Translations under genes and position numbers: made by a program
Notes under the pieces: model-generated
What the model was told of the DNA's origin: nothing
Database searches by the model: none
What the model saw: the letters and a program-made list of their open reading frames with translations, nothing else
Shown here: piece by piece, positions 1 through 64,000 of the stretch
How positions within the stretch are numbered: the first letter of the stretch is position 1
Layout of the letters: every line of letters starts with the position of its first letter
Assembly: GCF_039555535.1 (NCBI RefSeq)
Contig: NZ_CP154630.1
Coordinates: 4,663,001-4,727,000 of the forward strand
Direction of reading: 5' to 3'
Source of the DNA: Stenotrophomonas maltophilia
Lineage (GTDB): Bacteria > Pseudomonadota > Gammaproteobacteria > Xanthomonadales > Xanthomonadaceae
DNA length: 64,000 bases

Positions 1-1488
1 GAACTGCGCCGGGCTGGGCATGCCCAGCAGCTGGCTCAGGCGGATCTGCTGGGCCATCAGCGCCGGCGGCGACGACTGCAGGCTGCGCAGGTCGTCGTTG
101 CTCTGCAGGCGCGCGATGCCCACTGCGGACAGCGCCAGCGCAGCCACCACGAAGATCGCCACCGGACGGCGGCCGTGCAGGCGCGGGAATCGCTCCAGCG
201 TATTGCCCAGCCACTGCGAGAAACGGGTCTGGCGGATCTCGCCGCCATCCAGCCACGGGAACCAGAAGATCACCGTGAGAAAGGCGGCGGCCAGGCCGAC
301 CACCGAGAACAGCGCCATCTGGCGCAGGCCCGGGAACGGCGCCAGGCCCAGCGCCAGATAGGCCAGCGCGCTGGTCAGCAGGGCCAGCCACAGGCCCGGC
401 AACAGGTGCCGCAGCAGTTTCCAGCGGCGATCGGCCGGCTCGGCCTGGCGCGAGGCGAACCAGTGGATGCCGTAGTCCTCGGCCACGCCCACCAGCGACG
501 CGCCGAACACCAGGGTCAGCACGTGCACCTTGCCGAACACCAGCACGGTGACCGCCAGCGCCACGCCGCAGCCGATCAGCAGCGAGGCGGCCACCAGCAG
601 GATCGGGCGCAGCGAACGGAACGCCAGCCACACCAGCAGCAGCACCGCGGCCAGCGAGCCCCAGCCGATGGTGTTGATCTCCCGGTTGGCCTGTACGGCA
701 GCGGCTTCGGCGTGCAACGGCACGCCGGCATGCAGGATTTCCAGCTCCGGCGCGACCGCCTTGGCCGCCTTCCCGGCACGTTCCAGCAGGCCATCAAGAT
801 GGCGCTCGCCATCAAGCTGGAACGCCGAACCCGGCGTATCGAACTGCAGCGCCGCCCAATGCTTGCCCTCGGCCTCGAGCAGGCCGTCATCGCCCAGGCG
901 CAGGCCCGACCCCTGCGCCTGCTGCTGCCACCACTGCGGCCACAGCGACAGCGGGTCCTGCCGCCAGTCGGTCAGGCGCGGCGCGCCCATCGGGCCGTAC
1001 AGCGCAGCCAGTGCCTGCTCGGCCAGTGCCCCGGTTTCGCTGTTCTGCAGCTGGTTGCGCTGGCTGGGAGTCAGCAGGCGATCGCGGTACGGCGCGTAGA
1101 ACGCGCGCGCCTCATCGAACCAGCCCTCGATGGACCCGCTGGGCACCAGCAACGCGCTGTCGGCATCGGCAGCCATCGCCGCGGCGAACGCCGCCTGCGC
1201 GCGCTTGGCGGCGGTGCCATCCTGGCTGCCGAGCAGCACCACCACCTGCCGCGAACTGCCATCGGCGATGCGCCGGGTGACATCGCTCAACAGGCGGTCA
1301 TGCGCATCCTGCGGCAGCAGCGCGAGGATGTCGGTGTCGATCCGCGACTGCTGGCTCCACAGGTGCCACTGCTGCGCGCCCAGCGCCAGCAGCAGCACCA
1401 GCCAGGCGATGCCCAGCCAGTGCCACCAGCGCCGCAACCGGTCCGGCGCGTTCAACGCCACGGCGTCACTCAAAGCGGCGTGCCTCAT
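1..1488 (-). CDS. MMPL-family exporter, aryl-polyene cluster (partial, C-terminus beyond left edge)
   Basis: The first 496 residues of an RND/MMPL-type membrane exporter are visible; the frame is still open at base 1, so the C-terminal part lies outside. A first membrane helix follows a short basic N-terminus (about residues 18-33), then a large extracytoplasmic domain, then a block of helices rich in Leu/Val/Ala from about residue 275. MMPL proteins of this kind sit in aryl-polyene clusters and are thought to move the lipid product or its intermediate across the inner membrane. The ATG at 1488 overlaps the end of the LolA-like gene by 23 bases; a GTG or TTG slightly downstream is an alternative start. 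Family and context are clear; the transported substrate is inferred. Confidence 0.8.
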   Translation of the reverse strand, partial: MRHAALSDAVALNAPDRLRRWWHWLGIAWLVLLLALGAQQWHLWSQQSRIDTDILALLPQDAHDRLLSDVTRRIADGSSRQVVVLLGSQDGTAAKRAQAAFAAAMAADADSALLVPSGSIEGWFDEARAFYAPYRDRLLTPSQRNQLQNSETGALAEQALAALYGPMGAPRLTDWRQDPLSLWPQWWQQQAQGSGLRLGDDGLLEAEGKHWAALQFDTPGSAFQLDGERHLDGLLERAGKAAKAVAPELEILHAGVPLHAEAAAVQANREINTIGWGSLAAVLLLVWLAFRSLRPILLVAASLLIGCGVALAVTVLVFGKVHVLTLVFGASLVGVAEDYGIHWFASRQAEPADRRWKLLRHLLPGLWLALLTSALAYLALGLAPFPGLRQMALFSVVGLAAAFLTVIFWFPWLDGGEIRQTRFSQWLGNTLERFPRLHGRRPVAIFVVAALALSAVGIARLQSNDDLRSLQSSPPALMAQQIRLSQLLGMPSPAQF

Positions 1489-2089
1489 CGGGGTTCAACG
1501 TGGCCGGGGCCTCGCTCAACGCGCTGAACTGGATCTGCGTGCGGTCCTTGTTGGCCTCGACGATCTCCACCTGGCGCACATAGCGGTCACCCTGCAAGGT
1601 CAGCGATTCGAAGGCCTTGGCCAGCATTGCCGACTTCGGTGTCAGGCGCAGGCGCCAGCCCTGCCCTTCGCGGCTGGCAGCAACATTGAACTGGCTGGAC
1701 AGCGCCTGCACGTCGCCGCTCATCAGCGCGAACATGATCGCGTTGACCGAGCGCATCGCCGGCTGCTGCCGCGCGTCGAGCTCGACGCGGGTGCTGCCAT
1801 CGCGCTGGCGGCTGAGGATGCGGTCGGCAGTGACCACCACTTCAGAAGGGAAGGGCTTGAGCGTGGTCCAGATCACGCCGTGCTGGCGCGCGACCACGAA
1901 CCGGCCCTGCGAGCGCAGTGGGTTCTTGAAGCCGCTGACCTGTTTTCCCTGGCTGAACTGGCCACGCAGCACGTCGGGCCGCGCCACCGCCTGGGTGATC
2001 GCATCGACGGCGGGGTCGGCCGCCTGTACACGCGGTACGGCCACCAGCAGCAGCGCGCACAGCAGCACGCTCGAAACACGGGCAAGCAT
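1466..2089 (-). CDS. LolA-like outer-membrane lipoprotein carrier homologue
   Basis: A 207-residue protein with a signal peptide (Leu/Val-rich core ending near VQA, about residue 20) and the beta-rich pattern of LolA-related proteins, including an early LRGQFSQ-type segment. LolA carries lipoproteins through the periplasm. Homologues embedded in aryl-polyene clusters, always beside the MMPL gene, are presumed to carry the polyene lipid instead. An open frame extends upstream to 2341, but those residues overlap the thioesterase gene, and the signal peptide fixes the start at 2089. It begins 2 bases after the thioesterase stop, so the two are probably translationally coupled. Confidence 0.82.
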   Translation of the reverse strand: MLARVSSVLLCALLLVAVPRVQAADPAVDAITQAVARPDVLRGQFSQGKQVSGFKNPLRSQGRFVVARQHGVIWTTLKPFPSEVVVTADRILSRQRDGSTRVELDARQQPAMRSVNAIMFALMSGDVQALSSQFNVAASREGQGWRLRLTPKSAMLAKAFESLTLQGDRYVRQVEIVEANKDRTQIQFSALSEAPATLNPDEARRFE

Positions 2090-2091
2090 CG

Positions 2092-2523
2092 TCACGGCGC
2101 AGGCACTCCCAGGCGTTCCCACAGTACCGGCGGGCACTGGTACAGCATTTCCTTGCTGGCCGCGTCCACCGCGACCTGGATGGTCATCGCGCGGGTCAGC
2201 ACCTGGCCGCTTTCCGCATCGAGAATCTCGTACTCGATCTTCAGCCGGTTCTCCCATTCCACGATGCGCGCGACCACGCGCAGCGCCTGGTTGAACAGCA
2301 GCGGGCGCACGTACTTCACCCGCGCATCGACCACCGGCCACAGGTAGCCCGATTCGAGCATCTGCGGGTAGTCGTAGTCGTAGCGGCCGAGCAGCGCGCA
2401 GCGCGCGATCTCGAAGTACTTGAAGTAGTTGCCATGCCAGACCACGTTCATCGGATCGCAGTCATGGAAGGCGGGGGTCAGGGTGATTTCCCCGACCAGT
2501 TCCGTGTGTTCATTCACCGGCAT
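2092..2523 (-). CDS. Acyl-CoA/ACP thioesterase (4-hydroxybenzoyl-CoA thioesterase family)
   Basis: A 143-residue hotdog-fold thioesterase. The N-terminal run FHDCDPMNVVWHGNYFKYFE is the signature of the 4HBT/YbgC group, with the catalytic Asp in DPMN and the conserved WHGNY. Thioesterases hydrolyse acyl thioesters; in this cluster it most likely releases or edits the polyene chain held on the carrier protein. The start at 2523 overlaps the end of the ammonia-lyase gene by 14 bases, typical of this tightly packed operon. Confidence 0.85.
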   Translation of the reverse strand: MPVNEHTELVGEITLTPAFHDCDPMNVVWHGNYFKYFEIARCALLGRYDYDYPQMLESGYLWPVVDARVKYVRPLLFNQALRVVARIVEWENRLKIEYEILDAESGQVLTRAMTIQVAVDAASKEMLYQCPPVLWERLGVPAP

Positions 2524-4060
2524 ACAGTTCCCAGCGTTGCGCGCGGATCTCCACCAGCAGTTCCCGCAGTTCGCGATCCAGCGCGCGGTCTTCTTCGACC
2601 AGGGCGATGCGCTGCCCCAGGTCGGCGTACATGTCGGCCAGACTGCCATGCAGCTGCGCATTCAGGCCAACCCGCTCGCGCAGGGCCAAGCCCTGGCGCG
2701 CGGCAATCAGCATCGCGGCCACCACCTGCTCGGTCAGTTCGATCACACGCAGGCAGTCGCGCGCGGCGATGGTGCCCATGCTGACCTTGTCCTGGTTGTG
2801 GCATTCGGTGGAACGCGAGAATACCGAGGCCGGCATGGTCTGCTTCAGCGCTTCGGCGGTCCAGGCCGACACGCTGATCTGCAGTGCCTTCAGGCCATGG
2901 TTGATCGCCGCGCGCGGGCCGGTGGCCGCCGACAGATTGGCCGGCAGGCCATGGTTGTAGCGGGCATCGACCACCAGTGCCAGCTGCCGGTCGAGCAGAT
3001 CGGCAACATTGGCCACGGTGTTCTTCAGGGTGTCCATCGCCAGCGCGATGTGGCCGCCGTAGAAGTGGCCACCGTGCAGGATGCGCTCGCCGTCGGCGTC
3101 GATCAGCGGATTGTCGTTTGCGCTGTTCAGCTCGGTCTCGATCAGCTGGCGCAGGAACGGCAGGCTGTCCTCCAGCACGCCGATCACGTGCGGTGCGCAG
3201 CGCAGCGAGTAACGGTCCTGCAGGCGCTGTTCATTGCGCGGCGGACGCTCGCTGTGCAGGTCGCTGCGCAGGCGCGCGGCGATGCGGCCCTGGCCCGGGT
3301 GCGGCTTGGCCGCGAACAGGGTCTGGTCGAAGTGGTGCGCGTTGCCGTCGCTGGCCAGTACGTTGAACGCGGTCAGGCGCGTAGCCATGCGGGCCAGGTA
3401 ATCGGCACGCTGCCAGGCCAGGCAGGCCAGGCCGGTCATCACCGCGGTGCCGTTCATGATCGCCAGGCCTTCCTTCGGCCGCAGCTTCAGCGGGGTCATG
3501 CCGATCTTCGCCAGCACCGGGCCGGCCGGCTGCACCTGGCCTTCGAACAGTACCTCGCGCTCACCGCACAGCACCGCCGCCACGTACGACAGCGGGGTCA
3601 GGTCACCACTGGCACCCACCGAGCCTTCGGCCGGAATCATCGGCAGCACGTCGTGCTGCAGCAGCGTGGCCAGGCCTTCCAGCAGCGGCACGCTGACGCC
3701 GGACATGCCGCGCACCAGCGAGGCCAGGCGCGCCGCCAGCACCGCGCGGGTTTCAACCGGGTCCAGGTAACGGCCCAGGCCGCAGCCGTGATAGGTGTAC
3801 AGATGGTGCGGCAGCTCAGCCACCAGTGCCGGCGGGATGTTCACCGTGCACGAGTCGCCATAGCCGGTGGTCACGCCGTAGATCACGCCATCCTCGCGCA
3901 GCAGGCGGTCGAGGAAATCGGCGCCGCGCTGGATGTGCGCGCGGAACGCCGGCGCGTCGCTCAGTGCGGCCTCGCACTGGCGCTGGGCCAGGGCCGCCAC
4001 GTCTTCGATGGTCAACGGTGCATCGCCAAAGCGGCACACGGGTACGGCGTCAGTCGTCAT
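2510..4060 (-). CDS. Aromatic amino acid ammonia-lyase (HAL/TAL family)
   Basis: A 516-residue MIO-dependent ammonia-lyase. The Ala-Ser-Gly triad that forms the MIO cofactor is at residues 150-152 in GSVGASGDLTPLS, and the catalytic Tyr is at about residue 61 in YGVTTGYG. The family removes ammonia from His, Tyr or Phe to give an acrylate. In the selectivity region (about residues 84-90, PHHLYTY) a His-Leu pair resembles tyrosine ammonia-lyases more than histidases, so a role in supplying a coumarate-type aromatic starter for the polyene is plausible but inferred. The open frame extends upstream to 4396, but that extension lies inside the next gene; the start at 4060 overlaps that gene by 11 bases. 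Confidence 0.88.
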   Translation of the reverse strand: MTTDAVPVCRFGDAPLTIEDVAALAQRQCEAALSDAPAFRAHIQRGADFLDRLLREDGVIYGVTTGYGDSCTVNIPPALVAELPHHLYTYHGCGLGRYLDPVETRAVLAARLASLVRGMSGVSVPLLEGLATLLQHDVLPMIPAEGSVGASGDLTPLSYVAAVLCGEREVLFEGQVQPAGPVLAKIGMTPLKLRPKEGLAIMNGTAVMTGLACLAWQRADYLARMATRLTAFNVLASDGNAHHFDQTLFAAKPHPGQGRIAARLRSDLHSERPPRNEQRLQDRYSLRCAPHVIGVLEDSLPFLRQLIETELNSANDNPLIDADGERILHGGHFYGGHIALAMDTLKNTVANVADLLDRQLALVVDARYNHGLPANLSAATGPRAAINHGLKALQISVSAWTAEALKQTMPASVFSRSTECHNQDKVSMGTIAARDCLRVIELTEQVVAAMLIAARQGLALRERVGLNAQLHGSLADMYADLGQRIALVEEDRALDRELRELLVEIRAQRWELYAGE

Positions 4061-4991
4061 GCGGAGCCTGATCCCAGAAGGGGAAGAAATTGAACCAGTC
4101 CAACGGGGACTGGATGACCTGGAGTTCCAGCCAACGCGCGAAGCGCTGTGCCTGTTCGGCCAGTGCCGCGTCGCGCGAGCCACGGGGCAGCACGATGCGT
4201 TCGGCGAACTGTTCGAATGCCACGCTATAGCCTTCGCCCTGGTGCAGGCAGGCCATGGTGTAGACCGGGCAGCCCAGCGCTGCGGCCAGCACATAGGCAC
4301 CGATCGGGAACGGGGCGCGATGGCCGAGAAAATCGGCGGTGACGCTGCGGCCGCCCTGCACAGGCGTGCGGTCGCCAACAATGGCGACGAAGCCACCGGC
4401 CGCCACGCGCTCGGCCAGCATCATCGCGGTGGCCGCTCCCATTTCGGTCACCTGCACCAGTTCTACCGCCGCCAGCGGGTCGAGCCGCTGCAGCAGGCGG
4501 TTGAAGCGCTGCGCATGTGCGGTATGCACCAGCACGGTGATGCGGAAACCCGGCACCTGCTCGGCCAGCACCTGGCACAGTTCCAGGCAGCCGATGTGTG
4601 CGGTCAGGATCAGCCCGCCTTCACGGCGCGCGATCTTCTGCAGCACCAGGTCGCGATGCAGGTGGATGCGTTCGGCCGGATAGCGCCCGCCCAGTCCGAG
4701 GATCTTGTCCAGCATCGTGTCGGCGAAGGCGAAGAAGTGGCGCAGGCTGTCGCGCCGGGTCGGCGCGCGGCCCAGCACACCGCTGTGTGCCTGCAGGCGC
4801 TGCAGGTACTGCATCGAGGCCTGGCGGCCAACACGGTTGCCCAGCCAATGGCAGGCCACCACCGGCCACACGCACAGGCGGAACGGCCAGCGCCCGAACC
4901 AGCGGTGCACCCAGCACAGGAACAGCACGCCGGCCACCGACGTCGATTCGCCGATGTCGGCCCAGTGCGGGGCGCCCTGCGCGGCCGCCAT
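4050..4991 (-). CDS. LpxL/HtrB-like lysophospholipid acyltransferase
   Basis: A 313-residue member of the lipid A biosynthesis acyltransferase family. The catalytic HxxxxE motif is visible as H132-E137 in TAHIGCLEL, followed by the conserved VGDRTP block and a C-terminal WFNFFPFW. These enzymes move acyl chains onto lipid acceptors at the inner membrane; in aryl-polyene clusters such a gene is thought to build the glycerolipid or acylated-sugar anchor. The open frame continues upstream to 5120 but overlaps the glycosyltransferase; the start at 4991 lies 2 bases past that gene's stop. Confidence 0.85.
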   Translation of the reverse strand: MAAAQGAPHWADIGESTSVAGVLFLCWVHRWFGRWPFRLCVWPVVACHWLGNRVGRQASMQYLQRLQAHSGVLGRAPTRRDSLRHFFAFADTMLDKILGLGGRYPAERIHLHRDLVLQKIARREGGLILTAHIGCLELCQVLAEQVPGFRITVLVHTAHAQRFNRLLQRLDPLAAVELVQVTEMGAATAMMLAERVAAGGFVAIVGDRTPVQGGRSVTADFLGHRAPFPIGAYVLAAALGCPVYTMACLHQGEGYSVAFEQFAERIVLPRGSRDAALAEQAQRFARWLELQVIQSPLDWFNFFPFWDQAPHDD

Positions 4992-4992
4992 C

Positions 4993-5763
4993 TCAGCACT
5001 GCCCCCGCAGGCGGCGCCACAGCAGGCGCGGTGCGCGCCAGAGCATGCCGAAGAACAGGCGGGTGTGCATGCGGCTGATACGCACGTTGTCGCGCCACAC
5101 ATCGAAGTGCGATACGCCATCGGCGGGATAGGTCACACGCGTGGCCAGGTGTTCGACCGGCACCTGCCGCCAGTACAGGCGAACCATCACTTCAGTATCG
5201 AAATCCATGCGTCGGCCGATGGTCTCTTCATCGACCAGGCGCAGCACCGGCGGCAGTGGATACACGCGGAAGCCGCACATGGTGTCGCGCAGGTGCAGCG
5301 ACAGCGTGTTGATCCAGACCCAGACGTGGGTCGCATAGCGGCCATACAGGCGCGCCTTGGGAACACTGGCGTCGTAGGCCGGAATGCCGCAGATCACCGC
5401 ACCCGGGTGCGCACGCGCCGCCTTGATGAAGCGCGGCAGGTCGGCGGTATCGTGCTGGCCGTCGGCGTCGATCTGCAGCACGTGGCTGTGGCCACGCGCG
5501 GCGGCTTCGGCAAAACCGGCCAGCATCGCACCACCCTTGCCCTGGTTGATGTCCAGGCGCAGCAGGTCGACGCCATGGCGCTGCGCCAGCGAGCGCAGCA
5601 CCGCCGCGCACGCCTCATGCGAGCCATCGTCGACCAGCAGGCACGGAAGGCCGGCGGCCTGCACACCGTCGACCACCGCCGCGATGGCGTGCTCGTGGTC
5701 GTAGACGGGGATCACCACCAGTGGCGCGAACGCGGCACCGGCAACGGCCGGATCAGTCCGCAT
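4993..5763 (-). CDS. Family 2 glycosyltransferase (dolichol-phosphate mannosyltransferase-like)
   Basis: A 256-residue GT-A enzyme. It shows the N-terminal VVIPVYDHE strand, a VDDGS motif (residues 44-48) and the metal-binding DADG (residues 99-102), as in GT2 enzymes. A C-terminal Trp/Arg-rich segment (WRAPRLLWRRL) may associate with the membrane. It probably adds a sugar to the polyene or its lipid anchor. It overlaps the upstream ligase gene by 11 bases. The acceptor cannot be read from the sequence. Confidence 0.85.
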   Translation of the reverse strand: MRTDPAVAGAAFAPLVVIPVYDHEHAIAAVVDGVQAAGLPCLLVDDGSHEACAAVLRSLAQRHGVDLLRLDINQGKGGAMLAGFAEAAARGHSHVLQIDADGQHDTADLPRFIKAARAHPGAVICGIPAYDASVPKARLYGRYATHVWVWINTLSLHLRDTMCGFRVYPLPPVLRLVDEETIGRRMDFDTEVMVRLYWRQVPVEHLATRVTYPADGVSHFDVWRDNVRISRMHTRLFFGMLWRAPRLLWRRLRGQC

Positions 5764-7438
5764 CGGCGAAGACCACCTTGCCGCTGGCGTGCACACCGTG
5801 GCTGGAGGTGTAGCGGAAGGCCAGCACATTGCGTGTGGCATCCCAGTCCAGCTGCAGGGTCAGCTCATCACCCGGGCGTGCCACGTGCTGGAACTTCACC
5901 GCATCCATGCGCAGGAATCCGGCCGGCATGCTGAACACCTGGCGGCCAAAACGCACGGCCCAGTCCAGCTGCGCCACGCCGGGCAGGATCGCCGCCTGCG
6001 GGAAGTGGCCCTGGAACGGCCGCAGCGCCGGGTCGAGGGTCATGCGCAGGGTGGCGCTGGCGGCATCGCGGCGGTCCCAGACCGGCACCGGCATCAGCGG
6101 CTGGAACAGCGCCGCCAGTGCCGCCTGGGTGACCTTGCCCTGTGCGTTGATTGGCAGCGCCTGCACCAAGCGCCAGCGGCGCGGCCGGGTGACCGCGTCA
6201 TGTGCCTGTGCCAGGCGCGCGCCAAGGCGCTGGCCCAGCGCACGGCGCGCGACGTCACCGCCTTCCAGCAGCGCCGGATCGGCCGGTACCACCACGGCTG
6301 CCAGCTGCTCACGCTGTCCTGGCAGGACCAGCACGCGCACGTCGTCCACTTCGGCGTCTTCGCGCAGCGCGCGTTCGAGCGCATCCAGCGAAACGCGGCG
6401 CTCTTCGATCTTGACGATACGGTCGGCACGGCCCAGCAGGCGGAAGCGGCCATCGGTCAAGGCTTCCACGCGGTCCTGGGTGCGCCACCAGTCGAGGGTT
6501 TCCAGATGCGCCGAGGCGACGGCCAGGCAGCCATCCTCGATGCGCCACCGCACACCCGGCAGCGGCTGCCACGGCGGCAGGTCGGTGTCCCAGCGGCGCC
6601 AGGCGATACCACCGGTCTCGCTGCTGCCGTAAACCTCGGTCGGTGCCACGCCCAGCCACTGCCGTACTTGGCGTGCAGCTTCTTCCGGCAGTGGGCCACC
6701 GGAGGAGAACACCGCGCGCAGGCGGCCGTGCAGGCTGGCCCAGTCGAGCTGCTCAGGCAGGCGCTTGAGGTGGGCTGGCGTCGCCACCAGCACCGTGTCG
6801 GTACCAGCCAGCGCGCCTACTAGGTCTTCGTGGAAGAACCGGCGCGGATGGATCAGGCGGCCGGCGGCCAGCGGCCACAGCACGCGGAACAGCAGGCCGT
6901 AGATGTGCTGGTGGGACACCGTGCCATGCACCTGCACGCCTTCCAGCTGCGCGCCGAACGCAGCCTGCAGCGCATCCACTTCGCGCGCCAGCTGGTCCAT
7001 GCGCTTGTTGATCGCACTGGGCTGGCCGGTGCTGCCGGAGGTGAACACGCACAGCTCGCAGGCGCGCTCGTCCAGCACCTGCAGTTCGCCGTCCACGCCA
7101 ACGGCGGGGGCAACCAGCGGTCGGTAGTCGGCGGAAACATCACCGGCGAAACCGCTCACCTGTGGCTGCAGCGCCTGCAGCGTGGCCGGCAGGTTGTCGG
7201 CGGCCAGGAACACCCGCTTGCCGGCATGCCAGGCACCGAACAGCGCCGCCGCGAAGGCCACCGCGTCATCGAAGTACAGCGCCCAGTCGCGACCATCGGC
7301 GGCGGCAAAGGCCGCGCGCCAGGCCAGCACCCGCTGGCGGAAGTGGGGGTGATCGATCACCTCGCCTTCGCAGAGGCCGATGCGGCGCTGCGGCTGCGGG
7401 TCCACCAGCAGCCGGTCCAGGGCGATCCACTCAGCCAT
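5753..7438 (-). CDS. Acyl-activating (AMP-forming) ligase fused to a FabZ-like dehydratase domain
   Basis: A 561-residue two-domain protein. Residues 1 to about 450 form an adenylation domain, with the phosphate-binding loop FTSGSTGQPSAINK at 132-145 and a YGSSETGG motif, which would activate a carboxylic acid for loading onto an acyl carrier protein. Residues about 455-561 look like a hotdog-fold 3-hydroxyacyl dehydratase with the GHFPQAAILPG block, whose His478 is the expected catalytic residue. In several aryl-polyene clusters these are two genes; here one reading frame carries both. Start choice: the open frame reaches 7486, but the ATG at 7438 overlaps the preceding gene by 8 bases and gives the expected N-terminus. 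Confidence 0.85.
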   Translation of the reverse strand: MAEWIALDRLLVDPQPQRRIGLCEGEVIDHPHFRQRVLAWRAAFAAADGRDWALYFDDAVAFAAALFGAWHAGKRVFLAADNLPATLQALQPQVSGFAGDVSADYRPLVAPAVGVDGELQVLDERACELCVFTSGSTGQPSAINKRMDQLAREVDALQAAFGAQLEGVQVHGTVSHQHIYGLLFRVLWPLAAGRLIHPRRFFHEDLVGALAGTDTVLVATPAHLKRLPEQLDWASLHGRLRAVFSSGGPLPEEAARQVRQWLGVAPTEVYGSSETGGIAWRRWDTDLPPWQPLPGVRWRIEDGCLAVASAHLETLDWWRTQDRVEALTDGRFRLLGRADRIVKIEERRVSLDALERALREDAEVDDVRVLVLPGQREQLAAVVVPADPALLEGGDVARRALGQRLGARLAQAHDAVTRPRRWRLVQALPINAQGKVTQAALAALFQPLMPVPVWDRRDAASATLRMTLDPALRPFQGHFPQAAILPGVAQLDWAVRFGRQVFSMPAGFLRMDAVKFQHVARPGDELTLQLDWDATRNVLAFRYTSSHGVHASGKVVFADAD

Positions 7439-7982
7439 GCGCGTGCGCCGCCTTGACCCGCCGCCGCACCAGCCACTCACCTGCAAACAACACGCCCATC
7501 ATCACGTACGCCAACAATCCGTTGTAGAGCATCCAGACCCGGTCCGACGCGTAAAGCGCGGTCAGCAGGGCCAGGCTGCCGTTGAGAACGAAGAAGCCAC
7601 ACCACACCTGGGTAACGCGGCGGGTATAGGCCACCGCGAACGCCGGCAGGTCCGGCTCCTGCAACCGCGCCAGGCGTTCCACCAGCGGCGGGCCGAAGCG
7701 CAGGCTGGTGCCGAACACCGCCAGCATCACCACGTTCACCAACGCCGGGTACAGCTTCAGCGGCAGGGCCTGGTTGAGCACGGTGGCCAGCACGGCCAGC
7801 AGGCCGGTACCCGCGGCAGCGGCCCACCACAGCGGCTGGCGCGTACTCAGCGCACGCAGCAGGGCCAGGGTGAACAGCAGCAGCGACAGCCAGCGTGGCT
7901 CGAAACGGCCCATCGCCAGGTACACCAGCACCGGGTAGGCCAGCGAAATCGCAGCCACCACGAACGTGCGTGCGCGTGCCAT
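7431..7982 (-). CDS. Multi-pass membrane protein of aryl-polyene clusters (COG4648-like)
   Basis: A 183-residue hydrophobic protein with about five or six predicted membrane helices (for example around residues 10-25, 30-45, 50-70, 75-92, 125-142 and 150-170) and a basic C-terminus ending in KAAHAHG. Its position between the carrier proteins and the ligase matches the small uncharacterised membrane protein found in aryl-polyene/xanthomonadin clusters. Its biochemical role is unknown; it may place the elongation machinery at the membrane. The frame is open to 8105, but the ATG at 7982 lies just after the carrier-protein stop. Confidence 0.75.
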   Translation of the reverse strand: MARARTFVVAAISLAYPVLVYLAMGRFEPRWLSLLLFTLALLRALSTRQPLWWAAAAGTGLLAVLATVLNQALPLKLYPALVNVVMLAVFGTSLRFGPPLVERLARLQEPDLPAFAVAYTRRVTQVWCGFFVLNGSLALLTALYASDRVWMLYNGLLAYVMMGVLFAGEWLVRRRVKAAHAHG

Positions 7983-8004
7983 GGCGGAGCCGCCGGCGCT
8001 GCGG

Positions 8005-8262
8005 TCAGGCGGCTGCCTGGTCCGGCAGCAGCCCGTGCACGACATCGACGATGTCCTGTACGGTGCGCACGGCCTTGAACGCTTCCGGCTGCAGGTTGCG
8101 GCCAAGCAGCGGCTTGAGCTGCACGATCAGGTCGACCGCATCGATGCTGTCGATATCCAGGTCGTCGTACAGGCGGGCCTCGGGGGTGATCCGGGCGGTT
8201 TCGATCTCGAAGCTGTCGGTCAGGATGCTGACGATGCGTTCGAACAGTTCATTCTTGGTCAT
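8005..8262 (-). CDS. Acyl carrier protein (aryl-polyene cluster)
   Basis: An 85-residue acidic four-helix carrier protein. The phosphopantetheine attachment site is DIDSIDAVDL with Ser39. It would carry the growing polyene as a thioester between the ligase, ketosynthase, ketoreductase and dehydratase. It needs conversion to the holo form by a phosphopantetheinyl transferase; a candidate lies at 52328-52927. It follows a second carrier protein by 17 bases, the usual pair in these clusters. Confidence 0.92.
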   Translation of the reverse strand: MTKNELFERIVSILTDSFEIETARITPEARLYDDLDIDSIDAVDLIVQLKPLLGRNLQPEAFKAVRTVQDIVDVVHGLLPDQAAA

Positions 8263-8279
8263 GGCAATTCCTGGCGCCG

Positions 8280-8537
8280 TTACGACTGGCGGGCGGCGAC
8301 GAACTCGCCGAGCGCGCGCACGCTGGAGAAATGGCGACGGGTTTCTTCCGAGTCGGCCGAGAGGCTGACACCGTACTTCTTCTGCAGCGCCAGGCCCAGC
8401 TCCAGCGCGTCGATCGAATCCAGGCCAAGGCCTTCGACGAACAACGGCGCGGTCGGATCGATGTCCTCCGGCGTGATGTCCTCCAGCGAAAGGGAGGAAA
8501 TGATCAATTCCTTGATCTCGTGCTCAAGTGCTTGCAC
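8280..8537 (-). CDS. Second acyl carrier protein (GTG start)
   Basis: An 85-residue carrier protein with the attachment site LGLDSIDALELG (Ser41). The frame is open further upstream, to 8699, but that part overlaps the acyltransferase gene and does not look like carrier protein. A GTG at 8537, preceded by a GGAGAG ribosome site, gives the standard N-terminus and a 14-base overlap with the upstream stop. Two carrier proteins in one aryl-polyene cluster suggest different tasks, such as starter loading and chain elongation; which is which is not visible. Confidence 0.88.
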   Translation of the reverse strand: MQALEHEIKELIISSLSLEDITPEDIDPTAPLFVEGLGLDSIDALELGLALQKKYGVSLSADSEETRRHFSSVRALGEFVAARQS

Positions 8538-9321
8538 GGGGCGGCTCTCCAGACAGGTCGAAATAACGAGAAAGGTGCTCGGTAACGCGGCGTGCCGCCA
8601 AGGCATCCCCCCTTGGCGAGTCGTCTTCGGCCAGGAAAGGCGCGATCGGGATATCTTCGCCGATCTGCAGCCGAACGTGAAAGCGACGTGAGGGGACACG
8701 ATACCACTTCTGCCCCTTGGTCAGGGTCGGGGGGGTACAGGTGATCCGCACCGGGGTGATGTCCAGCCGGCCACGCACGGCGATGTTGGCCGCGCCGCGC
8801 TGCAGCCGCGGCGGCTGCCCGGGCACGCTGCGGGTGCCTTCCGGGAAGATGACCAGGGTGCCGCCGGCCTGCACCGCCGCTACGCAATCGTCCACCAGGC
8901 CAGCGCCGTCATCGTTGGAGATGTAGCCGGCCGCGCGCACCGGACCACGCATGAACGGGTTGCAGGCCACGGCCCGCTTGACCACGCAATCGGCGTTGGG
9001 CAGCAACGAAATCAGGCAGACCACGTCGATCAGGGTCGGGTGATTGGCCAGGACCAGCAAACCGTCGCGCTGCAGGCGTTCCCGGCCTTCGATCTGCAGG
9101 GTCATCACCCCCAGCCGGCACATCAGCCGGACATGGCTGGCAAAGGCGGCCTGGACCACGCGCCGGGCGCGCCGGCGACGGGCCACCGGGTCCCGCATCA
9201 GCAGCAGCACCGGCATCACCAGGACGCCGAGCAGCAGCCCGCCGAGGCCAAACGCAGCAAAGCTCAGGCCGGTGCCGAACACCCGCCAGGCGTGATCGAG
9301 GCGGCGCAGCAGCTCACTCAC
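8524..9321 (-). CDS. PlsC-type 1-acylglycerol-3-phosphate acyltransferase-like protein (GTG start)
   Basis: A 265-residue membrane-associated acyltransferase. It has an N-terminal hydrophobic segment (about residues 20-42), the catalytic NHPTLID (H94, D99) and the FPEGTR substrate motif (159-164). It probably transfers an acyl group, possibly the polyene, onto a glycerolipid. The upstream open frame to 9408 overlaps the synthase gene; the GTG at 9321, overlapping that gene's stop by 8 bases, is the natural start. It differs from the LpxL-like enzyme at 4050-4991, so the cluster has two acyltransferases of separate families. Confidence 0.86.
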   Translation of the reverse strand: MSELLRRLDHAWRVFGTGLSFAAFGLGGLLLGVLVMPVLLLMRDPVARRRRARRVVQAAFASHVRLMCRLGVMTLQIEGRERLQRDGLLVLANHPTLIDVVCLISLLPNADCVVKRAVACNPFMRGPVRAAGYISNDDGAGLVDDCVAAVQAGGTLVIFPEGTRSVPGQPPRLQRGAANIAVRGRLDITPVRITCTPPTLTKGQKWYRVPSRRFHVRLQIGEDIPIAPFLAEDDSPRGDALAARRVTEHLSRYFDLSGEPPRAST

Positions 9322-10057
9322 GGCGGCCCCAGCGCCAGCGCTGGCCGTGGGCCACGTGCTCCAGCGCCGACGCGCCGGACAACAGGAAGCGGTGCAGGTC
9401 CAGCGCATGCGGCAGCAAGCCCGGCGCAGAAGTGGCCTGTTCTTCGGCCGGCTGCCACTGCAGAGAAAGCGTCGGGTGGCCCGCGGCGGGCGCGGTCAAC
9501 CGCCAGCACCACGCAAAGAACGGGTCGGGTTCGTCGGCGAACGTCGCGTAAATTTCAGGAAGCGGAGATTCGTAGACCACCACCCGCACCTCGCGGGCGC
9601 CATCAGCCAGCAGGCCAACGGCCTCCAGGCACGCGGCCTCGACCGTGGCCTGGCCGGCAGCCAATGCCAGGTAGTTGCCGCGATGGCCGCGGGCGATGGA
9701 ATACAGCGCGGCGATCGCGTTGTGCACCGACAGGCCGAATCCAGTGGGCGACAACGGCTGGTCGCCGACCAGCGCACCCAACAGGTCCATCGAACGTGCG
9801 ACGTCGCCATGGCGGCTGGCGAACACCAGCGGCACGTCGCTGTCGGCCCCCTGCCCATCCTCGCACCAGCACGCGGCCTGGATCGCCATGCGGCCCAACC
9901 GCTCGATACGACGGCGTTGCATTGCCGGAACCTCCGCCAATGCCGGCGTATCCCCGCCATGCGGCAGGTACGGCGCATCGGCCCAGCCCAGCCACTGGCT
10001 ACGCTCGCTCAGGCCGGGCGCCCACGCGGCCCAGTCGACGATGGAGAATTCAATCAT
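9314..10057 (-). CDS. Beta-ketoacyl synthase-like protein, chain-length-factor type
   Basis: A 247-residue protein resembling the short ketoacyl-synthase-like (ketoacyl-synt_2) proteins of aryl-polyene clusters. It starts MIEFSIVDWAAWAPG and contains a FASRHGD segment followed by LSPTGFGLSVHNA, which aligns with the thiolase core. No clear catalytic Cys-His-His set is visible, so it probably acts as a non-catalytic partner (chain-length factor) of a true ketosynthase, which would lie beyond the left edge. It is the first gene of the visible operon; the 216 bases upstream (10058-10273) should hold the promoter. Confidence 0.75.
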   Translation of the reverse strand: MIEFSIVDWAAWAPGLSERSQWLGWADAPYLPHGGDTPALAEVPAMQRRRIERLGRMAIQAACWCEDGQGADSDVPLVFASRHGDVARSMDLLGALVGDQPLSPTGFGLSVHNAIAALYSIARGHRGNYLALAAGQATVEAACLEAVGLLADGAREVRVVVYESPLPEIYATFADEPDPFFAWCWRLTAPAAGHPTLSLQWQPAEEQATSAPGLLPHALDLHRFLLSGASALEHVAHGQRWRWGRRE

Positions 10058-10236
10058 TTAGCGTTGGTGCTTCAACGGGAGAACGATAGGCACGAGCCAT
10101 TACGGCGACGCGCGGCGGCCCCCATTCCTGCAGCCGCGCGTCCGTCCAGGACGTCGCCGGCTGCCCCCCTGGCCGCCGGAAAGGAGCGCACGCTAGCACG
10201 TCCCGCGCAGGGTGTGCAGGTTTCACATTCCCCAAC

Positions 10237-10262
10237 GCGGGGCCCGGCAACGGCCGGCCCCG
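10237..10262 (-). terminator. GC-rich hairpin after cydB
   Basis: GCGGGGCC (10237-10244) pairs with GGCCCCGC (10255-10262) directly downstream of the cydB stop. There is no clear U-run after it, so it is either a weak or factor-dependent terminator or an mRNA-end stabiliser. The rest of 10058-10273 holds no gene I can support and should contain the promoter of the aryl-polyene genes. Confidence 0.4.
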
Positions 10263-10273
10263 CCTTCAATCGA

Positions 10274-11287
10274 TCAGTGGTAACCGGTGTCGGCGTGCAC
10301 CTTGCCGCGGAATACCCGATAGGACCAGGCCGTATAGCCCAGGATGACCGGCAACAGAATGACCAGCCCCACCAGCGTGAAGCCCAGCGAGGAGGCCGGC
10401 GCGGCGGCCTGCCACAGCGTCATCGACGGCGGCAGCAGGTACGGCCACATGCCCAGCACCAAGCCGAGGAAGCCGAGCACGAACAGCGCCAGGCTGAGCA
10501 GGAACGGCGGCAGGTCACGGCGTGGATGGGTGGCGCTGCGCCACAGCGCGGCCGCCACTGCCAGGGTCAGCAGCGGTACCGGCGACAGCCACCAGAAGTT
10601 GCCGTCGCTGAACCAACGCGCCATCAACCGCGAGTCGAGGAACGGCAGCCAGCTGCTGACCAGGCCCATCGCCGCGATCACCGCCACCACCAGCGGCCGG
10701 GTCATCTGTCGCGCCAGCGCCTGCACGCGCCCTCCGGTCTTCAGGATCAGCCAGGTGCTGCCCAGCAACGCGTAGCCGGCCACCAGCGCGGCGCCGGTAA
10801 GCATCGCGAACGGACTGAACCAGGCGAACGGTCCGCCCTGATAGACACCGTCCACCAGCGGGATGCCCTGCACCAGGGTGCCGAGGATCACGCCCTGGGC
10901 GAAGGTCGCCAGCAGTGAGCCAAGGCCGAACGCCACGCTCCACAGCCGGCGTGATCGATGCGCCTTGAAGCGGAACTCGAAGGCGACGCCGCGGAACACC
11001 AGCGCCACCACCAGCAGCAGCACCGGCAGGTACAACGCCGACAGCAGCACCGCATACGCCTTCGGGAAGGCCGCCAGCAGCCCGGCACCGCCCAGCACCA
11101 GCCAGGTCTCGTTGCCGTCCCAGATCGGCGCGGCGGTGTTCATCATCAGGTCCAGCTGTTCCTCGTCCTCGGCGAACGGAGCGAGGATGCCGATGCCGAG
11201 CACGAAGCCGTCCAGCACCACGTACATCAGTACGCCGAAACCGATCACCGCGAACCATGCCACCGGCAGCCAGGTCATCAGGTCCAT
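10274..11287 (-). CDS. cydB: Cytochrome bd-type quinol oxidase subunit II (CioB/CydB)
   Basis: A 337-residue inner-membrane protein with eight or nine helices. The N-terminal half has the CydB hallmarks: an early YVVLDGFVLGIGIL segment, then NTAAPIWDGNETWLVLGG. It pairs with CydA to reduce oxygen to water using quinol. The ATG at 11287 starts 1 base after the cydA stop (11289), so the two are translated together. No small cydX-like gene was seen downstream, as is usual for the cyanide-insensitive (Cio) subgroup. Confidence 0.93.
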   Translation of the reverse strand: MDLMTWLPVAWFAVIGFGVLMYVVLDGFVLGIGILAPFAEDEEQLDLMMNTAAPIWDGNETWLVLGGAGLLAAFPKAYAVLLSALYLPVLLLVVALVFRGVAFEFRFKAHRSRRLWSVAFGLGSLLATFAQGVILGTLVQGIPLVDGVYQGGPFAWFSPFAMLTGAALVAGYALLGSTWLILKTGGRVQALARQMTRPLVVAVIAAMGLVSSWLPFLDSRLMARWFSDGNFWWLSPVPLLTLAVAAALWRSATHPRRDLPPFLLSLALFVLGFLGLVLGMWPYLLPPSMTLWQAAAPASSLGFTLVGLVILLPVILGYTAWSYRVFRGKVHADTGYH

Positions 11288-11288
11288 G

Positions 11289-12686
11289 TCAGCGCTCCTC
11301 CAGCGGTTCGTCGGCCGCCGACAACGGGCGCGCCGGGGTATGGCTGCCGTGGTCCAGCGATGGTCCTTCGGCATGCGGCTGCGGTCCATGACGCAGGATC
11401 TTCACCAGGTACCAGATGCCCCAGCCGAACACGAACGCGTAGCCGACCACGTAAACGCCCAGCGACAGCGCGGTCATCCATGCACTCTGCGGGCCGACCG
11501 CATCAGCGGTGCGCAGCACGCCATACACCACCCACGGCTGGCGGCCCATCTCGGTGACGAACCAACCCGACAGCAGCGCGATGAAGCCGCTGGGCAGCAT
11601 CCAGTTCCAGCCGCGCAGCAGCCATGGCGAATCCAGCAGCTTCCTCCGCCACAACTGGAAGGCCGACACCCAGGCCAGCAGCAGCATCAGCGTGCCCAGC
11701 CCAACCATGATGCGGAAGGCGAAGAACACCGGCGTCACCGGCGGCCGTTCACTGGCCGGTACCGAGGTCAGCGGATCGAAGGTGCCGTCCAGGCTGTGGG
11801 TGAGGATCACGCTGCCCAGCTTCGGGATGGCCACCTCGAAATCGTTGCGCTCTTCCTTTTCGTTGGGCAGCGCGAACACCACCAGGGGTACGCCCTCGCC
11901 CTCCTTCGTTTCATGCCAGTGCGCTTCCATCGCCGCGATCTTCATCGGCTGGTGCTTGAGCGTGTTCAGGCCATGCATGTCGCCGACGAAGATCTGCACC
12001 GGCACGGTCAGCGCCGCGAACGCCACCGCCGCGATCAGCATGCGTCGGCCCGCTTCCACATGCGTTCCCCTGCGCAGGTACCACGCACCCACGCCACCGA
12101 TCACGAAACAGGTGGTGATGAACGAGCCCAGCGCCATGTGCGCCAGCCGGTACGGGAACGAGGGGTTGAACACCACCTGCCACCAGTCCACAGGATGCAC
12201 GATGCCGTTGACCATCTCGTAGCCGGCCGGCGTATGCAGCCAGCTGTTGGACGACAGGATCCAGAACGTGGAGAACAGCGTGCCCAGCGCTACCATGCAG
12301 GTGGACAGGAAATGCAGGCGCGGCGAGACCCGGCCCCAACCGAACATCATCACGCCAAGGAAGCTGGCTTCCAGGAAGAACGCGGTCAGCACTTCGTAGG
12401 TCAGCAGCGGGCCGATGACCGTGCCGGCCACCTCGCTCAGCCGCGGCCAGTTGGTGCCGAACTGGAAGGCCATGACGATGCCGCTGACCACGCCCATGCC
12501 GAACGACACTGCGAAGATCTTCTGCCAGAAGAAATACAGCTCGCGCCACACCGGCAACTTCGTGCGCAGCCAGCGCCACTCGATGAAGGCCAACCAGCTG
12601 GCCGTACCGATGGTGAAGGCGGGGAACAGCACGTGGAAACTGATGACGAATCCGAACTGGATCCGGGACAACAACAACGCGTCCAA
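11289..12686 (-). CDS. cydA: Cytochrome bd-type quinol oxidase subunit I (CioA/CydA), TTG start
   Basis: A 465-residue haem-binding subunit. Conserved features include SRIQFGFVISFH near the N-terminus (haem b595 axial His), the quinol-loop KIAAMEAHW and the GRQPW signature near the C-terminus. The Q-loop between them is short, as in the cyanide-insensitive oxidases of Pseudomonas. The frame is open to 12812, but a perfect AGGAGG lies 6 bases before a TTG at 12686, giving MDALLLSRIQFGF, the standard start of the family. The enzyme is a high-oxygen-affinity terminal oxidase of the inner membrane. Confidence 0.92.
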   Translation of the reverse strand: MDALLLSRIQFGFVISFHVLFPAFTIGTASWLAFIEWRWLRTKLPVWRELYFFWQKIFAVSFGMGVVSGIVMAFQFGTNWPRLSEVAGTVIGPLLTYEVLTAFFLEASFLGVMMFGWGRVSPRLHFLSTCMVALGTLFSTFWILSSNSWLHTPAGYEMVNGIVHPVDWWQVVFNPSFPYRLAHMALGSFITTCFVIGGVGAWYLRRGTHVEAGRRMLIAAVAFAALTVPVQIFVGDMHGLNTLKHQPMKIAAMEAHWHETKEGEGVPLVVFALPNEKEERNDFEVAIPKLGSVILTHSLDGTFDPLTSVPASERPPVTPVFFAFRIMVGLGTLMLLLAWVSAFQLWRRKLLDSPWLLRGWNWMLPSGFIALLSGWFVTEMGRQPWVVYGVLRTADAVGPQSAWMTALSLGVYVVGYAFVFGWGIWYLVKILRHGPQPHAEGPSLDHGSHTPARPLSAADEPLEER

Positions 12687-12692
12687 GGGACG

Positions 12693-12698
12693 CCTCCT
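12693..12698 (-). promoter_or_regulatory. cydA: Shine-Dalgarno sequence that fixes the TTG start of cydA
   Basis: A consensus AGGAGG on the minus strand lies 6 bases before the TTG at 12686. Upstream ATG codons in the same frame lack such a site, so the TTG is preferred. Confidence 0.8.
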
Positions 12699-12840
12699 GC
12701 CTGCGACCGGTGGGATACCGGACCACTTTAGGAGGATTTCGTCAAGGTGGGATGCGACCGGGTGACGCGCTGCTTCACTTTGTCGCAGGGCGGCGTGAAG
12801 GCCGCCGGACACGGCCCAGCGCTACCGATTGTCCGCTCCG

Positions 12841-12893
12841 GTAGCTGCCAACCTTGGTTGGCACACGCACCCAGGCACCGACTACGGTCGGCA
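12841..12893. repeat. GTAG-headed palindromes, divergent SMAG/REP type
   Basis: GTAG is followed by the hairpin GCCAACCTTGGTTGGC, then a second short one (CCGACTACGGTCGG). This fills the space between cydA and the small-protein/sigma operon. The stem differs from the main family in the window but shares the GTAG head and hairpin size. Confidence 0.55.
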
Positions 12894-12936
12894 TCCAACC
12901 ACCGCGATTGGAGCGACCCATCGCCCGGCAGGCGCC

Positions 12937-13152
12937 TCAGTGCCAGAAATACCAGGCCGCTGCAGCCAGCAGTGCGCCAAACAACAGCACCTGCACCACC
13001 ACATAGCCCACACCGCTGTCGCGCGACTCGGCGGCAATGCGCTTCTGCAGCGCCTCGCTCACATCCGGCACGTCTTCCTGCTGCGCTGGCTCACGCAACG
13101 CCTGTGCCAGCGCGCGCGCTTCCGCATCGCGGGGATCGGTCGGTGGGTTCAC
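12937..13152 (-). CDS. Small single-pass membrane protein, candidate anti-sigma partner
   Basis: A 71-residue protein with an acidic, Gln/Arg-containing cytoplasmic N-terminal half and one C-terminal membrane helix (about residues 48-69, ending AWYFWH). Its ATG overlaps the stop of the ECF sigma gene by 4 bases, so it is coupled to it. Small membrane proteins encoded directly after ECF sigma genes are often anti-sigma factors; that is an inference here, since no zinc-binding HxxxCxxC motif is present. Confidence 0.7.
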   Translation of the reverse strand: MNPPTDPRDAEARALAQALREPAQQEDVPDVSEALQKRIAAESRDSGVGYVVVQVLLFGALLAAAAWYFWH

Positions 13153-13793
13153 AGCAGTTCTCCGGCGGTGGCGTGCCGCGTCAGTTCCTGTTTCAGGACC
13201 TGGCGTGCGCGGAACAGGTGGCTCTTGATGGTACCGCGTGCCAGCCCGGTCACCTGTTCGATCTCGGCCAGATCGAAATCTTCCAGATAATGAAGCCCGA
13301 CGATCAGCCGCTGCGGCGCACTCAGCCGTTCCAGTGCTGCGCCCAGCTGGCGCCCGGCCTGCAATACCTCACTCAGTTCCGCCGGGCCCGGGCCTTCATC
13401 ACCGATGCCAAGTTCTTCCGGCACCTCCACCGCTACCATCCATTGCGCTTCCAGGCGTCGCCGTCGCAGGTGCTGCAACGCGGTGGTGTAGGCCACCCGC
13501 GAAACCCAGGTACGCAACGAAGATTCAAATCGGAACCGGTGCAACTGACGGAACACCGCCAGGAAGGTTTCCTGCAGCAGGTCGGCCACCTGGTCGCGGT
13601 CGCCGACCATGCGACCGATCACGTGCGCGCAGGTACGCTGATACGCCTGCACCAGCTGCGCGAACGCCGGTTGCGAACCATCGATGATGGCGCGGACCAG
13701 GGCGCGGTCGTCATCCGCGTCGGGTATGGGCCCGGGGGCGACGTCGCGGCGACGCCCCCGCAATGCAGCCAGTGCTCCACCCAGCAGACTCAT
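13149..13793 (-). CDS. ECF-family RNA polymerase sigma factor
   Basis: A 214-residue sigma-70 family protein. Region 2 is visible in the first half (AFAQLVQAYQR, then DQVADLLQETFLAVFRQLHRF with the conserved DxxQETF) and region 4 in the second half (LSAPQRLIVGLHYLEDFDLAEIE, then a helix-turn-helix ending GTIKSHLFRARQVLKQEL). It would direct transcription of a small regulon under a membrane-linked signal. It lies between two small membrane-protein genes, which suggests envelope sensing. The regulon is unknown. Confidence 0.9.
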   Translation of the reverse strand: MSLLGGALAALRGRRRDVAPGPIPDADDDRALVRAIIDGSQPAFAQLVQAYQRTCAHVIGRMVGDRDQVADLLQETFLAVFRQLHRFRFESSLRTWVSRVAYTTALQHLRRRRLEAQWMVAVEVPEELGIGDEGPGPAELSEVLQAGRQLGAALERLSAPQRLIVGLHYLEDFDLAEIEQVTGLARGTIKSHLFRARQVLKQELTRHATAGELL

Positions 13794-13829
13794 GCGCGGG
13801 GCGTCCCCTGTGCCCGTGGCATGCCTGCC

Positions 13830-14159
13830 TCAGCCCTTGCGCGTGGCGGGGCGGGTGAAGTGCCAGGCCAGCAGCTGGCCGAGGCCGGCACTGCCGACCA
13901 TCGCGGCGGCGGCGCCGAAGGTCAGTTCGCGTGCACCGATCGCCTCCAGCAGGCCCATTGCCACGGCCAGGCTGACCAGGCTGATGCCCCAGCGCAGCGC
14001 GCCCTGGCGGCGGCGTTCTTCTTCCAGCACGGCCAATGAGCGGATCACTTCCTCCGGCACGTGCGGGGCCACCAGCTTGCTGCGCGCGCGGGCATCGGCA
14101 ATGGCGTGGATCGCGTAGGCGATGCAGATGAAGAGGGTGATCGGAATCAGTTCCTGCAT
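13830..14159 (-). CDS. Small membrane protein upstream of the ECF sigma gene
   Basis: A 109-residue protein with an N-terminal helix (residues 4-20), a charged central stretch (VPEEVIRSLAVLEEERRRQ) and two C-terminal helices (about 58-72 and 78-97). The ATG at 14159 follows a GGAGC-type ribosome site. It is 36 bases upstream of the sigma gene on the same strand, so the three genes probably form one operon. I do not recognise the family. Confidence 0.72.
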   Translation of the reverse strand: MQELIPITLFICIAYAIHAIADARARSKLVAPHVPEEVIRSLAVLEEERRRQGALRWGISLVSLAVAMGLLEAIGARELTFGAAAAMVGSAGLGQLLAWHFTRPATRKG

Positions 14160-14326
14160 GGTCGGGCTCCTGTTCGGTGGATGATGCGGGTTCAGGAGAA
14201 TGGATGCGCGACCACGGCCACCGGTTGCAGGATTTTGCCGATTCCGCTGCCATGACCTGTGGCCCCTGCCCCGGGCCCTTGCGGCTGCTACGCTTGCCCG
14301 GTTTCCTCTTCTGGTGCCGTCCGCCC

Positions 14327-16696
14327 ATGTCCCGAGTGCTGCCCCTGTCCCTCCTGCTGTCGGCCGTGCTGGCCGCACCGGCTGCGCATGCCGCGCCGAC
14401 GCCGATCACCATCGAACAGGCCATGGCCGACCCGGACTGGATCGGTCCGCCGGTCGAGAAGGCCTGGTGGTCGTGGAACAGCCAGCAGGTGGAATACCAG
14501 CTCAAGCGCAACGGCAGCCCGGTGCGCGATACCTTCCGCCAGCCGCTGGCCGGTGGCGTGGCCGCGCAGGTGGCCGATGACCAGCGCGGCACCTTGGACG
14601 TGGCCGAGCCGGTCTACGACCGCAGCCGCAGCCGCAGCGCCTTCGTGCGCAATGGCGACGTGTTCGTGCGCGACCTGCGCAGCGGCGCGCTGACCCAGCT
14701 GACCCGCAGCAACGAGCGCGCGGGCAACGTGAACTTCGCCGCCGACAACGGCGTGATCTGGCGGGTCGGCCAGAACTGGTTCCACTGGACCGCCGCCAGC
14801 GGCGTGCAGCAGGTGGCCAGCCTGAAGGCCGAGAAGGATCCCCGCACGCCGCCGAAGGCCGACGTGCTGCGCGACCAGCAGCTGCGCACGCTGGAGACCC
14901 TGCGCCGCGACCGTGACCAGCGCGAAGCCCTGAAGGACCAGGACCAGCGCTGGCGCCAGGCCGACCCGACCCGCGCACCGGGCCCGGTGTACCTGGGCGC
15001 CGACGTGGAGATCGGTGACAGCGTGCTGTCGCCCGACCTGACCCACCTGATCGTGGTGACCAAGCCTAAGGACTTCGATGACGGCCGCGGCGGCAAGATG
15101 CCGCTGTATGTGACCGAGTCGGGCTACGAGGAAACCGAGGACACGCGCACCCGCGTCGGCCGCAACGGCTTCGAACCGCACACCCTGTGGTACGTGGACG
15201 TGCGCACCGGCAAGGCCGAGAAGGTCTCGCTGGCCGGCCTGCCGGGCATCAGCACCGACCCGCTGGCCGAACTGCGCCGCAAGGCCGGCAAGGACGCGCT
15301 GAAGGGCGAGCGCAGCGTGCAGGTGATGAGTGACTTCATGGGCAGCGGCATCCGCTGGAGCGCCGACGGCCAGCAGGCCGCGGTGATGCTGCGTGCCAAC
15401 GACAACAAGGACCGCTGGATCATCAGCGTCAACGCCTCCGACGGCCGCGTGCAGAACCGCCACCGCCTGACCGACAACGCCTGGATCAACTGGGGCTTCA
15501 ACGATTTCGGCTGGATGGCCGATGGCCGCACGCTGTGGCTGCTGTCCGAGGAATCCGGCTTCTCGCACCTGTACACCCAGGCCGGTACCGCCAAGCCGCA
15601 GGCGCTGACCAGCGGCAAGTGGGAAACCTCGGCGCCGGTGCCGTCGGCCGATGGCAAGGGCTTCTACTTCCTGTGCAACCAGCAGGCCCCGCATGACTAC
15701 GAAGTCTGCGCGGTCGATACCGGCACCCGCCAGGTGCGCGAGCTGACCAGCCTCAATGGCGTGGAAGACTTCTCGCTGTCGCCGGACGGCCAGCAGCTGC
15801 TGGTGCGCTACTCCGGTGCCTACCTGCCGCCGCAGCTGGCCGTGCTGCCCAGCGCCGGTGGCCAGGCCCGTGTTCTGACCGACACCCGCACCGCCGACTA
15901 CAAGGCACGCCAGTGGATCCAGCCGAAGCTGGTGGCGGTGCCGTCCAAGCACGGTGCCGGCGTGGTCTGGGCCAAGTACTACGAACCGGAAAACAAGGAA
16001 CCGGGGAAGAAGTACCCGATCGTGATGTTCGTGCACGGCGCCGGCTACCTGCAGAACGTGCACCAGCGCTACCCGGCCTACTTCCGCGAGCAGATGTTCC
16101 ACAACCTGCTGGTGCAGAAGGGCTACATCGTGCTGGACATGGATTACCGCGGCAGCGAGGGCTACGGCCGCGACTGGCGCACGGCGATCTACCGCAACAT
16201 GGGCCACCCGGAACTGGAAGACTACAAGGACGGCCTGGACTGGCTGGTCGACACCCAGCAGGGTGACCGCGACCACGCCGGCATCTACGGCGGTTCCTAC
16301 GGCGGCTTCATGACCTTCATGGCGCTGTTCCGCTCGCCGGGCACCTTCAAGGCCGGCGCCGCGCTGCGCCCGGTGGTCGACTGGCACCAATACAACCACG
16401 GCTACACCAGCAACATCCTCAACACCCCGGACATCGATCCGGAGGCGTACCGCGTGTCCTCGCCGATCGAGTACGCGCAGAACCTGCAGGACAACCTGCT
16501 GATCGCCCACGGCATGATGGATGACAACGTGTTCTTCCAGGACTCTGTGAACCTGACCCAGCGCCTGATCGAACTGCACAAGGACAACTGGTCGATCGCA
16601 CCGTACCCGCTGGAGCGCCACGGCTACGTCCGCGCCGATTCCTGGCTGGACCAGTACAAGCGCATCCTCAAGCTGTTCGAGCAGAACCTGAAGTGA
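14327..16696 (+). CDS. Secreted dipeptidyl-peptidase IV-type S9 serine peptidase
   Basis: A 789-residue peptidase. A signal peptide (LPLSLLLSAVLAAPAAHA) fixes the start at 14327. Residues about 60-560 form the beta-propeller, with WMADGRTLWLLSEESGF typical of DPP IV; the C-terminal 230 residues form the hydrolase. The catalytic triad is visible: Ser657 in GGSYGG, Asp732/733 in HGMMDDN, His765 in ERHGY. These periplasmic enzymes remove dipeptides from peptide N-termini and serve peptide nutrition. The stop overlaps the Nudix gene by 4 bases (GTGA). Confidence 0.93.
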   Translation: MSRVLPLSLLLSAVLAAPAAHAAPTPITIEQAMADPDWIGPPVEKAWWSWNSQQVEYQLKRNGSPVRDTFRQPLAGGVAAQVADDQRGTLDVAEPVYDRSRSRSAFVRNGDVFVRDLRSGALTQLTRSNERAGNVNFAADNGVIWRVGQNWFHWTAASGVQQVASLKAEKDPRTPPKADVLRDQQLRTLETLRRDRDQREALKDQDQRWRQADPTRAPGPVYLGADVEIGDSVLSPDLTHLIVVTKPKDFDDGRGGKMPLYVTESGYEETEDTRTRVGRNGFEPHTLWYVDVRTGKAEKVSLAGLPGISTDPLAELRRKAGKDALKGERSVQVMSDFMGSGIRWSADGQQAAVMLRANDNKDRWIISVNASDGRVQNRHRLTDNAWINWGFNDFGWMADGRTLWLLSEESGFSHLYTQAGTAKPQALTSGKWETSAPVPSADGKGFYFLCNQQAPHDYEVCAVDTGTRQVRELTSLNGVEDFSLSPDGQQLLVRYSGAYLPPQLAVLPSAGGQARVLTDTRTADYKARQWIQPKLVAVPSKHGAGVVWAKYYEPENKEPGKKYPIVMFVHGAGYLQNVHQRYPAYFREQMFHNLLVQKGYIVLDMDYRGSEGYGRDWRTAIYRNMGHPELEDYKDGLDWLVDTQQGDRDHAGIYGGSYGGFMTFMALFRSPGTFKAGAALRPVVDWHQYNHGYTSNILNTPDIDPEAYRVSSPIEYAQNLQDNLLIAHGMMDDNVFFQDSVNLTQRLIELHKDNWSIAPYPLERHGYVRADSWLDQYKRILKLFEQNLK

Positions 16697-17112
16697 GCAA
16701 CGCCGCAGCCACGATCCGCATCGTGGCTGCGGTCATCCTGGATGACCGCGGCCAGGCGCTGGTGGTGCGCAAGCACGGCGCCAATCGCTTCATCCAGCCC
16801 GGTGGCAAGCCCGACCCCGGCGAGACGCCACTGCAGGCACTGGCCCGCGAACTGGACGAGGAACTCGGTGTGCAGCTGCGCGCCGGGGCTGCCATCGCGC
16901 TGGGCACGTTCGAGGACTGGGCGGTGAATGAGCCCGGCCACCGCGTGCAGGCACAGGCGTGGTGGGTACAGGTGGACGGCACGCCACGGGCGCGCGCCGA
17001 GATCGCCGAACTGGCCTGGGTGCCGCTGCAGCCGCCGCATGGCCTGCCCTTGGCACCGCTGAGCGAACACCATATCCTGCCGGCCGTCGCCACCCGGGTG
17101 ACGGCCCGCTGA
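16693..17112 (+). CDS. Nudix hydrolase (GTG start)
   Basis: A 139-residue protein with a perfect Nudix box: GKPDPGETPLQALARELDEE followed by LGV fits GX5EX7REUXEEXGU. Nudix enzymes hydrolyse nucleoside-diphosphate derivatives such as damaged nucleotides or dinucleotide polyphosphates. It starts at GTG 16693, overlapping the peptidase stop by 4 bases, so it is translationally coupled to it. The substrate cannot be read from the sequence. Confidence 0.92.
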   Translation: MSNAAATIRIVAAVILDDRGQALVVRKHGANRFIQPGGKPDPGETPLQALARELDEELGVQLRAGAAIALGTFEDWAVNEPGHRVQAQAWWVQVDGTPRARAEIAELAWVPLQPPHGLPLAPLSEHHILPAVATRVTAR

Positions 17113-17142
17113 CCGCGTGGGCACCGATTGCAGGGACACCGG

Positions 17143-17700
17143 ATGTCAGTGCCGCTTCCACCCCCCTCGTTGCAGCCTTCGCCCTACCACGCGTGGATTC
17201 GGCCGCTGGTCCAGGCCTCCTTCTGGCTGTCCGCACTGCTGACCGGCTACTTCGTACTGCAGGGGCTGCTGGTATGGCCACTGCACGACGTTCCACTCTG
17301 GCAACTGCTGGCCGGTGAAGTACAGCATCGGCAGATGCACAGCCTGACCTGGCTGCTGGCACACCCTGTGGGTGCCTCGATGATCGCCGCACTGCTCTGC
17401 CTGCTCTCGGCCGTGGCCAGCCGGGGCCTGCTGCGGGAGCGCCGCTGGGGCCTGTGGAGCTTCGTGGTGATGCTGCTGTTGAGCGCGCTGGCCAATTTCG
17501 CGATCACCTGGTGGCTGGACGTGTTCATGCGCGACATGATCGTGCTGCTTGCCGACGATCCGGACATGCAGCAATCGCTGCAGCCGCGGCGCTGGATGAT
17601 GACCTTGACCCTGCTCGGCACGTCGGTCCTGTTCCTCGGCCTGCAGGGCTGGCTGGCCTGGCGCCTGCTGCGGCAGGATATCCGCTCGCGTTTCCACTGA
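17143..17700 (+). CDS. Four-helix membrane protein of unknown function
   Basis: A 185-residue protein with about four membrane helices (roughly residues 25-45, 75-92, 105-122 and 155-172) and no catalytic motif I recognise. A charged loop with MRDMIVLLADDPDMQQSLQ lies between helices three and four. It begins 31 bases after the Nudix gene and ends 35 bases before the first of the cysteine-rich secreted proteins, so it may be co-transcribed with them. Function unknown. Confidence 0.8.
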   Translation: MSVPLPPPSLQPSPYHAWIRPLVQASFWLSALLTGYFVLQGLLVWPLHDVPLWQLLAGEVQHRQMHSLTWLLAHPVGASMIAALLCLLSAVASRGLLRERRWGLWSFVVMLLLSALANFAITWWLDVFMRDMIVLLADDPDMQQSLQPRRWMMTLTLLGTSVLFLGLQGWLAWRLLRQDIRSRFH

Positions 17701-17735
17701 GCCCCATCCCTTTCCCGCACGACAAGGACCGTCGC

Positions 17736-18857
17736 ATGCGCTTGCTGGCTCTTCTCCCTGCACTACTGATGTTCGCCGCACTGCCTGTAGCCGCCGACGC
17801 GTTGCACTGCGGCGAGTACCGCAGTGCCGATGGCGGCATGGCGCTGGTGTTCACCACCCCCAGCACCGGCTACCGCCACAACGACGTCAGCGAGCCGCAG
17901 CCGCTGTGGGTTGATCGCAGTGCGGCGCAGACGCGCCTGGTCATGCTCGACGATGGCGTGGCAGAGCCGATCCGGATCAGTGCAGACGGGCAACGCATCA
18001 AAGACGATGTGCCGTTGGTCTACACCCTGCGCCAGCCCCGCACCTGCGCCGCCGAGCCCAGGGCGATTGCCGGCAGCTGCCGTGCCGCTGGCAGCCACTG
18101 CATCGCGCAGCTGCCCACCGCTTCACCGGGCCAGGCCCAGCGCGCCTGCAGCGAAGGCGTTGGCGCGGGCTGCTCGGCGCTGTTGCGACAACTGCGCGAT
18201 GGCGTAACTGCGGCCGGAAACGATGACACCGGCCCCGCGCGCTTTGAACGCCCGCCCGTCTGCCGCGAACACACACCCGGACATGACCCGCAGGCCTGCG
18301 AGGCGCTGACCCACGATGCGCTGGCTGCCGCCATGCAGCGGGTAAGCGAACGCCTGCAAAGGGAAGACGAAGACACGCTGGATCCGCCGCTGCCGGCCAC
18401 TGCACGCGAACGTCTGCAGCAGCTGTGCCTGCAGCACCGTGGTGGCCGCTTCTGCGTGGAAGCGGCCGAACAGCAGTTGAACGCACTGGAGCCTGCGTTG
18501 GCGGTGCAGGCCCTGCAGGTGGTCTGCGATGCTGGGCGCGTCAGCGCCTGCGAACGTGTCGCACCGCTGCGCGATCTCCGCGCCGAGCTGCGCCTGGTGC
18601 CGGCCCAGCAGGTGCCCTGCGGTCGCTATCAGGCCGATGGAGGCGTGATCGACATGCTCGACTTCGGCGATGGCACGCGTGGCCGCTTGCATGATGGCGC
18701 CATCCACCTGCAGCAGAACGGTGAACCCCTTGTCCTGCGCCAGCTCGGCAATGGCGACCTGCTCGGCATGGATGCGCAGACGGGATATCAGCGTTACCAG
18801 CCGGTGCCCGGCACGGCACAATGCACACCCCCGCGCGAGGGCCGCGGTTCGCCGTAG
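17736..18857 (+). CDS. Secreted cysteine-rich protein, family member 1 of 4
   Basis: A 373-residue protein with a signal peptide (LLALLPALLMFAALPVAADA), so it is probably periplasmic or exported. Mature architecture: an N-terminal CGEYRSADGG module; a GSC...C pair; an ACSEGVGAGC helical segment; a second helical pair (LCLQHRGGRFC, then VCDAGRVSAC); and a C-terminal beta module CGRYQADGG...MLDFGDG...NGDLLGMD ending near a last Cys (AQC). The EGV..C spacing recalls Sel1/Hcp-type disulfide-linked helical repeats, but I do not recognise the family as a whole. The AAGGA ribosome site supports the start at 17736. Members 2, 3 and 4 follow on the same strand. Confidence 0.82.
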   Translation: MRLLALLPALLMFAALPVAADALHCGEYRSADGGMALVFTTPSTGYRHNDVSEPQPLWVDRSAAQTRLVMLDDGVAEPIRISADGQRIKDDVPLVYTLRQPRTCAAEPRAIAGSCRAAGSHCIAQLPTASPGQAQRACSEGVGAGCSALLRQLRDGVTAAGNDDTGPARFERPPVCREHTPGHDPQACEALTHDALAAAMQRVSERLQREDEDTLDPPLPATARERLQQLCLQHRGGRFCVEAAEQQLNALEPALAVQALQVVCDAGRVSACERVAPLRDLRAELRLVPAQQVPCGRYQADGGVIDMLDFGDGTRGRLHDGAIHLQQNGEPLVLRQLGNGDLLGMDAQTGYQRYQPVPGTAQCTPPREGRGSP

Positions 18858-18894
18858 CGCCTGGAGCTTCCCGTTCGATCGTCAAGGAGACGAC

Positions 18895-20511
18895 ATGCAT
18901 TCACCCGCACCGCGCCGCCGATGGCTGGCCTGGGCGCTGCTGCTGGCCACGCCGATGGCCGCCGCACAGTCACCGCAATGCGGCCTGTTCAAGGCCGATG
19001 AAGGCAGCGGTACGTTGCGCATCAGCTCGCCGAACCGCGGCGAGCAGAAGCATTTCGGCAGTGCACCGACGCCGGTCGCCTTCCAGCAGATCGACGGCAA
19101 GCTGCAGCTGGTGAACCTGGAATACGGCCTGCCCAGCGCGCTGCAGGTGCGCGATCGTGGCCGGACGGTCGAGGTCGATGGCACGGTCTACATCCTGCAG
19201 GCCTCCGCACAGTGCGCCGCAACCGCCGCGCCGGCTGAAGGCAGCTGCCTGGCCGATGCGGCGGCGTGCCTGGACAACCGTCGCGAAGCGGACCCGGCCG
19301 CTCTGGAAGCGGCGTGCCGGGAGGGCGTGCCCGGCATGTGCCTGCAACTGGCTGATCGTTGGCACGAGGAGGCCATGCCTACGGTCGAGGCCGATCCCGC
19401 TCTGGCAAAGGCGGCGCTTGACGCCGCCTTGTCCGGCATCAAGCTCCCCGCCGCCTGTGACGACGGTGGCTTCGAACAGGGAACCCCGGCGTGTGCCGCC
19501 GCACTCGAGGCCGCCCCCGCAGTGCAGGAGCAGCTGGTCAAGGCGGCGATGACGGCAGCCATGACCGAAGCCGTGGTGACGATGACAGCGCCGACCGCGC
19601 CGGTGATCATTCCGGCCGAGCGGCGCCAGCAGTTGTTGCAGCTGTGCCGCGAGGTATCCCATGGCGGCTTCTGCACCCGCGTGGCTGAACTGTCCTGGGA
19701 GGCAGGAGACCACTTGCAGGCGGTGCAGGCCCTGGCTGCGGCCTGCACACCCGGCAACGACACCGCCAGCTGCGAACGCCTGCCTGCGCTGCAGGCGGTG
19801 GGTGCATCGTTGCAACCGCAGCCGGCAACGGCCCTGCCCTGTGGCAACTACCGGGCCGACGGCGGCCTGATGGACACGCTGGACTTCGGTGACAACGGCC
19901 TGGTCGGCGTTGGCTGGAGCAGCCATCTTCGCGCGCGCGTCGAAGCGGGCGACATCCGCATCCGCCACGACAGGGATGGCGACTTCGTGCTGCGCCCGCT
20001 GCCAGGCGGCCAGTTGCTGGGCATGGACAGTTGGACCCGCTTCCAGGTGTTCACCCCCACCGGGGAGGGTCCGACCCGCTGCAGCGCACCGAAGCGGTAC
20101 ACGGTGCTGCCACTGCCGCAGGATTGCCCGCTGGCGCTGGCCAACGAGGACGGTGCCGAAGCCTGCTGTGCGCAGGGCAAGCTGCAGGGCTGCAACATTC
20201 TCGGCAACCGTCTTGCGCTGTCCGGGCACTGGCTGCAGGCCGCAGAGCACTACACCACGGTCTGCCGCGCCGGTGTCCGCGAGGGTTGCGAGAATCTGGT
20301 CACCGCACAGGGCAATGGTGCGGACGTGGACGCGCGTCGCATCCTGGAACAGCTGTGCAAGGCCGACCGCAGCGGCCTGCATGTGGCCTGCGACGTACTC
20401 GGAACGCAGAACTGGGAGCTGATCACGCTGGGCGGCGCCCTGCAGAAGTCGGTTGACGAGACGGCGGTGGACGACACTCCGGCACCGCGCAACTCCAACC
20501 GCAAGCGCTGA
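18895..20511 (+). CDS. Secreted cysteine-rich protein, family member 2 of 4, with Sel1/Hcp-like C-terminal extension
   Basis: A 538-residue protein with a signal peptide (WALLLATPMAAA). It repeats the plan of member 1: N-terminal QCGLFKADEG; GSCL...C; ACREGVPGMC; LCREVSHGGFC; AACTPGNDTASC; then LPCGNYRADGG, LDFGD and GGQLLGMD. Unlike its relatives it carries about 130 extra residues at the C-terminus with tandem cysteine-paired helices (CCAQGKLQGC, VCRAGVREGC, LCKADRSGLHVAC), closely like the Sel1/Hcp fold. It starts 37 bases after member 1, with AAGGAG before the ATG. Such repeats bind proteins or peptides in other families; the role here is unknown. Confidence 0.82.
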   Translation: MHSPAPRRRWLAWALLLATPMAAAQSPQCGLFKADEGSGTLRISSPNRGEQKHFGSAPTPVAFQQIDGKLQLVNLEYGLPSALQVRDRGRTVEVDGTVYILQASAQCAATAAPAEGSCLADAAACLDNRREADPAALEAACREGVPGMCLQLADRWHEEAMPTVEADPALAKAALDAALSGIKLPAACDDGGFEQGTPACAAALEAAPAVQEQLVKAAMTAAMTEAVVTMTAPTAPVIIPAERRQQLLQLCREVSHGGFCTRVAELSWEAGDHLQAVQALAAACTPGNDTASCERLPALQAVGASLQPQPATALPCGNYRADGGLMDTLDFGDNGLVGVGWSSHLRARVEAGDIRIRHDRDGDFVLRPLPGGQLLGMDSWTRFQVFTPTGEGPTRCSAPKRYTVLPLPQDCPLALANEDGAEACCAQGKLQGCNILGNRLALSGHWLQAAEHYTTVCRAGVREGCENLVTAQGNGADVDARRILEQLCKADRSGLHVACDVLGTQNWELITLGGALQKSVDETAVDDTPAPRNSNRKR

Positions 20512-20727
20512 GCCGGCCAGGGCCTGTCCGCAGCTTCGGGCGGGCCCTGATTGTCGTGATCGACACACCTCGGGCGGGTTGTTCCCACCAGCGTGCAAGG
20601 GTTTCCGACGGAAATCACTGCTGCGTCCGAGCGGCTCCCTATCATGGATTTCACTGGAACTGGCCGGCATGCCCAGGTCATCGCCCAATGCGGGCTCCAG
20701 TATCTCCACTCATGCTGGGAAGGCGAA

Positions 20728-21909
20728 ATGCCGCTAGATGCTCCGCGCTTGCTTGCCTGGTCGCCCGTGACCGGTGCCCTTCTGCTGTTCCTTTCCTTCC
20801 CAACCTTGGCAACCGGGGTCGCGTGTGGCGTCTTCAGTGACGAGTACGGAAGCTCGAAGCTTGTTGTCGAGGCACCGGATAGAGGACATGCAATCTCCCA
20901 CGATGGAAGTCATTCCCGATTCGCGCTGCAACAATCCGGGGACGACATGATCATCATCAACCTCAGCACCGGCTATGCCCGCTCCGTGGGTGCAGATCAG
21001 AGCGGACAGGCTCTTCACGACGATGGAACGCACTACTCGCTGATCGAACCGTCGCAGTGCTCGGCCGCACTCAGGCATCCCGCAGACAGCTGTCTCGCAG
21101 ATCCCAAGCAATGCGTGGACATGCGGCATTCCATGGAAACCACCGCTCTTGAGAATGCATGTGCGGAAGGCGTGCCCTACATGTGCATGGCATTGCCGGA
21201 GAAGTACATCGAGCATCTGATCGATACCGGCACCATTGCTCCGCCGGGGGAACTGGCCACCAGAATGCGGGCGACGCTGGAGAGGCAGCTGGCCGCGATG
21301 CCGCTGCCCGCCGAGTGCCTGGATCCCGACAGCACTACCTCGGGGCCAGCGTGTCTGGCTCAGCTCGAGGAAGAACCCGAGCTGTTGAGTTCATTCAGGA
21401 ACGCGATTGTCGCCGCTTCTTTGGGGCTGCATGCAGCCACTGTGGCCACCGCCACCCTTCCCAAGGATCACAGGGAAACGTTGCATGACTTCTGCACGAA
21501 GACGCCTGATGGTGCGTTCTGCCACAAAGTTGCCGATCTGCATGCTTCGGCAGGCGACCTTGGACGGGCAACGGAGGCCCTGGAACTGGCATGCACCGGT
21601 GGTCGGAGCCTCGACTGCGCATTGCTGGAACCACTTCGGGGACTGGGCCCGGACCTGCAGCCAGCCAAGGGCGTGGAGCTTCCGCAAGGAACGTTCGTCT
21701 CTTCGGGCGGCATCATAAGCTCCCTGACCTTCACTGAAGACGGCAGTGTCTCCGCGCCGTTCGGCCAACTGCAGGCCCGGCTGGAAAATGACCGCATCCA
21801 TCTCAAGCATGCAAGGGTTGGAGAGCTGATCCTCCAGCCGCTGCTCAACGGAGATCTGCTCGGCATCGGGCAGCACGTTGGATTCGACTACTTCAGGGCG
21901 ACCGAGTAG
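20728..21909 (+). CDS. Secreted cysteine-rich protein, family member 3 of 4 (divergent, lower GC)
   Basis: A 393-residue protein whose N-terminus [16 protein letters not shown] precedes a hydrophobic signal segment ending near ATG/VACG. The frame is open upstream to 20593, but the ATG at 20728 has a GGAAGG site and gives a sensible signal peptide. The family blocks are present ([57 protein letters not shown]). The C-terminal module has LPQGTF instead of LPCG and lacks the terminal Cys, so one apparent disulfide is lost as a pair. Base composition is lower than in members 1, 2 and 4 (for example 33 of 60 bases G or C at 20881-20940). Confidence 0.78.
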
Positions 21910-21983
21910 GAGGGGCTGATGGCCACGTCTCCAAGGGACGGGGCCTTCCGGCGGTGCGTGGCCGTTGCGGTAAAGTACGCGCC

Positions 21984-22880
21984 ATGAACGAATTCGAGCG
22001 CGTGCGCGCCTACCTCACCGACCTGCAGGACCGCATCTGTGCGGCGATAGAGGCCGCCGATGGCCAGGCCCGCTTCCAGGAAGACCTGTGGCAGCGTGCC
22101 GAGGGCGGTGGTGGGCGCACCCGTGTGCTGCGCGACGGCGTGGTGTTCGAGCAGGCCGGTATCGGCTTTTCCGATGTGTCCGGCAGCCGCCTGCCGCCGT
22201 CGGCCTCGGCCAACCGCCCGGAACTGGCCGGCGCCTCCTGGCGCGCCACCGGCGTGTCGCTGGTGTTCCACCCGCTCAACCCCTACGTGCCGACCACCCA
22301 TGCCAACGTGCGCTTCTTCCAGGCGCAGCGCGACGGTGAAGTGGTGGCCAGCTGGTTCGGCGGCGGCTTCGACCTGACCCCGTTCTATCCGTTCGACGAG
22401 GACGTGCAGCACTGGCACCGGGTCGCACGCGATCTGTGCGCGCCGTTCGGCGACGAACGCTATGCCGCGCACAAGCGCTGGTGTGATGAGTACTTCTTCC
22501 TGCGCCACCGCAATGAAACACGTGGCGTCGGCGGGCTGTTCTTCGACGACCTGCACGGCGACTTCGAACGCGATTTCGATTACCTGCGGGCGGTCGGTGA
22601 TGGCTTCCTCGATGCCTACCTGCCGATCGTGCAGCAGCGCAAGGACACCGCCCATGGCGAGCGCGAGCGCGAGTTCCAGCTGTACCGCCGCGGCCGCTAT
22701 GTGGAGTTCAACCTGGTGTACGACCGCGGCACGCTGTTCGGCCTGCAGAGCGGTGGCCGCAGCGAGAGCATCCTGATGAGCCTGCCGCCGCGGGTGCGCT
22801 GGGAATACGGCTTCACCCCGGAAGCGGGCAGCGCCGAGGCGCGCCTGGCCGACTACCTGGTGCCGCGCGACTGGCTCTGA
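21984..22880 (+). CDS. hemF: Oxygen-dependent coproporphyrinogen III oxidase
   Basis: A 298-residue enzyme of haem synthesis converting coproporphyrinogen III to protoporphyrinogen IX with oxygen. Typical blocks are present: [68 protein letters not shown], and the C-terminal [20 protein letters not shown]. The length matches the family. It acts in the cytosol. It interrupts the set of four secreted cysteine-rich genes, sitting between members 3 and 4 on the same strand, which probably reflects insertion history rather than shared function. Confidence 0.97.
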
Positions 22881-22974
22881 AGTTCCGGTGCCACGGATGA
22901 CCGTGGCGCCTCCGTTGCCTGTGGTGCGCCCTGCACCGGACAGGCCCTGTTCCACCTCCTTCAAGGACGAACCA

Positions 22975-24138
22975 ATGTCTGCTGCTGTTTTCCTTCGCCC
23001 CCGCGCTGCGGGCTGGCGTTCCCTGCTGTTGCTGGCCCTGGTCTCGGCCAGCCTGCCGGCTGCCGCGCAGTCGATGGCCTGTGGCACCTACAAGGACAGC
23101 AGCGGCAACACCACGCTGACCCTCGAGAGTGAAGGCCACGGCTCCCTGTCCGGCCCCTACCAGGCCACCGAGAACCTGCGCATCGCCCGCCAGGAGGACG
23201 TGCTCGGTACCGGCAACCTGTCCACCGGCCAGCTGGAGAACTGGTACTTCTCGGACAACGACCGCACGATCAGCACGCCCTATCGCGAGTTCACCCGTGA
23301 GCGCGCCGCCGCCTGCAAGGCGATGCCAGAGCCCGTCGAAGACGGTTGCGTGATGAACACCTCCGAGTGCCTGGAGGCGCTGCCGGAGGCCGCACCCGTG
23401 AAACTGCACGCCTGGTGTGCCGAGGGCGTGGGCGCAGCCTGCATGCGGTTGCTGGAGACCTACCAGGAACACGCCAACGCAGCGGCACCGAAAGTGACGG
23501 ACCCGCCGATGCCTGAGATCTGCAAGGAGGAATCACCTTCCTTCGACGCCGAAGGCTGCATGGCGGCAGCCAGGAAGGTCGCCTCGCAGATGGCAGGGGA
23601 GGCAATGCTGGGCCTGCGGCATTCGGTCGATGCGCCCTTGCCGCCGGTGCAGCTGGATGAGCTGGCGGCACTCTGCCGCGAACAACACGGCGAGACCTTC
23701 TGTGAAGCGGCGGCCGAGTCGCTGTGGAGCGGCGGGCGCCTGCAGCAGGCCCGCGAGGCATTGCAGCTGGCCTGCGCACAGCGCGCGGATGCGCCGTCCT
23801 GCGGACCGGCCAAGGACCTCGCTGTTGTTGCCGGTGCAACCGCAGCGGCACTCGAACCGATCGCCGCCACCGCCCTGCCCTGCGGCAGCTTTGTCGCCGA
23901 ACGCAGCGTGCTGTCGCAGCTGCGCTTCCTCGATGGCGGCATCGTGGAAGCCGGTGGCGAGGACGTGCGCCTGCGCGCGAGCCTGCGCGACGGCCAGATC
24001 GTCCTGCATCGCGATGTCGGCAGTGACTTCGTTCTGCAGCTGCTGCAGAACGGCAATCTGGTGGGCGTCGACAACGGCAACCGCTTCGCCTACTACGAGC
24101 GCAAGGCGACTGCGGGCAACGTCCGCTGCACTCCCTGA
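22975..24138 (+). CDS. Secreted cysteine-rich protein, family member 4 of 4
   Basis: A 387-residue protein with a signal peptide (SLLLLALVSASLPAAAQS) followed at once by MACGTYKDSSG. The family blocks appear in order: GCVMNTSEC; WCAEGVGAAC; LCREQHGETFC; ACAQRADAPSC; LPCGSF; QNGNLVGVD; and a terminal Cys (VRCTP). It begins 94 bases after hemF with an AAGGA ribosome site, like members 1 and 2. GC content is high, as in members 1 and 2. Function unknown; probably a periplasmic disulfide-bonded protein. Confidence 0.82.
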   Translation: MSAAVFLRPRAAGWRSLLLLALVSASLPAAAQSMACGTYKDSSGNTTLTLESEGHGSLSGPYQATENLRIARQEDVLGTGNLSTGQLENWYFSDNDRTISTPYREFTRERAAACKAMPEPVEDGCVMNTSECLEALPEAAPVKLHAWCAEGVGAACMRLLETYQEHANAAAPKVTDPPMPEICKEESPSFDAEGCMAAARKVASQMAGEAMLGLRHSVDAPLPPVQLDELAALCREQHGETFCEAAAESLWSGGRLQQAREALQLACAQRADAPSCGPAKDLAVVAGATAAALEPIAATALPCGSFVAERSVLSQLRFLDGGIVEAGGEDVRLRASLRDGQIVLHRDVGSDFVLQLLQNGNLVGVDNGNRFAYYERKATAGNVRCTP

Positions 24139-24148
24139 GCAGCGTGAT

Positions 24149-24208
24149 GTAGCGCCGAGTCCACGCTCGACTGATGAACCAGCGCAGCCGAGCAGGGGCT
24201 CGGCTCTA
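24149..24208. repeat. SMAG/REP-type GTAG palindrome pair
   Basis: Starts GTAGCGCCGAGTCCACGCTC and ends with the inverted partner GCCGAGCAGGGGCTCGGCTC, slightly degenerate. It lies between the fourth cysteine-rich gene and the convergent YetF-like gene, where it can fold into two hairpins in RNA. Confidence 0.65.
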
Positions 24209-24213
24209 TGTCG

Positions 24214-24693
24214 TCAGGTGCTCTTCCGGGGGATGATGGTGATGTGCCCGTTGATCTCCAGCAGGGCCAGCTCCACATCCTCCACGCCCAGGCAGCCCTG
24301 CTGGCGCATGGCGGCCTCGAAATCCGCACGGGTGACCTGCTCACGGCGCAGAACGGCGTCGAACAGGCGCCCATCGCGCGCGATCACCACCGGTTCGCCC
24401 TCGACCAGGCGCTCGATACGGCGGCTGCGGGTGCTCACCCAGCCCACTCCGTAGTTGAGCAGGATCAGCGTCGCCGCCAGCAGCAGGCCGCCGCCCAGCG
24501 AGGTGTCGGTGCCCAGCAGCGCGTTCTGCACCGCATTGCCCAGCAGCACCACCAGCAGCACGTCGAACGGGGTGATCTGCCCCAGCGGGCGCTTGCCGCT
24601 GAGCCGGACCATGCCCAGCACCACGACATACACCACCACCGCGCGCAGGATGAATTCCCACCACGGCATCGCCAGTGCGAACAGATCGGGCAT
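24214..24693 (-). CDS. YetF/DUF421-family membrane protein
   Basis: A 159-residue protein with three N-terminal helices (about residues 11-28, 42-58 and 64-82) and a cytoplasmic C-terminal domain containing the family segment GEPVVIARDGRLFDAVLRRE and the later LEINGHITIIPR. DUF421 proteins are inner-membrane proteins linked to envelope stress or sporulation, without an agreed biochemical role. The frame is open to 24798, but that part runs into a palindromic repeat; the ATG at 24693 follows GGGAACCCGC. Confidence 0.85.
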   Translation of the reverse strand: MPDLFALAMPWWEFILRAVVVYVVVLGMVRLSGKRPLGQITPFDVLLVVLLGNAVQNALLGTDTSLGGGLLLAATLILLNYGVGWVSTRSRRIERLVEGEPVVIARDGRLFDAVLRREQVTRADFEAAMRQQGCLGVEDVELALLEINGHITIIPRKST

Positions 24694-24733
24694 TGCGGGT
24701 TCCCCTGCTGGACAGTGGCCCAGCCTAGCACCT

Positions 24734-24776
24734 GGGGTCAGATCCCTTTGCCCGGTGGGCAAAGGGATCTGACCCC
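24734..24776. repeat. Long perfect palindrome GGGGTCAGATCCCTTTGCCC...
   Basis: The left arm GGGGTCAGATCCCTTTGCCC is repeated inverted after a 3-base loop. Related palindromes occur at 28231, 44599, 44645, 46727 and 58736, always outside genes. The RNA would form a very stable hairpin. Confidence 0.8.
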
Positions 24777-24802
24777 ATGCGAAGTGTTCCGGCGGCACAA
24801 AT

Positions 24803-24922
24803 AAAAAGCCCCGCTGACCAGGGGGAGGTCAACGGGGCCGGGGAACGGGCACTTGGGGAGGAGTCCCCGTTCCGAGATCTGCTCCAGGGGATGGGAGAGA
24901 TCCACAACAGGCGTTGCGCCTG
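24803..24922 (-). ncRNA. sX13-like small RNA downstream of polA
   Basis: On the minus strand, after the polA stop, there are three consecutive stem-loops with C-rich loops. The first pairs GGATC with GATC (about 24874-24903, loop CCCATCCCC). The second pairs GGAACGGG with CCCGTTCC (24842-24873, loop with CTCCTCCCC). The third is the terminator hairpin (24808-24838, loop TCCCCCT) followed by UUUUUAU. A -10-like TATAAC at 24929-24934 predicts a transcript of about 120 bases. sX13 of Xanthomonas, as I recall it, is about 115 nt, lies next to polA, and uses C-rich loops to bind G-rich sites in mRNAs of virulence and motility genes. Position and architecture agree; the ends are estimated. Confidence 0.8.
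24804..24838 (-). terminator. Intrinsic terminator of the sX13-like RNA
   Basis: A 12-base stem (GGTCAACGGGGC on the plus strand, 24827-24838, paired with GCCCCGCTGACC, 24808-24819, one mismatch) precedes a run of five U on the minus strand. The C-rich loop of this hairpin is also a likely mRNA-binding site. Confidence 0.85.
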
Positions 24923-24928
24923 TCGAGA

Positions 24929-24934
24929 GTTATA
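24929..24934 (-). promoter_or_regulatory. -10 element of the sX13-like RNA
   Basis: TATAAC on the minus strand, about 7 bases before the predicted 5' end. A clear -35 hexamer is not visible at 17 bases. Confidence 0.5.
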
Positions 24935-25065
24935 GAAGCACTCCGAACACTAACGGTTCGTGAAGGGGCCCAATTTAATGAACCTCGATCAGGGCAACAT
25001 TCATGATCGAGTCAGAAACCTCTGACGAATGAACGAATTCACGTCGTTTTCGGCCTGAAACACCC

Positions 25066-27840
25066 TCAGTGCGCTTCGTCCCAGTTGTTGCCGATGCCGG
25101 TATCGACCACCAGCGGCACCCGCAGTTTGGCCGCTTGCGACATGCGCTCGACCACCTGCAAACGCAACTCCTCGACGAAACTGCTTTCGGTTTCGAACAC
25201 CAGTTCATCGTGTACCTGCAGGATCATCCGCGCCGGTGCACCGCTGTCACGCAGCCACTGGTCCACGTCCACCATCGCGCGCTTGATGATATCGGCGGCG
25301 GTGCCCTGCATCGGCGCGTTGATCGCAGCACGCTCGGCACCGGCGCGCAGGCCCTGGTTACGTGCATGAATGTCGTTCAGGTACAGTCGGCGGCCGAACA
25401 GGGTCTCTACATAGCCCTGGTCGCGGGCCTGCTGGCGCATCCGCTCCATGAAGTCGCGCACGCCCGGGTAGCGGCTGAAGTACAGCGCCACGTAGTCCTG
25501 CGCCTGGCCCCGGTCGATGCCCAGGTTGCGGGCCAGGCCGAAGGCGCTCATGCCGTACATCAGGCCAAAGTTGATCGCCTTGGCAGCGCGGCGCTCGTTC
25601 GGGGTCACCTCTTCCAGCGCACGCCCGAACACCTCGGCGGCGGTGGCACGGTGGACGTCGGCGCCCTGCTCGAAGGCACGCACCAGGCCCGGGTCCTCGG
25701 ACAGGTGGGCCATGATCCGCAGCTCGATCTGCGAATAGTCGGCGGCCAGCAGCTGGAAGCCCTCCGGGGCGATGAACGCGCGGCGGATGCGGCGGCCATC
25801 TTCGGTGCGGATCGGGATGTTCTGCAGGTTGGGGTCCGACGAGGACAGGCGGCCGGTGGCGGCACCGGACTGGTGGTAGCTGGTGTGCACGCGGCCAGTG
25901 TCGGGGTTGACCATCTCCGGCAGCTTGTCGGTGTAGGTGCTGCGCAGCTTGGCCAGGCCGCGGTAGTCGAGGATTACCCGCGGCAGCTCGTGCTGGTCAG
26001 CAATCGCCTCCAGTGCCTCTTCATTGGTGCTGGGCTGGCCCTTCGGGGTCTTCACCACCGCCGGCAGCTTCAACTCATCGAACAGCACCGCCTGCAGCTG
26101 CTTGGGCGAATCCAGGTTGAAGCTGCGCCCAGCCAGTTCGGTGGCCTTCTGCTGCGCGGCCAGCATGCGCGAGGACAGGTCCTGGCTCTGCCGGCGCAGT
26201 TCGTCGGTGTCGATGCGCACGCCGTTGGCTTCGATCGTGGTCAGCACCGGCACCAGCGGCATCTCGATGTCGCGGTACACGCTGTCCAGCGCTGGCTCGG
26301 CCAGCAGCTGCGGCTGCAGCGCGTGGTGCAGGCGCAGGGTGATGTCGGCGTCCTCGGCGGCGTAGCGGCTGGCTTCGTCGATGCCCACCTGCGAGAACGG
26401 AATCTGCTTGGCGCCCTTGCCGGCCACGTCCTCGAACTTGATGGTGCTGTAGCCCAGGTAGCGCAGGGCCAGCGAATCCATGTCGTGGCGGGTGGCGGTG
26501 GAATTGAGCACGAAGCTCTCCAGCATCGTGTCGTCATGGTAGCCCTGTACGTCCACGCCATGGCGGCGCAGCACGTGGAGGTCGTACTTGCCGTGCTGGC
26601 CCAGCTTCTTCTTCGCCGGGTCCTGCAGCACCGGGCGCAGGGCATCGAGCACCTGCTGGAGCGGCAGCTGGGCCGGCGCCCCCGGGTAATCGTGGCCGAC
26701 CGGAATGTAGGCGGCCTTGCCCGGCTCGACCGCCAGGCTGACGCCGACCAGGCGCGCGCGCATCGCGTCCAGCGCATCGGTTTCGGTATCGAAGCTGATC
26801 AGCTCGGCCTGCTGCAGGCGCTCCACCCAGGCCTGCAGCTGCCCGGGGGTCGACACCGTCTCGTATTCACCCGGCTCGGACAGCGCAGGATCCAGCGCGC
26901 CAGCGGCTGGCACCTCGGCGCTGCCACGGGCGAAGCCGGCGGCGGTGCCGCGCAGGCTCGGGGTGGCTTCGCTGGCCACTGCCGGTGCCGGCAGCGGTGC
27001 ACCCAGTTCCTTCAGCGCCTGGGTGAAGCCGTAACGCGTATACAGCTCGGTCAGCTCCGGTACGTCCTGCTCGCGCAGGGCCAGCGTGGTCGGGCTGGCG
27101 TCCAGCGCCACGTCGGTGCGGATGGTCACCAGCTCGCGGTTCAGCGGCAGCCGTTCCAGTGCAGCGCGCAGGTTCTCGCCGATCTTGCCCTTCATGGTCG
27201 GCGCGGCCGCCATCACGCCGTCCAGGTGCTGGTACTCGGCCAGCCACTTGGCGGCGGTCTTCGGCCCGCACTTCTCCACGCCCGGCACGTTGTCGACCGC
27301 GTCGCCCATCAGCGCCAGCAGGTCGATGATCTGGTCGGCGCGCACGCCGAACTTCTCCATCACCGCCGCGTCCGAATCCATGCGGCTGCCGGTCATGGTG
27401 TTGACCAGCTCGATGCCCGGGCGCACCAGCTGGGCAAAGTCCTTGTCGCCGGTGGAAATGGTCACCTTCAGGTCCTGCGCCAGGCCCTGCAGGGCCAGCG
27501 TACCGATCACATCGTCGGCTTCCACGCCGGGAATGCGCAGGATGCTGATGCCCAGCGCCTCGACGATGCGGCACATCGGCTCGACCTGGCTGCGCAGCTC
27601 ATCGGGCATCGGTGGGCGGTTGGCCTTGTACTGGTCGTACAGGTCGTCACGGAAGGTCTTGCCGGGCGCATCGACCACGAACGCTACGTAGGCCGGGCGC
27701 TCCTTCAGCGTCGAGCGCAGCATGTTGACCACGCCGAACAGGGCGCCGGTGGGTTCGCCCTGTGCATTGGACAGGGGCGGCAGCGCGTGGAACGCGCGGT
27801 ACAGGTAACTGGACCCGTCGATCAGGACTAATCTGCTCAT
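25066..27840 (-). CDS. polA: DNA polymerase I
   Basis: A 924-residue polymerase with all three domains. The 5'-3' exonuclease (residues 1 to about 290) starts LVLIDGSSYLYRAFHALPPL and has GVEADDVIG. The 3'-5' exonuclease (about 325-520) keeps the DTETDALD metal site and DYHD-like residues (GYHDDTMLE). The polymerase domain has AADYSQIELRIMAHLS (motif A), the O-helix RRAAKAINFGLMYG (motif B) and QVHDELVFE (motif C). It does gap filling, Okazaki maturation and repair. All catalytic residues seem intact. The sX13-like RNA lies directly downstream, and a divergent lipoprotein gene upstream. Confidence 0.97.
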   Translation of the reverse strand: MSRLVLIDGSSYLYRAFHALPPLSNAQGEPTGALFGVVNMLRSTLKERPAYVAFVVDAPGKTFRDDLYDQYKANRPPMPDELRSQVEPMCRIVEALGISILRIPGVEADDVIGTLALQGLAQDLKVTISTGDKDFAQLVRPGIELVNTMTGSRMDSDAAVMEKFGVRADQIIDLLALMGDAVDNVPGVEKCGPKTAAKWLAEYQHLDGVMAAAPTMKGKIGENLRAALERLPLNRELVTIRTDVALDASPTTLALREQDVPELTELYTRYGFTQALKELGAPLPAPAVASEATPSLRGTAAGFARGSAEVPAAGALDPALSEPGEYETVSTPGQLQAWVERLQQAELISFDTETDALDAMRARLVGVSLAVEPGKAAYIPVGHDYPGAPAQLPLQQVLDALRPVLQDPAKKKLGQHGKYDLHVLRRHGVDVQGYHDDTMLESFVLNSTATRHDMDSLALRYLGYSTIKFEDVAGKGAKQIPFSQVGIDEASRYAAEDADITLRLHHALQPQLLAEPALDSVYRDIEMPLVPVLTTIEANGVRIDTDELRRQSQDLSSRMLAAQQKATELAGRSFNLDSPKQLQAVLFDELKLPAVVKTPKGQPSTNEEALEAIADQHELPRVILDYRGLAKLRSTYTDKLPEMVNPDTGRVHTSYHQSGAATGRLSSSDPNLQNIPIRTEDGRRIRRAFIAPEGFQLLAADYSQIELRIMAHLSEDPGLVRAFEQGADVHRATAAEVFGRALEEVTPNERRAAKAINFGLMYGMSAFGLARNLGIDRGQAQDYVALYFSRYPGVRDFMERMRQQARDQGYVETLFGRRLYLNDIHARNQGLRAGAERAAINAPMQGTAADIIKRAMVDVDQWLRDSGAPARMILQVHDELVFETESSFVEELRLQVVERMSQAAKLRVPLVVDTGIGNNWDEAH

Positions 27841-27938
27841 GGGTCGATTCTACGCGCCCGTGCCTGCACCGCGACGACACGGCACACGCGCGGCGATGGG
27901 GCATAATCAAGGCTCTATCCAGGCAAAGGCCCCCGCCG

Positions 27939-28223
27939 ATGAAGACCCTGATGCTGGCTTCCCTGCTCCTGCTCGCTGGCTGCGCCAGCATGGGTGGCGC
28001 AGGTGCTCCCCCGGTGGACGTCAAGGGCGCCGATGTCTCCAAGCGCACCATGGACAACGGCGATGTCATCGAGGAATACCGCGTGTCCGGCCAGCTGCGC
28101 ATGGTCAAGGTGACCCCGTCGCGCGGTGCTCCGTTCTACATGTACGACAAGAACGGCGACGGCCGTTTCGACAACGACAAGGACGGCGTCTCGCCGGTGT
28201 ACTGGAAGCTGTACAGCTGGTGA
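27939..28223 (+). CDS. DUF2782-family lipoprotein
   Basis: A 94-residue protein with a lipoprotein signal (MLASLLLLAGC, lipid Cys at about residue 15) and a short conserved domain containing NGDVIEEYRVSGQLRMVKV and a C-terminal PVYWKLYSW. DUF2782 proteins occur divergent from or next to polA in many gammaproteobacteria. The function is unknown. A -10-like CATAAT lies upstream at 27903-27908. Confidence 0.88.
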   Translation: MKTLMLASLLLLAGCASMGGAGAPPVDVKGADVSKRTMDNGDVIEEYRVSGQLRMVKVTPSRGAPFYMYDKNGDGRFDNDKDGVSPVYWKLYSW

Positions 28224-28230
28224 GGTGACC

Positions 28231-28269
28231 GGGGCCGGATCCCTTTCCGCAGGAAAGGGCTCTGACCCC
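28231..28269. repeat. Palindrome of the GGGTCAGAGCCCTTTCC family
   Basis: The arms GGATCCCTTTCC and GGAAAGGGCTCTGACC flank a 4-base loop, directly after the DUF2782 gene. It may act as its transcription end. Confidence 0.75.
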
Positions 28270-28295
28270 ATCATGGCAAACGGCACGGCCACCAC

Positions 28296-28331
28296 AAAAA
28301 ACAACGCCGGCGCGCATCCTGCGGCCGGCGT
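28296..28331 (-). terminator. Intrinsic terminator of the universal stress protein gene
   Basis: On the minus strand ACGCCGGC (28331-28324) pairs with GCCGGCGT (28311-28304) around a GC-rich loop and is followed within a few bases by a run of six U (28301-28296). Confidence 0.75.
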
Positions 28332-28372
28332 CGGGTCCCCTCCCCGGGAACGCTTGAATCAGTGGGTGTGGA

Positions 28373-28819
28373 TCAGCGGATGACCAGCACCGGCAGCGTG
28401 CTGCGCGCCAGCACTTCCGCGGTCTGGCTGCCCAGCAGCACGCGGGTCACGCCGCGACGGCCATGCGAGGTCATCACGATCAGATCGCTGTTGCGCTCGC
28501 CCGCCGTCTCGATGATGCCATCGGCCGCATAGCGGTCCAGCACGTGTATCGGGTTGGCGGTAATGCCCTGCTCGGCCGCCTTGGCCAGCGCGGGCTGAAG
28601 GACCTTCTGCGCGCCTTCCTCGCGGTCGGCCTTGTACTCCGGGCTGTTCATGTAGCCCACGCTCCAGCCCATGGCGTCGTACATGCCGACGGCCCACGGC
28701 TCGGAAACGGTCACGATATCGACCTCGGCATTGAGGTCCTTGGCCAGCTCCAGGCCCTTGGCCAGGCCTTTGTCGGCCAGCTCGGACCCGTCGGTGGCAA
28801 TCAGGATGCGCTTGTACAT
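28373..28819 (-). CDS. Universal stress protein (UspA family)
   Basis: A 148-residue single-domain Usp. It starts MYKRILIATDGSELADKG and ends with the nucleotide-binding block SDLIVMTSHGRRGVTRVLLG then AEVLARSTLPVLVIR; the GxxGxxxxxxGS-like loop suggests the ATP-binding subgroup. Usp proteins help survival during starvation, oxygen limitation or other stress in the cytosol. The ATG at 28819 follows GGAGCCCCACC. Confidence 0.93.
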   Translation of the reverse strand: MYKRILIATDGSELADKGLAKGLELAKDLNAEVDIVTVSEPWAVGMYDAMGWSVGYMNSPEYKADREEGAQKVLQPALAKAAEQGITANPIHVLDRYAADGIIETAGERNSDLIVMTSHGRRGVTRVLLGSQTAEVLARSTLPVLVIR

Positions 28820-29002
28820 GGTGGGGCTCCGTAGCGATCTGCCAGATGGGAACAACACCATTGCACACCGGATGTGCAGGCTGCGCCTTGAGCAGGATCA
28901 ATCCGGCGCAGAGCAGCGGCCCGTGCGCATCGCCGGCTTGCGCGCCCGCTTACCCCCAAGCATGCTGGCCAGGCGGTATCGGGCCGCGCCAGGAAAACAT
29001 GC

Positions 29003-29149
29003 ATGCAGGACAGCAAGCCGACATCACGAAGCCCCCTCAGGATCATCCTTTGGAGCCTCATCGCCGCCTTCGTGCTGTTCTACGGCGGCTATCATCTGGG
29101 CAAGGACATGGCGCTGCGTGACAACGCCCGCCAAGCAGCAGGCAAGTAA
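29003..29149 (+). CDS. Small (48 aa) single-pass membrane protein
   Basis: A short frame starting MQDSKPTSRSPLR, with one membrane helix (about residues 14-31, IILWSLIAAFVLFYGGYHLG) and a charged tail ending RQAAGK. A possible AGGAAAA ribosome site lies about 6 bases upstream. Nothing longer fits this 183-base interval between the Usp gene and a repeat. The composition, with a positive N-terminal flank and a clean helix, looks like a real small protein, but this rests on composition alone. Confidence 0.5.
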   Translation: MQDSKPTSRSPLRIILWSLIAAFVLFYGGYHLGKDMALRDNARQAAGK

Positions 29150-29158
29150 GTTGCTTCT

Positions 29159-29217
29159 GTAGAGCCGAGCCCATGCTCGGCTGCGGATGGAGGAGCCGAG
29201 CATGGGCTCGGCTCTAC
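29159..29217. repeat. SMAG element, perfect GTAG palindrome pair
   Basis: GTAGAGCCGAGCCCATGCTC followed by GGCT, a short spacer, and the exact inverted copy ending GCTCTAC. It is the archetype of the main repeat family in this window. Confidence 0.85.
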
Positions 29218-29230
29218 ATCAGGCCCATGC

Positions 29231-29785
29231 TCAGGCGATCTGCACCACGCGTGCGTTCTGGCACAGCGGATAGCTGGCCACGAATTCGGCAATCGCATCA
29301 CGCATCGCCTCGAACGATTCGCCATACATGTACAGCGCGGTTTCGGTCGGGCCCTGCCACCAGCTGCAGATCTCGCCCAGGCCGTCGATGTTCTCCGACA
29401 GTTGTTCGAATACGTGGTTGGAATCGCACTGTTCGTAGACTTCGTCCGGCAGATTCAGGCCATCCAGGTAGATGCCGAGGCCCTCGGTCACGCCGAAGCT
29501 GCGATCAGCCTCGCCAGCCCCCTGCAGCTGCGAACCCTTCGGCGCGCCCAGCTGTTCCAGCAGATCGATCAGCTTCGGCACGCCGGCCGCGTCCACCAGG
29601 GCAACTTCAATATCGCCGTACTCGACCTCACCCAGGTCCGACATCGCGGTGCCGCCGCCGGTGAGCTCGCCCACCTGGGCCGCCTGCAGCAGCGCGTCGA
29701 GCGGATCCTCGAACAGCTCGTGGCGATGCTCCGGCTGCAGCCGGGCGTTCAACTTCACAGTGACGTGCAGCGTGGGTTCGGTCAT
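29231..29785 (-). CDS. Conserved hypothetical acidic protein
   Basis: A 184-residue acidic cytosolic protein without signal peptide or membrane helices. It has an alternating alpha/beta look, with segments VEYGDIEVALVDAAGVPKLIDLLEQLGAPKG (beta strand then helix), GLGIYLDGLNLPDEVYEQCD and a Trp pair in ICSWWQGPTETALYMYG. I do not recognise a named domain. It is bracketed by two SMAG elements (29159-29217 and 29817-29882). The start ATG at 29785 is the only good one. Confidence 0.75.
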   Translation of the reverse strand: MTEPTLHVTVKLNARLQPEHRHELFEDPLDALLQAAQVGELTGGGTAMSDLGEVEYGDIEVALVDAAGVPKLIDLLEQLGAPKGSQLQGAGEADRSFGVTEGLGIYLDGLNLPDEVYEQCDSNHVFEQLSENIDGLGEICSWWQGPTETALYMYGESFEAMRDAIAEFVASYPLCQNARVVQIA

Positions 29786-29816
29786 GGGGCGTTCCTGGAA
29801 GATGTCGCCGCCTATT

Positions 29817-29882
29817 GTAGAGCTGAGCCCATGCTCGGCTGCTTTTTCCGCCAGAAGCAGCCGAGCATGGGCTCGGCTCTAC
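29817..29882. repeat. SMAG element
   Basis: GTAGAGCTGAGCCCATGCTC and its inverted copy separated by about 16 bases. It ends 9 bases from the end of the disrupted phosphatase gene. Confidence 0.85.
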
Positions 29883-29891
29883 AACAGCCCG

Positions 29892-30218
29892 TCAGCGCAG
29901 GAACGGCGTCACCTTGCGTTTCAGCAACTCCACCAGCACCGGGTCCATGTAGTCGTAGTCATCCGGGATATCCAGGCAGATCACCCGCTTGCCGTTCAAT
30001 CAGGCCTTGTAGCGGCTGGACAGCCGGTTGCGGTGGGCGCGTTCCATCACGAACACCAGGTCGGCCCACTGCAGCAGCTCGGGGCTGAGCACTTCCTCGG
30101 CGTCGGCCAGCAGCCCGGCCGAGGCGGTCTCGATACCCGGCCAATCGGCAAATACCTGCTCGGCCGTCGGGCTGCGCAGGCGGTTCTGGCTGCAGAGGAA
30201 GAGCACGTTGCGGGTCAT
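29892..30218 (-). pseudogene. Low-molecular-weight tyrosine phosphatase-like gene with an in-frame TGA
   Basis: The frame starts MTRNVLFLCSQNRLRSPTAE, whose CSQNRLRS fits the CX5RS phosphatase loop (Cys9, Arg15), and continues DLVFVMERAHRNRL. Codon 73 is TGA (30002-30000). Without it the same frame runs on through LNGKRVICLDIPDDYDYMDP to TGA at 29892, giving the usual 108 residues of this family, whose C-terminus normally has this LDIPDDY block. The stop therefore truncates a conserved enzyme: the catalytic loop stays but the conserved tail is lost. A single base change (for example CGA or TGG to TGA) or a sequencing error would explain it. SMAG repeats sit 9 and 14 bases from its two ends. 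Confidence 0.8.
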
Positions 30219-30232
30219 GCGTACTCGCCTTT

Positions 30233-30297
30233 GTAGAGCCGAGCCATGCTCGGCTGGTTTTCTCCGCCAAAAGCAGCCGAGCATGGCCGGGCTCTAC
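30233..30297. repeat. SMAG element
   Basis: GTAGAGCCGAGCCATGCTCG and the inverted partner, with one base missing from the first stem and one from the second. It lies between uvrD and the phosphatase-like gene, just upstream of the latter's start. Confidence 0.8.
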
Positions 30298-30322
30298 AGG
30301 AGTTCCCGCCCCTCGATGGTGA

Positions 30323-32515
30323 TCAGATCACCGTCAGATTCGCATACGCCATCACCAGCCACTTGCTGCCGGCGTCGGCGAACTCGACCTGGACGCGGGC
30401 GTGCGCGCCGCTGCCCTCGTAGTCAGTCACCATGCCTTCGCCGAACTTGGGGTGGGTGACCAGCGCACCGAGCTTGACCGGCGGTGCCTCGATCGAGGCA
30501 TGGCCCATCACCCGGCTGGCGCCCATCGAGGCCGGCCGCGAGACCTGCACCTTCGGGCGCACTTCGTGCAGCAGCTCGCGCGGAATCTCGCGCAGGAAGC
30601 GCGACGGCAGGCTGTAGTTGTCCTGGCCGTGGATGCGGCGCGATTCGGCATAGCTCAGCACCAGCTTCTGGCGCGCGCGGGTGATGCCCACGTAGGCCAG
30701 GCGGCGCTCTTCTTCCAGCCGCCCGCTTTCCTCCAGCGAACGTGCGCTGGGGAACAGGCCTTCTTCCAGGCCGGCCAGGAACACCAGCGGGAATTCCAGG
30801 CCCTTGGCCGAGTGCAGGGTCATCAGCTGCACGCCGTCCTCGCCCGCCTGCGCCTGGCCCTCACCGGCCTCGAGTGCGGCATAGGCCAGGAACGCGACCA
30901 GCTCGTCCATGTCCTCGCCCACTTCCTCGATGTCGTCGGCGCGGCGCACGAAGCGCGACGCCACCGAGACCAGTTCGTCGAGGTTGTCGGTGCGCGATTC
31001 CGAGTCCAGCGCGTTGCGGCTTTCCTTGCTCCAGTGCTCGCGCAGCTGCGAGCGGGCCAGCACGTGGTCCACGCGCTCGGCCAGCGTCATGTGCACGGTC
31101 TGGGCCTGCAGCTCGTTGACCAGCCCCAGGAAGCCGGCCAGCGCATTGCGCGCGCGTGCGGCCAGCGCGTTGCCCTGGGTGACCAGCATGGTCGCTTCCC
31201 ACAACGAGATGCCCTGTGCGCGCGCCTCGCGGCGCACTTCGTCCAGCGTGCGGTCGCCGATGCCACGGGTGGGCGTGTTGACCGCGCGCTCGAACGCCGC
31301 GTCATCGTTGCGGTTGGACAGCAGGCGCAGGTAGGCCAGCGCGTCCTTGATTTCGGCACGCTCGAAGAAGCGCATGCCGCCGTACACGCGGTACGGCACC
31401 TGTTCGCTCAGCAGCGCTTCTTCCAGCGCGCGCGACTGCGCGTTGCTGCGGTAGAGCACGGCCACTTCGGTGTAGCTGCCACCGTCGCGCACCCACTGGC
31501 GCGCACGCTCGACGATGTAGCGCGCCTCGTCCATTTCGTTGTAAGCGGCGTACAGGTCGATCGGTTCGCCGTCGCCGCTGTCGGTCCACAGCTGCTTGCC
31601 GATGCGGTCGGGGTTGTGCGCGATCACCGCATTGGCGGCACCGAGGATGTTGGCGGTGGAGCGGTAGTTCTGTTCCAGGCGGATGGTCTGCGCCCCCGGG
31701 AAATCGCGCAGGAAACCCTGCACGTTCTCGACCTTGGCGCCGCGCCAGCCATAGATGGCCTGGTCATCATCGCCGACCACGAACACGTGGCCTTCATGCC
31801 CGGCCAGCACGCGCACGAAGGCGTACTGGATGGCGTTGGTGTCCTGGAATTCGTCCACCAGGATTTCGCGGAAGCGGGCGCGGTAGTGCGACAGCAGCGC
31901 CGGGTTGTCACGCAGCAGTTCATGCGCGCGCAGCAGCAGCTCGGCGAAGTCGACCAGGCCGGCGCGGTCGCAGCGCGCCTGGTATTCGATGTAGGCCTGG
32001 CGCATGGTTTCCAGCCACGCATCGTGCGGTTCGGGCTGGATGTGCTGCGGGCGGCGGCCTTCGTCCTTCTGCGCGTTGATCCACCACGCGATCTGCTTGG
32101 CCGGGTACTTGCCGTCGTCCAGCTCCAGCGCCTGCACCACGCGCTTGACCAGCCGCAGCTGGTCATCCGAATCCATCACCTGGAAGCCTTCGGGCAGCTT
32201 GGCGTCCTGCCAGTGCAGGCGCAGCAGGCGGTTGGCCAGGCCGTGGAAGGTACCGATCCACATGCCGCGGCTGCCATTGGGCAGCTGGGCGTCGATGCGG
32301 TGGCGCATTTCGCCGGCCGCCTTGTTGGTGAAGGTCACCGCGAAGATGCCGTGGGTCGGCACGCCGTCGACTTCATGCAGCCAGGCGATGCGGTGGGTGA
32401 GTACGCGGGTCTTGCCGGAACCGGCACCGGCCAGCACCAGGTGGTGGCCGGGGGGAGCGGAGACGGCTTCGCGCTGGGCCGGGTTCAGGCCATCAAGCAG
32501 GTGGGAGACATCCAT
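30323..32515 (-). CDS. uvrD: ATP-dependent DNA helicase II
   Basis: A 730-residue superfamily 1A helicase. Motif I (GAGSGKT, residues 30-36), Ia (FTNKAAGEMRHRI), II (DEFQDT), III (GDDDQAIYGWRG), IV (LEQNYRS), V (LMTLHSAKGLEFPLVFLAG) and VI (YVGITRARQKL) are all present. A C-terminal Tudor-like extension (GALVTHPKFGEGMVTDYEG) is typical of UvrD. It unwinds DNA 3'-5' in nucleotide-excision and mismatch repair. It begins 9 bases after the FAD protein ends, so the two may share a transcript. Confidence 0.95.
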   Translation of the reverse strand: MDVSHLLDGLNPAQREAVSAPPGHHLVLAGAGSGKTRVLTHRIAWLHEVDGVPTHGIFAVTFTNKAAGEMRHRIDAQLPNGSRGMWIGTFHGLANRLLRLHWQDAKLPEGFQVMDSDDQLRLVKRVVQALELDDGKYPAKQIAWWINAQKDEGRRPQHIQPEPHDAWLETMRQAYIEYQARCDRAGLVDFAELLLRAHELLRDNPALLSHYRARFREILVDEFQDTNAIQYAFVRVLAGHEGHVFVVGDDDQAIYGWRGAKVENVQGFLRDFPGAQTIRLEQNYRSTANILGAANAVIAHNPDRIGKQLWTDSGDGEPIDLYAAYNEMDEARYIVERARQWVRDGGSYTEVAVLYRSNAQSRALEEALLSEQVPYRVYGGMRFFERAEIKDALAYLRLLSNRNDDAAFERAVNTPTRGIGDRTLDEVRREARAQGISLWEATMLVTQGNALAARARNALAGFLGLVNELQAQTVHMTLAERVDHVLARSQLREHWSKESRNALDSESRTDNLDELVSVASRFVRRADDIEEVGEDMDELVAFLAYAALEAGEGQAQAGEDGVQLMTLHSAKGLEFPLVFLAGLEEGLFPSARSLEESGRLEEERRLAYVGITRARQKLVLSYAESRRIHGQDNYSLPSRFLREIPRELLHEVRPKVQVSRPASMGASRVMGHASIEAPPVKLGALVTHPKFGEGMVTDYEGSGAHARVQVEFADAGSKWLVMAYANLTVI

Positions 32516-32524
32516 GCCCCCATT

Positions 32525-33928
32525 TTACGGCATCGCCGTCGCGGCTCCTGCGACCACTTCGGTGGCAAGCGCCTGCGCCTGCTGACGCAGTTCAGGCACC
32601 GCCAGGCTTTCCCACAGGCTGCCGATGCGCAGGCTGCCGAGCACGCCCAGCCGCGCCTGCGGCTGGCCACCGGCGGCGCACAGGCGGTCGCCCGGCACCG
32701 TGCTGTCCAGACCCAGCCCATGCGGACCGGGACGGGCCAGTCCATCTGCCTGCAGCTGCTGCAGCAAGGGATTGCGCAACGCGCTGGCGCGGGTCTCCAC
32801 GCCGGTGGCGTTGATCACGCCGCCGATCGTCCAGTGCTGTTCATTGCCGTTGGCATCGCGGCCAGACAGCCGCAGGGCATCGCCTTCGCGGCCGACGCGT
32901 TGCAGGCGGGACCGGTGAATGCGCAGTTGGCCGCTTTCGATCAGCGCCTGCAGCTGTGCGTCGACCTCTTCGGCGATGCGGTGGCGATGCACGTCCCAGT
33001 AGCGCACCACATGGCGCAGGAAGCGGCGCTGGTCGGCCGCGTCGAGGCTGCACCACAGTGCCTGCCCGTGCGGACGGATGCGGTCCATCACCCCCTGCCA
33101 CGGCAGACCATCGGCCTGCGCCTGGCGCGCGAACCCGCGCAACGCGCGCAGGCGCTGGCGCAGGCTCATCGGCAGCAGCGCAGCCGGGTCGAACGAGGGC
33201 AGGCCGCCATGCGCATGCGGCAACGGCAGCAGCCCATGGCGCGAGATCACGTGCAGCGGGCCGGTGTGGCCGGCAGCGACCAATGCCAGCACGGTGTCAG
33301 CCATGCTCAGGCCGGAGCCGACGATGGCCACGGCCTGCTCACCGGCCAGGGTGCGTATGCCGTCGTAGTCCCAGGCCTCGATCACGTCATCGGCGGGCAG
33401 TGCCTCGGCACCGGCTACCGGCAGCGGCCGCATGCTGTTGCCGGTGGCGAGCACTGCCTGTGCGGCGTGCAGCGTCTGGCCATCGCCGAGTGCCAGCTGG
33501 TAGCCGTGGTCATCCGGCTGCAGGCCCAGTACCGGCTGCACGATCACCTGCAGCTGTGCCGGGCTGGCCGCGGCGGCCTCCTGCAGGCGCTGCTGCAGGT
33601 ACGCTGCAAAGTAGTGGCGGCACACGTAACGCTCGCCCAGCACCTCGCGCGCCTCGCCCGGGTAGGCGTTGGCGGCCATCAGGTAGTCGAGGAAATCGCC
33701 GGGCTGGTCGGCAAACGCACTCATCTTCGCCGCCGGCACGTTCAGCAGGTGCTCCGGCCACGGCGTGGCATAGGCGATGCCCTGCGCCAGCTGCGAAGCC
33801 GGTTCGAAGATGGCCAGCGCCAGCGGCGCCTGGGCCTGGCGCAACACCTGGATCGCCACCAGCACCCCGGCCGCACCACCACCGATGATTGCCAGGTCCA
33901 GTTCGCCATTACGCGGTGAATCAGTCAT
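32525..33928 (-). CDS. FAD/NAD(P)-binding protein (NAD_binding_9 type)
   Basis: A 467-residue flavoprotein-like protein. The N-terminal Rossmann motif IIGGGAAGVLVAIQVL binds FAD, and a second GxGxxx site (AIVGSGLSMADTVLALV, around residue 190) fits NAD(P). The ATPWPEHLLNVPA block is characteristic of this uncharacterised group, often annotated with hydroxyacylglutathione hydrolase or pyridine nucleotide-disulfide oxidoreductase names. The substrate is unknown. The start may be ATG 33946 or 33928; neither has a strong ribosome site, and I chose the shorter because the Rossmann motif then falls near the expected distance. Confidence 0.82.
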   Translation of the reverse strand: MTDSPRNGELDLAIIGGGAAGVLVAIQVLRQAQAPLALAIFEPASQLAQGIAYATPWPEHLLNVPAAKMSAFADQPGDFLDYLMAANAYPGEAREVLGERYVCRHYFAAYLQQRLQEAAAASPAQLQVIVQPVLGLQPDDHGYQLALGDGQTLHAAQAVLATGNSMRPLPVAGAEALPADDVIEAWDYDGIRTLAGEQAVAIVGSGLSMADTVLALVAAGHTGPLHVISRHGLLPLPHAHGGLPSFDPAALLPMSLRQRLRALRGFARQAQADGLPWQGVMDRIRPHGQALWCSLDAADQRRFLRHVVRYWDVHRHRIAEEVDAQLQALIESGQLRIHRSRLQRVGREGDALRLSGRDANGNEQHWTIGGVINATGVETRASALRNPLLQQLQADGLARPGPHGLGLDSTVPGDRLCAAGGQPQARLGVLGSLRIGSLWESLAVPELRQQAQALATEVVAGAATAMP

Positions 33929-33991
33929 GCGCCGATTGTAGGCCATCGGCGATGACGGGCCGGATTGCCGAAGCGGGCGGTTGCCGCCGTT

Positions 33992-35440
33992 TCACATCAA
34001 CGCATCGGCCAGCCGTGCGATGCCTTCGCGGCTGCGCCGCCACGTGGGACGGCTGCGCCACTGCTGCAGGTCCAGCTGCCGCGACTCGCGCAGGTAGCCA
34101 TCCTCGATCGCGCACAGCTGCTGCACCAGCGCGCGGTCGTAGCAGATCAGGCCGATTTCGGCATTCAGCGCAAACGAGCGGATATCCATGTTGATCGAAC
34201 CGAGTACGGCGATGTCCTCGTCCACGCTCATGTGCTTGGCATGCAGGAACTGCGGCTCGTACAACGCGATGCGTACGCCACAGCGCAGCAGCTCGTCGTA
34301 GTAGGCCTCCTGTGCCCACGAGGTCAGCCGCTGGTTGTTGCTGGCCGACAGGATCAGCTGCACCTCCACGCCGGACAACGCGGCAATGCGCAGCGCGCTC
34401 AGCGTGGCCTCGTCGGGCACGAAGTACGGCGTGACCATCACCAGCCGTCGCCGTGCCAGGTGGATCAGCGCCGCCACCGCATCGCGCGCGTTGCTGTACG
34501 GGTAGGCCGGGCCACTGGGCAGCAGCTGGGTGGCGATGTCGTCGCTGCACTCGGGCACATCGGCAATCACGTCCAGGCGCTGGCCGGTTTCCATGTACCA
34601 GTCGCTGGCGAACACCGCTTCCAGATGCGCCACCGCCGGGCCACGCACGCGCGCCACCAGCTCGCGGTTCGGGTGGCCGGGCACGAACTGCGGGCCGGCC
34701 AGGTTCTGCGAACCGACATAGGCCACTTCGTTGTCGATCACCGCGATCTTGCGGTGGTTGCGCAGGTCCATGCGCCCGCTGCGGCGCCAGCGCAGGCCAC
34801 CGGGCAGCATCGCGCGCACTTCGATGTCGCGCGCTTCCAGGCGGATGCGGTAGGCGCGCAGACCGCGCTTGGCGCCCACCGCATCGAGCAGCACGCGGCA
34901 CTGCACGCCACGCGCGGCAGCGCGCTGCAATGCCTCGACGATGGCCTCGCCCACCGCATCGTCGAACATCAGGTAGTACAGCAGGTGCACGCGGTCTTCG
35001 GCCTGGTCGATGTCGGCGATGAGCGTGTGCAGCGATTCGTCGTAGTCGGTCAGCAGATCGACCGCATTGCCGTGCACCGGCATGAAATCGCCCTGACGCT
35101 GCACCAGCGGCACGATCTCGGCGCTGGCGGTGTCCGGCTGCGGGGTCCAGCGCAGGCGGTGCTGCAGCGCCTGTTCCTCGCGGATCACCTGCGAGGCTTC
35201 GGCCTGGCGGCGGATGCGCTCGCGCGACAGCCACGGGTGGCCGAACAGCAGGTACAGCGGCAGGCCCAGCAGCGGCACGAAGCCGACCAGCAGCAGCCAG
35301 CTGCGCGCCGCCCCCGGCGTGGTGCGGGTGGGAATCCAGCACAGCGCGACCAGCCGGATCAGCCAGTCGATCAGCAGCAGATACGAACCCAGCAACCACT
35401 CGAACAGCATCGCGTCGCCCGTCGGGAGGTGATGGGCCAT
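33992..35440 (-). CDS. Cardiolipin synthase (phospholipase D family)
   Basis: A 482-residue membrane protein with two N-terminal helices (about residues 14-32 and 45-65) and two HKD motifs: NHRKIAVID (first half) and LHAKHMSVD with GSINMD (second half). It joins phosphatidylglycerol molecules to make cardiolipin, or uses phosphatidylethanolamine, at the inner membrane. The ATG at 35410 (MLFEWLLGS) is an alternative start ten codons downstream and resembles the N-terminus of ClsA-type enzymes; the true start is one of these two. Confidence 0.9.
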   Translation of the reverse strand: MAHHLPTGDAMLFEWLLGSYLLLIDWLIRLVALCWIPTRTTPGAARSWLLLVGFVPLLGLPLYLLFGHPWLSRERIRRQAEASQVIREEQALQHRLRWTPQPDTASAEIVPLVQRQGDFMPVHGNAVDLLTDYDESLHTLIADIDQAEDRVHLLYYLMFDDAVGEAIVEALQRAAARGVQCRVLLDAVGAKRGLRAYRIRLEARDIEVRAMLPGGLRWRRSGRMDLRNHRKIAVIDNEVAYVGSQNLAGPQFVPGHPNRELVARVRGPAVAHLEAVFASDWYMETGQRLDVIADVPECSDDIATQLLPSGPAYPYSNARDAVAALIHLARRRLVMVTPYFVPDEATLSALRIAALSGVEVQLILSASNNQRLTSWAQEAYYDELLRCGVRIALYEPQFLHAKHMSVDEDIAVLGSINMDIRSFALNAEIGLICYDRALVQQLCAIEDGYLRESRQLDLQQWRSRPTWRRSREGIARLADALM

Positions 35441-35457
35441 TCTGCCCAGCAGGGTGT

Positions 35458-35517
35458 GTAGAGTCGAGCCGCGCTGGACGGCCTTGAACCAGCGTGTCGA
35501 CCAAGGTCGACACCTAC
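35458..35517. repeat. Divergent GTAG-type repeat
   Basis: GTAGAGTCGAGCCGCGCTGG then a second hairpin GTGTCGACCAAGGTCGACAC and the closing CTAC. It resembles the SMAG layout with a different stem. A related CCGACCCACGGTCGG palindrome follows at about 35539. Confidence 0.55.
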
Positions 35518-35587
35518 CAGGCGCGGGGACAGCGCGCCGACCCACGGTCGGAACCCACAGGCACCCACCACGGGAACATCGGGCATG

Positions 35588-35613
35588 AAAAAACCCGCCA
35601 CATGGGCGGGTTT
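35588..35613 (-). terminator. Intrinsic terminator after rpmG
   Basis: AACCCGCC pairs with GGCGGGTT around CATGT and is followed by U6 on the minus strand. The plus strand also has TTT after the stem, so it could work in both directions between rpmG and the convergent region. Confidence 0.88.
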
Positions 35614-35641
35614 CTTCGCGGGGATCAGCAATCCGTGCGGA

Positions 35642-35806
35642 TTACTTGATCTTGCCTTCCTTGTACAGGACGTGCTTGCGCACGACCGGATCGTACTTCA
35701 GGAATTCCATCTTCCCCGGGGTGTTCTTCTTGTTCTTGTCGGTCGTGTAGAAGTGGCCGGTACCGGCCGAGGAAATCATACGGACCTTATCGCGCTTGCC
35801 TGCCAT
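35642..35806 (-). CDS. rpmG: 50S ribosomal protein L33
   Basis: A 54-residue basic ribosomal protein, [20 protein letters not shown] onward, ending [11 protein letters not shown]. Sequence and length match proteobacterial L33 of the cysteine-free, zinc-independent type. It follows rpmB by 13 bases and ends before a strong terminator, the standard rpmB-rpmG operon. Confidence 0.97.
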
Positions 35807-35819
35807 GATGCTTTACTCC

Positions 35820-36056
35820 TCAGACCTTTTCGCCGCGCGCACGCAGCTCAGCCAGAACGGAATCAATGCCGTTCTTGTCGATGGTGCGCAGTGCATGCGC
35901 GGAAACACGAAGCTTGACCCAGCGGTTCTCGCTGGCCACCCAGAAACGGCGCTCGTGCAGATTCGGCAGGAAACGACGACGGGTCTTGTTGTTGGCGTGC
36001 GAGACGTTGTTACCCGTCTGCACTCGCTTGCCGGAAACCTGGCATACGCGGGACAT
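35820..36056 (-). CDS. rpmB: 50S ribosomal protein L28
   Basis: A 78-residue ribosomal protein beginning [20 protein letters not shown], with the basic [18 protein letters not shown] core. It is the first gene of the rpmB-rpmG operon; a good promoter lies 168-196 bases upstream. Confidence 0.97.
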
Positions 36057-36223
36057 TGCGCACCTCGATAGTAGTAGTTGTCAGCCCGTAGCCCGGGAGA
36101 CGGCGGCCTCGATGGTTGCCCACCACACGTCAAGAGAATCAAAGGGTTACGCTGGCGTTGGGCGGCCGGGGACGTGCTCCCGGGGGCGCCGCCCGGTAGA
36201 AAACCGGACACAGCGAGCCGCGC

Positions 36224-36252
36224 ATTATGCACGGGCTCAAGCACTTGCGCAA
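36224..36252 (-). promoter_or_regulatory. Sigma-70 promoter of rpmB-rpmG
   Basis: The minus strand has TTGCGC (36252-36247), exactly 17 bases, then CATAAT (36229-36224). This gives a leader of roughly 160 bases before rpmB. The interval 36057-36380 otherwise contains only this promoter and a SMAG repeat. Confidence 0.7.
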
Positions 36253-36294
36253 GTTACCCACAGGCTGCGGCTGAACACGGCGGCGGGAGCCCTT

Positions 36295-36362
36295 GTAGAG
36301 CCGAGCCCACGCTCGGCTCTGGCATTCCGGGACACAGCAGCCGAGCATGGGCTCAGCTCTAC
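36295..36362. repeat. SMAG element
   Basis: GTAGAGCCGAGCCCACGCTC and an inverted copy ending GGGCTCAGCTCTAC, about 18 bases from the end of the disrupted DnaQ-like gene. Confidence 0.82.
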
Positions 36363-36380
36363 AACAACGACCGGGCCGGT

Positions 36381-36890
36381 TCAGCGCAGGTGCGGGATGA
36401 CCTGGGCCAGCAGATGGGCGTCCTTCAGCGCGCCGTGCAGGCCGCGCGTCCCTGGAATGCGCAGGCGCTGCAGCACATCGTCCAACTTGTTGCCCTAGCC
36501 GGGCCAACGCCCGCGCGCCAGCTTCAGGCTGCAGGTGATGCGGCAGTGCTGGGCCAGCGTGGCGGGAATGCCGGCCAGGCGCAGCTCATTGTCGAGGAAA
36601 CCCACATCGAACGTGGCGTTGTGCGCGACCATCTCGCTGCCGCGCAGGAATTCCAGCAGTTCGGCGGCCTTGCTGGCGAACAGCGGCTTGTCCACCAGCA
36701 TCGCATCGCTGATGCCATGCACGCGCTGTGCGCCCCAGTCGACCCTGCGCTGCGGTTGCAGGTAGGTGTGGAACTGGCGCCCGGTGAGCTGGCCGTCGAT
36801 CAGTTCGACGGCACCGATTTCGATCACCCGGTGCCCCAGGCGGTGGGAGATGCCGGTGGTTTCGGTATCCAGTGCAACGATGCGGCTCAT
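36381..36890 (-). pseudogene. DnaQ-like 3'-5' exonuclease gene with an in-frame TAG
   Basis: The open part (131 codons, 36890-36498) starts MSRIVALDTETTGISHRLGH, with exonuclease motif I (DTETTG), and has motif II in AHNATFDVGFLDNEL. Codon 132 is TAG (36497-36495). The same frame then continues GNKLDDVLQRLRIPGTRGLH and GALKDAHLLAQ to TGA at 36381. That lost tail holds motif III (HGALKDA), whose His and Asp bind the catalytic metals, so the truncated protein should be inactive. A CAG-to-TAG change explains the stop, since PGQ is common at this place. Intact length would be 169 residues, an epsilon-like exonuclease shorter than the usual replicative DnaQ. Confidence 0.82.
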
Positions 36891-36946
36891 GCGTGGCGAT
36901 GTTTCCTGTTACGTGCGGTGGTGATTTTCGCACGCGACCGATGCAC

Positions 36947-37840
36947 TCACCCCAGCGCTTCCACCACCCAATCAATGAACACCCGCAACCGCTGGCTCAT
37001 GTGCCGGTTCGGCGGGAACATCACGTGCATCGGCATCGACGGCAGTTGCCAGTCCTCCAGTAGCGGCAGCAACTCGCCGCGCGCCACGTGCGGTTCGGCC
37101 ATGTAGCTGGGCAGCGCCACCACGCCGAGTCCGGCCAACGCAGCGGCCAGATAGGCGTTTCCGTCATCGAAGCCGACCGTATAGCGGCCCTGCACCTCAA
37201 CGCGTTCATCGCCGCGCTGCGCGCTGAACACCCGCGCCCGGCCACTGCGCGGGCTGAGAAAGCCGACCATGTGGTGATCGGGCCCTTGCAGCGCGCGCGG
37301 ATCGGTCGGCAGGCCGAAACGCTGCACATACCCGGGGCTGGCGTGGAAACCGATCGGCAGCGCCGCCAGCGGTCGCGCCACCAGTGCCGGGTCGGTCGGG
37401 GTGCCACCCCGGATCACACAGTCGACGTTGTCGGCGATGACATCGACTTCGCGGTCGCTCACGCCGACGTCCAGCTGGATCTCCGGGTAGCGCGCCTGGA
37501 ACTCCGGCAGCGCCGGCACCAGCCGTAGTCGCGCGTAGGGTCCGGGCACATCCACCCGCAGGCGGCCGCGCGGCTGGCTGACTGCGTCGCCCAGCCCGCC
37601 CTCCACCTCTTCCAGCTCGGCCAGCAGGCGGGCGATGCGCGGGTAGTAGGCCGCGCCGTCGGCGGTGACGCTGACCCGGCGCGTGGTGCGGTTGAGCAGG
37701 CGCAGCCGCAGGTGTGCCTCCAGCTGCTGCACCAGCTGGGTGACCGTGGTGCGGCTGATCTGCAGCGTGTGCGCCGCACGGGTGAAGCTGCCGGTTTCCA
37801 CCACCCGGGCAAACGCCCGCATCGCCTCGAAGCGGTCCAT
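36947..37840 (-). CDS. LysR-family transcriptional regulator
   Basis: A 297-residue LTTR. The N-terminal helix-turn-helix is clear (FARVVETGSFTRAAHTLQIS then RTTVTQLVQQLEAHL), followed by the RLLNRTTRRVSVTADG hinge and a periplasmic-binding-like effector domain. It is divergent from the RidA-family gene and probably controls it and itself; a dyad lies between them. An upstream ATG at 37870 would add ten residues (MSIPNNHGSS), but that start overlaps the dyad, so 37840 is preferred. Confidence 0.9.
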   Translation of the reverse strand: MDRFEAMRAFARVVETGSFTRAAHTLQISRTTVTQLVQQLEAHLRLRLLNRTTRRVSVTADGAAYYPRIARLLAELEEVEGGLGDAVSQPRGRLRVDVPGPYARLRLVPALPEFQARYPEIQLDVGVSDREVDVIADNVDCVIRGGTPTDPALVARPLAALPIGFHASPGYVQRFGLPTDPRALQGPDHHMVGFLSPRSGRARVFSAQRGDERVEVQGRYTVGFDDGNAYLAAALAGLGVVALPSYMAEPHVARGELLPLLEDWQLPSMPMHVMFPPNRHMSQRLRVFIDWVVEALG

Positions 37841-37851
37841 CGAACTGCCAT

Positions 37852-37872
37852 GATTGTTTGGAATTGACAATC
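37852..37872. promoter_or_regulatory. Dyad operator candidate for the LysR regulator
   Basis: GATTGT, 9 bases, ACAATC forms an inverted repeat that contains the LTTR signature T-N11-A. It lies between the divergent LysR and RidA-family genes, the usual site for autoregulation and target activation. Confidence 0.6.
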
Positions 37873-37949
37873 AATCTAGGCCGATCATCGCGGTTTATCC
37901 AGACAGCGCTGGCGCGGAGGATGGCGTTCTCTCCCACGGGATCTTCCCC

Positions 37950-38339
37950 ATGTCACAGCGTGATGTCGTTTTCCCCACCGGCCGCCAGGCCCTGTACGCG
38001 CACAACCGCTACTCGCCGGCGATCCGATCCAACGGTTTCCTGTTCGTCTCCGGCCAGGTCGGCAGCCGCGAGGACGGCTCGCCCGAACCGGACTTCGAAA
38101 CCCAGGTGCGCCGCGCCTTCGAGAATCTCAATGCGGTGTTGGCTGCTGCGGGCTGCACGTTCGATGACGTGATCGACGTGACCGTGTTCCTGGTCGATCC
38201 AGAGAAGAACTTCGAGAAGGCCTGGGCGATCGTGCCGGAGTATTGGGGCGAGGCGCCGCACCCGACCCTGACCGGTATCGGCGTGACCTGGCTGTATGGG
38301 TTCCAGTTCGAGATCAAGGTGATCGCGAAGCTGCCGTGA
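37950..38339 (+). CDS. RidA/YjgF-family protein
   Basis: A 129-residue member of the RidA superfamily, with the SPAIRSNGFLFVSGQVG N-terminal block and AGCTFDDVIDVTVFLVD. The Arg that RidA uses to bind the substrate carboxylate (normally in a P-R-x-x-V segment near residue 105) is not evident; the region reads HPTLTGIGVTW. It is therefore probably one of the Rid subfamilies with a different or unknown substrate rather than the canonical imine deaminase. It is divergently transcribed from a LysR regulator. Confidence 0.85.
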   Translation: MSQRDVVFPTGRQALYAHNRYSPAIRSNGFLFVSGQVGSREDGSPEPDFETQVRRAFENLNAVLAAAGCTFDDVIDVTVFLVDPEKNFEKAWAIVPEYWGEAPHPTLTGIGVTWLYGFQFEIKVIAKLP

Positions 38340-38347
38340 CCTTCGCT

Positions 38348-38409
38348 GTAGAGCCGAGCCCATGCTCGGCTGAGCGCGCAACAGCAGCCGAGCATGGGCT
38401 CGGCTCTAC
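38348..38409. repeat. SMAG element
   Basis: Two copies of the GTAGAGCCGAGCCCATGCTC unit in opposite orientation, separated by about 12 bases, directly after the RidA-family gene. Confidence 0.85.
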
Positions 38410-38526
38410 AGAAGCGCAGCCCGGTGGGCCGAAAGGCCCGCCCCACCTGAACGGGAGATTCCGACGAATTCCCGAAGCGGCCATTGATATTGTATCCGGC
38501 GAAAACCGCTTGCTAGCCTCCCCTTC

Positions 38527-38859
38527 ATGCGCTGGATCACCCGCCACCTCCGTTCGACCCTGCTGATGCTGCTGATGGCGGCATTCGTGGTCGTGCCGGT
38601 GGCCGACGCGCTGGCGTGCACGGTGGAACCGCACGCCAGCACGGTGCATGTGGAGTCCGCACCGGATTCCGATGGCGACAGCGACGGCAAGCATGTCGGT
38701 GCCTGTGGCCACAACCACTGCCACCATTCCAACCTGAGCCTGCCGGCACACACGCTGGCCGCGTTCGGGGCGCCGCTGCCGGCGCGCTGGATGAGTGCGG
38801 GCGATGCGGCGGCCTATGCGGTTGCCCAGGATGAATTGACGCGTCCACCCCGGGCGTGA
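38527..38859 (+). CDS. Small His-rich periplasmic protein (CzcI-like), first gene of the czc operon
   Basis: A 110-residue protein with a signal peptide (LLMLLMAAFVVVPVADALA) and a cluster of potential metal ligands in ACGHNHCHHSN at about residues 59-69. Proteins of this kind precede czcCBA in several metal-resistance operons and are thought to bind or report periplasmic zinc, cadmium or cobalt. It lies 56 bases before the outer-membrane channel gene. The metal and role are inferred. Confidence 0.75.
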   Translation: MRWITRHLRSTLLMLLMAAFVVVPVADALACTVEPHASTVHVESAPDSDGDSDGKHVGACGHNHCHHSNLSLPAHTLAAFGAPLPARWMSAGDAAAYAVAQDELTRPPRA

Positions 38860-38915
38860 GTTGAGCGCGTCCCGCGATTGCGGGCTCCCGTTTCACTCAC
38901 AACCGGAATCCCCCT

Positions 38916-40169
38916 ATGTCGATCCTGACACCTCGGTCGCCGCGTGCGGCCGGGCTGGTCGTCGCTGTGCTGCTGGGCCTGGCCCCGGCGGCATCGGTGA
39001 TGGCGCAAGCCGCCCCCTCCTACGACACCCTGCTTGAACGCCTGGACCAGCTGCCCGGCACCCGTGTGGGTACGGCACTGGCCGAGGCCGCCGATGCGCG
39101 CGCCGACCAGGCCCGTGCGCTGCCCAATCCCTCCCTTTCCTGGTCGGCCGAGAATGCCTGGGGCTCCGGCACCTACCGTGGCATGGGCAAGGCCGATACC
39201 GTGCTCACCCTGTCCCAGCCGCTGGAGGTCTGGGGCCAGCGTGGCGCGCGCGTTCGTGCCGCCCGGGCCGAGGCACAAGCCGCTGCCCTGCGTGGTTCGC
39301 AGAGCCGCAGTGATGTCGCCAGCCAACTGGCGGCGGTCTACGCACAGGCGGAAAGTGCATTGCGTCGTTACGCCCTCGCCGGCGAAGCGTTGACCCTGAC
39401 CCGCGACGATGCGGCTGCCGTCAATGCGATGGTCAAGCAAGGCCGCGAACCGCAGCTGCGCGCGGTGCAGGCGCAGAGCGAAGTGGCCAACGCCAGCGCC
39501 GCGCTGGATGAGGCACAGGCCTTCCGCGATGCCGCACTCGCACGCCTGGCCGGCACCGCGCTGCTGGATGCGCCGGTGCAGTCGATCGACAACAGCCTGC
39601 TCGATCGCGTGCCACCGCTGCCGCGCGGGGCCACCGATACCGCACTGGCAGTGCGCATCGCCGAAGCCGAAGCCGATGCGGCGGGCAAGCTGGTGGACGT
39701 GGAGCGCAAGCGCGCCCTGCCCGACCTCAGCGTCACCGCCGCGCAGACCCGCTTCCGCGAAGGCGGCGAGCGTGCCTACAACCTCGGGCTCAGCCTCAGC
39801 ATCCCGTTGTTCGACCGTAACCGTGGCGGCATCCGCGCCGCCAACGCCGACCAGCGCGCGGCCGAAGCGCGCCTGGACCAGCAGCGTCGCGACAGCGAGG
39901 CCGAGCGCCTGTCCGCCGTGGCCGGTCTGAAGGCCGCCGGCAGCCGTACCCGCGCCGCCGATGAAAGCGTGGTCGCCGCCGAAGAGGCCTATCGCCTCGC
40001 ACGCATCGGCTTCGACGCCGGACGCATCTCGCAGCTGGAACTGCGCAGCACGCGCAGCGCCCTCATCGCCGCCCGCGGCACCGCCGTGGATGCGCGCCTG
40101 TCGCGCGTCGGCGCGGAAATCGATCTTGCCCGCCTGGAAGGGCGCGCACCTTTTGTGGAGGCCCCATGA
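38916..40169 (+). CDS. czcC: CzcC-like outer-membrane efflux channel (TolC family)
   Basis: A 417-residue TolC-type protein with a signal peptide (AGLVVAVLLGLAPAASVMA) and two repeats of long helices, for example PNPSLSWSAENAWG and later GLSLSIPLFDRNRGGI, the usual beta-barrel entry segments. It forms the outer-membrane tunnel of the heavy-metal efflux pump. It overlaps the adaptor gene by 4 bases. Confidence 0.9.
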   Translation: MSILTPRSPRAAGLVVAVLLGLAPAASVMAQAAPSYDTLLERLDQLPGTRVGTALAEAADARADQARALPNPSLSWSAENAWGSGTYRGMGKADTVLTLSQPLEVWGQRGARVRAARAEAQAAALRGSQSRSDVASQLAAVYAQAESALRRYALAGEALTLTRDDAAAVNAMVKQGREPQLRAVQAQSEVANASAALDEAQAFRDAALARLAGTALLDAPVQSIDNSLLDRVPPLPRGATDTALAVRIAEAEADAAGKLVDVERKRALPDLSVTAAQTRFREGGERAYNLGLSLSIPLFDRNRGGIRAANADQRAAEARLDQQRRDSEAERLSAVAGLKAAGSRTRAADESVVAAEEAYRLARIGFDAGRISQLELRSTRSALIAARGTAVDARLSRVGAEIDLARLEGRAPFVEAP

Positions 40170-41371
40170 CTCTCTCCCGTTCCTTTCCCCTGATCGGCGG
40201 CCTCCTGCTGACCGTGTTCCTGGCTGGCTGCGCCGGCAACGCGCAGACGCCGGCGAATGAAGATCCCGCTGCGGCCAAGGCCGGCACCGACGATGGCCAC
40301 GGCCACGCCGCCGACAGCAAGGAAGCCAAGGCAGAAACCGCGAAGGCACCGGCGGACGCCGATGAAGGCGTGGTGCAGCTGACCCCGGAGCAGATCAAGG
40401 CCTCCGGTATCGAAGTGGTTGCCGTCGGTCGCGGCGGTGGCGGTTCCACCCGCCTCGCAGGCCGGGTCGAGCCCTCGGTCGGTGCGCGTGCCTCGGTAGC
40501 CTCCACGGTGACCGGCCGCGTCGAACGCGTGCTGGTTGCACCGGGCACCGCGGTGAAGCAGAACCAGGCACTGGCCATCGTGGTCAGCGGCGAGGCGGCG
40601 GTGTTCCGTGCCAATGCGCTGGCCGCATCGGCCGAAGCCGAGGCCGCACGCCTGGCCTATGGCCGCGACAAGGCGCTGGTCGACCAGGGCGTGGTCGCGC
40701 GCCAGGAAATGGAAGCCTCGCGCGCCCGATCGCTGGCGGCACAGGCGCAGGCGGCCGCGGCACAGGCGCAGGCCGCCGCCAACGGTGCGCCCGATGCCAG
40801 TGGCCGCGTGCGCATCACCAGCCCGGTGGCCGGCATCGTCGGCAACGTGCAGGTCACCCCGGGTGGCGTGGTCGCCGCCGGCAGTGCCGTGGCCGACGTC
40901 GCCGATCCGGCGATGAACGAACTGGTGTTCACCGCGCCGCCGGCGCTGGCCGCGCAGGTCACGCCGGGCATGACGCTGGAAGTGAGCGTACCGGGGGGCA
41001 GCTTCACCGCTACCGTCACCGGCTCGGCCGCCGATGTGCGCCAGCAGGGCGGCGTGGCGGTGATCCGCGCCACGCCGGTGGATGCGTCGCTGCCGCCGGC
41101 GGGTTCGCCGGTGTCGGCGGTGGTGGTCACAGAAGGCCAGGACGGTTCGCTCAGCGTGCCCGCCGATGCGGTGCAGAACGTCGATGGCAGCAGCGCGGTG
41201 TTCGTCGCCGTCGATGGCGGGTTCAAGGCACAGCCGGTGCTGGCCGGGCGTCGCGCCGGCGACCGCATCGAGATCCTCGGTGGGTTGAGCGGCAACGAGC
41301 GCATCGTCGGTGCCAACGCCTTCCTGCTCAAGGCCGAACTGGCCAAGGGCGAAGCCGAGCACGGCCACTGA
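40166..41371 (+). CDS. czcB: CzcB-like membrane-fusion (adaptor) lipoprotein
   Basis: A 401-residue periplasmic adaptor. The signal ends in a lipobox (FLAGC, lipid Cys at about residue 22). A His-containing DDGHGHAAD segment follows, as in heavy-metal type adaptors; then come biotinyl-lipoyl and hairpin regions (VEPSVGARASVASTVTGRVE, then the Ala/Gln-rich hairpin) and a beta-barrel domain. It links the RND pump to the outer-membrane channel. Confidence 0.9.
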   Translation: MTLSRSFPLIGGLLLTVFLAGCAGNAQTPANEDPAAAKAGTDDGHGHAADSKEAKAETAKAPADADEGVVQLTPEQIKASGIEVVAVGRGGGGSTRLAGRVEPSVGARASVASTVTGRVERVLVAPGTAVKQNQALAIVVSGEAAVFRANALAASAEAEAARLAYGRDKALVDQGVVARQEMEASRARSLAAQAQAAAAQAQAAANGAPDASGRVRITSPVAGIVGNVQVTPGGVVAAGSAVADVADPAMNELVFTAPPALAAQVTPGMTLEVSVPGGSFTATVTGSAADVRQQGGVAVIRATPVDASLPPAGSPVSAVVVTEGQDGSLSVPADAVQNVDGSSAVFVAVDGGFKAQPVLAGRRAGDRIEILGGLSGNERIVGANAFLLKAELAKGEAEHGH

Positions 41372-41381
41372 GGAGGCGACC

Positions 41382-44300
41382 ATGTTCAAGCTGATCATTG
41401 AAACAGCGGTGCGCCACCGCTGGCTGGTGGTGTTCCTGGCGGCGCTGATCGCTGCGGTGGGCCTGTTCCAGCTGGGCAAGCTGCCGATCGACGCGGTGCC
41501 GGACATCACCAACCGCCAGGTGCAGATCAATACGGTGGCACCTGCACTGACCCCGGAGCAGATCGAGCGGCAGGTGACCTACCCGCTGGAAACCGCGCTG
41601 GCCGGCATTCCCGGCCTGTCCACCACGCGTTCGCTGTCGCGCAATGGCTTCTCGCAGGTCACCGCGATCTTCACCGATGCCACCGACATCTACTTCGCAC
41701 GCCAGCAGGTGGCCGAACGCATGCGCGAAGCGGCCGATGACCTGCCCGATGGCGCATCGCCGATGCTGTCGCCGGTCACCACCGGCCTCGGCGAAGTGCT
41801 GATGTGGACGGTGGACTTCACTACGTTCGATCCGGCCAAGCTGGCCAAGCCCGGTGAAGCCGGCTGGCAGGCCGGTGAGGTCTACCGCACACCGGAAGGC
41901 AACCTGCTGCGCACGCCGGAAGAACGCGCGACCTACCTGCGTACCGTGCAGGACTGGATCATTGCGCCGCAGATGCGCTCCAGCCCGGGGCTGGCCGGTG
42001 TCGATACGGTCGGCGGCTACGTCAAGGAATACGGCGTGCATCCGGACAGCGCGCGGCTGGCCGCGCACGGCCTCGGCCTGGCCGATCTGGTCACTGCCCT
42101 GCAGCGTTCCAACGTGCAGGCCGGCGCCGGTTTCGTGCAGCGTGCCGGCGAAGGTCTGGTGGTGCGTGCCGATGGCCTGGCGCTGACCACCGAGGATCTT
42201 GCACAGGCGCCGGTGGCTACCCGCAATGGCGTGGTGGTGCGCGTGGCCGATGTGGCCACCGTGGAACTGAGCCGCGCGCCGCGCCTGGGTGCAGCCAGCC
42301 GCAACGGCCACGAGGCCGTGCTGGGCACCGCGCTGATGATTGCCGGTGGCAACAGCCGCACCGTGGCGCAGGCCGCGGCCGCACGCCTGGAACAGGTCAA
42401 CAAGTCGCTGCCGGCCGACATCGTGGCGGCGCCGGTGCTGGACCGCAGCGTGCTGGTCAATTCCACCATCAAGACCGTGGCCAAGAACCTCACCGAAGGC
42501 GCACTGCTGGTGGTGGTGGTGCTGTTCCTGCTGCTGGGCAACCTGCGTGCGGCGACGATCACCGCGCTGGTGATTCCGCTGTCGTTCCTGTTCGCAGTGA
42601 TCGGCATGAACCGCTTCGGCATCAGCGGCAACCTGATGAGCCTGGGTGCGCTGGACTTCGGCATCCTGGTTGACGGTGCGGTGATCGTGGTCGAATCGAC
42701 GCTGCTGATGCTCGGCCAGCGCCGCGCCGAACTGGGCCGTGCGTTGACCGCGATGGAACGGCTGCGCGTGGCCGCCGATTCGGCAATGAAAATGGCGCGA
42801 CCGGCGGCGTTCGGCCAGCTGATCATCCTGCTGGTGTTCGCGCCGATCCTCACCCTGGAAGGCGTGGAGGGCAAGACGTTCCACCCGATGGCGGCGACCT
42901 TCATGCTGGCCCTGGTCGGTGCCTTCCTCTTCTCTTTCACTTTCGTTCCGGCGATGGCCGCACTGCTGGTGCGCGAGCCGAAGCTGAAGGACGGCGATGC
43001 CCATGCGAACGAGGGCGAGCACGAAACCAGGCTGATCCGCGTGCTGCGTGCGCGCATCGAACCGGTGATCCGCAAGGCCGTGGCGCATCCGCGCACGGTG
43101 GTGGCCGGTGCGGTGATGATGGTGGTGGTGGGGATCGGCTCGTTCTCGCTGCTGGGCCGTGAGTTCATGCCGACGCTGGACGAAGGCAACGTGGCGATGC
43201 AGGCCCTGCGCGTGCCGTCGACCTCACTGGAGCAGTCGCTGGCGATGCAGCTGGCACTGGAGAAGGCGATCGCCAAGCAGCCGGAAGTGGAGACCGTGTT
43301 CTCGCGTACCGGTACCGCCGAGGCGGCGATCGACCCGATGCCGACCAACATCTCCGACAGCGTGATCGTGCTGAAGCCGCGCAAGGACTGGCCCGATCCG
43401 AAGCTCGCCAAGGACGAACTGGTAGCGCGTTTCGAAGCGCTGGCCGGGCAACAGCTGGGCAACAGTTTCGAGTTCAGCCAGCCGATCGAGCTGCGCTTCA
43501 ACGAGCTGATTTCCGGCGTGCGTACCGATCTGGCGGTGATGATCTTCGGCGATGACTTCAGCCAGCTGCAGAAGGTGGCCGACCAGGTGGCACTGAAGCT
43601 GCGTGCGGTGGATGGCGCGGCCGACGTGCGGGTGGAACAGATCTCCGGCCTGCCCACACTGAACGTGGCGATCGACCACGTGGCGGCGGCGCAGTACGGG
43701 CTGACCGCCGCGGATGTGAGTGATGCACTGTCCACCGGCATCGGCGGTACCACGGCCGGCAAGATCTTCGAAGGGGATCGCCGCTTCAACGTGGTGGTGC
43801 GCCTGGACGATGCCTCGCGCAACGATCCGGACCAGCTGGCGTCACTGCCGATCGCCACGCCGTCGGGACTGGTGATTCCACTGTCGTCGGTGGCCCGCAT
43901 CACGGTCAGCGAAGGACCGAACCAGATCAGCCGCAACAACGGCAGCCGCCGCGTGGTGGTGCAGGCCAACGTGCGTGGGCGCGACCTGGGTGGCTTCGTC
44001 GGCGAGGCGCAGGCCGCCGTGGCCGATGTGGCGCTGCCACCGGGCGCCTACCTGACCTGGGGCGGCCAGTTCGAGAACCTGCAGCGCGCGGAGAAGCGGC
44101 TGGCGACGGTGGTGCCGGTGGTGTTCCTGCTGATCGGCAGCCTGCTGTTCATGGCCCTGCGCAGCGGCAAGGAAGCCATTCTGGTGTTCAGCTGCGTGCC
44201 GTTGGCGCTGGTCGGCGGCATCCTCGCGCTGCTGCTGCGTGGCATGCCGTTCTCGGTGTCGGCGGCGGTCGGCTTCATCGCCGTCTCCGGCGTGGCGACC

Positions 44301-44591
44301 TTGAACGGCCTGGTGCTGATGCAGGCGATCCGCGAACGCCTGGATGCCGGCGACCTGCCGCTGCAGGCGGCGATCAACGGTGCTTCCAGCCGCATCCGCG
44401 CGGTGCTGACCACGGCGCTGGTGGCGATCGTCGGCTTCATTCCGATGGCAATTGCCAGCGGTTCCGGTGCGGAAGTGCAGAAGCCGCTGGCGACGGTGGT
44501 GATCGGTGGCTTGATCACGGCTACCGTGCTGACCCTGCTGGTGCTGCCGACGTTTGCGGCGCGCGTGGCCAAGCCGCGGGCGGTGGGGTGA
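41382..44591 (+). CDS. czcA: CzcA-like heavy-metal RND efflux pump
   Basis: A 1069-residue RND transporter with helix 1 near the N-terminus (WLVVFLAALIAAVGLFQLG), two large periplasmic loops and twelve helices. The DFGILVDGAVIVVES segment in helix 4 carries the proton-relay acidic residues of the heavy-metal subgroup. It pumps divalent cations (most likely zinc, cadmium or cobalt) out by proton antiport with CzcB and CzcC. The ATG at 41382 has a GGAGG site and lies 10 bases after czcB. No two-component regulator is visible in the window. Confidence 0.93.
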   Translation: MFKLIIETAVRHRWLVVFLAALIAAVGLFQLGKLPIDAVPDITNRQVQINTVAPALTPEQIERQVTYPLETALAGIPGLSTTRSLSRNGFSQVTAIFTDATDIYFARQQVAERMREAADDLPDGASPMLSPVTTGLGEVLMWTVDFTTFDPAKLAKPGEAGWQAGEVYRTPEGNLLRTPEERATYLRTVQDWIIAPQMRSSPGLAGVDTVGGYVKEYGVHPDSARLAAHGLGLADLVTALQRSNVQAGAGFVQRAGEGLVVRADGLALTTEDLAQAPVATRNGVVVRVADVATVELSRAPRLGAASRNGHEAVLGTALMIAGGNSRTVAQAAAARLEQVNKSLPADIVAAPVLDRSVLVNSTIKTVAKNLTEGALLVVVVLFLLLGNLRAATITALVIPLSFLFAVIGMNRFGISGNLMSLGALDFGILVDGAVIVVESTLLMLGQRRAELGRALTAMERLRVAADSAMKMARPAAFGQLIILLVFAPILTLEGVEGKTFHPMAATFMLALVGAFLFSFTFVPAMAALLVREPKLKDGDAHANEGEHETRLIRVLRARIEPVIRKAVAHPRTVVAGAVMMVVVGIGSFSLLGREFMPTLDEGNVAMQALRVPSTSLEQSLAMQLALEKAIAKQPEVETVFSRTGTAEAAIDPMPTNISDSVIVLKPRKDWPDPKLAKDELVARFEALAGQQLGNSFEFSQPIELRFNELISGVRTDLAVMIFGDDFSQLQKVADQVALKLRAVDGAADVRVEQISGLPTLNVAIDHVAAAQYGLTAADVSDALSTGIGGTTAGKIFEGDRRFNVVVRLDDASRNDPDQLASLPIATPSGLVIPLSSVARITVSEGPNQISRNNGSRRVVVQANVRGRDLGGFVGEAQAAVADVALPPGAYLTWGGQFENLQRAEKRLATVVPVVFLLIGSLLFMALRSGKEAILVFSCVPLALVGGILALLLRGMPFSVSAAVGFIAVSGVATLNGLVLMQAIRERLDAGDLPLQAAINGASSRIRAVLTTALVAIVGFIPMAIASGSGAEVQKPLATVVIGGLITATVLTLLVLPTFAARVAKPRAVG

Positions 44592-44598
44592 GCTGAGA

Positions 44599-44638
44599 GG
44601 GGGTCGGAGCCCTTTCCGGGGGAAAGGGATCCGACCCC
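44599..44638. repeat. Palindrome of the GGGTCAGAGCCCTTTCC family
   Basis: GGGGTCGGAGCCCTTTCC, a short loop, then the inverted GGAAAGGGATCCGACCCC, right after czcA. Confidence 0.78.
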
Positions 44639-44644
44639 GTGACA

Positions 44645-44681
44645 GGGTCGGATCCCCGCCCTTCGGGCGGGGCTCTGACCC
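44645..44681. repeat. Second palindrome in tandem, same family
   Basis: GGGTCGGATCCCCGCCC, TTC, GGGCGGGGCTCTGACCC. It shares the outer arms with the previous element but has a different inner stem. Together the two form a probable bidirectional end between czcA and the convergent peptidase gene. Confidence 0.72.
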
Positions 44682-44694
44682 GATCACACGACGG

Positions 44695-46464
44695 TCAGGC
44701 CTTCTTGCGTTCGGCGATGTAGGCCTGGATCTGTTGTTCCAGCACCGGCAGCGGCACCGAGCCCTGCTTCAGCAGGGTGTCGTGGAAACCCTTGATGTCG
44801 AACTTGTCGCCCAGCTCCTTCTCGGCCTGCGCACGCAGGCGCACGATGGCGATCTCGCCCAGCTTGTAGCTCAGCGCCTGGCCCGGCCAGGAGATGTAGC
44901 GATCCACTTCGGTGGTCACTTCATGCTCGCTCAGCGCGGTGTGGTCGCGCAGGTAGGCCAGCGCCTGCTCGCGGGTCCAGCCCTTGCTGTGCACGCCGGT
45001 GTCGATCACCAGGCGCGCCGCACGCCACATTTCGTAGGTCAGGCGGCCGAAATCCTCGTACGGGGTTTCGTAGATGCCCATCTCCACGCCCAGCTTCTCG
45101 CAGTACAGCGCCCAGCCTTCGCCATAGGCGGAGATGTAGGCGTTGCGGCGGAACTCGGGCAGGTTCTTCTGCTCGGCGGCGATGGCGCCCTGCAGCGCGT
45201 GGCCCGGATCGGATTCATGCAGGGTCAGCGCCGGCAGGTTGTACAGCGGGCGCGATGGCAGGTTGTAGGTATTGAGCCAGTAGGTGCCCATGCCACCACG
45301 GCCGGCAGTCCAGAACGGCGCGATATCCGGCGGTACCGGCACGATGGTGAAGCGCGCGCGCGGCAGCGTCATGTACTTGCCGAGCTGGCCATCGGCGCGC
45401 TTGGAGATCCACGCAGCACGCGACAGCAGCTCTTCCGGCGTCTTGGCATAGAACTGTGGATCGGTACGCAGGAAGGTCAGGAACTCGGCGAAGCTGCCCT
45501 TGAACTTCACCTGCTTGATGATGTCGTTCATCTCGCCCTGGATGCGTGCGACTTCCTCCAGGCCGATGCGGTGGATCTCGTCAGGCGACAGGTCCAGCGT
45601 GGTGTATTCGTGGATCTGCTGCTTGTAGTACGCCTTGCCATCGGGCATCGCTTCGGCGGCCAGGGTGGTGCGCGCCTGCGGCACGTACTCGCTGACGAAG
45701 AAGGTGCGCAGCTGCTGGAACGCCGGCACCACCTTGCCGCTGATCGCCGCGCGCGCCTGCGCCTGCAGCCTGGCCTGTTCGGCGGCCGGAACAGTATTGG
45801 GCAGCTTCTTGAACGGCGCATACAGCGGCGATTCGGTCGGGTCCTTCAGCTCGGCGACGGTGGCGATGGACACCTCGCGGCCATCGAGCACCGCACGCGG
45901 CACGCTGAAACCACGCTTCAGGCCGGCGCGCATGTTCTCGGTCTGCTGACCGAAGTAGCGCGGTACGTCATTCAAGCGTGCGATGTAGTTCTGGTAGTCC
46001 TGCACGGTCTTCATCTCGCGCCGCGCCATGAAGGACAGGTTGGACCAGAACGAGGAGTCGGCGTTGAACGGCATCTCATAGCCGCGCAGGCGCACTTCCT
46101 CGGCCAGGTTGAACACCTGGTCGTGGTAGATCGCGTAGTTGACCTGGTTGTCGGGCGAGAGCGTCTTCGGATCGATCTTCTTCAATGCGGCCAGGGTTTC
46201 ATCCCAGACCTTCAGGCGCGCCTGCTGCGCGGCCGGGCCGACGTCGGGCATGCGGGTGGCGTTGGCCGGGGCGTCTTCGTCCTCGCTGGCCTCGCCGCCG
46301 CCTTGCTGGCGCCATTTCCATTCCTTCTCATACAGTGCGCGGAAGGCGGCATCGGCAGGCGATTCGGTGGCGACGCTGGCCGGCGCGGCGGCGGGCGGCG
46401 CGGCCAGGGCCACGGCGGGGGCGGACAGGGCGATCAGCAGGGCAACGGCAAGACGGGTTTTCAC
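44695..46464 (-). CDS. Secreted DUF885-family zinc peptidase-like protein (GTG start)
   Basis: A 589-residue protein with a signal peptide (LAVALLIALSAPAVALA). The DUF885 metal motif HESDPGHALQ and the later AYGEGWALYCEKLG (family EGWALY) are intact, suggesting an extracytoplasmic metallopeptidase or related hydrolase. The frame is open upstream to 46767, through a repeat; the GTG at 46464 directly before the signal peptide is the natural start, with another GTG 6 bases upstream as an alternative. Substrate unknown. Confidence 0.87.
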   Translation of the reverse strand: MKTRLAVALLIALSAPAVALAAPPAAAPASVATESPADAAFRALYEKEWKWRQQGGGEASEDEDAPANATRMPDVGPAAQQARLKVWDETLAALKKIDPKTLSPDNQVNYAIYHDQVFNLAEEVRLRGYEMPFNADSSFWSNLSFMARREMKTVQDYQNYIARLNDVPRYFGQQTENMRAGLKRGFSVPRAVLDGREVSIATVAELKDPTESPLYAPFKKLPNTVPAAEQARLQAQARAAISGKVVPAFQQLRTFFVSEYVPQARTTLAAEAMPDGKAYYKQQIHEYTTLDLSPDEIHRIGLEEVARIQGEMNDIIKQVKFKGSFAEFLTFLRTDPQFYAKTPEELLSRAAWISKRADGQLGKYMTLPRARFTIVPVPPDIAPFWTAGRGGMGTYWLNTYNLPSRPLYNLPALTLHESDPGHALQGAIAAEQKNLPEFRRNAYISAYGEGWALYCEKLGVEMGIYETPYEDFGRLTYEMWRAARLVIDTGVHSKGWTREQALAYLRDHTALSEHEVTTEVDRYISWPGQALSYKLGEIAIVRLRAQAEKELGDKFDIKGFHDTLLKQGSVPLPVLEQQIQAYIAERKKA

Positions 46465-46601
46465 GAGCACAGGTTCCCGGGAAGGCAGACCCCGATCATG
46501 GCACCCCCCACCGCCGGTGGCATGGGACGAAGGTCCTGCCTGCAACGCAGGCAGGGCCGGGAACCGGCCGCAGGCCGGGACCCAAGCGCCGGAGGCGCGT
46601 G

Positions 46602-46673
46602 GTAGCGCGGGGCCATGCCCCGCGAGCGCGCAGCGCGGAAAAGATACATCCGCCGGGCATGGCCCGGCGCTAC
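46602..46673. repeat. SMAG-type repeat, GCGGGGCCATGCCCCGC subtype
   Basis: GTAGCGCGGGGCCATGCCCC with a partner ending GGGCATGGCCCGGCGCTAC. It has the same GTAG head but a CGGGGC stem. It is one of several repeats filling the 319-base gap 46465-46783, which holds no gene I can support. Confidence 0.75.
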
Positions 46674-46686
46674 CAACGAACATGCC

Positions 46687-46710
46687 GTAGATCCACGCCA
46701 TGCGTGGATG
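46687..46710. repeat. Single GTAG hairpin, GATCCACGCC subtype
   Basis: GTAGATCCACGCCATGCGTG followed by GATG is a lone stem-loop with the GTAG head and no inverted partner. Confidence 0.6.
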
Positions 46711-46726
46711 CGCCGGGGATCCTGAT

Positions 46727-46765
46727 GGGGTCAGAGCCCTTTCCTGCGGAAAGGGATCCGACCCC
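46727..46765. repeat. Palindrome of the GGGTCAGAGCCCTTTCC family
   Basis: GGGGTCAGAGCCCTTTCC, TGC, GGAAAGGGATCCGACCCC. It sits 18 bases after the end of the LAB_N gene. Confidence 0.8.
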
Positions 46766-46783
46766 AAGCCCTACCCGGGGCCC

Positions 46784-47131
46784 TCAGTGGCCGGCCCTGT
46801 CGCGCTTCCAGCCGCGGTGCTTGATGTCCAGGTGCAGGCTGTACAGCGCGGTGAACGCCGGGAACAGGTTCTGCAGCACGCCTACCGAGTCCTGCTTGGC
46901 CGAGAACAGGAAATAGCTCAGCGTCATCAGGCTGCCGATCACGCTCATGTACCAGAACAGGCGCGGGATGACCGGCTTGCCGGCGCGCTTGGAGGCAATG
47001 AACTGGACCAGCCAGCGGCCGCCGAACATCAGCGCGCCGGTATAACCGATCAGCTTCCAGCCGGTCACATGCAGGCCGGTCCAGTACAGCCAGGTCAACG
47101 GCTGGTCCAGCCAGTGCAGCTCCAGATCCAT
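46784..47131 (-). CDS. LAB_N-domain small membrane protein (lipid-A-disaccharide synthase N-terminal-like)
   Basis: A 115-residue protein with three helices and the LAB_N pattern GALMFGGRWLVQFIASKRAGK followed by PRLFWYMSVIGSLMTLSYF. Such proteins occur beside dolichol-phosphate-type glycosyltransferases and probably help flip or hold a lipid-linked sugar. The start ATG overlaps the stop of the glycosyltransferase by 1 base (TGATG), so the two are coupled. Confidence 0.85.
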   Translation of the reverse strand: MDLELHWLDQPLTWLYWTGLHVTGWKLIGYTGALMFGGRWLVQFIASKRAGKPVIPRLFWYMSVIGSLMTLSYFLFSAKQDSVGVLQNLFPAFTALYSLHLDIKHRGWKRDRAGH

Positions 47132-47853
47132 CAACGCTCCTCCACCGCGGTGCGCTTGCTGCGGGTGATCAGCCACGCCACGCCGCGCAGGTCGCGGATG
47201 CCGACCAGCGCGCGACCGATGTTGTTGTACTTGGACACGCCTGCGGTGCGGTGACGGTGGTTGACCGGCACGCTGGTGGTCTTCCAGCCGGCGCGCTGCA
47301 TCAGCGCCGGCAGGTAGCGGTGCATGTGGTCGAAGTACGGCAGGTCGAGGAACGCGCTGCGCTCGAACAGCTTGATGCCGCAGCCGGTATCGGGGGTATC
47401 GTCGCGCAGCATGCGCGCGCGGATGGCGTTGGCCCAGCGGCTGGCCCAGCGCTTGCTGCCGCTGTCCTGGCGGTTGACGCGCCAGCCGGCGAACAGCTTC
47501 ACCTGGGCCTCGGCGGCATCGCGCGCGGCCAGCAGCTTGGGAATATCGGCCGGATCGTTCTGGCCGTCACCATCGAGGGTGGCGATCCACGGTGCGCGCG
47601 CGTGCTTGACGCCGGTGCGCACGGCGGTGCTCTGCCCGCTCTGGTTCACGTGGTGCAGCACCCGCAGTTCCGGCGTGGTCGCCTTCAGGCCCTGCAGCAC
47701 GGCCAGGGTGTCATCGCGCGAGTGGTCGTCGATGTAGACGATCTCGAACGGCAGCCGGCCGCGCAGCGCGGCGGTGATTTCAGCGACCAGCGGGGCGACG
47801 TTGTCACGCTCGTTGAACACCGGAACGACAACGGAAAGCTCGGGTTGGCTCAT
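47131..47853 (-). CDS. Family 2 glycosyltransferase (dolichol-phosphate mannose synthase-like)
   Basis: A 240-residue GT2 enzyme. It has SVVVPVFNERDNVAPLV, the DDHSRD (DDxS-type) and TLDGDGQNDP motifs, and the later DTGCGIKLFERSAF, as in ArnC/DPM1-like transferases. It would load a sugar onto undecaprenyl phosphate for envelope modification. It is coupled to the LAB_N protein; no ArnT-type transferase is visible nearby. Confidence 0.9.
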   Translation of the reverse strand: MSQPELSVVVPVFNERDNVAPLVAEITAALRGRLPFEIVYIDDHSRDDTLAVLQGLKATTPELRVLHHVNQSGQSTAVRTGVKHARAPWIATLDGDGQNDPADIPKLLAARDAAEAQVKLFAGWRVNRQDSGSKRWASRWANAIRARMLRDDTPDTGCGIKLFERSAFLDLPYFDHMHRYLPALMQRAGWKTTSVPVNHRHRTAGVSKYNNIGRALVGIRDLRGVAWLITRSKRTAVEER

Positions 47854-47942
47854 AAGGCACTCGGCCAAGGGGGGACAAAGAGCGCGCATTCTCCGAAACC
47901 GAGGTTATCCGAAGATGAACCCCGTGGCGTGAGGATCCATCC

Positions 47943-48908
47943 TCAGGCGCGATCGCCAAAATACTCGCGGCACCACTGCACCACAGGCGGCAGGCCTTCT
48001 TCGATCGGGGTCACCGCATCGAAGCCGAAAGCGTCATGTGCGCGCCGGGTATCGGCCATCGTGCGCACCATGTCGCCGGGCTGCATGGGCTTGTAGACCT
48101 TCTGCGCGGGGCGGCCGGCGGCCTGCTCGATGACGCTGATGAAGCGCTCCAGCTCGACCGGCGTATGGTTGCCGAGGTTGAACACCCGGTGCGGCACCGG
48201 GCCGTCGGCCGGATGCGCGAGGGCGCCGAGGATACCGGACACAATGTCGGAGACATGTGTGAAATCGCGCTGCATGCGGCCTTCGTTGAACACGTCGATG
48301 GGGCGCCCGGCCAGCACCGCGCGCGAGAACAGCAGCGGTGCCATGTCCGGCCGGCCCCACGGGCCATACACGGTGAAGAAGCGCAGGCCGGTGGCATGCA
48401 GGCCGTACAGCTGCGCGTAGGTGTAGGCCATCAGCTCATTGGCCGCCTTGGTCGCCGCGTACAGCGAGCGCGGCTGGTCCACGCGCTGGTCTTCGGAGAA
48501 CGGCGGCGTGGCCGAATCGCCGTACACCGAACTGCTGGAGGCATACACCAGGTGCTGCACGCCGCGATGACGGCACAGTTCCAGCATGTTGACGAAGCCG
48601 ACCAGGTTGCTGTCAACGTAGGCCTGCGGGTTTTCCAGCGAATAGCGCACGCCGGCCTGCGCGGCCAGGTGGATCACTGCGGTCGGCTGCACTTGATCGA
48701 ACAGCGCGGCCAGGCCGTCGCGGTCGGTCAGGTCCAGCGTGCGCAGGTCCAGCGCCGGGCACAGCGCGGCGACGCGGTCGCGCTTGATCTGCGGGTCGTA
48801 GTAGTCGTTGAAGTTGTCCAGGCCGACCACGGACTGGCCCGCCTCCAGCAGCGCGCGGGCGGTATAGGCACCGATGAAGCCGGCAGCGCCGGTGAGCAGG
48901 ATGGTCAT
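47943..48908 (-). CDS. NAD-dependent sugar epimerase (UDP-glucuronate 4-epimerase-like)
   Basis: A 321-residue extended SDR. The GAAGFIGAYTA nucleotide-binding motif, SSSSVYGD and the YAATK catalytic pair are all present. The LDNFNDYYDPQIKRDR segment is typical of UDP-glucuronate 4-epimerases, which make UDP-galacturonate for capsule or lipopolysaccharide. It is 89 bases upstream of the glycosyltransferase on the same strand, so a shared role in envelope sugar synthesis is likely. Confidence 0.9.
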   Translation of the reverse strand: MTILLTGAAGFIGAYTARALLEAGQSVVGLDNFNDYYDPQIKRDRVAALCPALDLRTLDLTDRDGLAALFDQVQPTAVIHLAAQAGVRYSLENPQAYVDSNLVGFVNMLELCRHRGVQHLVYASSSSVYGDSATPPFSEDQRVDQPRSLYAATKAANELMAYTYAQLYGLHATGLRFFTVYGPWGRPDMAPLLFSRAVLAGRPIDVFNEGRMQRDFTHVSDIVSGILGALAHPADGPVPHRVFNLGNHTPVELERFISVIEQAAGRPAQKVYKPMQPGDMVRTMADTRRAHDAFGFDAVTPIEEGLPPVVQWCREYFGDRA

Positions 48909-48959
48909 TGCAGTTGCCTGGAAATCAATGAGTACAGGTGCAGAGGATACGCTGCGGGC

Positions 48960-49691
48960 TCAGAACAGCCCGAAACGCTTCTTGGCTACGTTGCTGCGGC
49001 CGGGTTCGATCACATCCTGGATCTTCTTCGCATCGAAGCGGTCGAGCAGCGCCTCGGCGCCCTTCTTCAGCTTCAGGTCCATCTCTTCCGGATACAGCGG
49101 GACCAGGCTCATGAAGCTGATGGTCTTGCCGTCGTCCAGTTCCAGCGTGGCGAATTCTTCCGGGGTGGTCACCGGCGGCAGCACGATGGCACCGTCGAAG
49201 CCCACGCCCGGCGCGTAGGGCTCGCTGGGATGGCCGTTGGGAATGGTGTGGCCGAAGCCCAGCCAGGTGTCGTACTCGTGCGGCAGCCGCGCCATGCCCT
49301 TCAGCAGGCGCACCGGCCAGTAGTTGCGCTCGTCCTCGAAGGCGTCCTGGGAGATCGGCCAGTCGGCCGGCAGGGTCACCATCAGCTCCATGTAGCGCGG
49401 CACGTCCGCATCCACTTCCGCTGGCACGGTCATCGGCAGGTCGCTCATGCCGGAGGTGACCAGGCGCAGGTACGGGAACTGGTCATTGGCCGGCACCACA
49501 TGCACGTCGATGTGCACCAGGTCGGAGATGATTTCGTGGAAGACACCGGAAACCGGGCCGAGATGGCGCTCGATGTGGGCGCTGATCGCCTCGATGTGTG
49601 CTTCGCCCTGCGCGGGGCTGAAGTCTTTCTGGCGGCTGTGCACCATGATCGGGCTGCCGCCCGGGCTGACGTCGTCGAAGGCGTTGCTCAT
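48960..49691 (-). CDS. Suppressor-of-fused (SUFU) domain protein
   Basis: A 243-residue cytosolic protein matching the bacterial SUFU domain: HIERHLGPVSGVFHEIISDL, VPANDQFPYLRLVTSGMSD, LMVTLPADWP, and a C-terminal EEMDLKLKKGAEALLDRFD. Bacterial SUFU proteins are mostly uncharacterised and often occur as immunity or accessory proteins in toxin loci; none of the neighbours here looks like a toxin. The start at 49691 follows an AGGGAGCAGG ribosome site. Function unknown. Confidence 0.85.
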   Translation of the reverse strand: MSNAFDDVSPGGSPIMVHSRQKDFSPAQGEAHIEAISAHIERHLGPVSGVFHEIISDLVHIDVHVVPANDQFPYLRLVTSGMSDLPMTVPAEVDADVPRYMELMVTLPADWPISQDAFEDERNYWPVRLLKGMARLPHEYDTWLGFGHTIPNGHPSEPYAPGVGFDGAIVLPPVTTPEEFATLELDDGKTISFMSLVPLYPEEMDLKLKKGAEALLDRFDAKKIQDVIEPGRSNVAKKRFGLF

Positions 49692-49815
49692 GTCCTGCTC
49701 CCTGGATGAAGCCACAGACCGGAGAGCCGTGCATCCCCCGGCGCGGCGGTGCGTTCCCTGTCGTTGATGAAGGGACGCGGCAGGAACAGGCCGCCCCCCT
49801 GTCGCTACGCCAGGC

Positions 49816-50739
49816 TCAGCCCTGGCGCGTACGCAGCTTTTCCAGCACGCCGTCCAGGGTGTCCAGGTCGGTGTAGTGGATGATCAGCTTGCCCTTGCCG
49901 CCGCGGCCGTGGTTGATCGCCACCTTGGCGCCGAGCGATTCGGACAGTTCGGTTTCCAGCGAGGCGATGTCGGCCTGCTGCACCTTCGGCGTGGCCACCG
50001 GGCGGTTGCTGGGTACTTTGCCGGCCGCAAAGGCCTGCGCACGGCGCTCGACCTCGCGCACCGACCAGCCCTCATCGGCCGCTTCCTGCGCCAGCTTGCC
50101 GGCCAACTCGGGGGCCAGGGTCAGCAGCGCGCGGGCGTGGCCCATTTCAAGGCGGCGCGTTTCCAGCAGCAGGCGGATGGCCACCGGCAGCTCCAGCAGG
50201 CGCAGCAGGTTGGACACCGCCGCACGCGAGCGGCCAACGGCCTCGGCGGCCTCGGCGTGGGTGAGGGTGAACTCGCTGATCAGGCGCTGCAGCGCCTCGG
50301 CTTCTTCCAGCGGGTTGAGGTCTTCGCGCTGGATGTTCTCGATCAGCGCCATCGCGATGACGGTGCGGTCTTCCAGCTCGCGCACCACCACCGGCACTTC
50401 GTCCAGCCCGGCCAGCTGCGAAGCGCGCCAACGGCGTTCACCGGCGACGATTTCGTAGTTGCCCGCCGGCAGCTGGCGCACCAGGATCGGCTGGATCACG
50501 CCCTGCGACTTGATCGAGTCGGCCAGCTCGGACAGCTTGCCCTCGTCCATCTCGCGGCGCGGCTGGTACTTGCCCGGCTGCAGCTGGCCCACCGCCAGCT
50601 TGCGCAGCACCTCACCCGGCAGCGGCTCGATCACTGCGGTGGTGGCCTGCACCTGGCTGACCGCGCCCTTCGGGCCCAGCAGCGCATCCAGGCCACGGCC
50701 GAGGCCCCGCTTCTTGGCTGCCGGCTTGCTGCTGGTCAT
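49816..50739 (-). CDS. parB: Chromosome partitioning protein ParB
   Basis: A 307-residue ParB. After the basic KKRGLGRGLDALLG N-terminus come the CTPase motifs (QYQPR-type KYQPRREMDEGKLSELADSI, then NYEIVAGERRWRASQLAG), the helix-turn-helix (LTHAEAAEAVGRSRAAVSNL) and the C-terminal dimer domain. ParB loads on parS DNA and organises the origin region with ParA. It overlaps parA by 1 base. I found no perfect parS in the window. Confidence 0.96.
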   Translation of the reverse strand: MTSSKPAAKKRGLGRGLDALLGPKGAVSQVQATTAVIEPLPGEVLRKLAVGQLQPGKYQPRREMDEGKLSELADSIKSQGVIQPILVRQLPAGNYEIVAGERRWRASQLAGLDEVPVVVRELEDRTVIAMALIENIQREDLNPLEEAEALQRLISEFTLTHAEAAEAVGRSRAAVSNLLRLLELPVAIRLLLETRRLEMGHARALLTLAPELAGKLAQEAADEGWSVREVERRAQAFAAGKVPSNRPVATPKVQQADIASLETELSESLGAKVAINHGRGGKGKLIIHYTDLDTLDGVLEKLRTRQG

Positions 50740-51536
50740 CAGACGGTCTCCACGGCCTTGGCGGCCTTGTTGCGTTCGTTGTTGCGGCGGATGATCTCGC
50801 CGGCCAGGCCCAGGTAGGCCACGCCACCGCGCGAGGCGCGGTCATAGCCGACGATGCTCTGGCCATGGCTGGGCGCTTCGGCCAGGCGCACGTTGCGCGG
50901 CACGATGGTGCGGAACACGCGGTCGCCGAAGTGCTCGGTGAGCTCGGCCGACACCGCGTTGGCCAGGTTGTTGCGCACATCGAACATGGTGCGCAGCACG
51001 CCTTCGATCTCCAGCGCCGGGTTCAGGCTGGTGCGCAGCGCTTCGATGGTTTCCACCAGCGCGCTCAGGCCTTCCAGTGCGTAGTACTCGCACTGCATCG
51101 GCACGATCACCGAATCGGCGGCGGCCAGCGCGTTGAGCGTCAGCAGCGACAGCGCCGGCGGGCAGTCGATCAGGATGTAGTCGTATTCGTCGCGGATCGG
51201 CGCCAGCGCGCGCTTCAGGCGCTGCTCGCGCTCGCTCTGGCCCATCAGCTGGATTTCGGCGGCGGTCAGGTCGATGTTGCCCGGCAGCAGGTCGTAGCCT
51301 TCGGCAGTCTGCACGCGCACATCGGCGGCGCTGTTCTCGCCCAGCAGCAGATCACAGGTGGAAGCGGCCAGCTCACGCTTGTCCACGCCGCTGCCCATGG
51401 TCGCGTTGCCCTGCGAGTCCAGGTCGACCAGCAGCACGCGCTTGGGGGCGTTGGCCAGGGAAGCGGCCAGGTTGACGGCGGTCGTGGTCTTGCCGACGCC
51501 ACCCTTCTGGTTGGCGATGGCGATGATGCGGGCCAT
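50739..51536 (-). CDS. parA: Chromosome partitioning ATPase ParA
   Basis: A 265-residue ParA/Soj ATPase. It has a deviant Walker A (NQKGGVGKTTTAVNLA), LLVDLDSQGNAT (Walker A') and DYILIDCPPALSLLT (Walker B). It moves the ParB-bound origin region. The open frame extends upstream to 51632, but the ATG at 51536 gives the standard MARIIAIANQKGG start. Gene order rsmG-parA-parB is conserved in proteobacteria. Confidence 0.96.
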   Translation of the reverse strand: MARIIAIANQKGGVGKTTTAVNLAASLANAPKRVLLVDLDSQGNATMGSGVDKRELAASTCDLLLGENSAADVRVQTAEGYDLLPGNIDLTAAEIQLMGQSEREQRLKRALAPIRDEYDYILIDCPPALSLLTLNALAAADSVIVPMQCEYYALEGLSALVETIEALRTSLNPALEIEGVLRTMFDVRNNLANAVSAELTEHFGDRVFRTIVPRNVRLAEAPSHGQSIVGYDRASRGGVAYLGLAGEIIRRNNERNKAAKAVETV

Positions 51537-51649
51537 GCAGGTGTGCCTCGTCGACGGATGGTTGGGACCGGTCATTATGCGTACAACCGGCCCCGGGCGG
51601 AAATCGTGAATCGCCAACCTCTTGTTCCACAAGGGGCTGGCGATGGCAA

Positions 51650-52288
51650 TCAGGGGCCTGTAACAGTGACCAGGTGGCGTTCGCCGGCCAGGCCGGGCAC
51701 GCTCAGCGGGGTCACCTCGCGCACCTGCCAGCCAGCCGGCAGCTCCGCGATCTCCTCATGGGGATAGACGCCCTTCATGGCCAGCAGTACGCCACCGGGG
51801 CGCAGCAGATGGCCACCGACACGGACGATGCCGGCCAGGGTGTCCATCGCGCGCGCGGTCAGCTGGTCGTAGCGACCGGCCTCGTCCAGGGCCTCGGCGC
51901 GCGATTCGGCCACGCGGGCGTTGTCCAGGCCGAGCTGGCGCACGGCTTCGCGCATGAAGCGCGCCTTCTTGCCGTTGCTCTCGACCAGGGTGACCTGCAG
52001 GCCCGGGCAGGCGATCGCCAGCGGGATGCCGGGCAGCCCGGGGCCGGTACCGAGGTCGGCCAGGCTGCCATCGTCCACGAACGGCTGCATCGCCAGCGAA
52101 TCGAGCAGGTGGCGGGTGACCATCTCCTGCGGATCGCGGATGGCGGTGAGGTTGTAGGTGCCGTTCCAGCGGTGCAGCAGGGCCAGATAGCGCAGCAGCG
52201 GCGGCGCCAGTGCGGCGTCCAGGCCCATGCTGGCCAGGCCCTGTTCCAGCGTGGCGGCCACGCTGGCGGGAAGTGGGTGTTCGCTCAT
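51650..52288 (-). CDS. rsmG: 16S rRNA (guanine-527 N7) methyltransferase
   Basis: A 212-residue class I methyltransferase. It has the [20 protein letters not shown] block and the SAM-binding [17 protein letters not shown], as in RsmG/GidB. It methylates G527 of 16S rRNA; loss gives low-level streptomycin resistance in other bacteria. The 113 bases before parA contain only an imperfect hairpin around 51620-51645. Confidence 0.95.
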
Positions 52289-52327
52289 GCCAGCATTATC
52301 GCCGGTTTTGCACGCCGATTCCCCGCT

Positions 52328-52927
52328 TCAGTGCGGATACCAGGCCAATGCGGCGCGGAACTGCCCGGTGGCCTGCCACTCATGTAGATGCCAGCGCGCG
52401 GCCTCGCCCAGTTCCGGGTCGCACCAGCGCAGGTGCAGGGCGCCATCGGCCCCTGGCGCCAGCTGCAGGCGGTGCAGGCCGAACGAGATGCCCTGCCCGT
52501 GCGCTTTCAGCATCGCTTCCTTGGCGCACCACACGCGGAAGAACCAGTGCTCGCGGCCGGCCTCGTCCAGGCTCTCCAGCCAGGCCACCTCGGCGGGGTG
52601 GAAGAAGCGCTGCACGATTTCCAGCAGCCGCGCGCGCGGCCGCAGCAGTTCCAGGTCCACGCCCAACCGCACGCCTTCACCCAGCGCGACCAGCAGCACC
52701 TCGCCGCTGTGGCTCCAGCCGGTGCCGTAGTGCGCCAGTGCGCCGCTCAGTTCCGGCCGGCCCTTGTCATCGCGGACCAGCGGCAGCGTCTCGGGGTCGG
52801 CACCCAATGCCTGCGCCAGCACCTGCCGCGCCTGCGGTTCACCGCGGTGACCCGGCACGTGCGGGCAGCGCCAGACCGTCACCGGACCGAAGCGCCACGG
52901 GCCGTCGAGGGTGGCTGGCAGGCTCAT
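52328..52927 (-). CDS. Sfp-type 4'-phosphopantetheinyl transferase
   Basis: A 199-residue phosphopantetheinyl transferase. The signature pair is visible: GVDLELL (metal-binding Asp/Glu) and FRVWCAKEAMLKAHG (WxxKEA). It converts apo carrier proteins to the holo form using coenzyme A. No carrier protein gene is adjacent, so the two aryl-polyene carrier proteins at about 8 kb are natural clients. An upstream ATG at 52954 would add nine residues; MSLPATLDG seems the better start. Confidence 0.92.
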   Translation of the reverse strand: MSLPATLDGPWRFGPVTVWRCPHVPGHRGEPQARQVLAQALGADPETLPLVRDDKGRPELSGALAHYGTGWSHSGEVLLVALGEGVRLGVDLELLRPRARLLEIVQRFFHPAEVAWLESLDEAGREHWFFRVWCAKEAMLKAHGQGISFGLHRLQLAPGADGALHLRWCDPELGEAARWHLHEWQATGQFRAALAWYPH

Positions 52928-53011
52928 CCGCACGCGCCCATCACGCAATTGCACGACGGGTTCACGGCCGTGCGCGTCAACTGGTCACAGTTCCCCACCG
53001 GAGGTTCGATC

Positions 53012-53263
53012 ATGGGTATCATCATCTGGCTGATCGTCGGCGGCATCGTAGGCTGGCTGGCCAGCATCATCATGAAGCGCGATGCCCAGCAGGGCATCAT
53101 CCTCAATATCGTGGTCGGCATCGTCGGCGCGCTGATTTCCGGCTGGCTGTTCGGCGGCGGCATCAACGAAGCGATCACCCTCCGCACCTTCCTGTTCTCG
53201 CTGATCGGTGCGGTGATCCTGCTGGCGATCGTCAACCTGTTCACCCGCAAGAGCATACGGTGA
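53012..53263 (+). CDS. GlsB/YeaQ/YmgE-family small membrane protein
   Basis: An 83-residue protein with three hydrophobic helices and the glycine-rich pattern WLIVGGIVGWLASIIMKRD, then GIILNIVVGIVGALISGWLF. Transglycosylase-associated proteins of this family are stress-induced membrane proteins of unknown mechanism. A GGAGG site lies 8 bases before the ATG. It is divergent from the phosphopantetheinyl transferase. Confidence 0.9.
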   Translation: MGIIIWLIVGGIVGWLASIIMKRDAQQGIILNIVVGIVGALISGWLFGGGINEAITLRTFLFSLIGAVILLAIVNLFTRKSIR

Positions 53264-53271
53264 TCTGAGGG

Positions 53272-53338
53272 GTAGCGCCGGGCCATGCCCGGCGTCTCCC
53301 TGCCGCCGCTGTGCTCGCCGGGCATGGCCCGGCGCTAC
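53272..53338. repeat. SMAG-type repeat, GCCGGGCCATGCCCGGC subtype
   Basis: GTAGCGCCGGGCCATGCCCG with its inverted partner ending GGCATGGCCCGGCGCTAC. It fills the gap between the GlsB-like gene and the convergent xthA, which ends 1 base later. Confidence 0.82.
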
Positions 53339-53339
53339 C

Positions 53340-54107
53340 TCAACCCAGCTGCACCCACGCCGGCGCATGGTCGCTCGGGCGTTCCCAGGTGCGCGGCTCG
53401 CGGTCGATGCCCGAGGCCACCGCGCCGCCCTTCAGCGCATCGGAGACCAGGGTCAGGTCGATGCGCAGGCCCAGGTTGCGGCGGAAGCCGGCCGCGCGGT
53501 AATCCCACCAGCTGAACACACCGGCTTCGTCGTTGTGCAGGCGGAAGCCATCGTGCAGGCCCAGCTGCAGCAGCTTGTTGAGCGCGCCGCGCTCGGCGGT
53601 GGAGGTCAGGATGTGGTTGTCGTTCCACACCTCCGGATCGTGCACGTCGCGCGCGTCCGGGGCGATGTTGAAGTCGCCCATCACGATCAGCTTCGGGTGC
53701 CGCTGCAGTTCTTCGGCGATCCAGGCATGCACTGCCTCGAGCCAGCGCAGCTTGTAGTCATACTTGTCGGTGCCGATGTCCTGGCCGTTGACCACGTACA
53801 GGTTGATCACCCGCAGGTCGCCGAAGGTACCGGCAATGACGCGCTTCTGTTCGTCCTCGAAGCCGGGAATGCCGATCTGCACGTCCTGCGCCGGCTCACG
53901 CGACAGCAGTGCCACGCCGTTGTAGGTCTTCTGGCCGGCGAACACGCTGCGGTAGCCGGCGGCGATCAGCGCAGAGTCGGGGAACTTGTGGTCCTCCAGC
54001 TTGGTTTCCTGGATACCGACGATGTCCGGGCCGAACTCCTTGAGCCACTGCTCCAGGTGCGGCAGGCGGACATTGAGCGAATTGACGTTCCACGAGGCGA
54101 TCTTCAT
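53340..54107 (-). CDS. xthA: Exodeoxyribonuclease III
   Basis: A 255-residue AP endonuclease/3'-5' exonuclease of base-excision repair. It has SWNVNSLNVRLPHLEQWL, GIQETKLEDHKFP (catalytic Glu), GDFNIAPDARDVHDP and the C-terminal ERPSDHAPAWVQ with the catalytic Asp-His. Length and motifs are complete. It acts in the cytosol. Confidence 0.95.
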   Translation of the reverse strand: MKIASWNVNSLNVRLPHLEQWLKEFGPDIVGIQETKLEDHKFPDSALIAAGYRSVFAGQKTYNGVALLSREPAQDVQIGIPGFEDEQKRVIAGTFGDLRVINLYVVNGQDIGTDKYDYKLRWLEAVHAWIAEELQRHPKLIVMGDFNIAPDARDVHDPEVWNDNHILTSTAERGALNKLLQLGLHDGFRLHNDEAGVFSWWDYRAAGFRRNLGLRIDLTLVSDALKGGAVASGIDREPRTWERPSDHAPAWVQLG

Positions 54108-54157
54108 GGGGGCATTCTACCCGGGTGGGCGGGGCTGGGCTCGGCCTGGATTCCCGT

Positions 54158-54232
54158 GTAGAGCCGAGCCCATGCTCGGCTGCATTGATCGGGCACCCAG
54201 CCAACAGCAGCCGAGCGTGGGCTCGGCTCTAC
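54158..54232. repeat. SMAG element
   Basis: GTAGAGCCGAGCCCATGCTC and an inverted copy with one change (GCCGAGCGTGGGCTCGGCTC), upstream of xthA. Confidence 0.83.
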
Positions 54233-54277
54233 AGAAGAATCGGGCCCTGATTCAGTAGAGCCACGCCTTGCCTGGGT

Positions 54278-55687
54278 TCACCGCAGCAGCAGCTTCAACA
54301 ACCCTGCAATCTTCGAATACGGCGGCCGCAGCCGGTCGCTGGCCGCCCAGCGTGACTGCCACAGCACCGGCAGCCGCTTGCTCATCGCGTCGAACCCGGC
54401 CCGGCCGTGGTACGCGCCCATGCCGCTGGCCCCTACCCCGCCAAACGGCAGGCCATCGGCGGCGAAGTGCAGCAGCGTGTCATTCACCGTCACCCCGCCC
54501 GCCACCACCTGGCCGAGGATGCGCTCCACCGTCGCCGTGTCATGGCTGAAGGGATACAGCGCCAGGGGCCGGTCACGCGACAGCACGTCGGCCAGCGCAG
54601 CATCCAGATCCGGATAGGCCCGCACCGGCAGGATCGGCCCGAAGATCTCCTCGCGCATCAGGTCCAGGTCGTCCGGCGGGTCCAGCACCACGGTCGGCAC
54701 CAGCAGGCGCTCACGGTCAGCACGCGCATCATCCACCTGCGCCAGCGGAATCACTGGCACACCGCGTTCGCGCGCCTGCGCCAGATAGCCCTGCAGGCGC
54801 CGGTACTGGCCTTCGTTGATGATGCGCGTGTAGTCGTCGGCATCGCTGAAATCGCCGTAGCGCTCGCGCACCTGCTGCTGCAGCGCCTGTACGAACTCGC
54901 GCTGGCGAACGGTATCGATCAGCACATAATCCGGCGCGATGCAGGTCTGGCCGGCGTTGAACCACTTGCCGGTGGCCAACCGCGCGGCGGCCTTGTCCAG
55001 CGGGAAATCGCGACAGACAATCGCCGGCGACTTGCCGCCCAGTTCCAGCGTGACCGGCACCAGATGCTCGGCTGCGGCGGCCATCACCTTGCGGCCAACG
55101 GCCGTCGAGCCGGTGAACAGCAGATGGTCCAGCGGCAGCGACGACACCGCTGCGGCCACATCCGCCCCGCCCTGCACCACCGCCACCCGATCGGGCGGGA
55201 ACACACTGGCCAGCAGATCGGCCAGGAACGCGCTGGTGCGCGGCGTGTGTTCAGAGGGCTTCAGCAGCACGTGGTTGCCAGCGGCAATCGCGGTGGCCAG
55301 CGGCACCAGGGCCAGCGTGACCGGGTAATTCCAGGGCGAAATCACCCCGACCGCGCCCAGTGGCGTCGGCCGCAGCTGCGCGCGCGCCGGCCACAGCTTC
55401 CAGCCCGCCGATGCCCGCTGCGGCTTCGACCAGCGCCGCAGATGGCGGCGCAGGTGGTCGATGGCCGACAGCACGCTCATGCCATCGGCCAGTTTCGATT
55501 CGGTGTGGGCGCGGTGGCCGAAGTCCTCGGCGATGGCCTGGGCCATTTCGTCCAAGCGCGGCTTCAATGCCTCGCGCAGGCGGTGCAGGTCATTCTCGCG
55601 CTGGTCGAGCGAAGGGCGCTGCGACTGCCAGGCGCTGCGCAGGGTGTGCAGGATGGCGGGGAGGTCGGCTGGGGCGATGGTGGTCAT
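54278..55687 (-). CDS. Aldehyde dehydrogenase (coniferyl aldehyde dehydrogenase-like)
   Basis: A 469-residue ALDH. It has GVISPWNYPVTLALVP (NAD binding), FTGSTAVGRKVM, the catalytic Glu in VTLELGGKSP and the catalytic Cys in NAGQTCIAPDYV. The group with this short N-terminus and Cys-Ile-Ala-Pro-Asp motif contains coniferyl aldehyde and long-chain aldehyde dehydrogenases. A hydrophobic/basic C-terminus (SKIAGLLKLLLR) may contact the membrane. The start at 55687 is preferred over 55729 because the extra residues lie in a repeat. Confidence 0.92.
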   Translation of the reverse strand: MTTIAPADLPAILHTLRSAWQSQRPSLDQRENDLHRLREALKPRLDEMAQAIAEDFGHRAHTESKLADGMSVLSAIDHLRRHLRRWSKPQRASAGWKLWPARAQLRPTPLGAVGVISPWNYPVTLALVPLATAIAAGNHVLLKPSEHTPRTSAFLADLLASVFPPDRVAVVQGGADVAAAVSSLPLDHLLFTGSTAVGRKVMAAAAEHLVPVTLELGGKSPAIVCRDFPLDKAAARLATGKWFNAGQTCIAPDYVLIDTVRQREFVQALQQQVRERYGDFSDADDYTRIINEGQYRRLQGYLAQARERGVPVIPLAQVDDARADRERLLVPTVVLDPPDDLDLMREEIFGPILPVRAYPDLDAALADVLSRDRPLALYPFSHDTATVERILGQVVAGGVTVNDTLLHFAADGLPFGGVGASGMGAYHGRAGFDAMSKRLPVLWQSRWAASDRLRPPYSKIAGLLKLLLR

Positions 55688-55696
55688 GGGCCGATT

Positions 55697-55721
55697 GTAG
55701 GGTCGAGCCGTGCTTGGCTCG
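55697..55721. repeat. Single GTAG hairpin, degenerate SMAG unit
   Basis: GTAGGGTCGAGCCGTGCTTG followed by GCTCG is a lone stem-loop directly upstream of the aldehyde dehydrogenase start, at the border of the lower-GC patch. Confidence 0.55.
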
Positions 55722-55814
55722 CATGCCAACCTTCACGTCCTGGCACGGGGTCTCATTCGGACACCTCCCAACCGCCTTGCATGCGTTCACCCTCGCATGC
55801 AAACCCGTCCATCA

Positions 55815-56357
55815 CTACGCCTTCTTCTGGTCGGTAGGTTCTGCCGGGCATGACTGAGGTTCTGGCAACTCAAGCGGGATTTTGATCGGGTACTCGGGGC
55901 TGCTGTACGCGTAACAGGAGGTGGTGACCTGAATCTCATCGCAGGGCAGGAAATGCACGGTGATGCCGCAGACGTCCTGGCCGGTGTAGTCCGGGACGGG
56001 GACGACTTTGCTTTGCCTGCGCTTCTGCGCCAGGATTTTTTCTCTCCAAGCCAGAACTTTGGACCAATCTTCTGTCCCAGGAAAATCTATCGAGCTTCCT
56101 GCACCCGTTTCCCAGTCAACCCGCACCGTCAGCCCCGGATACCAGCGCTCTGGTGCACCGTAGCAGCAGCCTCCACCCCCGCCTTGATATGGGCCAATGA
56201 TGTCAACGGCTGAACGACCATCGACACTGAACCGGTTGATCGCCCAGTGGGTGTGGTTGACGCCATAGATCGCACTCGCATCCACAGCGTAGGCAGACAA
56301 GAGCAGAGGTGGGCCAGCAAGAAATGCCAGCGCCACGCGCTTCAAAGCAAACATCAT
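55815..56357 (-). CDS. DUF3304-domain secreted protein
   Basis: A 180-residue exported protein. The signal peptide starts MMFALKRVALAFLAG; the mature part has NHTHWAINRFSVDGRSAVDI, then GGGGGCCYG and WYPGLTVRVDWE, the marks of DUF3304. As I recall, these proteins often sit beside type VI secretion phospholipase effectors and may be immunity or accessory proteins; no effector is present here. The ATG at 56357 follows a GGAG site; an ATG at 56384 would add nine residues. GC content is lower than in most of the window. Function not established. Confidence 0.78.
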   Translation of the reverse strand: MMFALKRVALAFLAGPPLLLSAYAVDASAIYGVNHTHWAINRFSVDGRSAVDIIGPYQGGGGGCCYGAPERWYPGLTVRVDWETGAGSSIDFPGTEDWSKVLAWREKILAQKRRQSKVVPVPDYTGQDVCGITVHFLPCDEIQVTTSCYAYSSPEYPIKIPLELPEPQSCPAEPTDQKKA

Positions 56358-56408
56358 TGAAACTCCATAATGTATAGCCCTCATTTCTTGTCCGAGGGCA
56401 CCAATGCC

Positions 56409-57026
56409 CTACTCAGGCGCAAACTCCCGCCTCCAGTCACGCAGCATCTCGACCTCCCGCGCGATCAGTGCTGATTCTGCTGCGGGCGCGTCGGAGAACT
56501 GTTCGCCCGACACTGGAATCCTCTTCAGGGGGACATTCCGATCACCTACGAAGAAGTGGGGTGTAAAGCAGTAAGGCTCATCCCCCGATTCCGTGGGCTG
56601 CTTCACCAACGTCGCGAACACGGCATTCGTCGGCACGCTCGGTTTGGCGGCTGAACACCACGGATGCGACGAGACGATGTCCTGAATCCGCGCACCAGCC
56701 CGACGTAACTCCGTGGGACTGAAAACCTTGCCGAGAGAGACGCGATGTACCCGATAGGTGTCGACTTCCGGTTGCGCCTCGACAAGCCATCCTGAGTTGT
56801 CATGCGATGTGCAACTGCAATCGCAGGTCACCAGCGTTGCGTTTGGTACGGCGTTGTTCCAGGACAGCCAGACCTTCTCTGTCTTGCAAAGTTGTTTGAT
56901 CACGGGCGATCTTTCCTCGACTCGCAGGCTTCCCTGCGGTGTCGCACCGTCGGCAGCTACATGCGTTTCAGCGCCAGCCGCTGACGCTGAGACAGTGATG
57001 ATCGCTGCCAGAAGTACCCTGCGCAT
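56409..57026 (-). CDS. Secreted Cys-containing protein of unknown function
   Basis: A 205-residue protein with a clean signal peptide (VLLAAIITVSASAAGAET). Cysteine groups TCDCSC and single Cys near LCKTEK, PWCSAAK and PYCFTP suggest disulfides in the periplasm. I do not recognise a domain. It precedes the DUF3304 gene by 51 bases on the same strand, so the pair may be an operon. Composition is lower in GC than the core genes. Confidence 0.72.
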   Translation of the reverse strand: MRRVLLAAIITVSASAAGAETHVAADGATPQGSLRVEERSPVIKQLCKTEKVWLSWNNAVPNATLVTCDCSCTSHDNSGWLVEAQPEVDTYRVHRVSLGKVFSPTELRRAGARIQDIVSSHPWCSAAKPSVPTNAVFATLVKQPTESGDEPYCFTPHFFVGDRNVPLKRIPVSGEQFSDAPAAESALIAREVEMLRDWRREFAPE

Positions 57027-57269
57027 GTCCCGATCCGATTCGATGAATCACACATGCTATGGGGCGTACTGACGAACAAAGGGAGTTCGGGCCATTTGCG
57101 TCAGAAGTTGGCAGTTCTTGCTAGAAGCCCCCGTCTTCCGTGTGGCTGGATACGTCATCCCGCACCGGTACGATCAAATACTGGGCTGATATGTAGATTC
57201 GTACTTGTTTCATTGCCGCACGACGTCAGCGCGCTGAAGGTAGTGTTCCACCTCCAATAACATGCGTAG

Positions 57270-57992
57270 ATGCGACGCGTATTTGCATTTCTGACCGGAT
57301 GTCTTCTCATGGCCGGAACTGCCGATGCCAGCGAGCAGTCCATTGATGTCGCGGAAGTCGGCCTGAACGCCGAGCACGAACACATCCCGTTGGTAGGCGA
57401 CACCCTGGCTGCCGTCGTCGGCGATCTCGAGGGCGATGCCACACCCGGTGCCAGTATTGGCAGGGTGCTCGAGATACTTGCAGAGAGACTCGAACGTACG
57501 ACCTGCTATCTACAGCCCCCCGTCAAAGACAGCTCACGTTCGTCCGGCGTGACCTGCGGCGGACCCGATGTAGACAGCGTCTTCCCGTACTACACCGCCT
57601 TGCGGCAGGCGAAGACACCAGCAGAGCACGAGAGTCGGGGCCGTCGCTTCCTGGACGCCTATACGGCGTTGCTCAGGGATGCGCCGGATGTCGCCCTCAC
57701 GCGACCAAACGAAGATGAGGCGGCAGATGGGTTGTTACATGTGCTCTTCCCGTTCAAGGCCTGGGACGAGAAGCTGAACGTTCCACGCCATGACGTGTAC
57801 TTCCCGTTTGTTCCTGTGTGCAACCTCGTTGTCGCTCGCGCTGCGCGCTGCCCGGAAGCCGACCAGTTGCGCAGAAAGATCGAGCAGGCAGGCGATGAGA
57901 GTGAACAGCGCTTGTTGTGCATCAAGGAGTTCTCGAGGCGACAGCTGGCGGAGGAAGGTGAATGTCCCGAAGTGACCAACACGAGCCCCTGA
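57270..57992 (+). CDS. Secreted protein of unknown function
   Basis: A 240-residue protein with a signal peptide (VFAFLTGCLLMAGTADAS). The Cys in TGCLL does not make a convincing lipobox. The mature part has a few cysteines (TCYLQPP, VTCGG, VCNLV, RCPEAD, LCIKEF, ECPE), which suggests periplasmic disulfides. No known domain. It is transcribed away from the preceding pair; the 243 bases between (57027-57269) are AT-richer and probably hold two promoters. The stop shares a base with the next start. Confidence 0.7.
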   Translation: MRRVFAFLTGCLLMAGTADASEQSIDVAEVGLNAEHEHIPLVGDTLAAVVGDLEGDATPGASIGRVLEILAERLERTTCYLQPPVKDSSRSSGVTCGGPDVDSVFPYYTALRQAKTPAEHESRGRRFLDAYTALLRDAPDVALTRPNEDEAADGLLHVLFPFKAWDEKLNVPRHDVYFPFVPVCNLVVARAARCPEADQLRRKIEQAGDESEQRLLCIKEFSRRQLAEEGECPEVTNTSP

Positions 57993-58681
57993 TGCCCATC
58001 GCATGCTCCCGCCTGAAGATGACGGTTTCCTGGAGAATGAACTTGTTGAGCTTGATCTTCACTCTGCTTGCAACACTGGCTTCAACAGAGGATACGAAGG
58101 CTGGCAGCGGGAGATGGGTGCACGCTGGCAGCAACATCACACTGCGATACGACGGCGAGGAGAGCGGTCGCTACCGGAACCTGTCGGTGATGAAGCAGGG
58201 CAAACTGGTGCGCCGCATGGCACTCGGCAAGCGCTCGTACTCTCTGTTCGAGTACGACCCCGATCCGACGACGTCCCCTGACGGTCGGTATGTGCTTGTC
58301 ACTGACTTGGAATCCGGGGAGGTTGGCTTGACGGATGGGCGCGGTTCTCTGCATGAAAGGCAGTACTGCGGTTTCATCGACACACAAAGCGGCTGCCTGT
58401 TCGCGCGTCAGACCGGGCAATTCTGTGGAGGGCAGTTCAATGACGCTGGCGCCTGGGTATCTTCGGCGCTTCCAGAGCTGATCCTTGCTGATGGGCGCCC
58501 CACCGCGGAGGACTATGTCTCAGGCCGCCTGAGTCCCTCGGATGCACCCGATGGTTCCCTCGACAATCTGCTTCGCTGCGACCCACCAGGCCCAGGCAAC
58601 AGAGACCACTACGAGAAGCTGATCGATGCGGGGATCTTTAACGTCACTCCCTCGCAGAGAAGGGCGCTGTACGGCGGGTAG
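57992..58681 (+). CDS. Secreted protein of unknown function, coupled to the previous gene
   Basis: A 229-residue protein. The start at 57992 overlaps the previous stop (TGATG); in-frame ATGs at 58019 and 58037 are alternatives. The stretch MNLLSLIFTLLATLAS serves as the signal sequence. The mature part is beta-rich (TLRYDGEESGRYRNLSVMKQ, then a PDGRYVLVTDLESGEVGL segment resembling one propeller blade) with cysteines in QYCGF, SGCLF and QFCGG. I do not recognise the family. It completes the four-gene orphan patch. Confidence 0.68.
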   Translation: MPIACSRLKMTVSWRMNLLSLIFTLLATLASTEDTKAGSGRWVHAGSNITLRYDGEESGRYRNLSVMKQGKLVRRMALGKRSYSLFEYDPDPTTSPDGRYVLVTDLESGEVGLTDGRGSLHERQYCGFIDTQSGCLFARQTGQFCGGQFNDAGAWVSSALPELILADGRPTAEDYVSGRLSPSDAPDGSLDNLLRCDPPGPGNRDHYEKLIDAGIFNVTPSQRRALYGG

Positions 58682-58735
58682 AGCCTACTGTTGATCGACT
58701 GCACCAGGCTCTAACTTGCACTGCCTACCGCGATT

Positions 58736-58774
58736 GAGTCAGATCCCTTTCGCATGCGAAAGGGATCTGACCCC
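58736..58774. repeat. Palindrome of the GGGTCAGATCCCTTT family
   Basis: GTCAGATCCCTTTCGC, AT, GCGAAAGGGATCTGAC with outer bases. It lies downstream of the orphan secreted-protein genes and probably marks their transcript end. Confidence 0.78.
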
Positions 58775-58878
58775 GGGCGCGATACGGGCTGTGGCTTCGG
58801 ATGCTTGTCAACCGCGATGACGGCATTGAGTGCTGTCTGTTCGCGTCTGCGGAATTCTGTGCCGCGCGTTGCGCGGTC

Positions 58879-58900
58879 GCCGAGCATGGCTCGGCGCTAC
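58879..58900. repeat. Single SMAG half-unit
   Basis: GCCGAGCATGGCTCGGCGCTAC is one hairpin in reverse orientation (CTAC end). No partner is visible. The gap 58682-58961 contains this, the palindrome above and the transporter terminator, with no gene I can support. Confidence 0.6.
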
Positions 58901-58909
58901 AGGGAAACG

Positions 58910-58935
58910 AAAAGGCCGCGGTCTGCACCACGGCC
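58910..58935 (-). terminator. Intrinsic terminator of the MHS transporter gene
   Basis: On the minus strand GGCCGTGGT pairs with ACCGCGGCC (one mismatch) around GCAG and is followed by UUUU. Confidence 0.8.
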
Positions 58936-58961
58936 TCTCCTTCATCCGATGAACATCATTC

Positions 58962-60626
58962 TTACTTGGTGATATCCACGTCCTTGGTCTCGCGCAGGAA
59001 CAGGCCACCGATCACCACCGACATCAGTGCGATGATGATGGGGTACCACAGGCCGTAGTACAGGTTGCCGGTACCGGCCACCAGCGCGAACGAGATCGCC
59101 GGCAGGAAGCCACCGAACCAGCCGTTGCCGATGTGGTACGGCAGCGACATCGAGGTGTAGCGGATGCGGGTCGGGAACAGTTCAACCAGGTAAGCGGCGA
59201 TCGGGCCGTAGACCATGGTCACGTACAGCACCAGCAGCCACAGCATGAAGATGGTGCCGGCGATGTTGATGCGGGCACCATCCGCCTTGGCCGGATAGCC
59301 GGCGGTGGTCAGGGCGGTCTTCAGTTCCGCACCGAACGCATCGGCCTTGGCCTTGCCGTCTTCCTTGGTCAGGCCGGCGGCCTCATACGAGGTGACGCTG
59401 GCGCTGCCCACGTTCACCATCGCCAGCGAACCGGCGGCGGCGGGCTGCACGTCGTACGGCACACCGGCCTTGGTCAGCGCGGCGGTGGCCACGTCGCAGG
59501 AGCTGGTGAACTTGCGCAGGCCCACCGGATCGAACTGGAACGAGCAGGTGTTCGGATCGGCCACGACCAGGGCCGGCGAGCTGCTGCGGGCTTCTTCGAT
59601 GGCCGGGTTGGCGAAGTGGGTCAGGCCCTTGAAGATCGGGATGTAGGTGACGGCCGCCAGCAGGCAGCCGGCCAGGATGATCTTCTTGCGGCCGATGCGG
59701 TCGGACAGCCAGCCGAAGAAGATGAAGAACGGCACGCCCAGCGCCAGCGCGGCCGCGATCAGCAGGTAGGAGGTGGTGGCATCGACCTTCAGCATGCTGC
59801 TGAGGAAGAACAGCGCGTAGAACTGGCCGCCGTACCAGACCACGGCCTGGCCGGCTGCAGCGCCGAGCAGGACCAGCAGCATCAGCTTCAGGTTGCCGCC
59901 CTTCAGGCTGTCACGGAACGGCGTCTTGGAACCCTTGCCCTCGGACTTCATCTGCTGGAACAGCGGCGATTCGCTCAGCTGCAGACGGATCCACACGGAC
60001 ACGCCCAGCAACAGGATCGAGACCAGGAACGGGATGCGCCAGCCCCAGGCTTCGAAGGCTTCGTTGCCGAGGAAGTAGCGGCAGGCCAGGATGATCAGCA
60101 GCGACATGAACAGGCCGAGCGTGGCGGTGCACTGGATGAAGCTGGTGTACAGGCCGCGCTTGTCATCCGGCGCATGCTCGGCCACGTAAGTGGCGGCACC
60201 GCCGTACTCGCCGCCCATCGCCAGGCCCTGGGCCAGGCGCAGGATGATCAGGATCACCGGTGCGGCGAAACCGATCGAAGCGTAGTTGGGCAGCACGCCG
60301 ACCAGGAAGGTCGAGATGCCCATGATCAGGATGGTGACCAGGAAGGTGTACTTGCGGCCGATGCGATCGCCGAGGCTGCCGAAGAAGGCCGCGCCGAACG
60401 GACGCACGAAGAAGCCGGCGGCAAACGCCAGCAGGGCGAAGATCATGCCCGTGGTTTCATTGACGCCGCTGAAGAACTGCTTGGCGATGATGGCGGCGAG
60501 CGAGCCGTACAGGAAGAAGTCATACCACTCGAACACCGTGCCGAGGCTCGAGGCGAAGATGACCTTCTTGTGGCCCTTGGTCAGGGTGCCCGCTGGATTG
60601 TGCGGGCTTGATGCAGTGCTGGACAT
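58962..60626 (-). CDS. MHS-family MFS transporter with a periplasmic insertion
   Basis: A 554-residue major-facilitator protein of the metabolite:H+ symporter group. It has FEWYDFFLYG in helix 1, the loop signature GSLGDRIGRK and RPFGAAFFG, and GLAMGGEYGGAATYV in helix 5. Between about residues 345 and 440 there is an extra hydrophilic segment of roughly 95 residues (with two Cys, NTCSFQFDP and TSSCDVATA), which standard members such as ProP or KgtP lack. It should import an organic acid or osmolyte by proton symport. It is downstream of the porin gene on the same strand. Confidence 0.88.
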   Translation of the reverse strand: MSSTASSPHNPAGTLTKGHKKVIFASSLGTVFEWYDFFLYGSLAAIIAKQFFSGVNETTGMIFALLAFAAGFFVRPFGAAFFGSLGDRIGRKYTFLVTILIMGISTFLVGVLPNYASIGFAAPVILIILRLAQGLAMGGEYGGAATYVAEHAPDDKRGLYTSFIQCTATLGLFMSLLIILACRYFLGNEAFEAWGWRIPFLVSILLLGVSVWIRLQLSESPLFQQMKSEGKGSKTPFRDSLKGGNLKLMLLVLLGAAAGQAVVWYGGQFYALFFLSSMLKVDATTSYLLIAAALALGVPFFIFFGWLSDRIGRKKIILAGCLLAAVTYIPIFKGLTHFANPAIEEARSSSPALVVADPNTCSFQFDPVGLRKFTSSCDVATAALTKAGVPYDVQPAAAGSLAMVNVGSASVTSYEAAGLTKEDGKAKADAFGAELKTALTTAGYPAKADGARINIAGTIFMLWLLVLYVTMVYGPIAAYLVELFPTRIRYTSMSLPYHIGNGWFGGFLPAISFALVAGTGNLYYGLWYPIIIALMSVVIGGLFLRETKDVDITK

Positions 60627-60642
60627 GGGACGTTTTCCCTCT

Positions 60643-60720
60643 GTAGGTGCCGACCTGGGTCGGTGGGTGCCGACCGTTGGCCGGCACTCAGTTCGGTAGG
60701 TGCCGGCCGTTGGCCGGCAC
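60643..60720. repeat. Triple GTAG-type hairpin block between porin and transporter genes
   Basis: Starts GTAGGTGCCGACCTGGGTCG and continues with GTGCCGACCGTTGGCCGGCA and GGTAGGTGCCGGCCGTTGGC. Several hairpins can form in the mRNA between the two genes, and could lower downstream expression relative to the porin. Confidence 0.6.
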
Positions 60721-60724
60721 GCTC

Positions 60725-62152
60725 TTAGAAGCTGTACTTCGTGGTGAACTGCAATCGGGTGATATCACCCTTGTTGCCGTTCTCCACTTCGCGACGGCCG
60801 TACATCAACTCCGCGCCGATATCGACCTTGGGCAGCGGCGAATAGAAGATGTTGCCGCGGATGCTCTGCACGCTCTTGGTCACCAGCGGGCCGAGAATGC
60901 TGTCGTTGTCGTAGTCGCTGCGCGCGTAGATCAGGTTGGTGCGCAGCTTCGGCGAGAACGCATGCCGCCAGCCCACGTAGCCGGCAAGCACGCCGGTCGG
61001 GTTGAGCTCGTCGCGGGCCACGTCATAGGCACTGTCGGCGGTAATGCCCAGGCCGATGTAGCGGGCGATGCCTTCGCCGCCGGTCAGCTGGTAGTGCAGC
61101 GAATCGCTGTCACCCATCACCCACTTGCCGCCCAAAGTCAGGCCGCCAGCCACCTTGTCGGCCTTGGCGCCGGTGGCCTGGTTGTCGACCTTCAGCTGAC
61201 GGACGATGCCGCCGACACCGAAGGTGCCCCAATCACCCTTCCAGCCATAGCGCATGGTCAGATCGGGCAGGCTGCCACGGTCGGAGTTGGCACTGGCGTT
61301 GGTCCATGCGCCGGTGACCGGGTTGCGGGTACCGGTGAGGGTGGTGGCTTCCGGGTTTTCCAGCGCGACGCTGAAGCCGCCCTGGGTGTAGCGCACCTGG
61401 GCCTGGCGCACGAAGATCACGCCGTCGGTGGGACCGACGAAGTCGACCGCTTCGGGCAGTGCGGCCGCGTCCATGAAGTTGGACCAGGTCTGGCCGGCCA
61501 TCCAGTTGTTCCAGTACATGTAGGCGTGGCGCAGGGTCACACCGTAGGTATTGGTGGCGGTCTGGTTGCCCAGCGAATTGCCGAAGAAATCCATCTCGAA
61601 GAACGCACCGGCCTTGTTGCCCGATTCGCTCACGTTGTCGATGCCCAGGTTGAAGCGCGAGAACTTGGCGTGGGCGTTGAAGTCGGTGCCCGAACGCTTG
61701 CCGCTGCCGCCGGCGCCTTCCACCGGGGTCTGGCCCGGCAGGTACAGCGAGCGGCCGGTGGCGTCGTCGGCCAGCTGGCCATCGCTGGTCTGGGTGGCCA
61801 GGAAGTCGGCCTTGATGAAGCCGCCGATCTTGACCGTGGTACCCGGCGCTGCGCCCGGGGTGATGGTGGTGACCTGGATCGGCTGCTTGCCGGCCGGCAC
61901 CTGTGCGACCGGCTTCTGCTCGGCCTGCACCGTGCGCACTTCGGTCACCGCCTGCTGGGTCTGGCTGATCTGGGTCTGTTGTTGTTGCTGCGAAGACAGC
62001 AGCAGCTGGACCTGGCGTTCCAGTTCGGCAACGCGTGCTTCCAGTGCCTTCTCTTTGGCGGTCTCTGCGAACGCCATGCCCGGTGCGACCAGGGCGACCA
62101 ACAGGCAGGCCGCCAAAGGTTTGCGCACGGCTTTCAACGTACGGTGGCTCAT
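60725..62152 (-). CDS. DcaP-like trimeric outer-membrane porin
   Basis: A 475-residue protein. A signal peptide (LAACLLVALVAPGMAFAET) is followed by a short coiled coil (KALEARVAELERQVQLLLS then a Gln run), which trimerises DcaP-type porins, and then a beta-barrel with the conserved KIGGFIKADFLA start and a C-terminal Phe (TTKYSF). DcaP porins pass dicarboxylates and other small anions. It is upstream of the MHS transporter and divergent from acs. Confidence 0.9.
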   Translation of the reverse strand: MSHRTLKAVRKPLAACLLVALVAPGMAFAETAKEKALEARVAELERQVQLLLSSQQQQQTQISQTQQAVTEVRTVQAEQKPVAQVPAGKQPIQVTTITPGAAPGTTVKIGGFIKADFLATQTSDGQLADDATGRSLYLPGQTPVEGAGGSGKRSGTDFNAHAKFSRFNLGIDNVSESGNKAGAFFEMDFFGNSLGNQTATNTYGVTLRHAYMYWNNWMAGQTWSNFMDAAALPEAVDFVGPTDGVIFVRQAQVRYTQGGFSVALENPEATTLTGTRNPVTGAWTNASANSDRGSLPDLTMRYGWKGDWGTFGVGGIVRQLKVDNQATGAKADKVAGGLTLGGKWVMGDSDSLHYQLTGGEGIARYIGLGITADSAYDVARDELNPTGVLAGYVGWRHAFSPKLRTNLIYARSDYDNDSILGPLVTKSVQSIRGNIFYSPLPKVDIGAELMYGRREVENGNKGDITRLQFTTKYSF

Positions 62153-62397
62153 GTTGCCCTCTCTCCCAAGTGGCAAGGTGATGCCGCGCGTGGGGCACGG
62201 TCGAGCCGAGACTGCGGGGCGATTATGTATAGCGGCTATTCGCCATTGGTCGAACCCGGCCCTGCTGGGCGCTCACTTTCGACCATGGTCTAACCAGGGT
62301 GGTGACGCGGCCGGGGGTGGATGGGGCAAACTGAGGGGGATCGGTCGCCGCAATGCTGCGACCGCACACACAAAGTCAACGTGCAAGTGAGGGTGCC

Positions 62398-64000
<1,603 letters not shown>

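Follow-up and report, generated by a model that had tools for sequence, protein, structure and literature searches.

The window, the 64-kb stretch of DNA analysed here, contains four paralogous genes, A to D, which encode exported-looking, cysteine-rich proteins. The family and its architecture are new to the libraries that were searched; the folds from which it is built are already known. An anatomy, a boundary and a history can now be given for this family, which is unnamed and occurs in Stenotrophomonas, Xanthomonas, Pseudoxanthomonas and Lysobacter. Paralogs A (positions 17736-18857, 373 aa), B (18895-20511, 538 aa), C (20728-21909, 393 aa) and D (22975-24138, 387 aa) are all located on the forward strand. 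The gene hemF, encoding coproporphyrinogen III oxidase (21984-22880, forward strand; Pfam PF01218 Coprogen_oxidas, E 5.6e-126), lies between C and D. The initial annotation had described four genes around hemF, and its coordinates and lengths proved exact. It had also assigned them to one cysteine-rich family, in agreement with the overall identity of 26–33% among the four paralogs (A shares 33% identity with B, 27% with C and 32% with D). The search of the whole genome with A identified four places, which were A itself, B (E 7.6e-35), D (E 3.6e-31) and C (E 3.6e-26). A profile of the eight barrel modules described below recovered these eight modules from the genome, and the next best match had an E-value of only 0.685. 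A–D are the sole family members found in the present genome. Chance or a frame artefact is ruled out by the matches of A to the other three paralogs at E ≤3.6e-26, by the intact frames of A–D, and by dN/dS values of 0.22–0.31. The N termini of A–D are signal-peptide-like, and an evident lipobox before the first mature cysteine is absent from them.

None of the four proteins matched Pfam or NCBIfam at E-values up to 1, and none matched PADLOC at the same threshold. When the 54 members of alignment A2 were compared one by one with Pfam at E up to 0.1, scattered matches to five families were obtained: TPR_2 was hit four times (best E 0.0057), Defensin_propep twice, and three other families once each (best E 0.0041, the lowest overall). 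The Sel1-like repeat PF08238 is absent among these five families and matched none of A–D at E up to 1; all eleven PF08238 places in the present genome are outside the A–D locus. The A2 profile had no match among PDB sequences, and no description of the family was found in the open-licence papers covered. The statement of the initial annotation that it knew of no family with such a plan is supported for Pfam and NCBIfam. Members carry the database names hypothetical protein, Sel1 repeat family (protein) and Beta-lactamase, of which the latter two are presumably products of automatic annotation. The protein searches scored only candidates sharing most words.

In the AlphaFold2 model of B (pLDDT 87.6), a barrel of eight strands leads into a helical middle, after which come a second barrel and a tail of helices. 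The first barrel (18967-19224, forward strand; about residues 25–110) is probably closed by Cys29 and Cys107, and the second, also eight-stranded (19825-20091, forward strand), by Cys316 and Cys396. The helical middle between them (19225-19824, forward strand) contains, according to the model, cysteines 118, 125, 141, 149, 188, 200, 251, 260, 284 and 293. The second barrel is followed by a C-terminal Hcp/Sel1-like helical extension (20092-20508, forward strand), identified by its homology to Hcp and present only in B among the four. Alignment to the modelled B indicates that A is formed by a signal-peptide-like start, a barrel, a helical middle and a barrel, without the extension, which D also lacks in the present genome. 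The order of sequence blocks noticed earlier is shared by the four proteins in the alignment, with two refinements. The LDFGD motif is limited to A and B, and the second barrel of C has lost its cysteines: LPQGTF replaces LPCGxY, with glutamine in place of cysteine, and the last cysteine is also absent.

Profile–profile comparison of the first and second barrels resulted in a probability of 85–87% (E 4–6e-6), with the alignment beginning from the same CGx[YF], versus 0.1% for the control pairing of the first barrel with the tail. The resemblance between the outer modules pointed out by the initial annotation is thus confirmed, and the two barrels appear, from this comparison, to be related to each other by internal duplication. 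Three natural members (in loci L067, L115 and L125) have no second-barrel columns. The likeness of the middle to Sel1/Hcp helices holds for the helix and cysteine pattern, which is common to the middle and the Hcp-like tail, but not for the sequence. The tail of B matches HcpC (PDB 1ouv) at E 4.1e-6, whereas the helical middle alone does not match Hcp. The profile–profile match between middle and tail is weak (9.6%), and the middle weakly matches 8ss1, named a serine protease (E 0.023).

The numbers of cysteines are even in all four paralogs (A 14, B 22, C 12, D 14). In the cysteine survey, which retained 140 of 144 sequences with many close relatives among them, cysteines 141, 149, 251, 260, 284 and 293 (B numbering) are present in 140 out of 140. 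The pair 29/107 stays together wherever both columns are filled, two sequences split 118/125, and 316/396 is present in 130, split in four, and lost completely in three rows of the C lineage. The pair 188/200 is missing together with its helices in short A variants (320–336 aa) and in the three g7 members read. In the model of B, the pairs 141/149, 251/260, 284/293, 424-425/433, 457/465 and 488/499 link a helix end to the helix that follows, a pattern that 118/125 do not fit. In Hcp proteins, a disulfide tethers the end of a helix to the following helix (PMC3851747). The six pairs of B resemble this tether and would form disulfides of the same type.

The family was matched in 62 of 91 Stenotrophomonas genomes. 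There are no copies in 29 genomes, one in 28, two in 12, three in 19 and four in 3, after same-frame fragments were merged in four genomes. At most 20 candidates per genome were scored in this search, and at most six in the search of the bacterial family, in which 45 of 297 genomes and 10 of 54 genera had a match. Four of 369 genomes were matched in the class sample, three from the same genus, including the present genome, and G565, where the match is weak, covers 56 positions, and has no family frame in its locus. The order sample yielded matches in 21 of 299 genomes, 20 of which are from the same bacterial family; the remaining one, G863, contributed a weak piece containing a stop. These two weak pieces are the only candidate members outside the bacterial family in the two samples, and apart from them the matches appear confined to Xanthomonadaceae/Lysobacteraceae. 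For 20 of the 29 Stenotrophomonas genomes without a match, examination of frames of at least 80 aa near hemF revealed no overlooked divergent members at E up to 1 (hmmsearch with filters off). At six negative-genome junctions, the preceding membrane-protein gene ends within some 80 bases of the hemF start. That the family is cargo of known mobile elements was ruled out for B, the only query, which had no match in 72,556 plasmid and 50,697 phage records (tblastn, E 1e-5).

Copies of the family have been gained and lost at the hemF locus. In a quick tree with SH-aLRT support only (53 rows from 30 of the 39 named loci and the window; rows of 300 aa or less excluded), B groups with proteins from loci L056, L057 and L073 and with the C pair (SH-aLRT 96). 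D groups with single-copy proteins of S. rhizophila, bentonitica, nematodicola and relatives (SH-aLRT 96, drawn open). A and C are long branches (1.12 and 1.28, respectively) of unsure place. The tandem expansion inferred by the initial annotation is real, but its origin is mixed, since B and D represent separate older lineages. Among the 14 near loci with D, the extension is kept in nine (505–531 aa as read) and absent in five, including the present genome, and the four tail-less D proteins included in the tree form one group (SH-aLRT 98). Because A and C lack the tail, as do the tail-less D proteins, we infer that it was lost more than once; the existence of tail-less forms shows that it is dispensable. 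In S. geniculata ATCC 19374, the A gene is interrupted by a stop and split into two pieces (L045:8647-9960).

The mean dN/dS values calculated from 16 near loci are 0.31 for A, 0.22 for B and 0.28 for D, and that of C, 0.32, comes from a single pair. After the removal of rows with a stop, less than 85% coverage or sub-threshold identity, 12, 16, 2 and 14 rows were used for A, B, C and D, respectively. By comparison, hemF, polA and the S9 peptidase have values of 0.05–0.10, Nudix and DUF421 have 0.17, and the membrane protein before A has 0.42. The dS values of A, B and D are 0.34–0.40, versus 0.15–0.24 for hemF, polA and the peptidase; those of DUF421 and the membrane protein are 0.37 and 0.56. 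Because their dN/dS is 0.22–0.31, A, B and D are under purifying selection, though they change faster than hemF or polA, and the proposed diversification of binding specificity is not borne out. The closest strain varies gene by gene across the locus. We read this pattern as recombination combined with relaxed purifying selection; positive selection is not proven. The GC3 of C is 0.695, compared with 0.78–0.83 for A, B and D, and a close relative (93%) is present in only one of 15 near loci; both features suggest that C arrived late or has drifted. The small membrane protein encoded before A (17128-17700) has 43–95% identity across 15 near loci, where the S9 peptidase and hemF have 96–99%, and looks like an allelic replacement. 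Elsewhere in the window, the GC content dips to 0.583 at 56001-58000, where a frame at 57270-57992, exported-looking and without a Pfam match, is accompanied by a second frame at 57962-58681.

The family is found next to hemF in most genomes. hemF was identified in 90 of 91 Stenotrophomonas genomes, and 60 of the 62 family-positive ones have a copy within 6 kb of it on the same strand. In the two exceptions, the copy is located elsewhere (G057), or the match and hemF are on different contigs with hemF at a contig end (G076). In the 39 named loci, which overlap in part with the 91 genomes, hemF is downstream of the family in 37; L060 ends before hemF, and L056 is elsewhere. Nineteen further family loci include hemF within the stretch in eight cases (three of g7, taken as Xanthomonas) and lack it in 11. 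Xanthomonas chitinilytica and four Pseudoxanthomonas loci have the family at hemF. Lysobacter is mixed, with the copy at hemF in the metagenome-assembled genome L077 and elsewhere in L110. In the latter (L110:1506-5363), the family gene lies downstream of genes for a rhodanese, secB and gpsA, all in the same orientation, with secB and gpsA assigned by Pfam, and its product is identical to a protein from Lysobacter sp. cf310. L112 and L114 resemble L110 by their ORF starts, and L113 shows secB.

A TANNNT box is positioned 5–9 bases before the ATG at 58 of 62 ATG-reading hemF starts (65 loci read), versus 1.5% in shuffled upstream sequences, and before the ATG of polA at 46 of 46 starts in relatives, versus 1.0% in shuffles. 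The box was found in none of 12 D controls and in one of 19 Usp controls. In the window, it is located just before the hemF ATG (21960-21986), and polA starts near 27840. The position of the box directly before the two start codons suggests that hemF and polA have separate, perhaps leaderless, transcripts. Because hemF has its own promoter-like box and family copies are located elsewhere in some Lysobacter, hemF is probably the address of the family, a neighbour by position only.

Based on the analogy with LptY and SLR proteins, a function of the family can be proposed. A–D may be soluble periplasmic protein-binding scaffolds of the inhibitor or assembly-factor type, an explanation that we put ahead of the others while rating it somewhat short of an even chance. 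SLR proteins are thought to be interaction scaffolds (PMC3851747), and LptY, formerly YedD, is an eight-stranded lipocalin-like partner of LptD, which it stabilises (PMC12644819). The Sec signal peptide would be removed from A–D, and their cysteines would be oxidised in the periplasm. The rigid helical scaffold and the barrel faces would then bind another envelope protein or peptide, so that a periplasmic or outer-membrane protein may be inhibited, stabilised or aided in its assembly. We speculate further, as a less likely possibility, that the proteins are Xanthomonadaceae-specific adaptors of the periplasm: a disulfide-rich helical solenoid of Hcp type would lie between two lipocalin-like barrels, and the whole would form a modular clamp. 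Copies, the tail and single helix pairs would be added or removed at one address, changing which envelope proteins are bound or protected. As a scaffold for binding proteins in the periplasm, two small barrels joined to a disulfide-rich helical solenoid would be new. The role of the family is testable, since natural genomes carry zero to four copies.

It is doubtful that A–D are carriers of small ligands, in which the barrels, like those of lipocalins, would bind a porphyrin-like or hydrophobic molecule and would be organised or docked by the helical part. The fold matches of the barrels include lipocalin-like and avidin-like proteins, among them SP_0198, 5cyb, YedD and bradavidin, and a porphyrin would suit the hemF address. 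However, the promoter-like box of hemF and the Lysobacter copies located elsewhere weaken this connection. Lipocalins carry a GxW signature in the first strand, whereas the family barrels have Gx[YF] at that place, following a cysteine or, in the second barrel of C, a glutamine.

The initial annotation had also suggested immunity. Periplasmic immunity or anti-toxin proteins directed against toxins of rival bacteria, and multiplied for breadth, would fit the copy number of 0–4, the presence or absence at one place, and the raised dN and dS. A weak positive correlation between copy number and the number of XVIPCD domains, characteristic of X-T4SS effectors, points the same way (rho 0.27, p 0.010, kinship uncorrected). 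This explanation is nevertheless unlikely, as the presence of the family is independent of XVIPCD domains, which occur in 57 of 91 Stenotrophomonas genomes: 38 genomes have both, 24 the family only, 19 XVIPCD only, and 10 neither (Fisher p 0.82). That the family must serve X-T4SS immunity is rejected by the 24 family-only genomes and by the four of 22 genomes with at least three family copies that have no XVIPCD domain. None of the 13 XVIPCD places in the present genome is within the window, the nearest being about 0.18 Mb away, and no effector-like Pfam domain was found among ten window proteins scanned. A role in immunity against the killing T4SS finds no support.

The relation of the B tail to Hcp, together with a secreted Campylobacter protein among Sel1/Hcp papers (PMC12904459), would agree with secretion beyond the outer membrane and action on other cells, a behaviour reported for certain Sel1-type proteins that are secreted. 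Such a role is improbable, because Pseudoxanthomonas, Vulcaniibacterium and Lysobacter have members of the family too, and nothing in the present analysis points to a host. A functional tie to hemF as partners of heme biosynthesis, to which the linkage in 60/62 genomes and 37/39 named loci (partly overlapping sets) might point, is very improbable: HemF is cytoplasmic and A–D look exported, hemF was found in 90 of 91 genomes although 29 of the 91 lack the family, hemF is not nearby in 11 of 19 further loci, hemF has its own promoter-like box, some Lysobacter copies lie by secB–gpsA, and the S9 peptidase and polA are often conserved as neighbours too, so general synteny can explain the linkage.

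The protein-binding scaffolds proposed here can be compared with four known systems. The X-Tfi immunity proteins of the killing T4SS are periplasmic, as A–D probably are, and come from the same bacterial family, Xanthomonadaceae. X-Tfi XAC2610 is reported to carry a lipobox, to adopt a beta-propeller-like fold and to have a cognate effector (PMC10933484), none of which were found for A–D. The SP_0198-type lipocalin lipoproteins (PDB 3ge2, 5cyb) and TP0435 (4u3q), solved as single small domains, are like the family barrels in fold only. LptY (PDB 4hwm, 9fz5), itself eight-stranded and lipocalin-like, is among the fold matches of the barrels; however, it has a single barrel and is a lipoprotein, its sequence showed no relation to A–D, and LptD binding is a feature of LptY. 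The Helicobacter Hcp proteins (HcpC, PDB 1ouv; HcpB, 1klx), built from disulfide-bridged Sel1-like repeats, resemble the tail of B, to which they are related by sequence. In contrast to Hcp, A–D have no Pfam Sel1 match, only B has the tail, which A, C and D lack, and the helical part is supplemented by two beta barrels.
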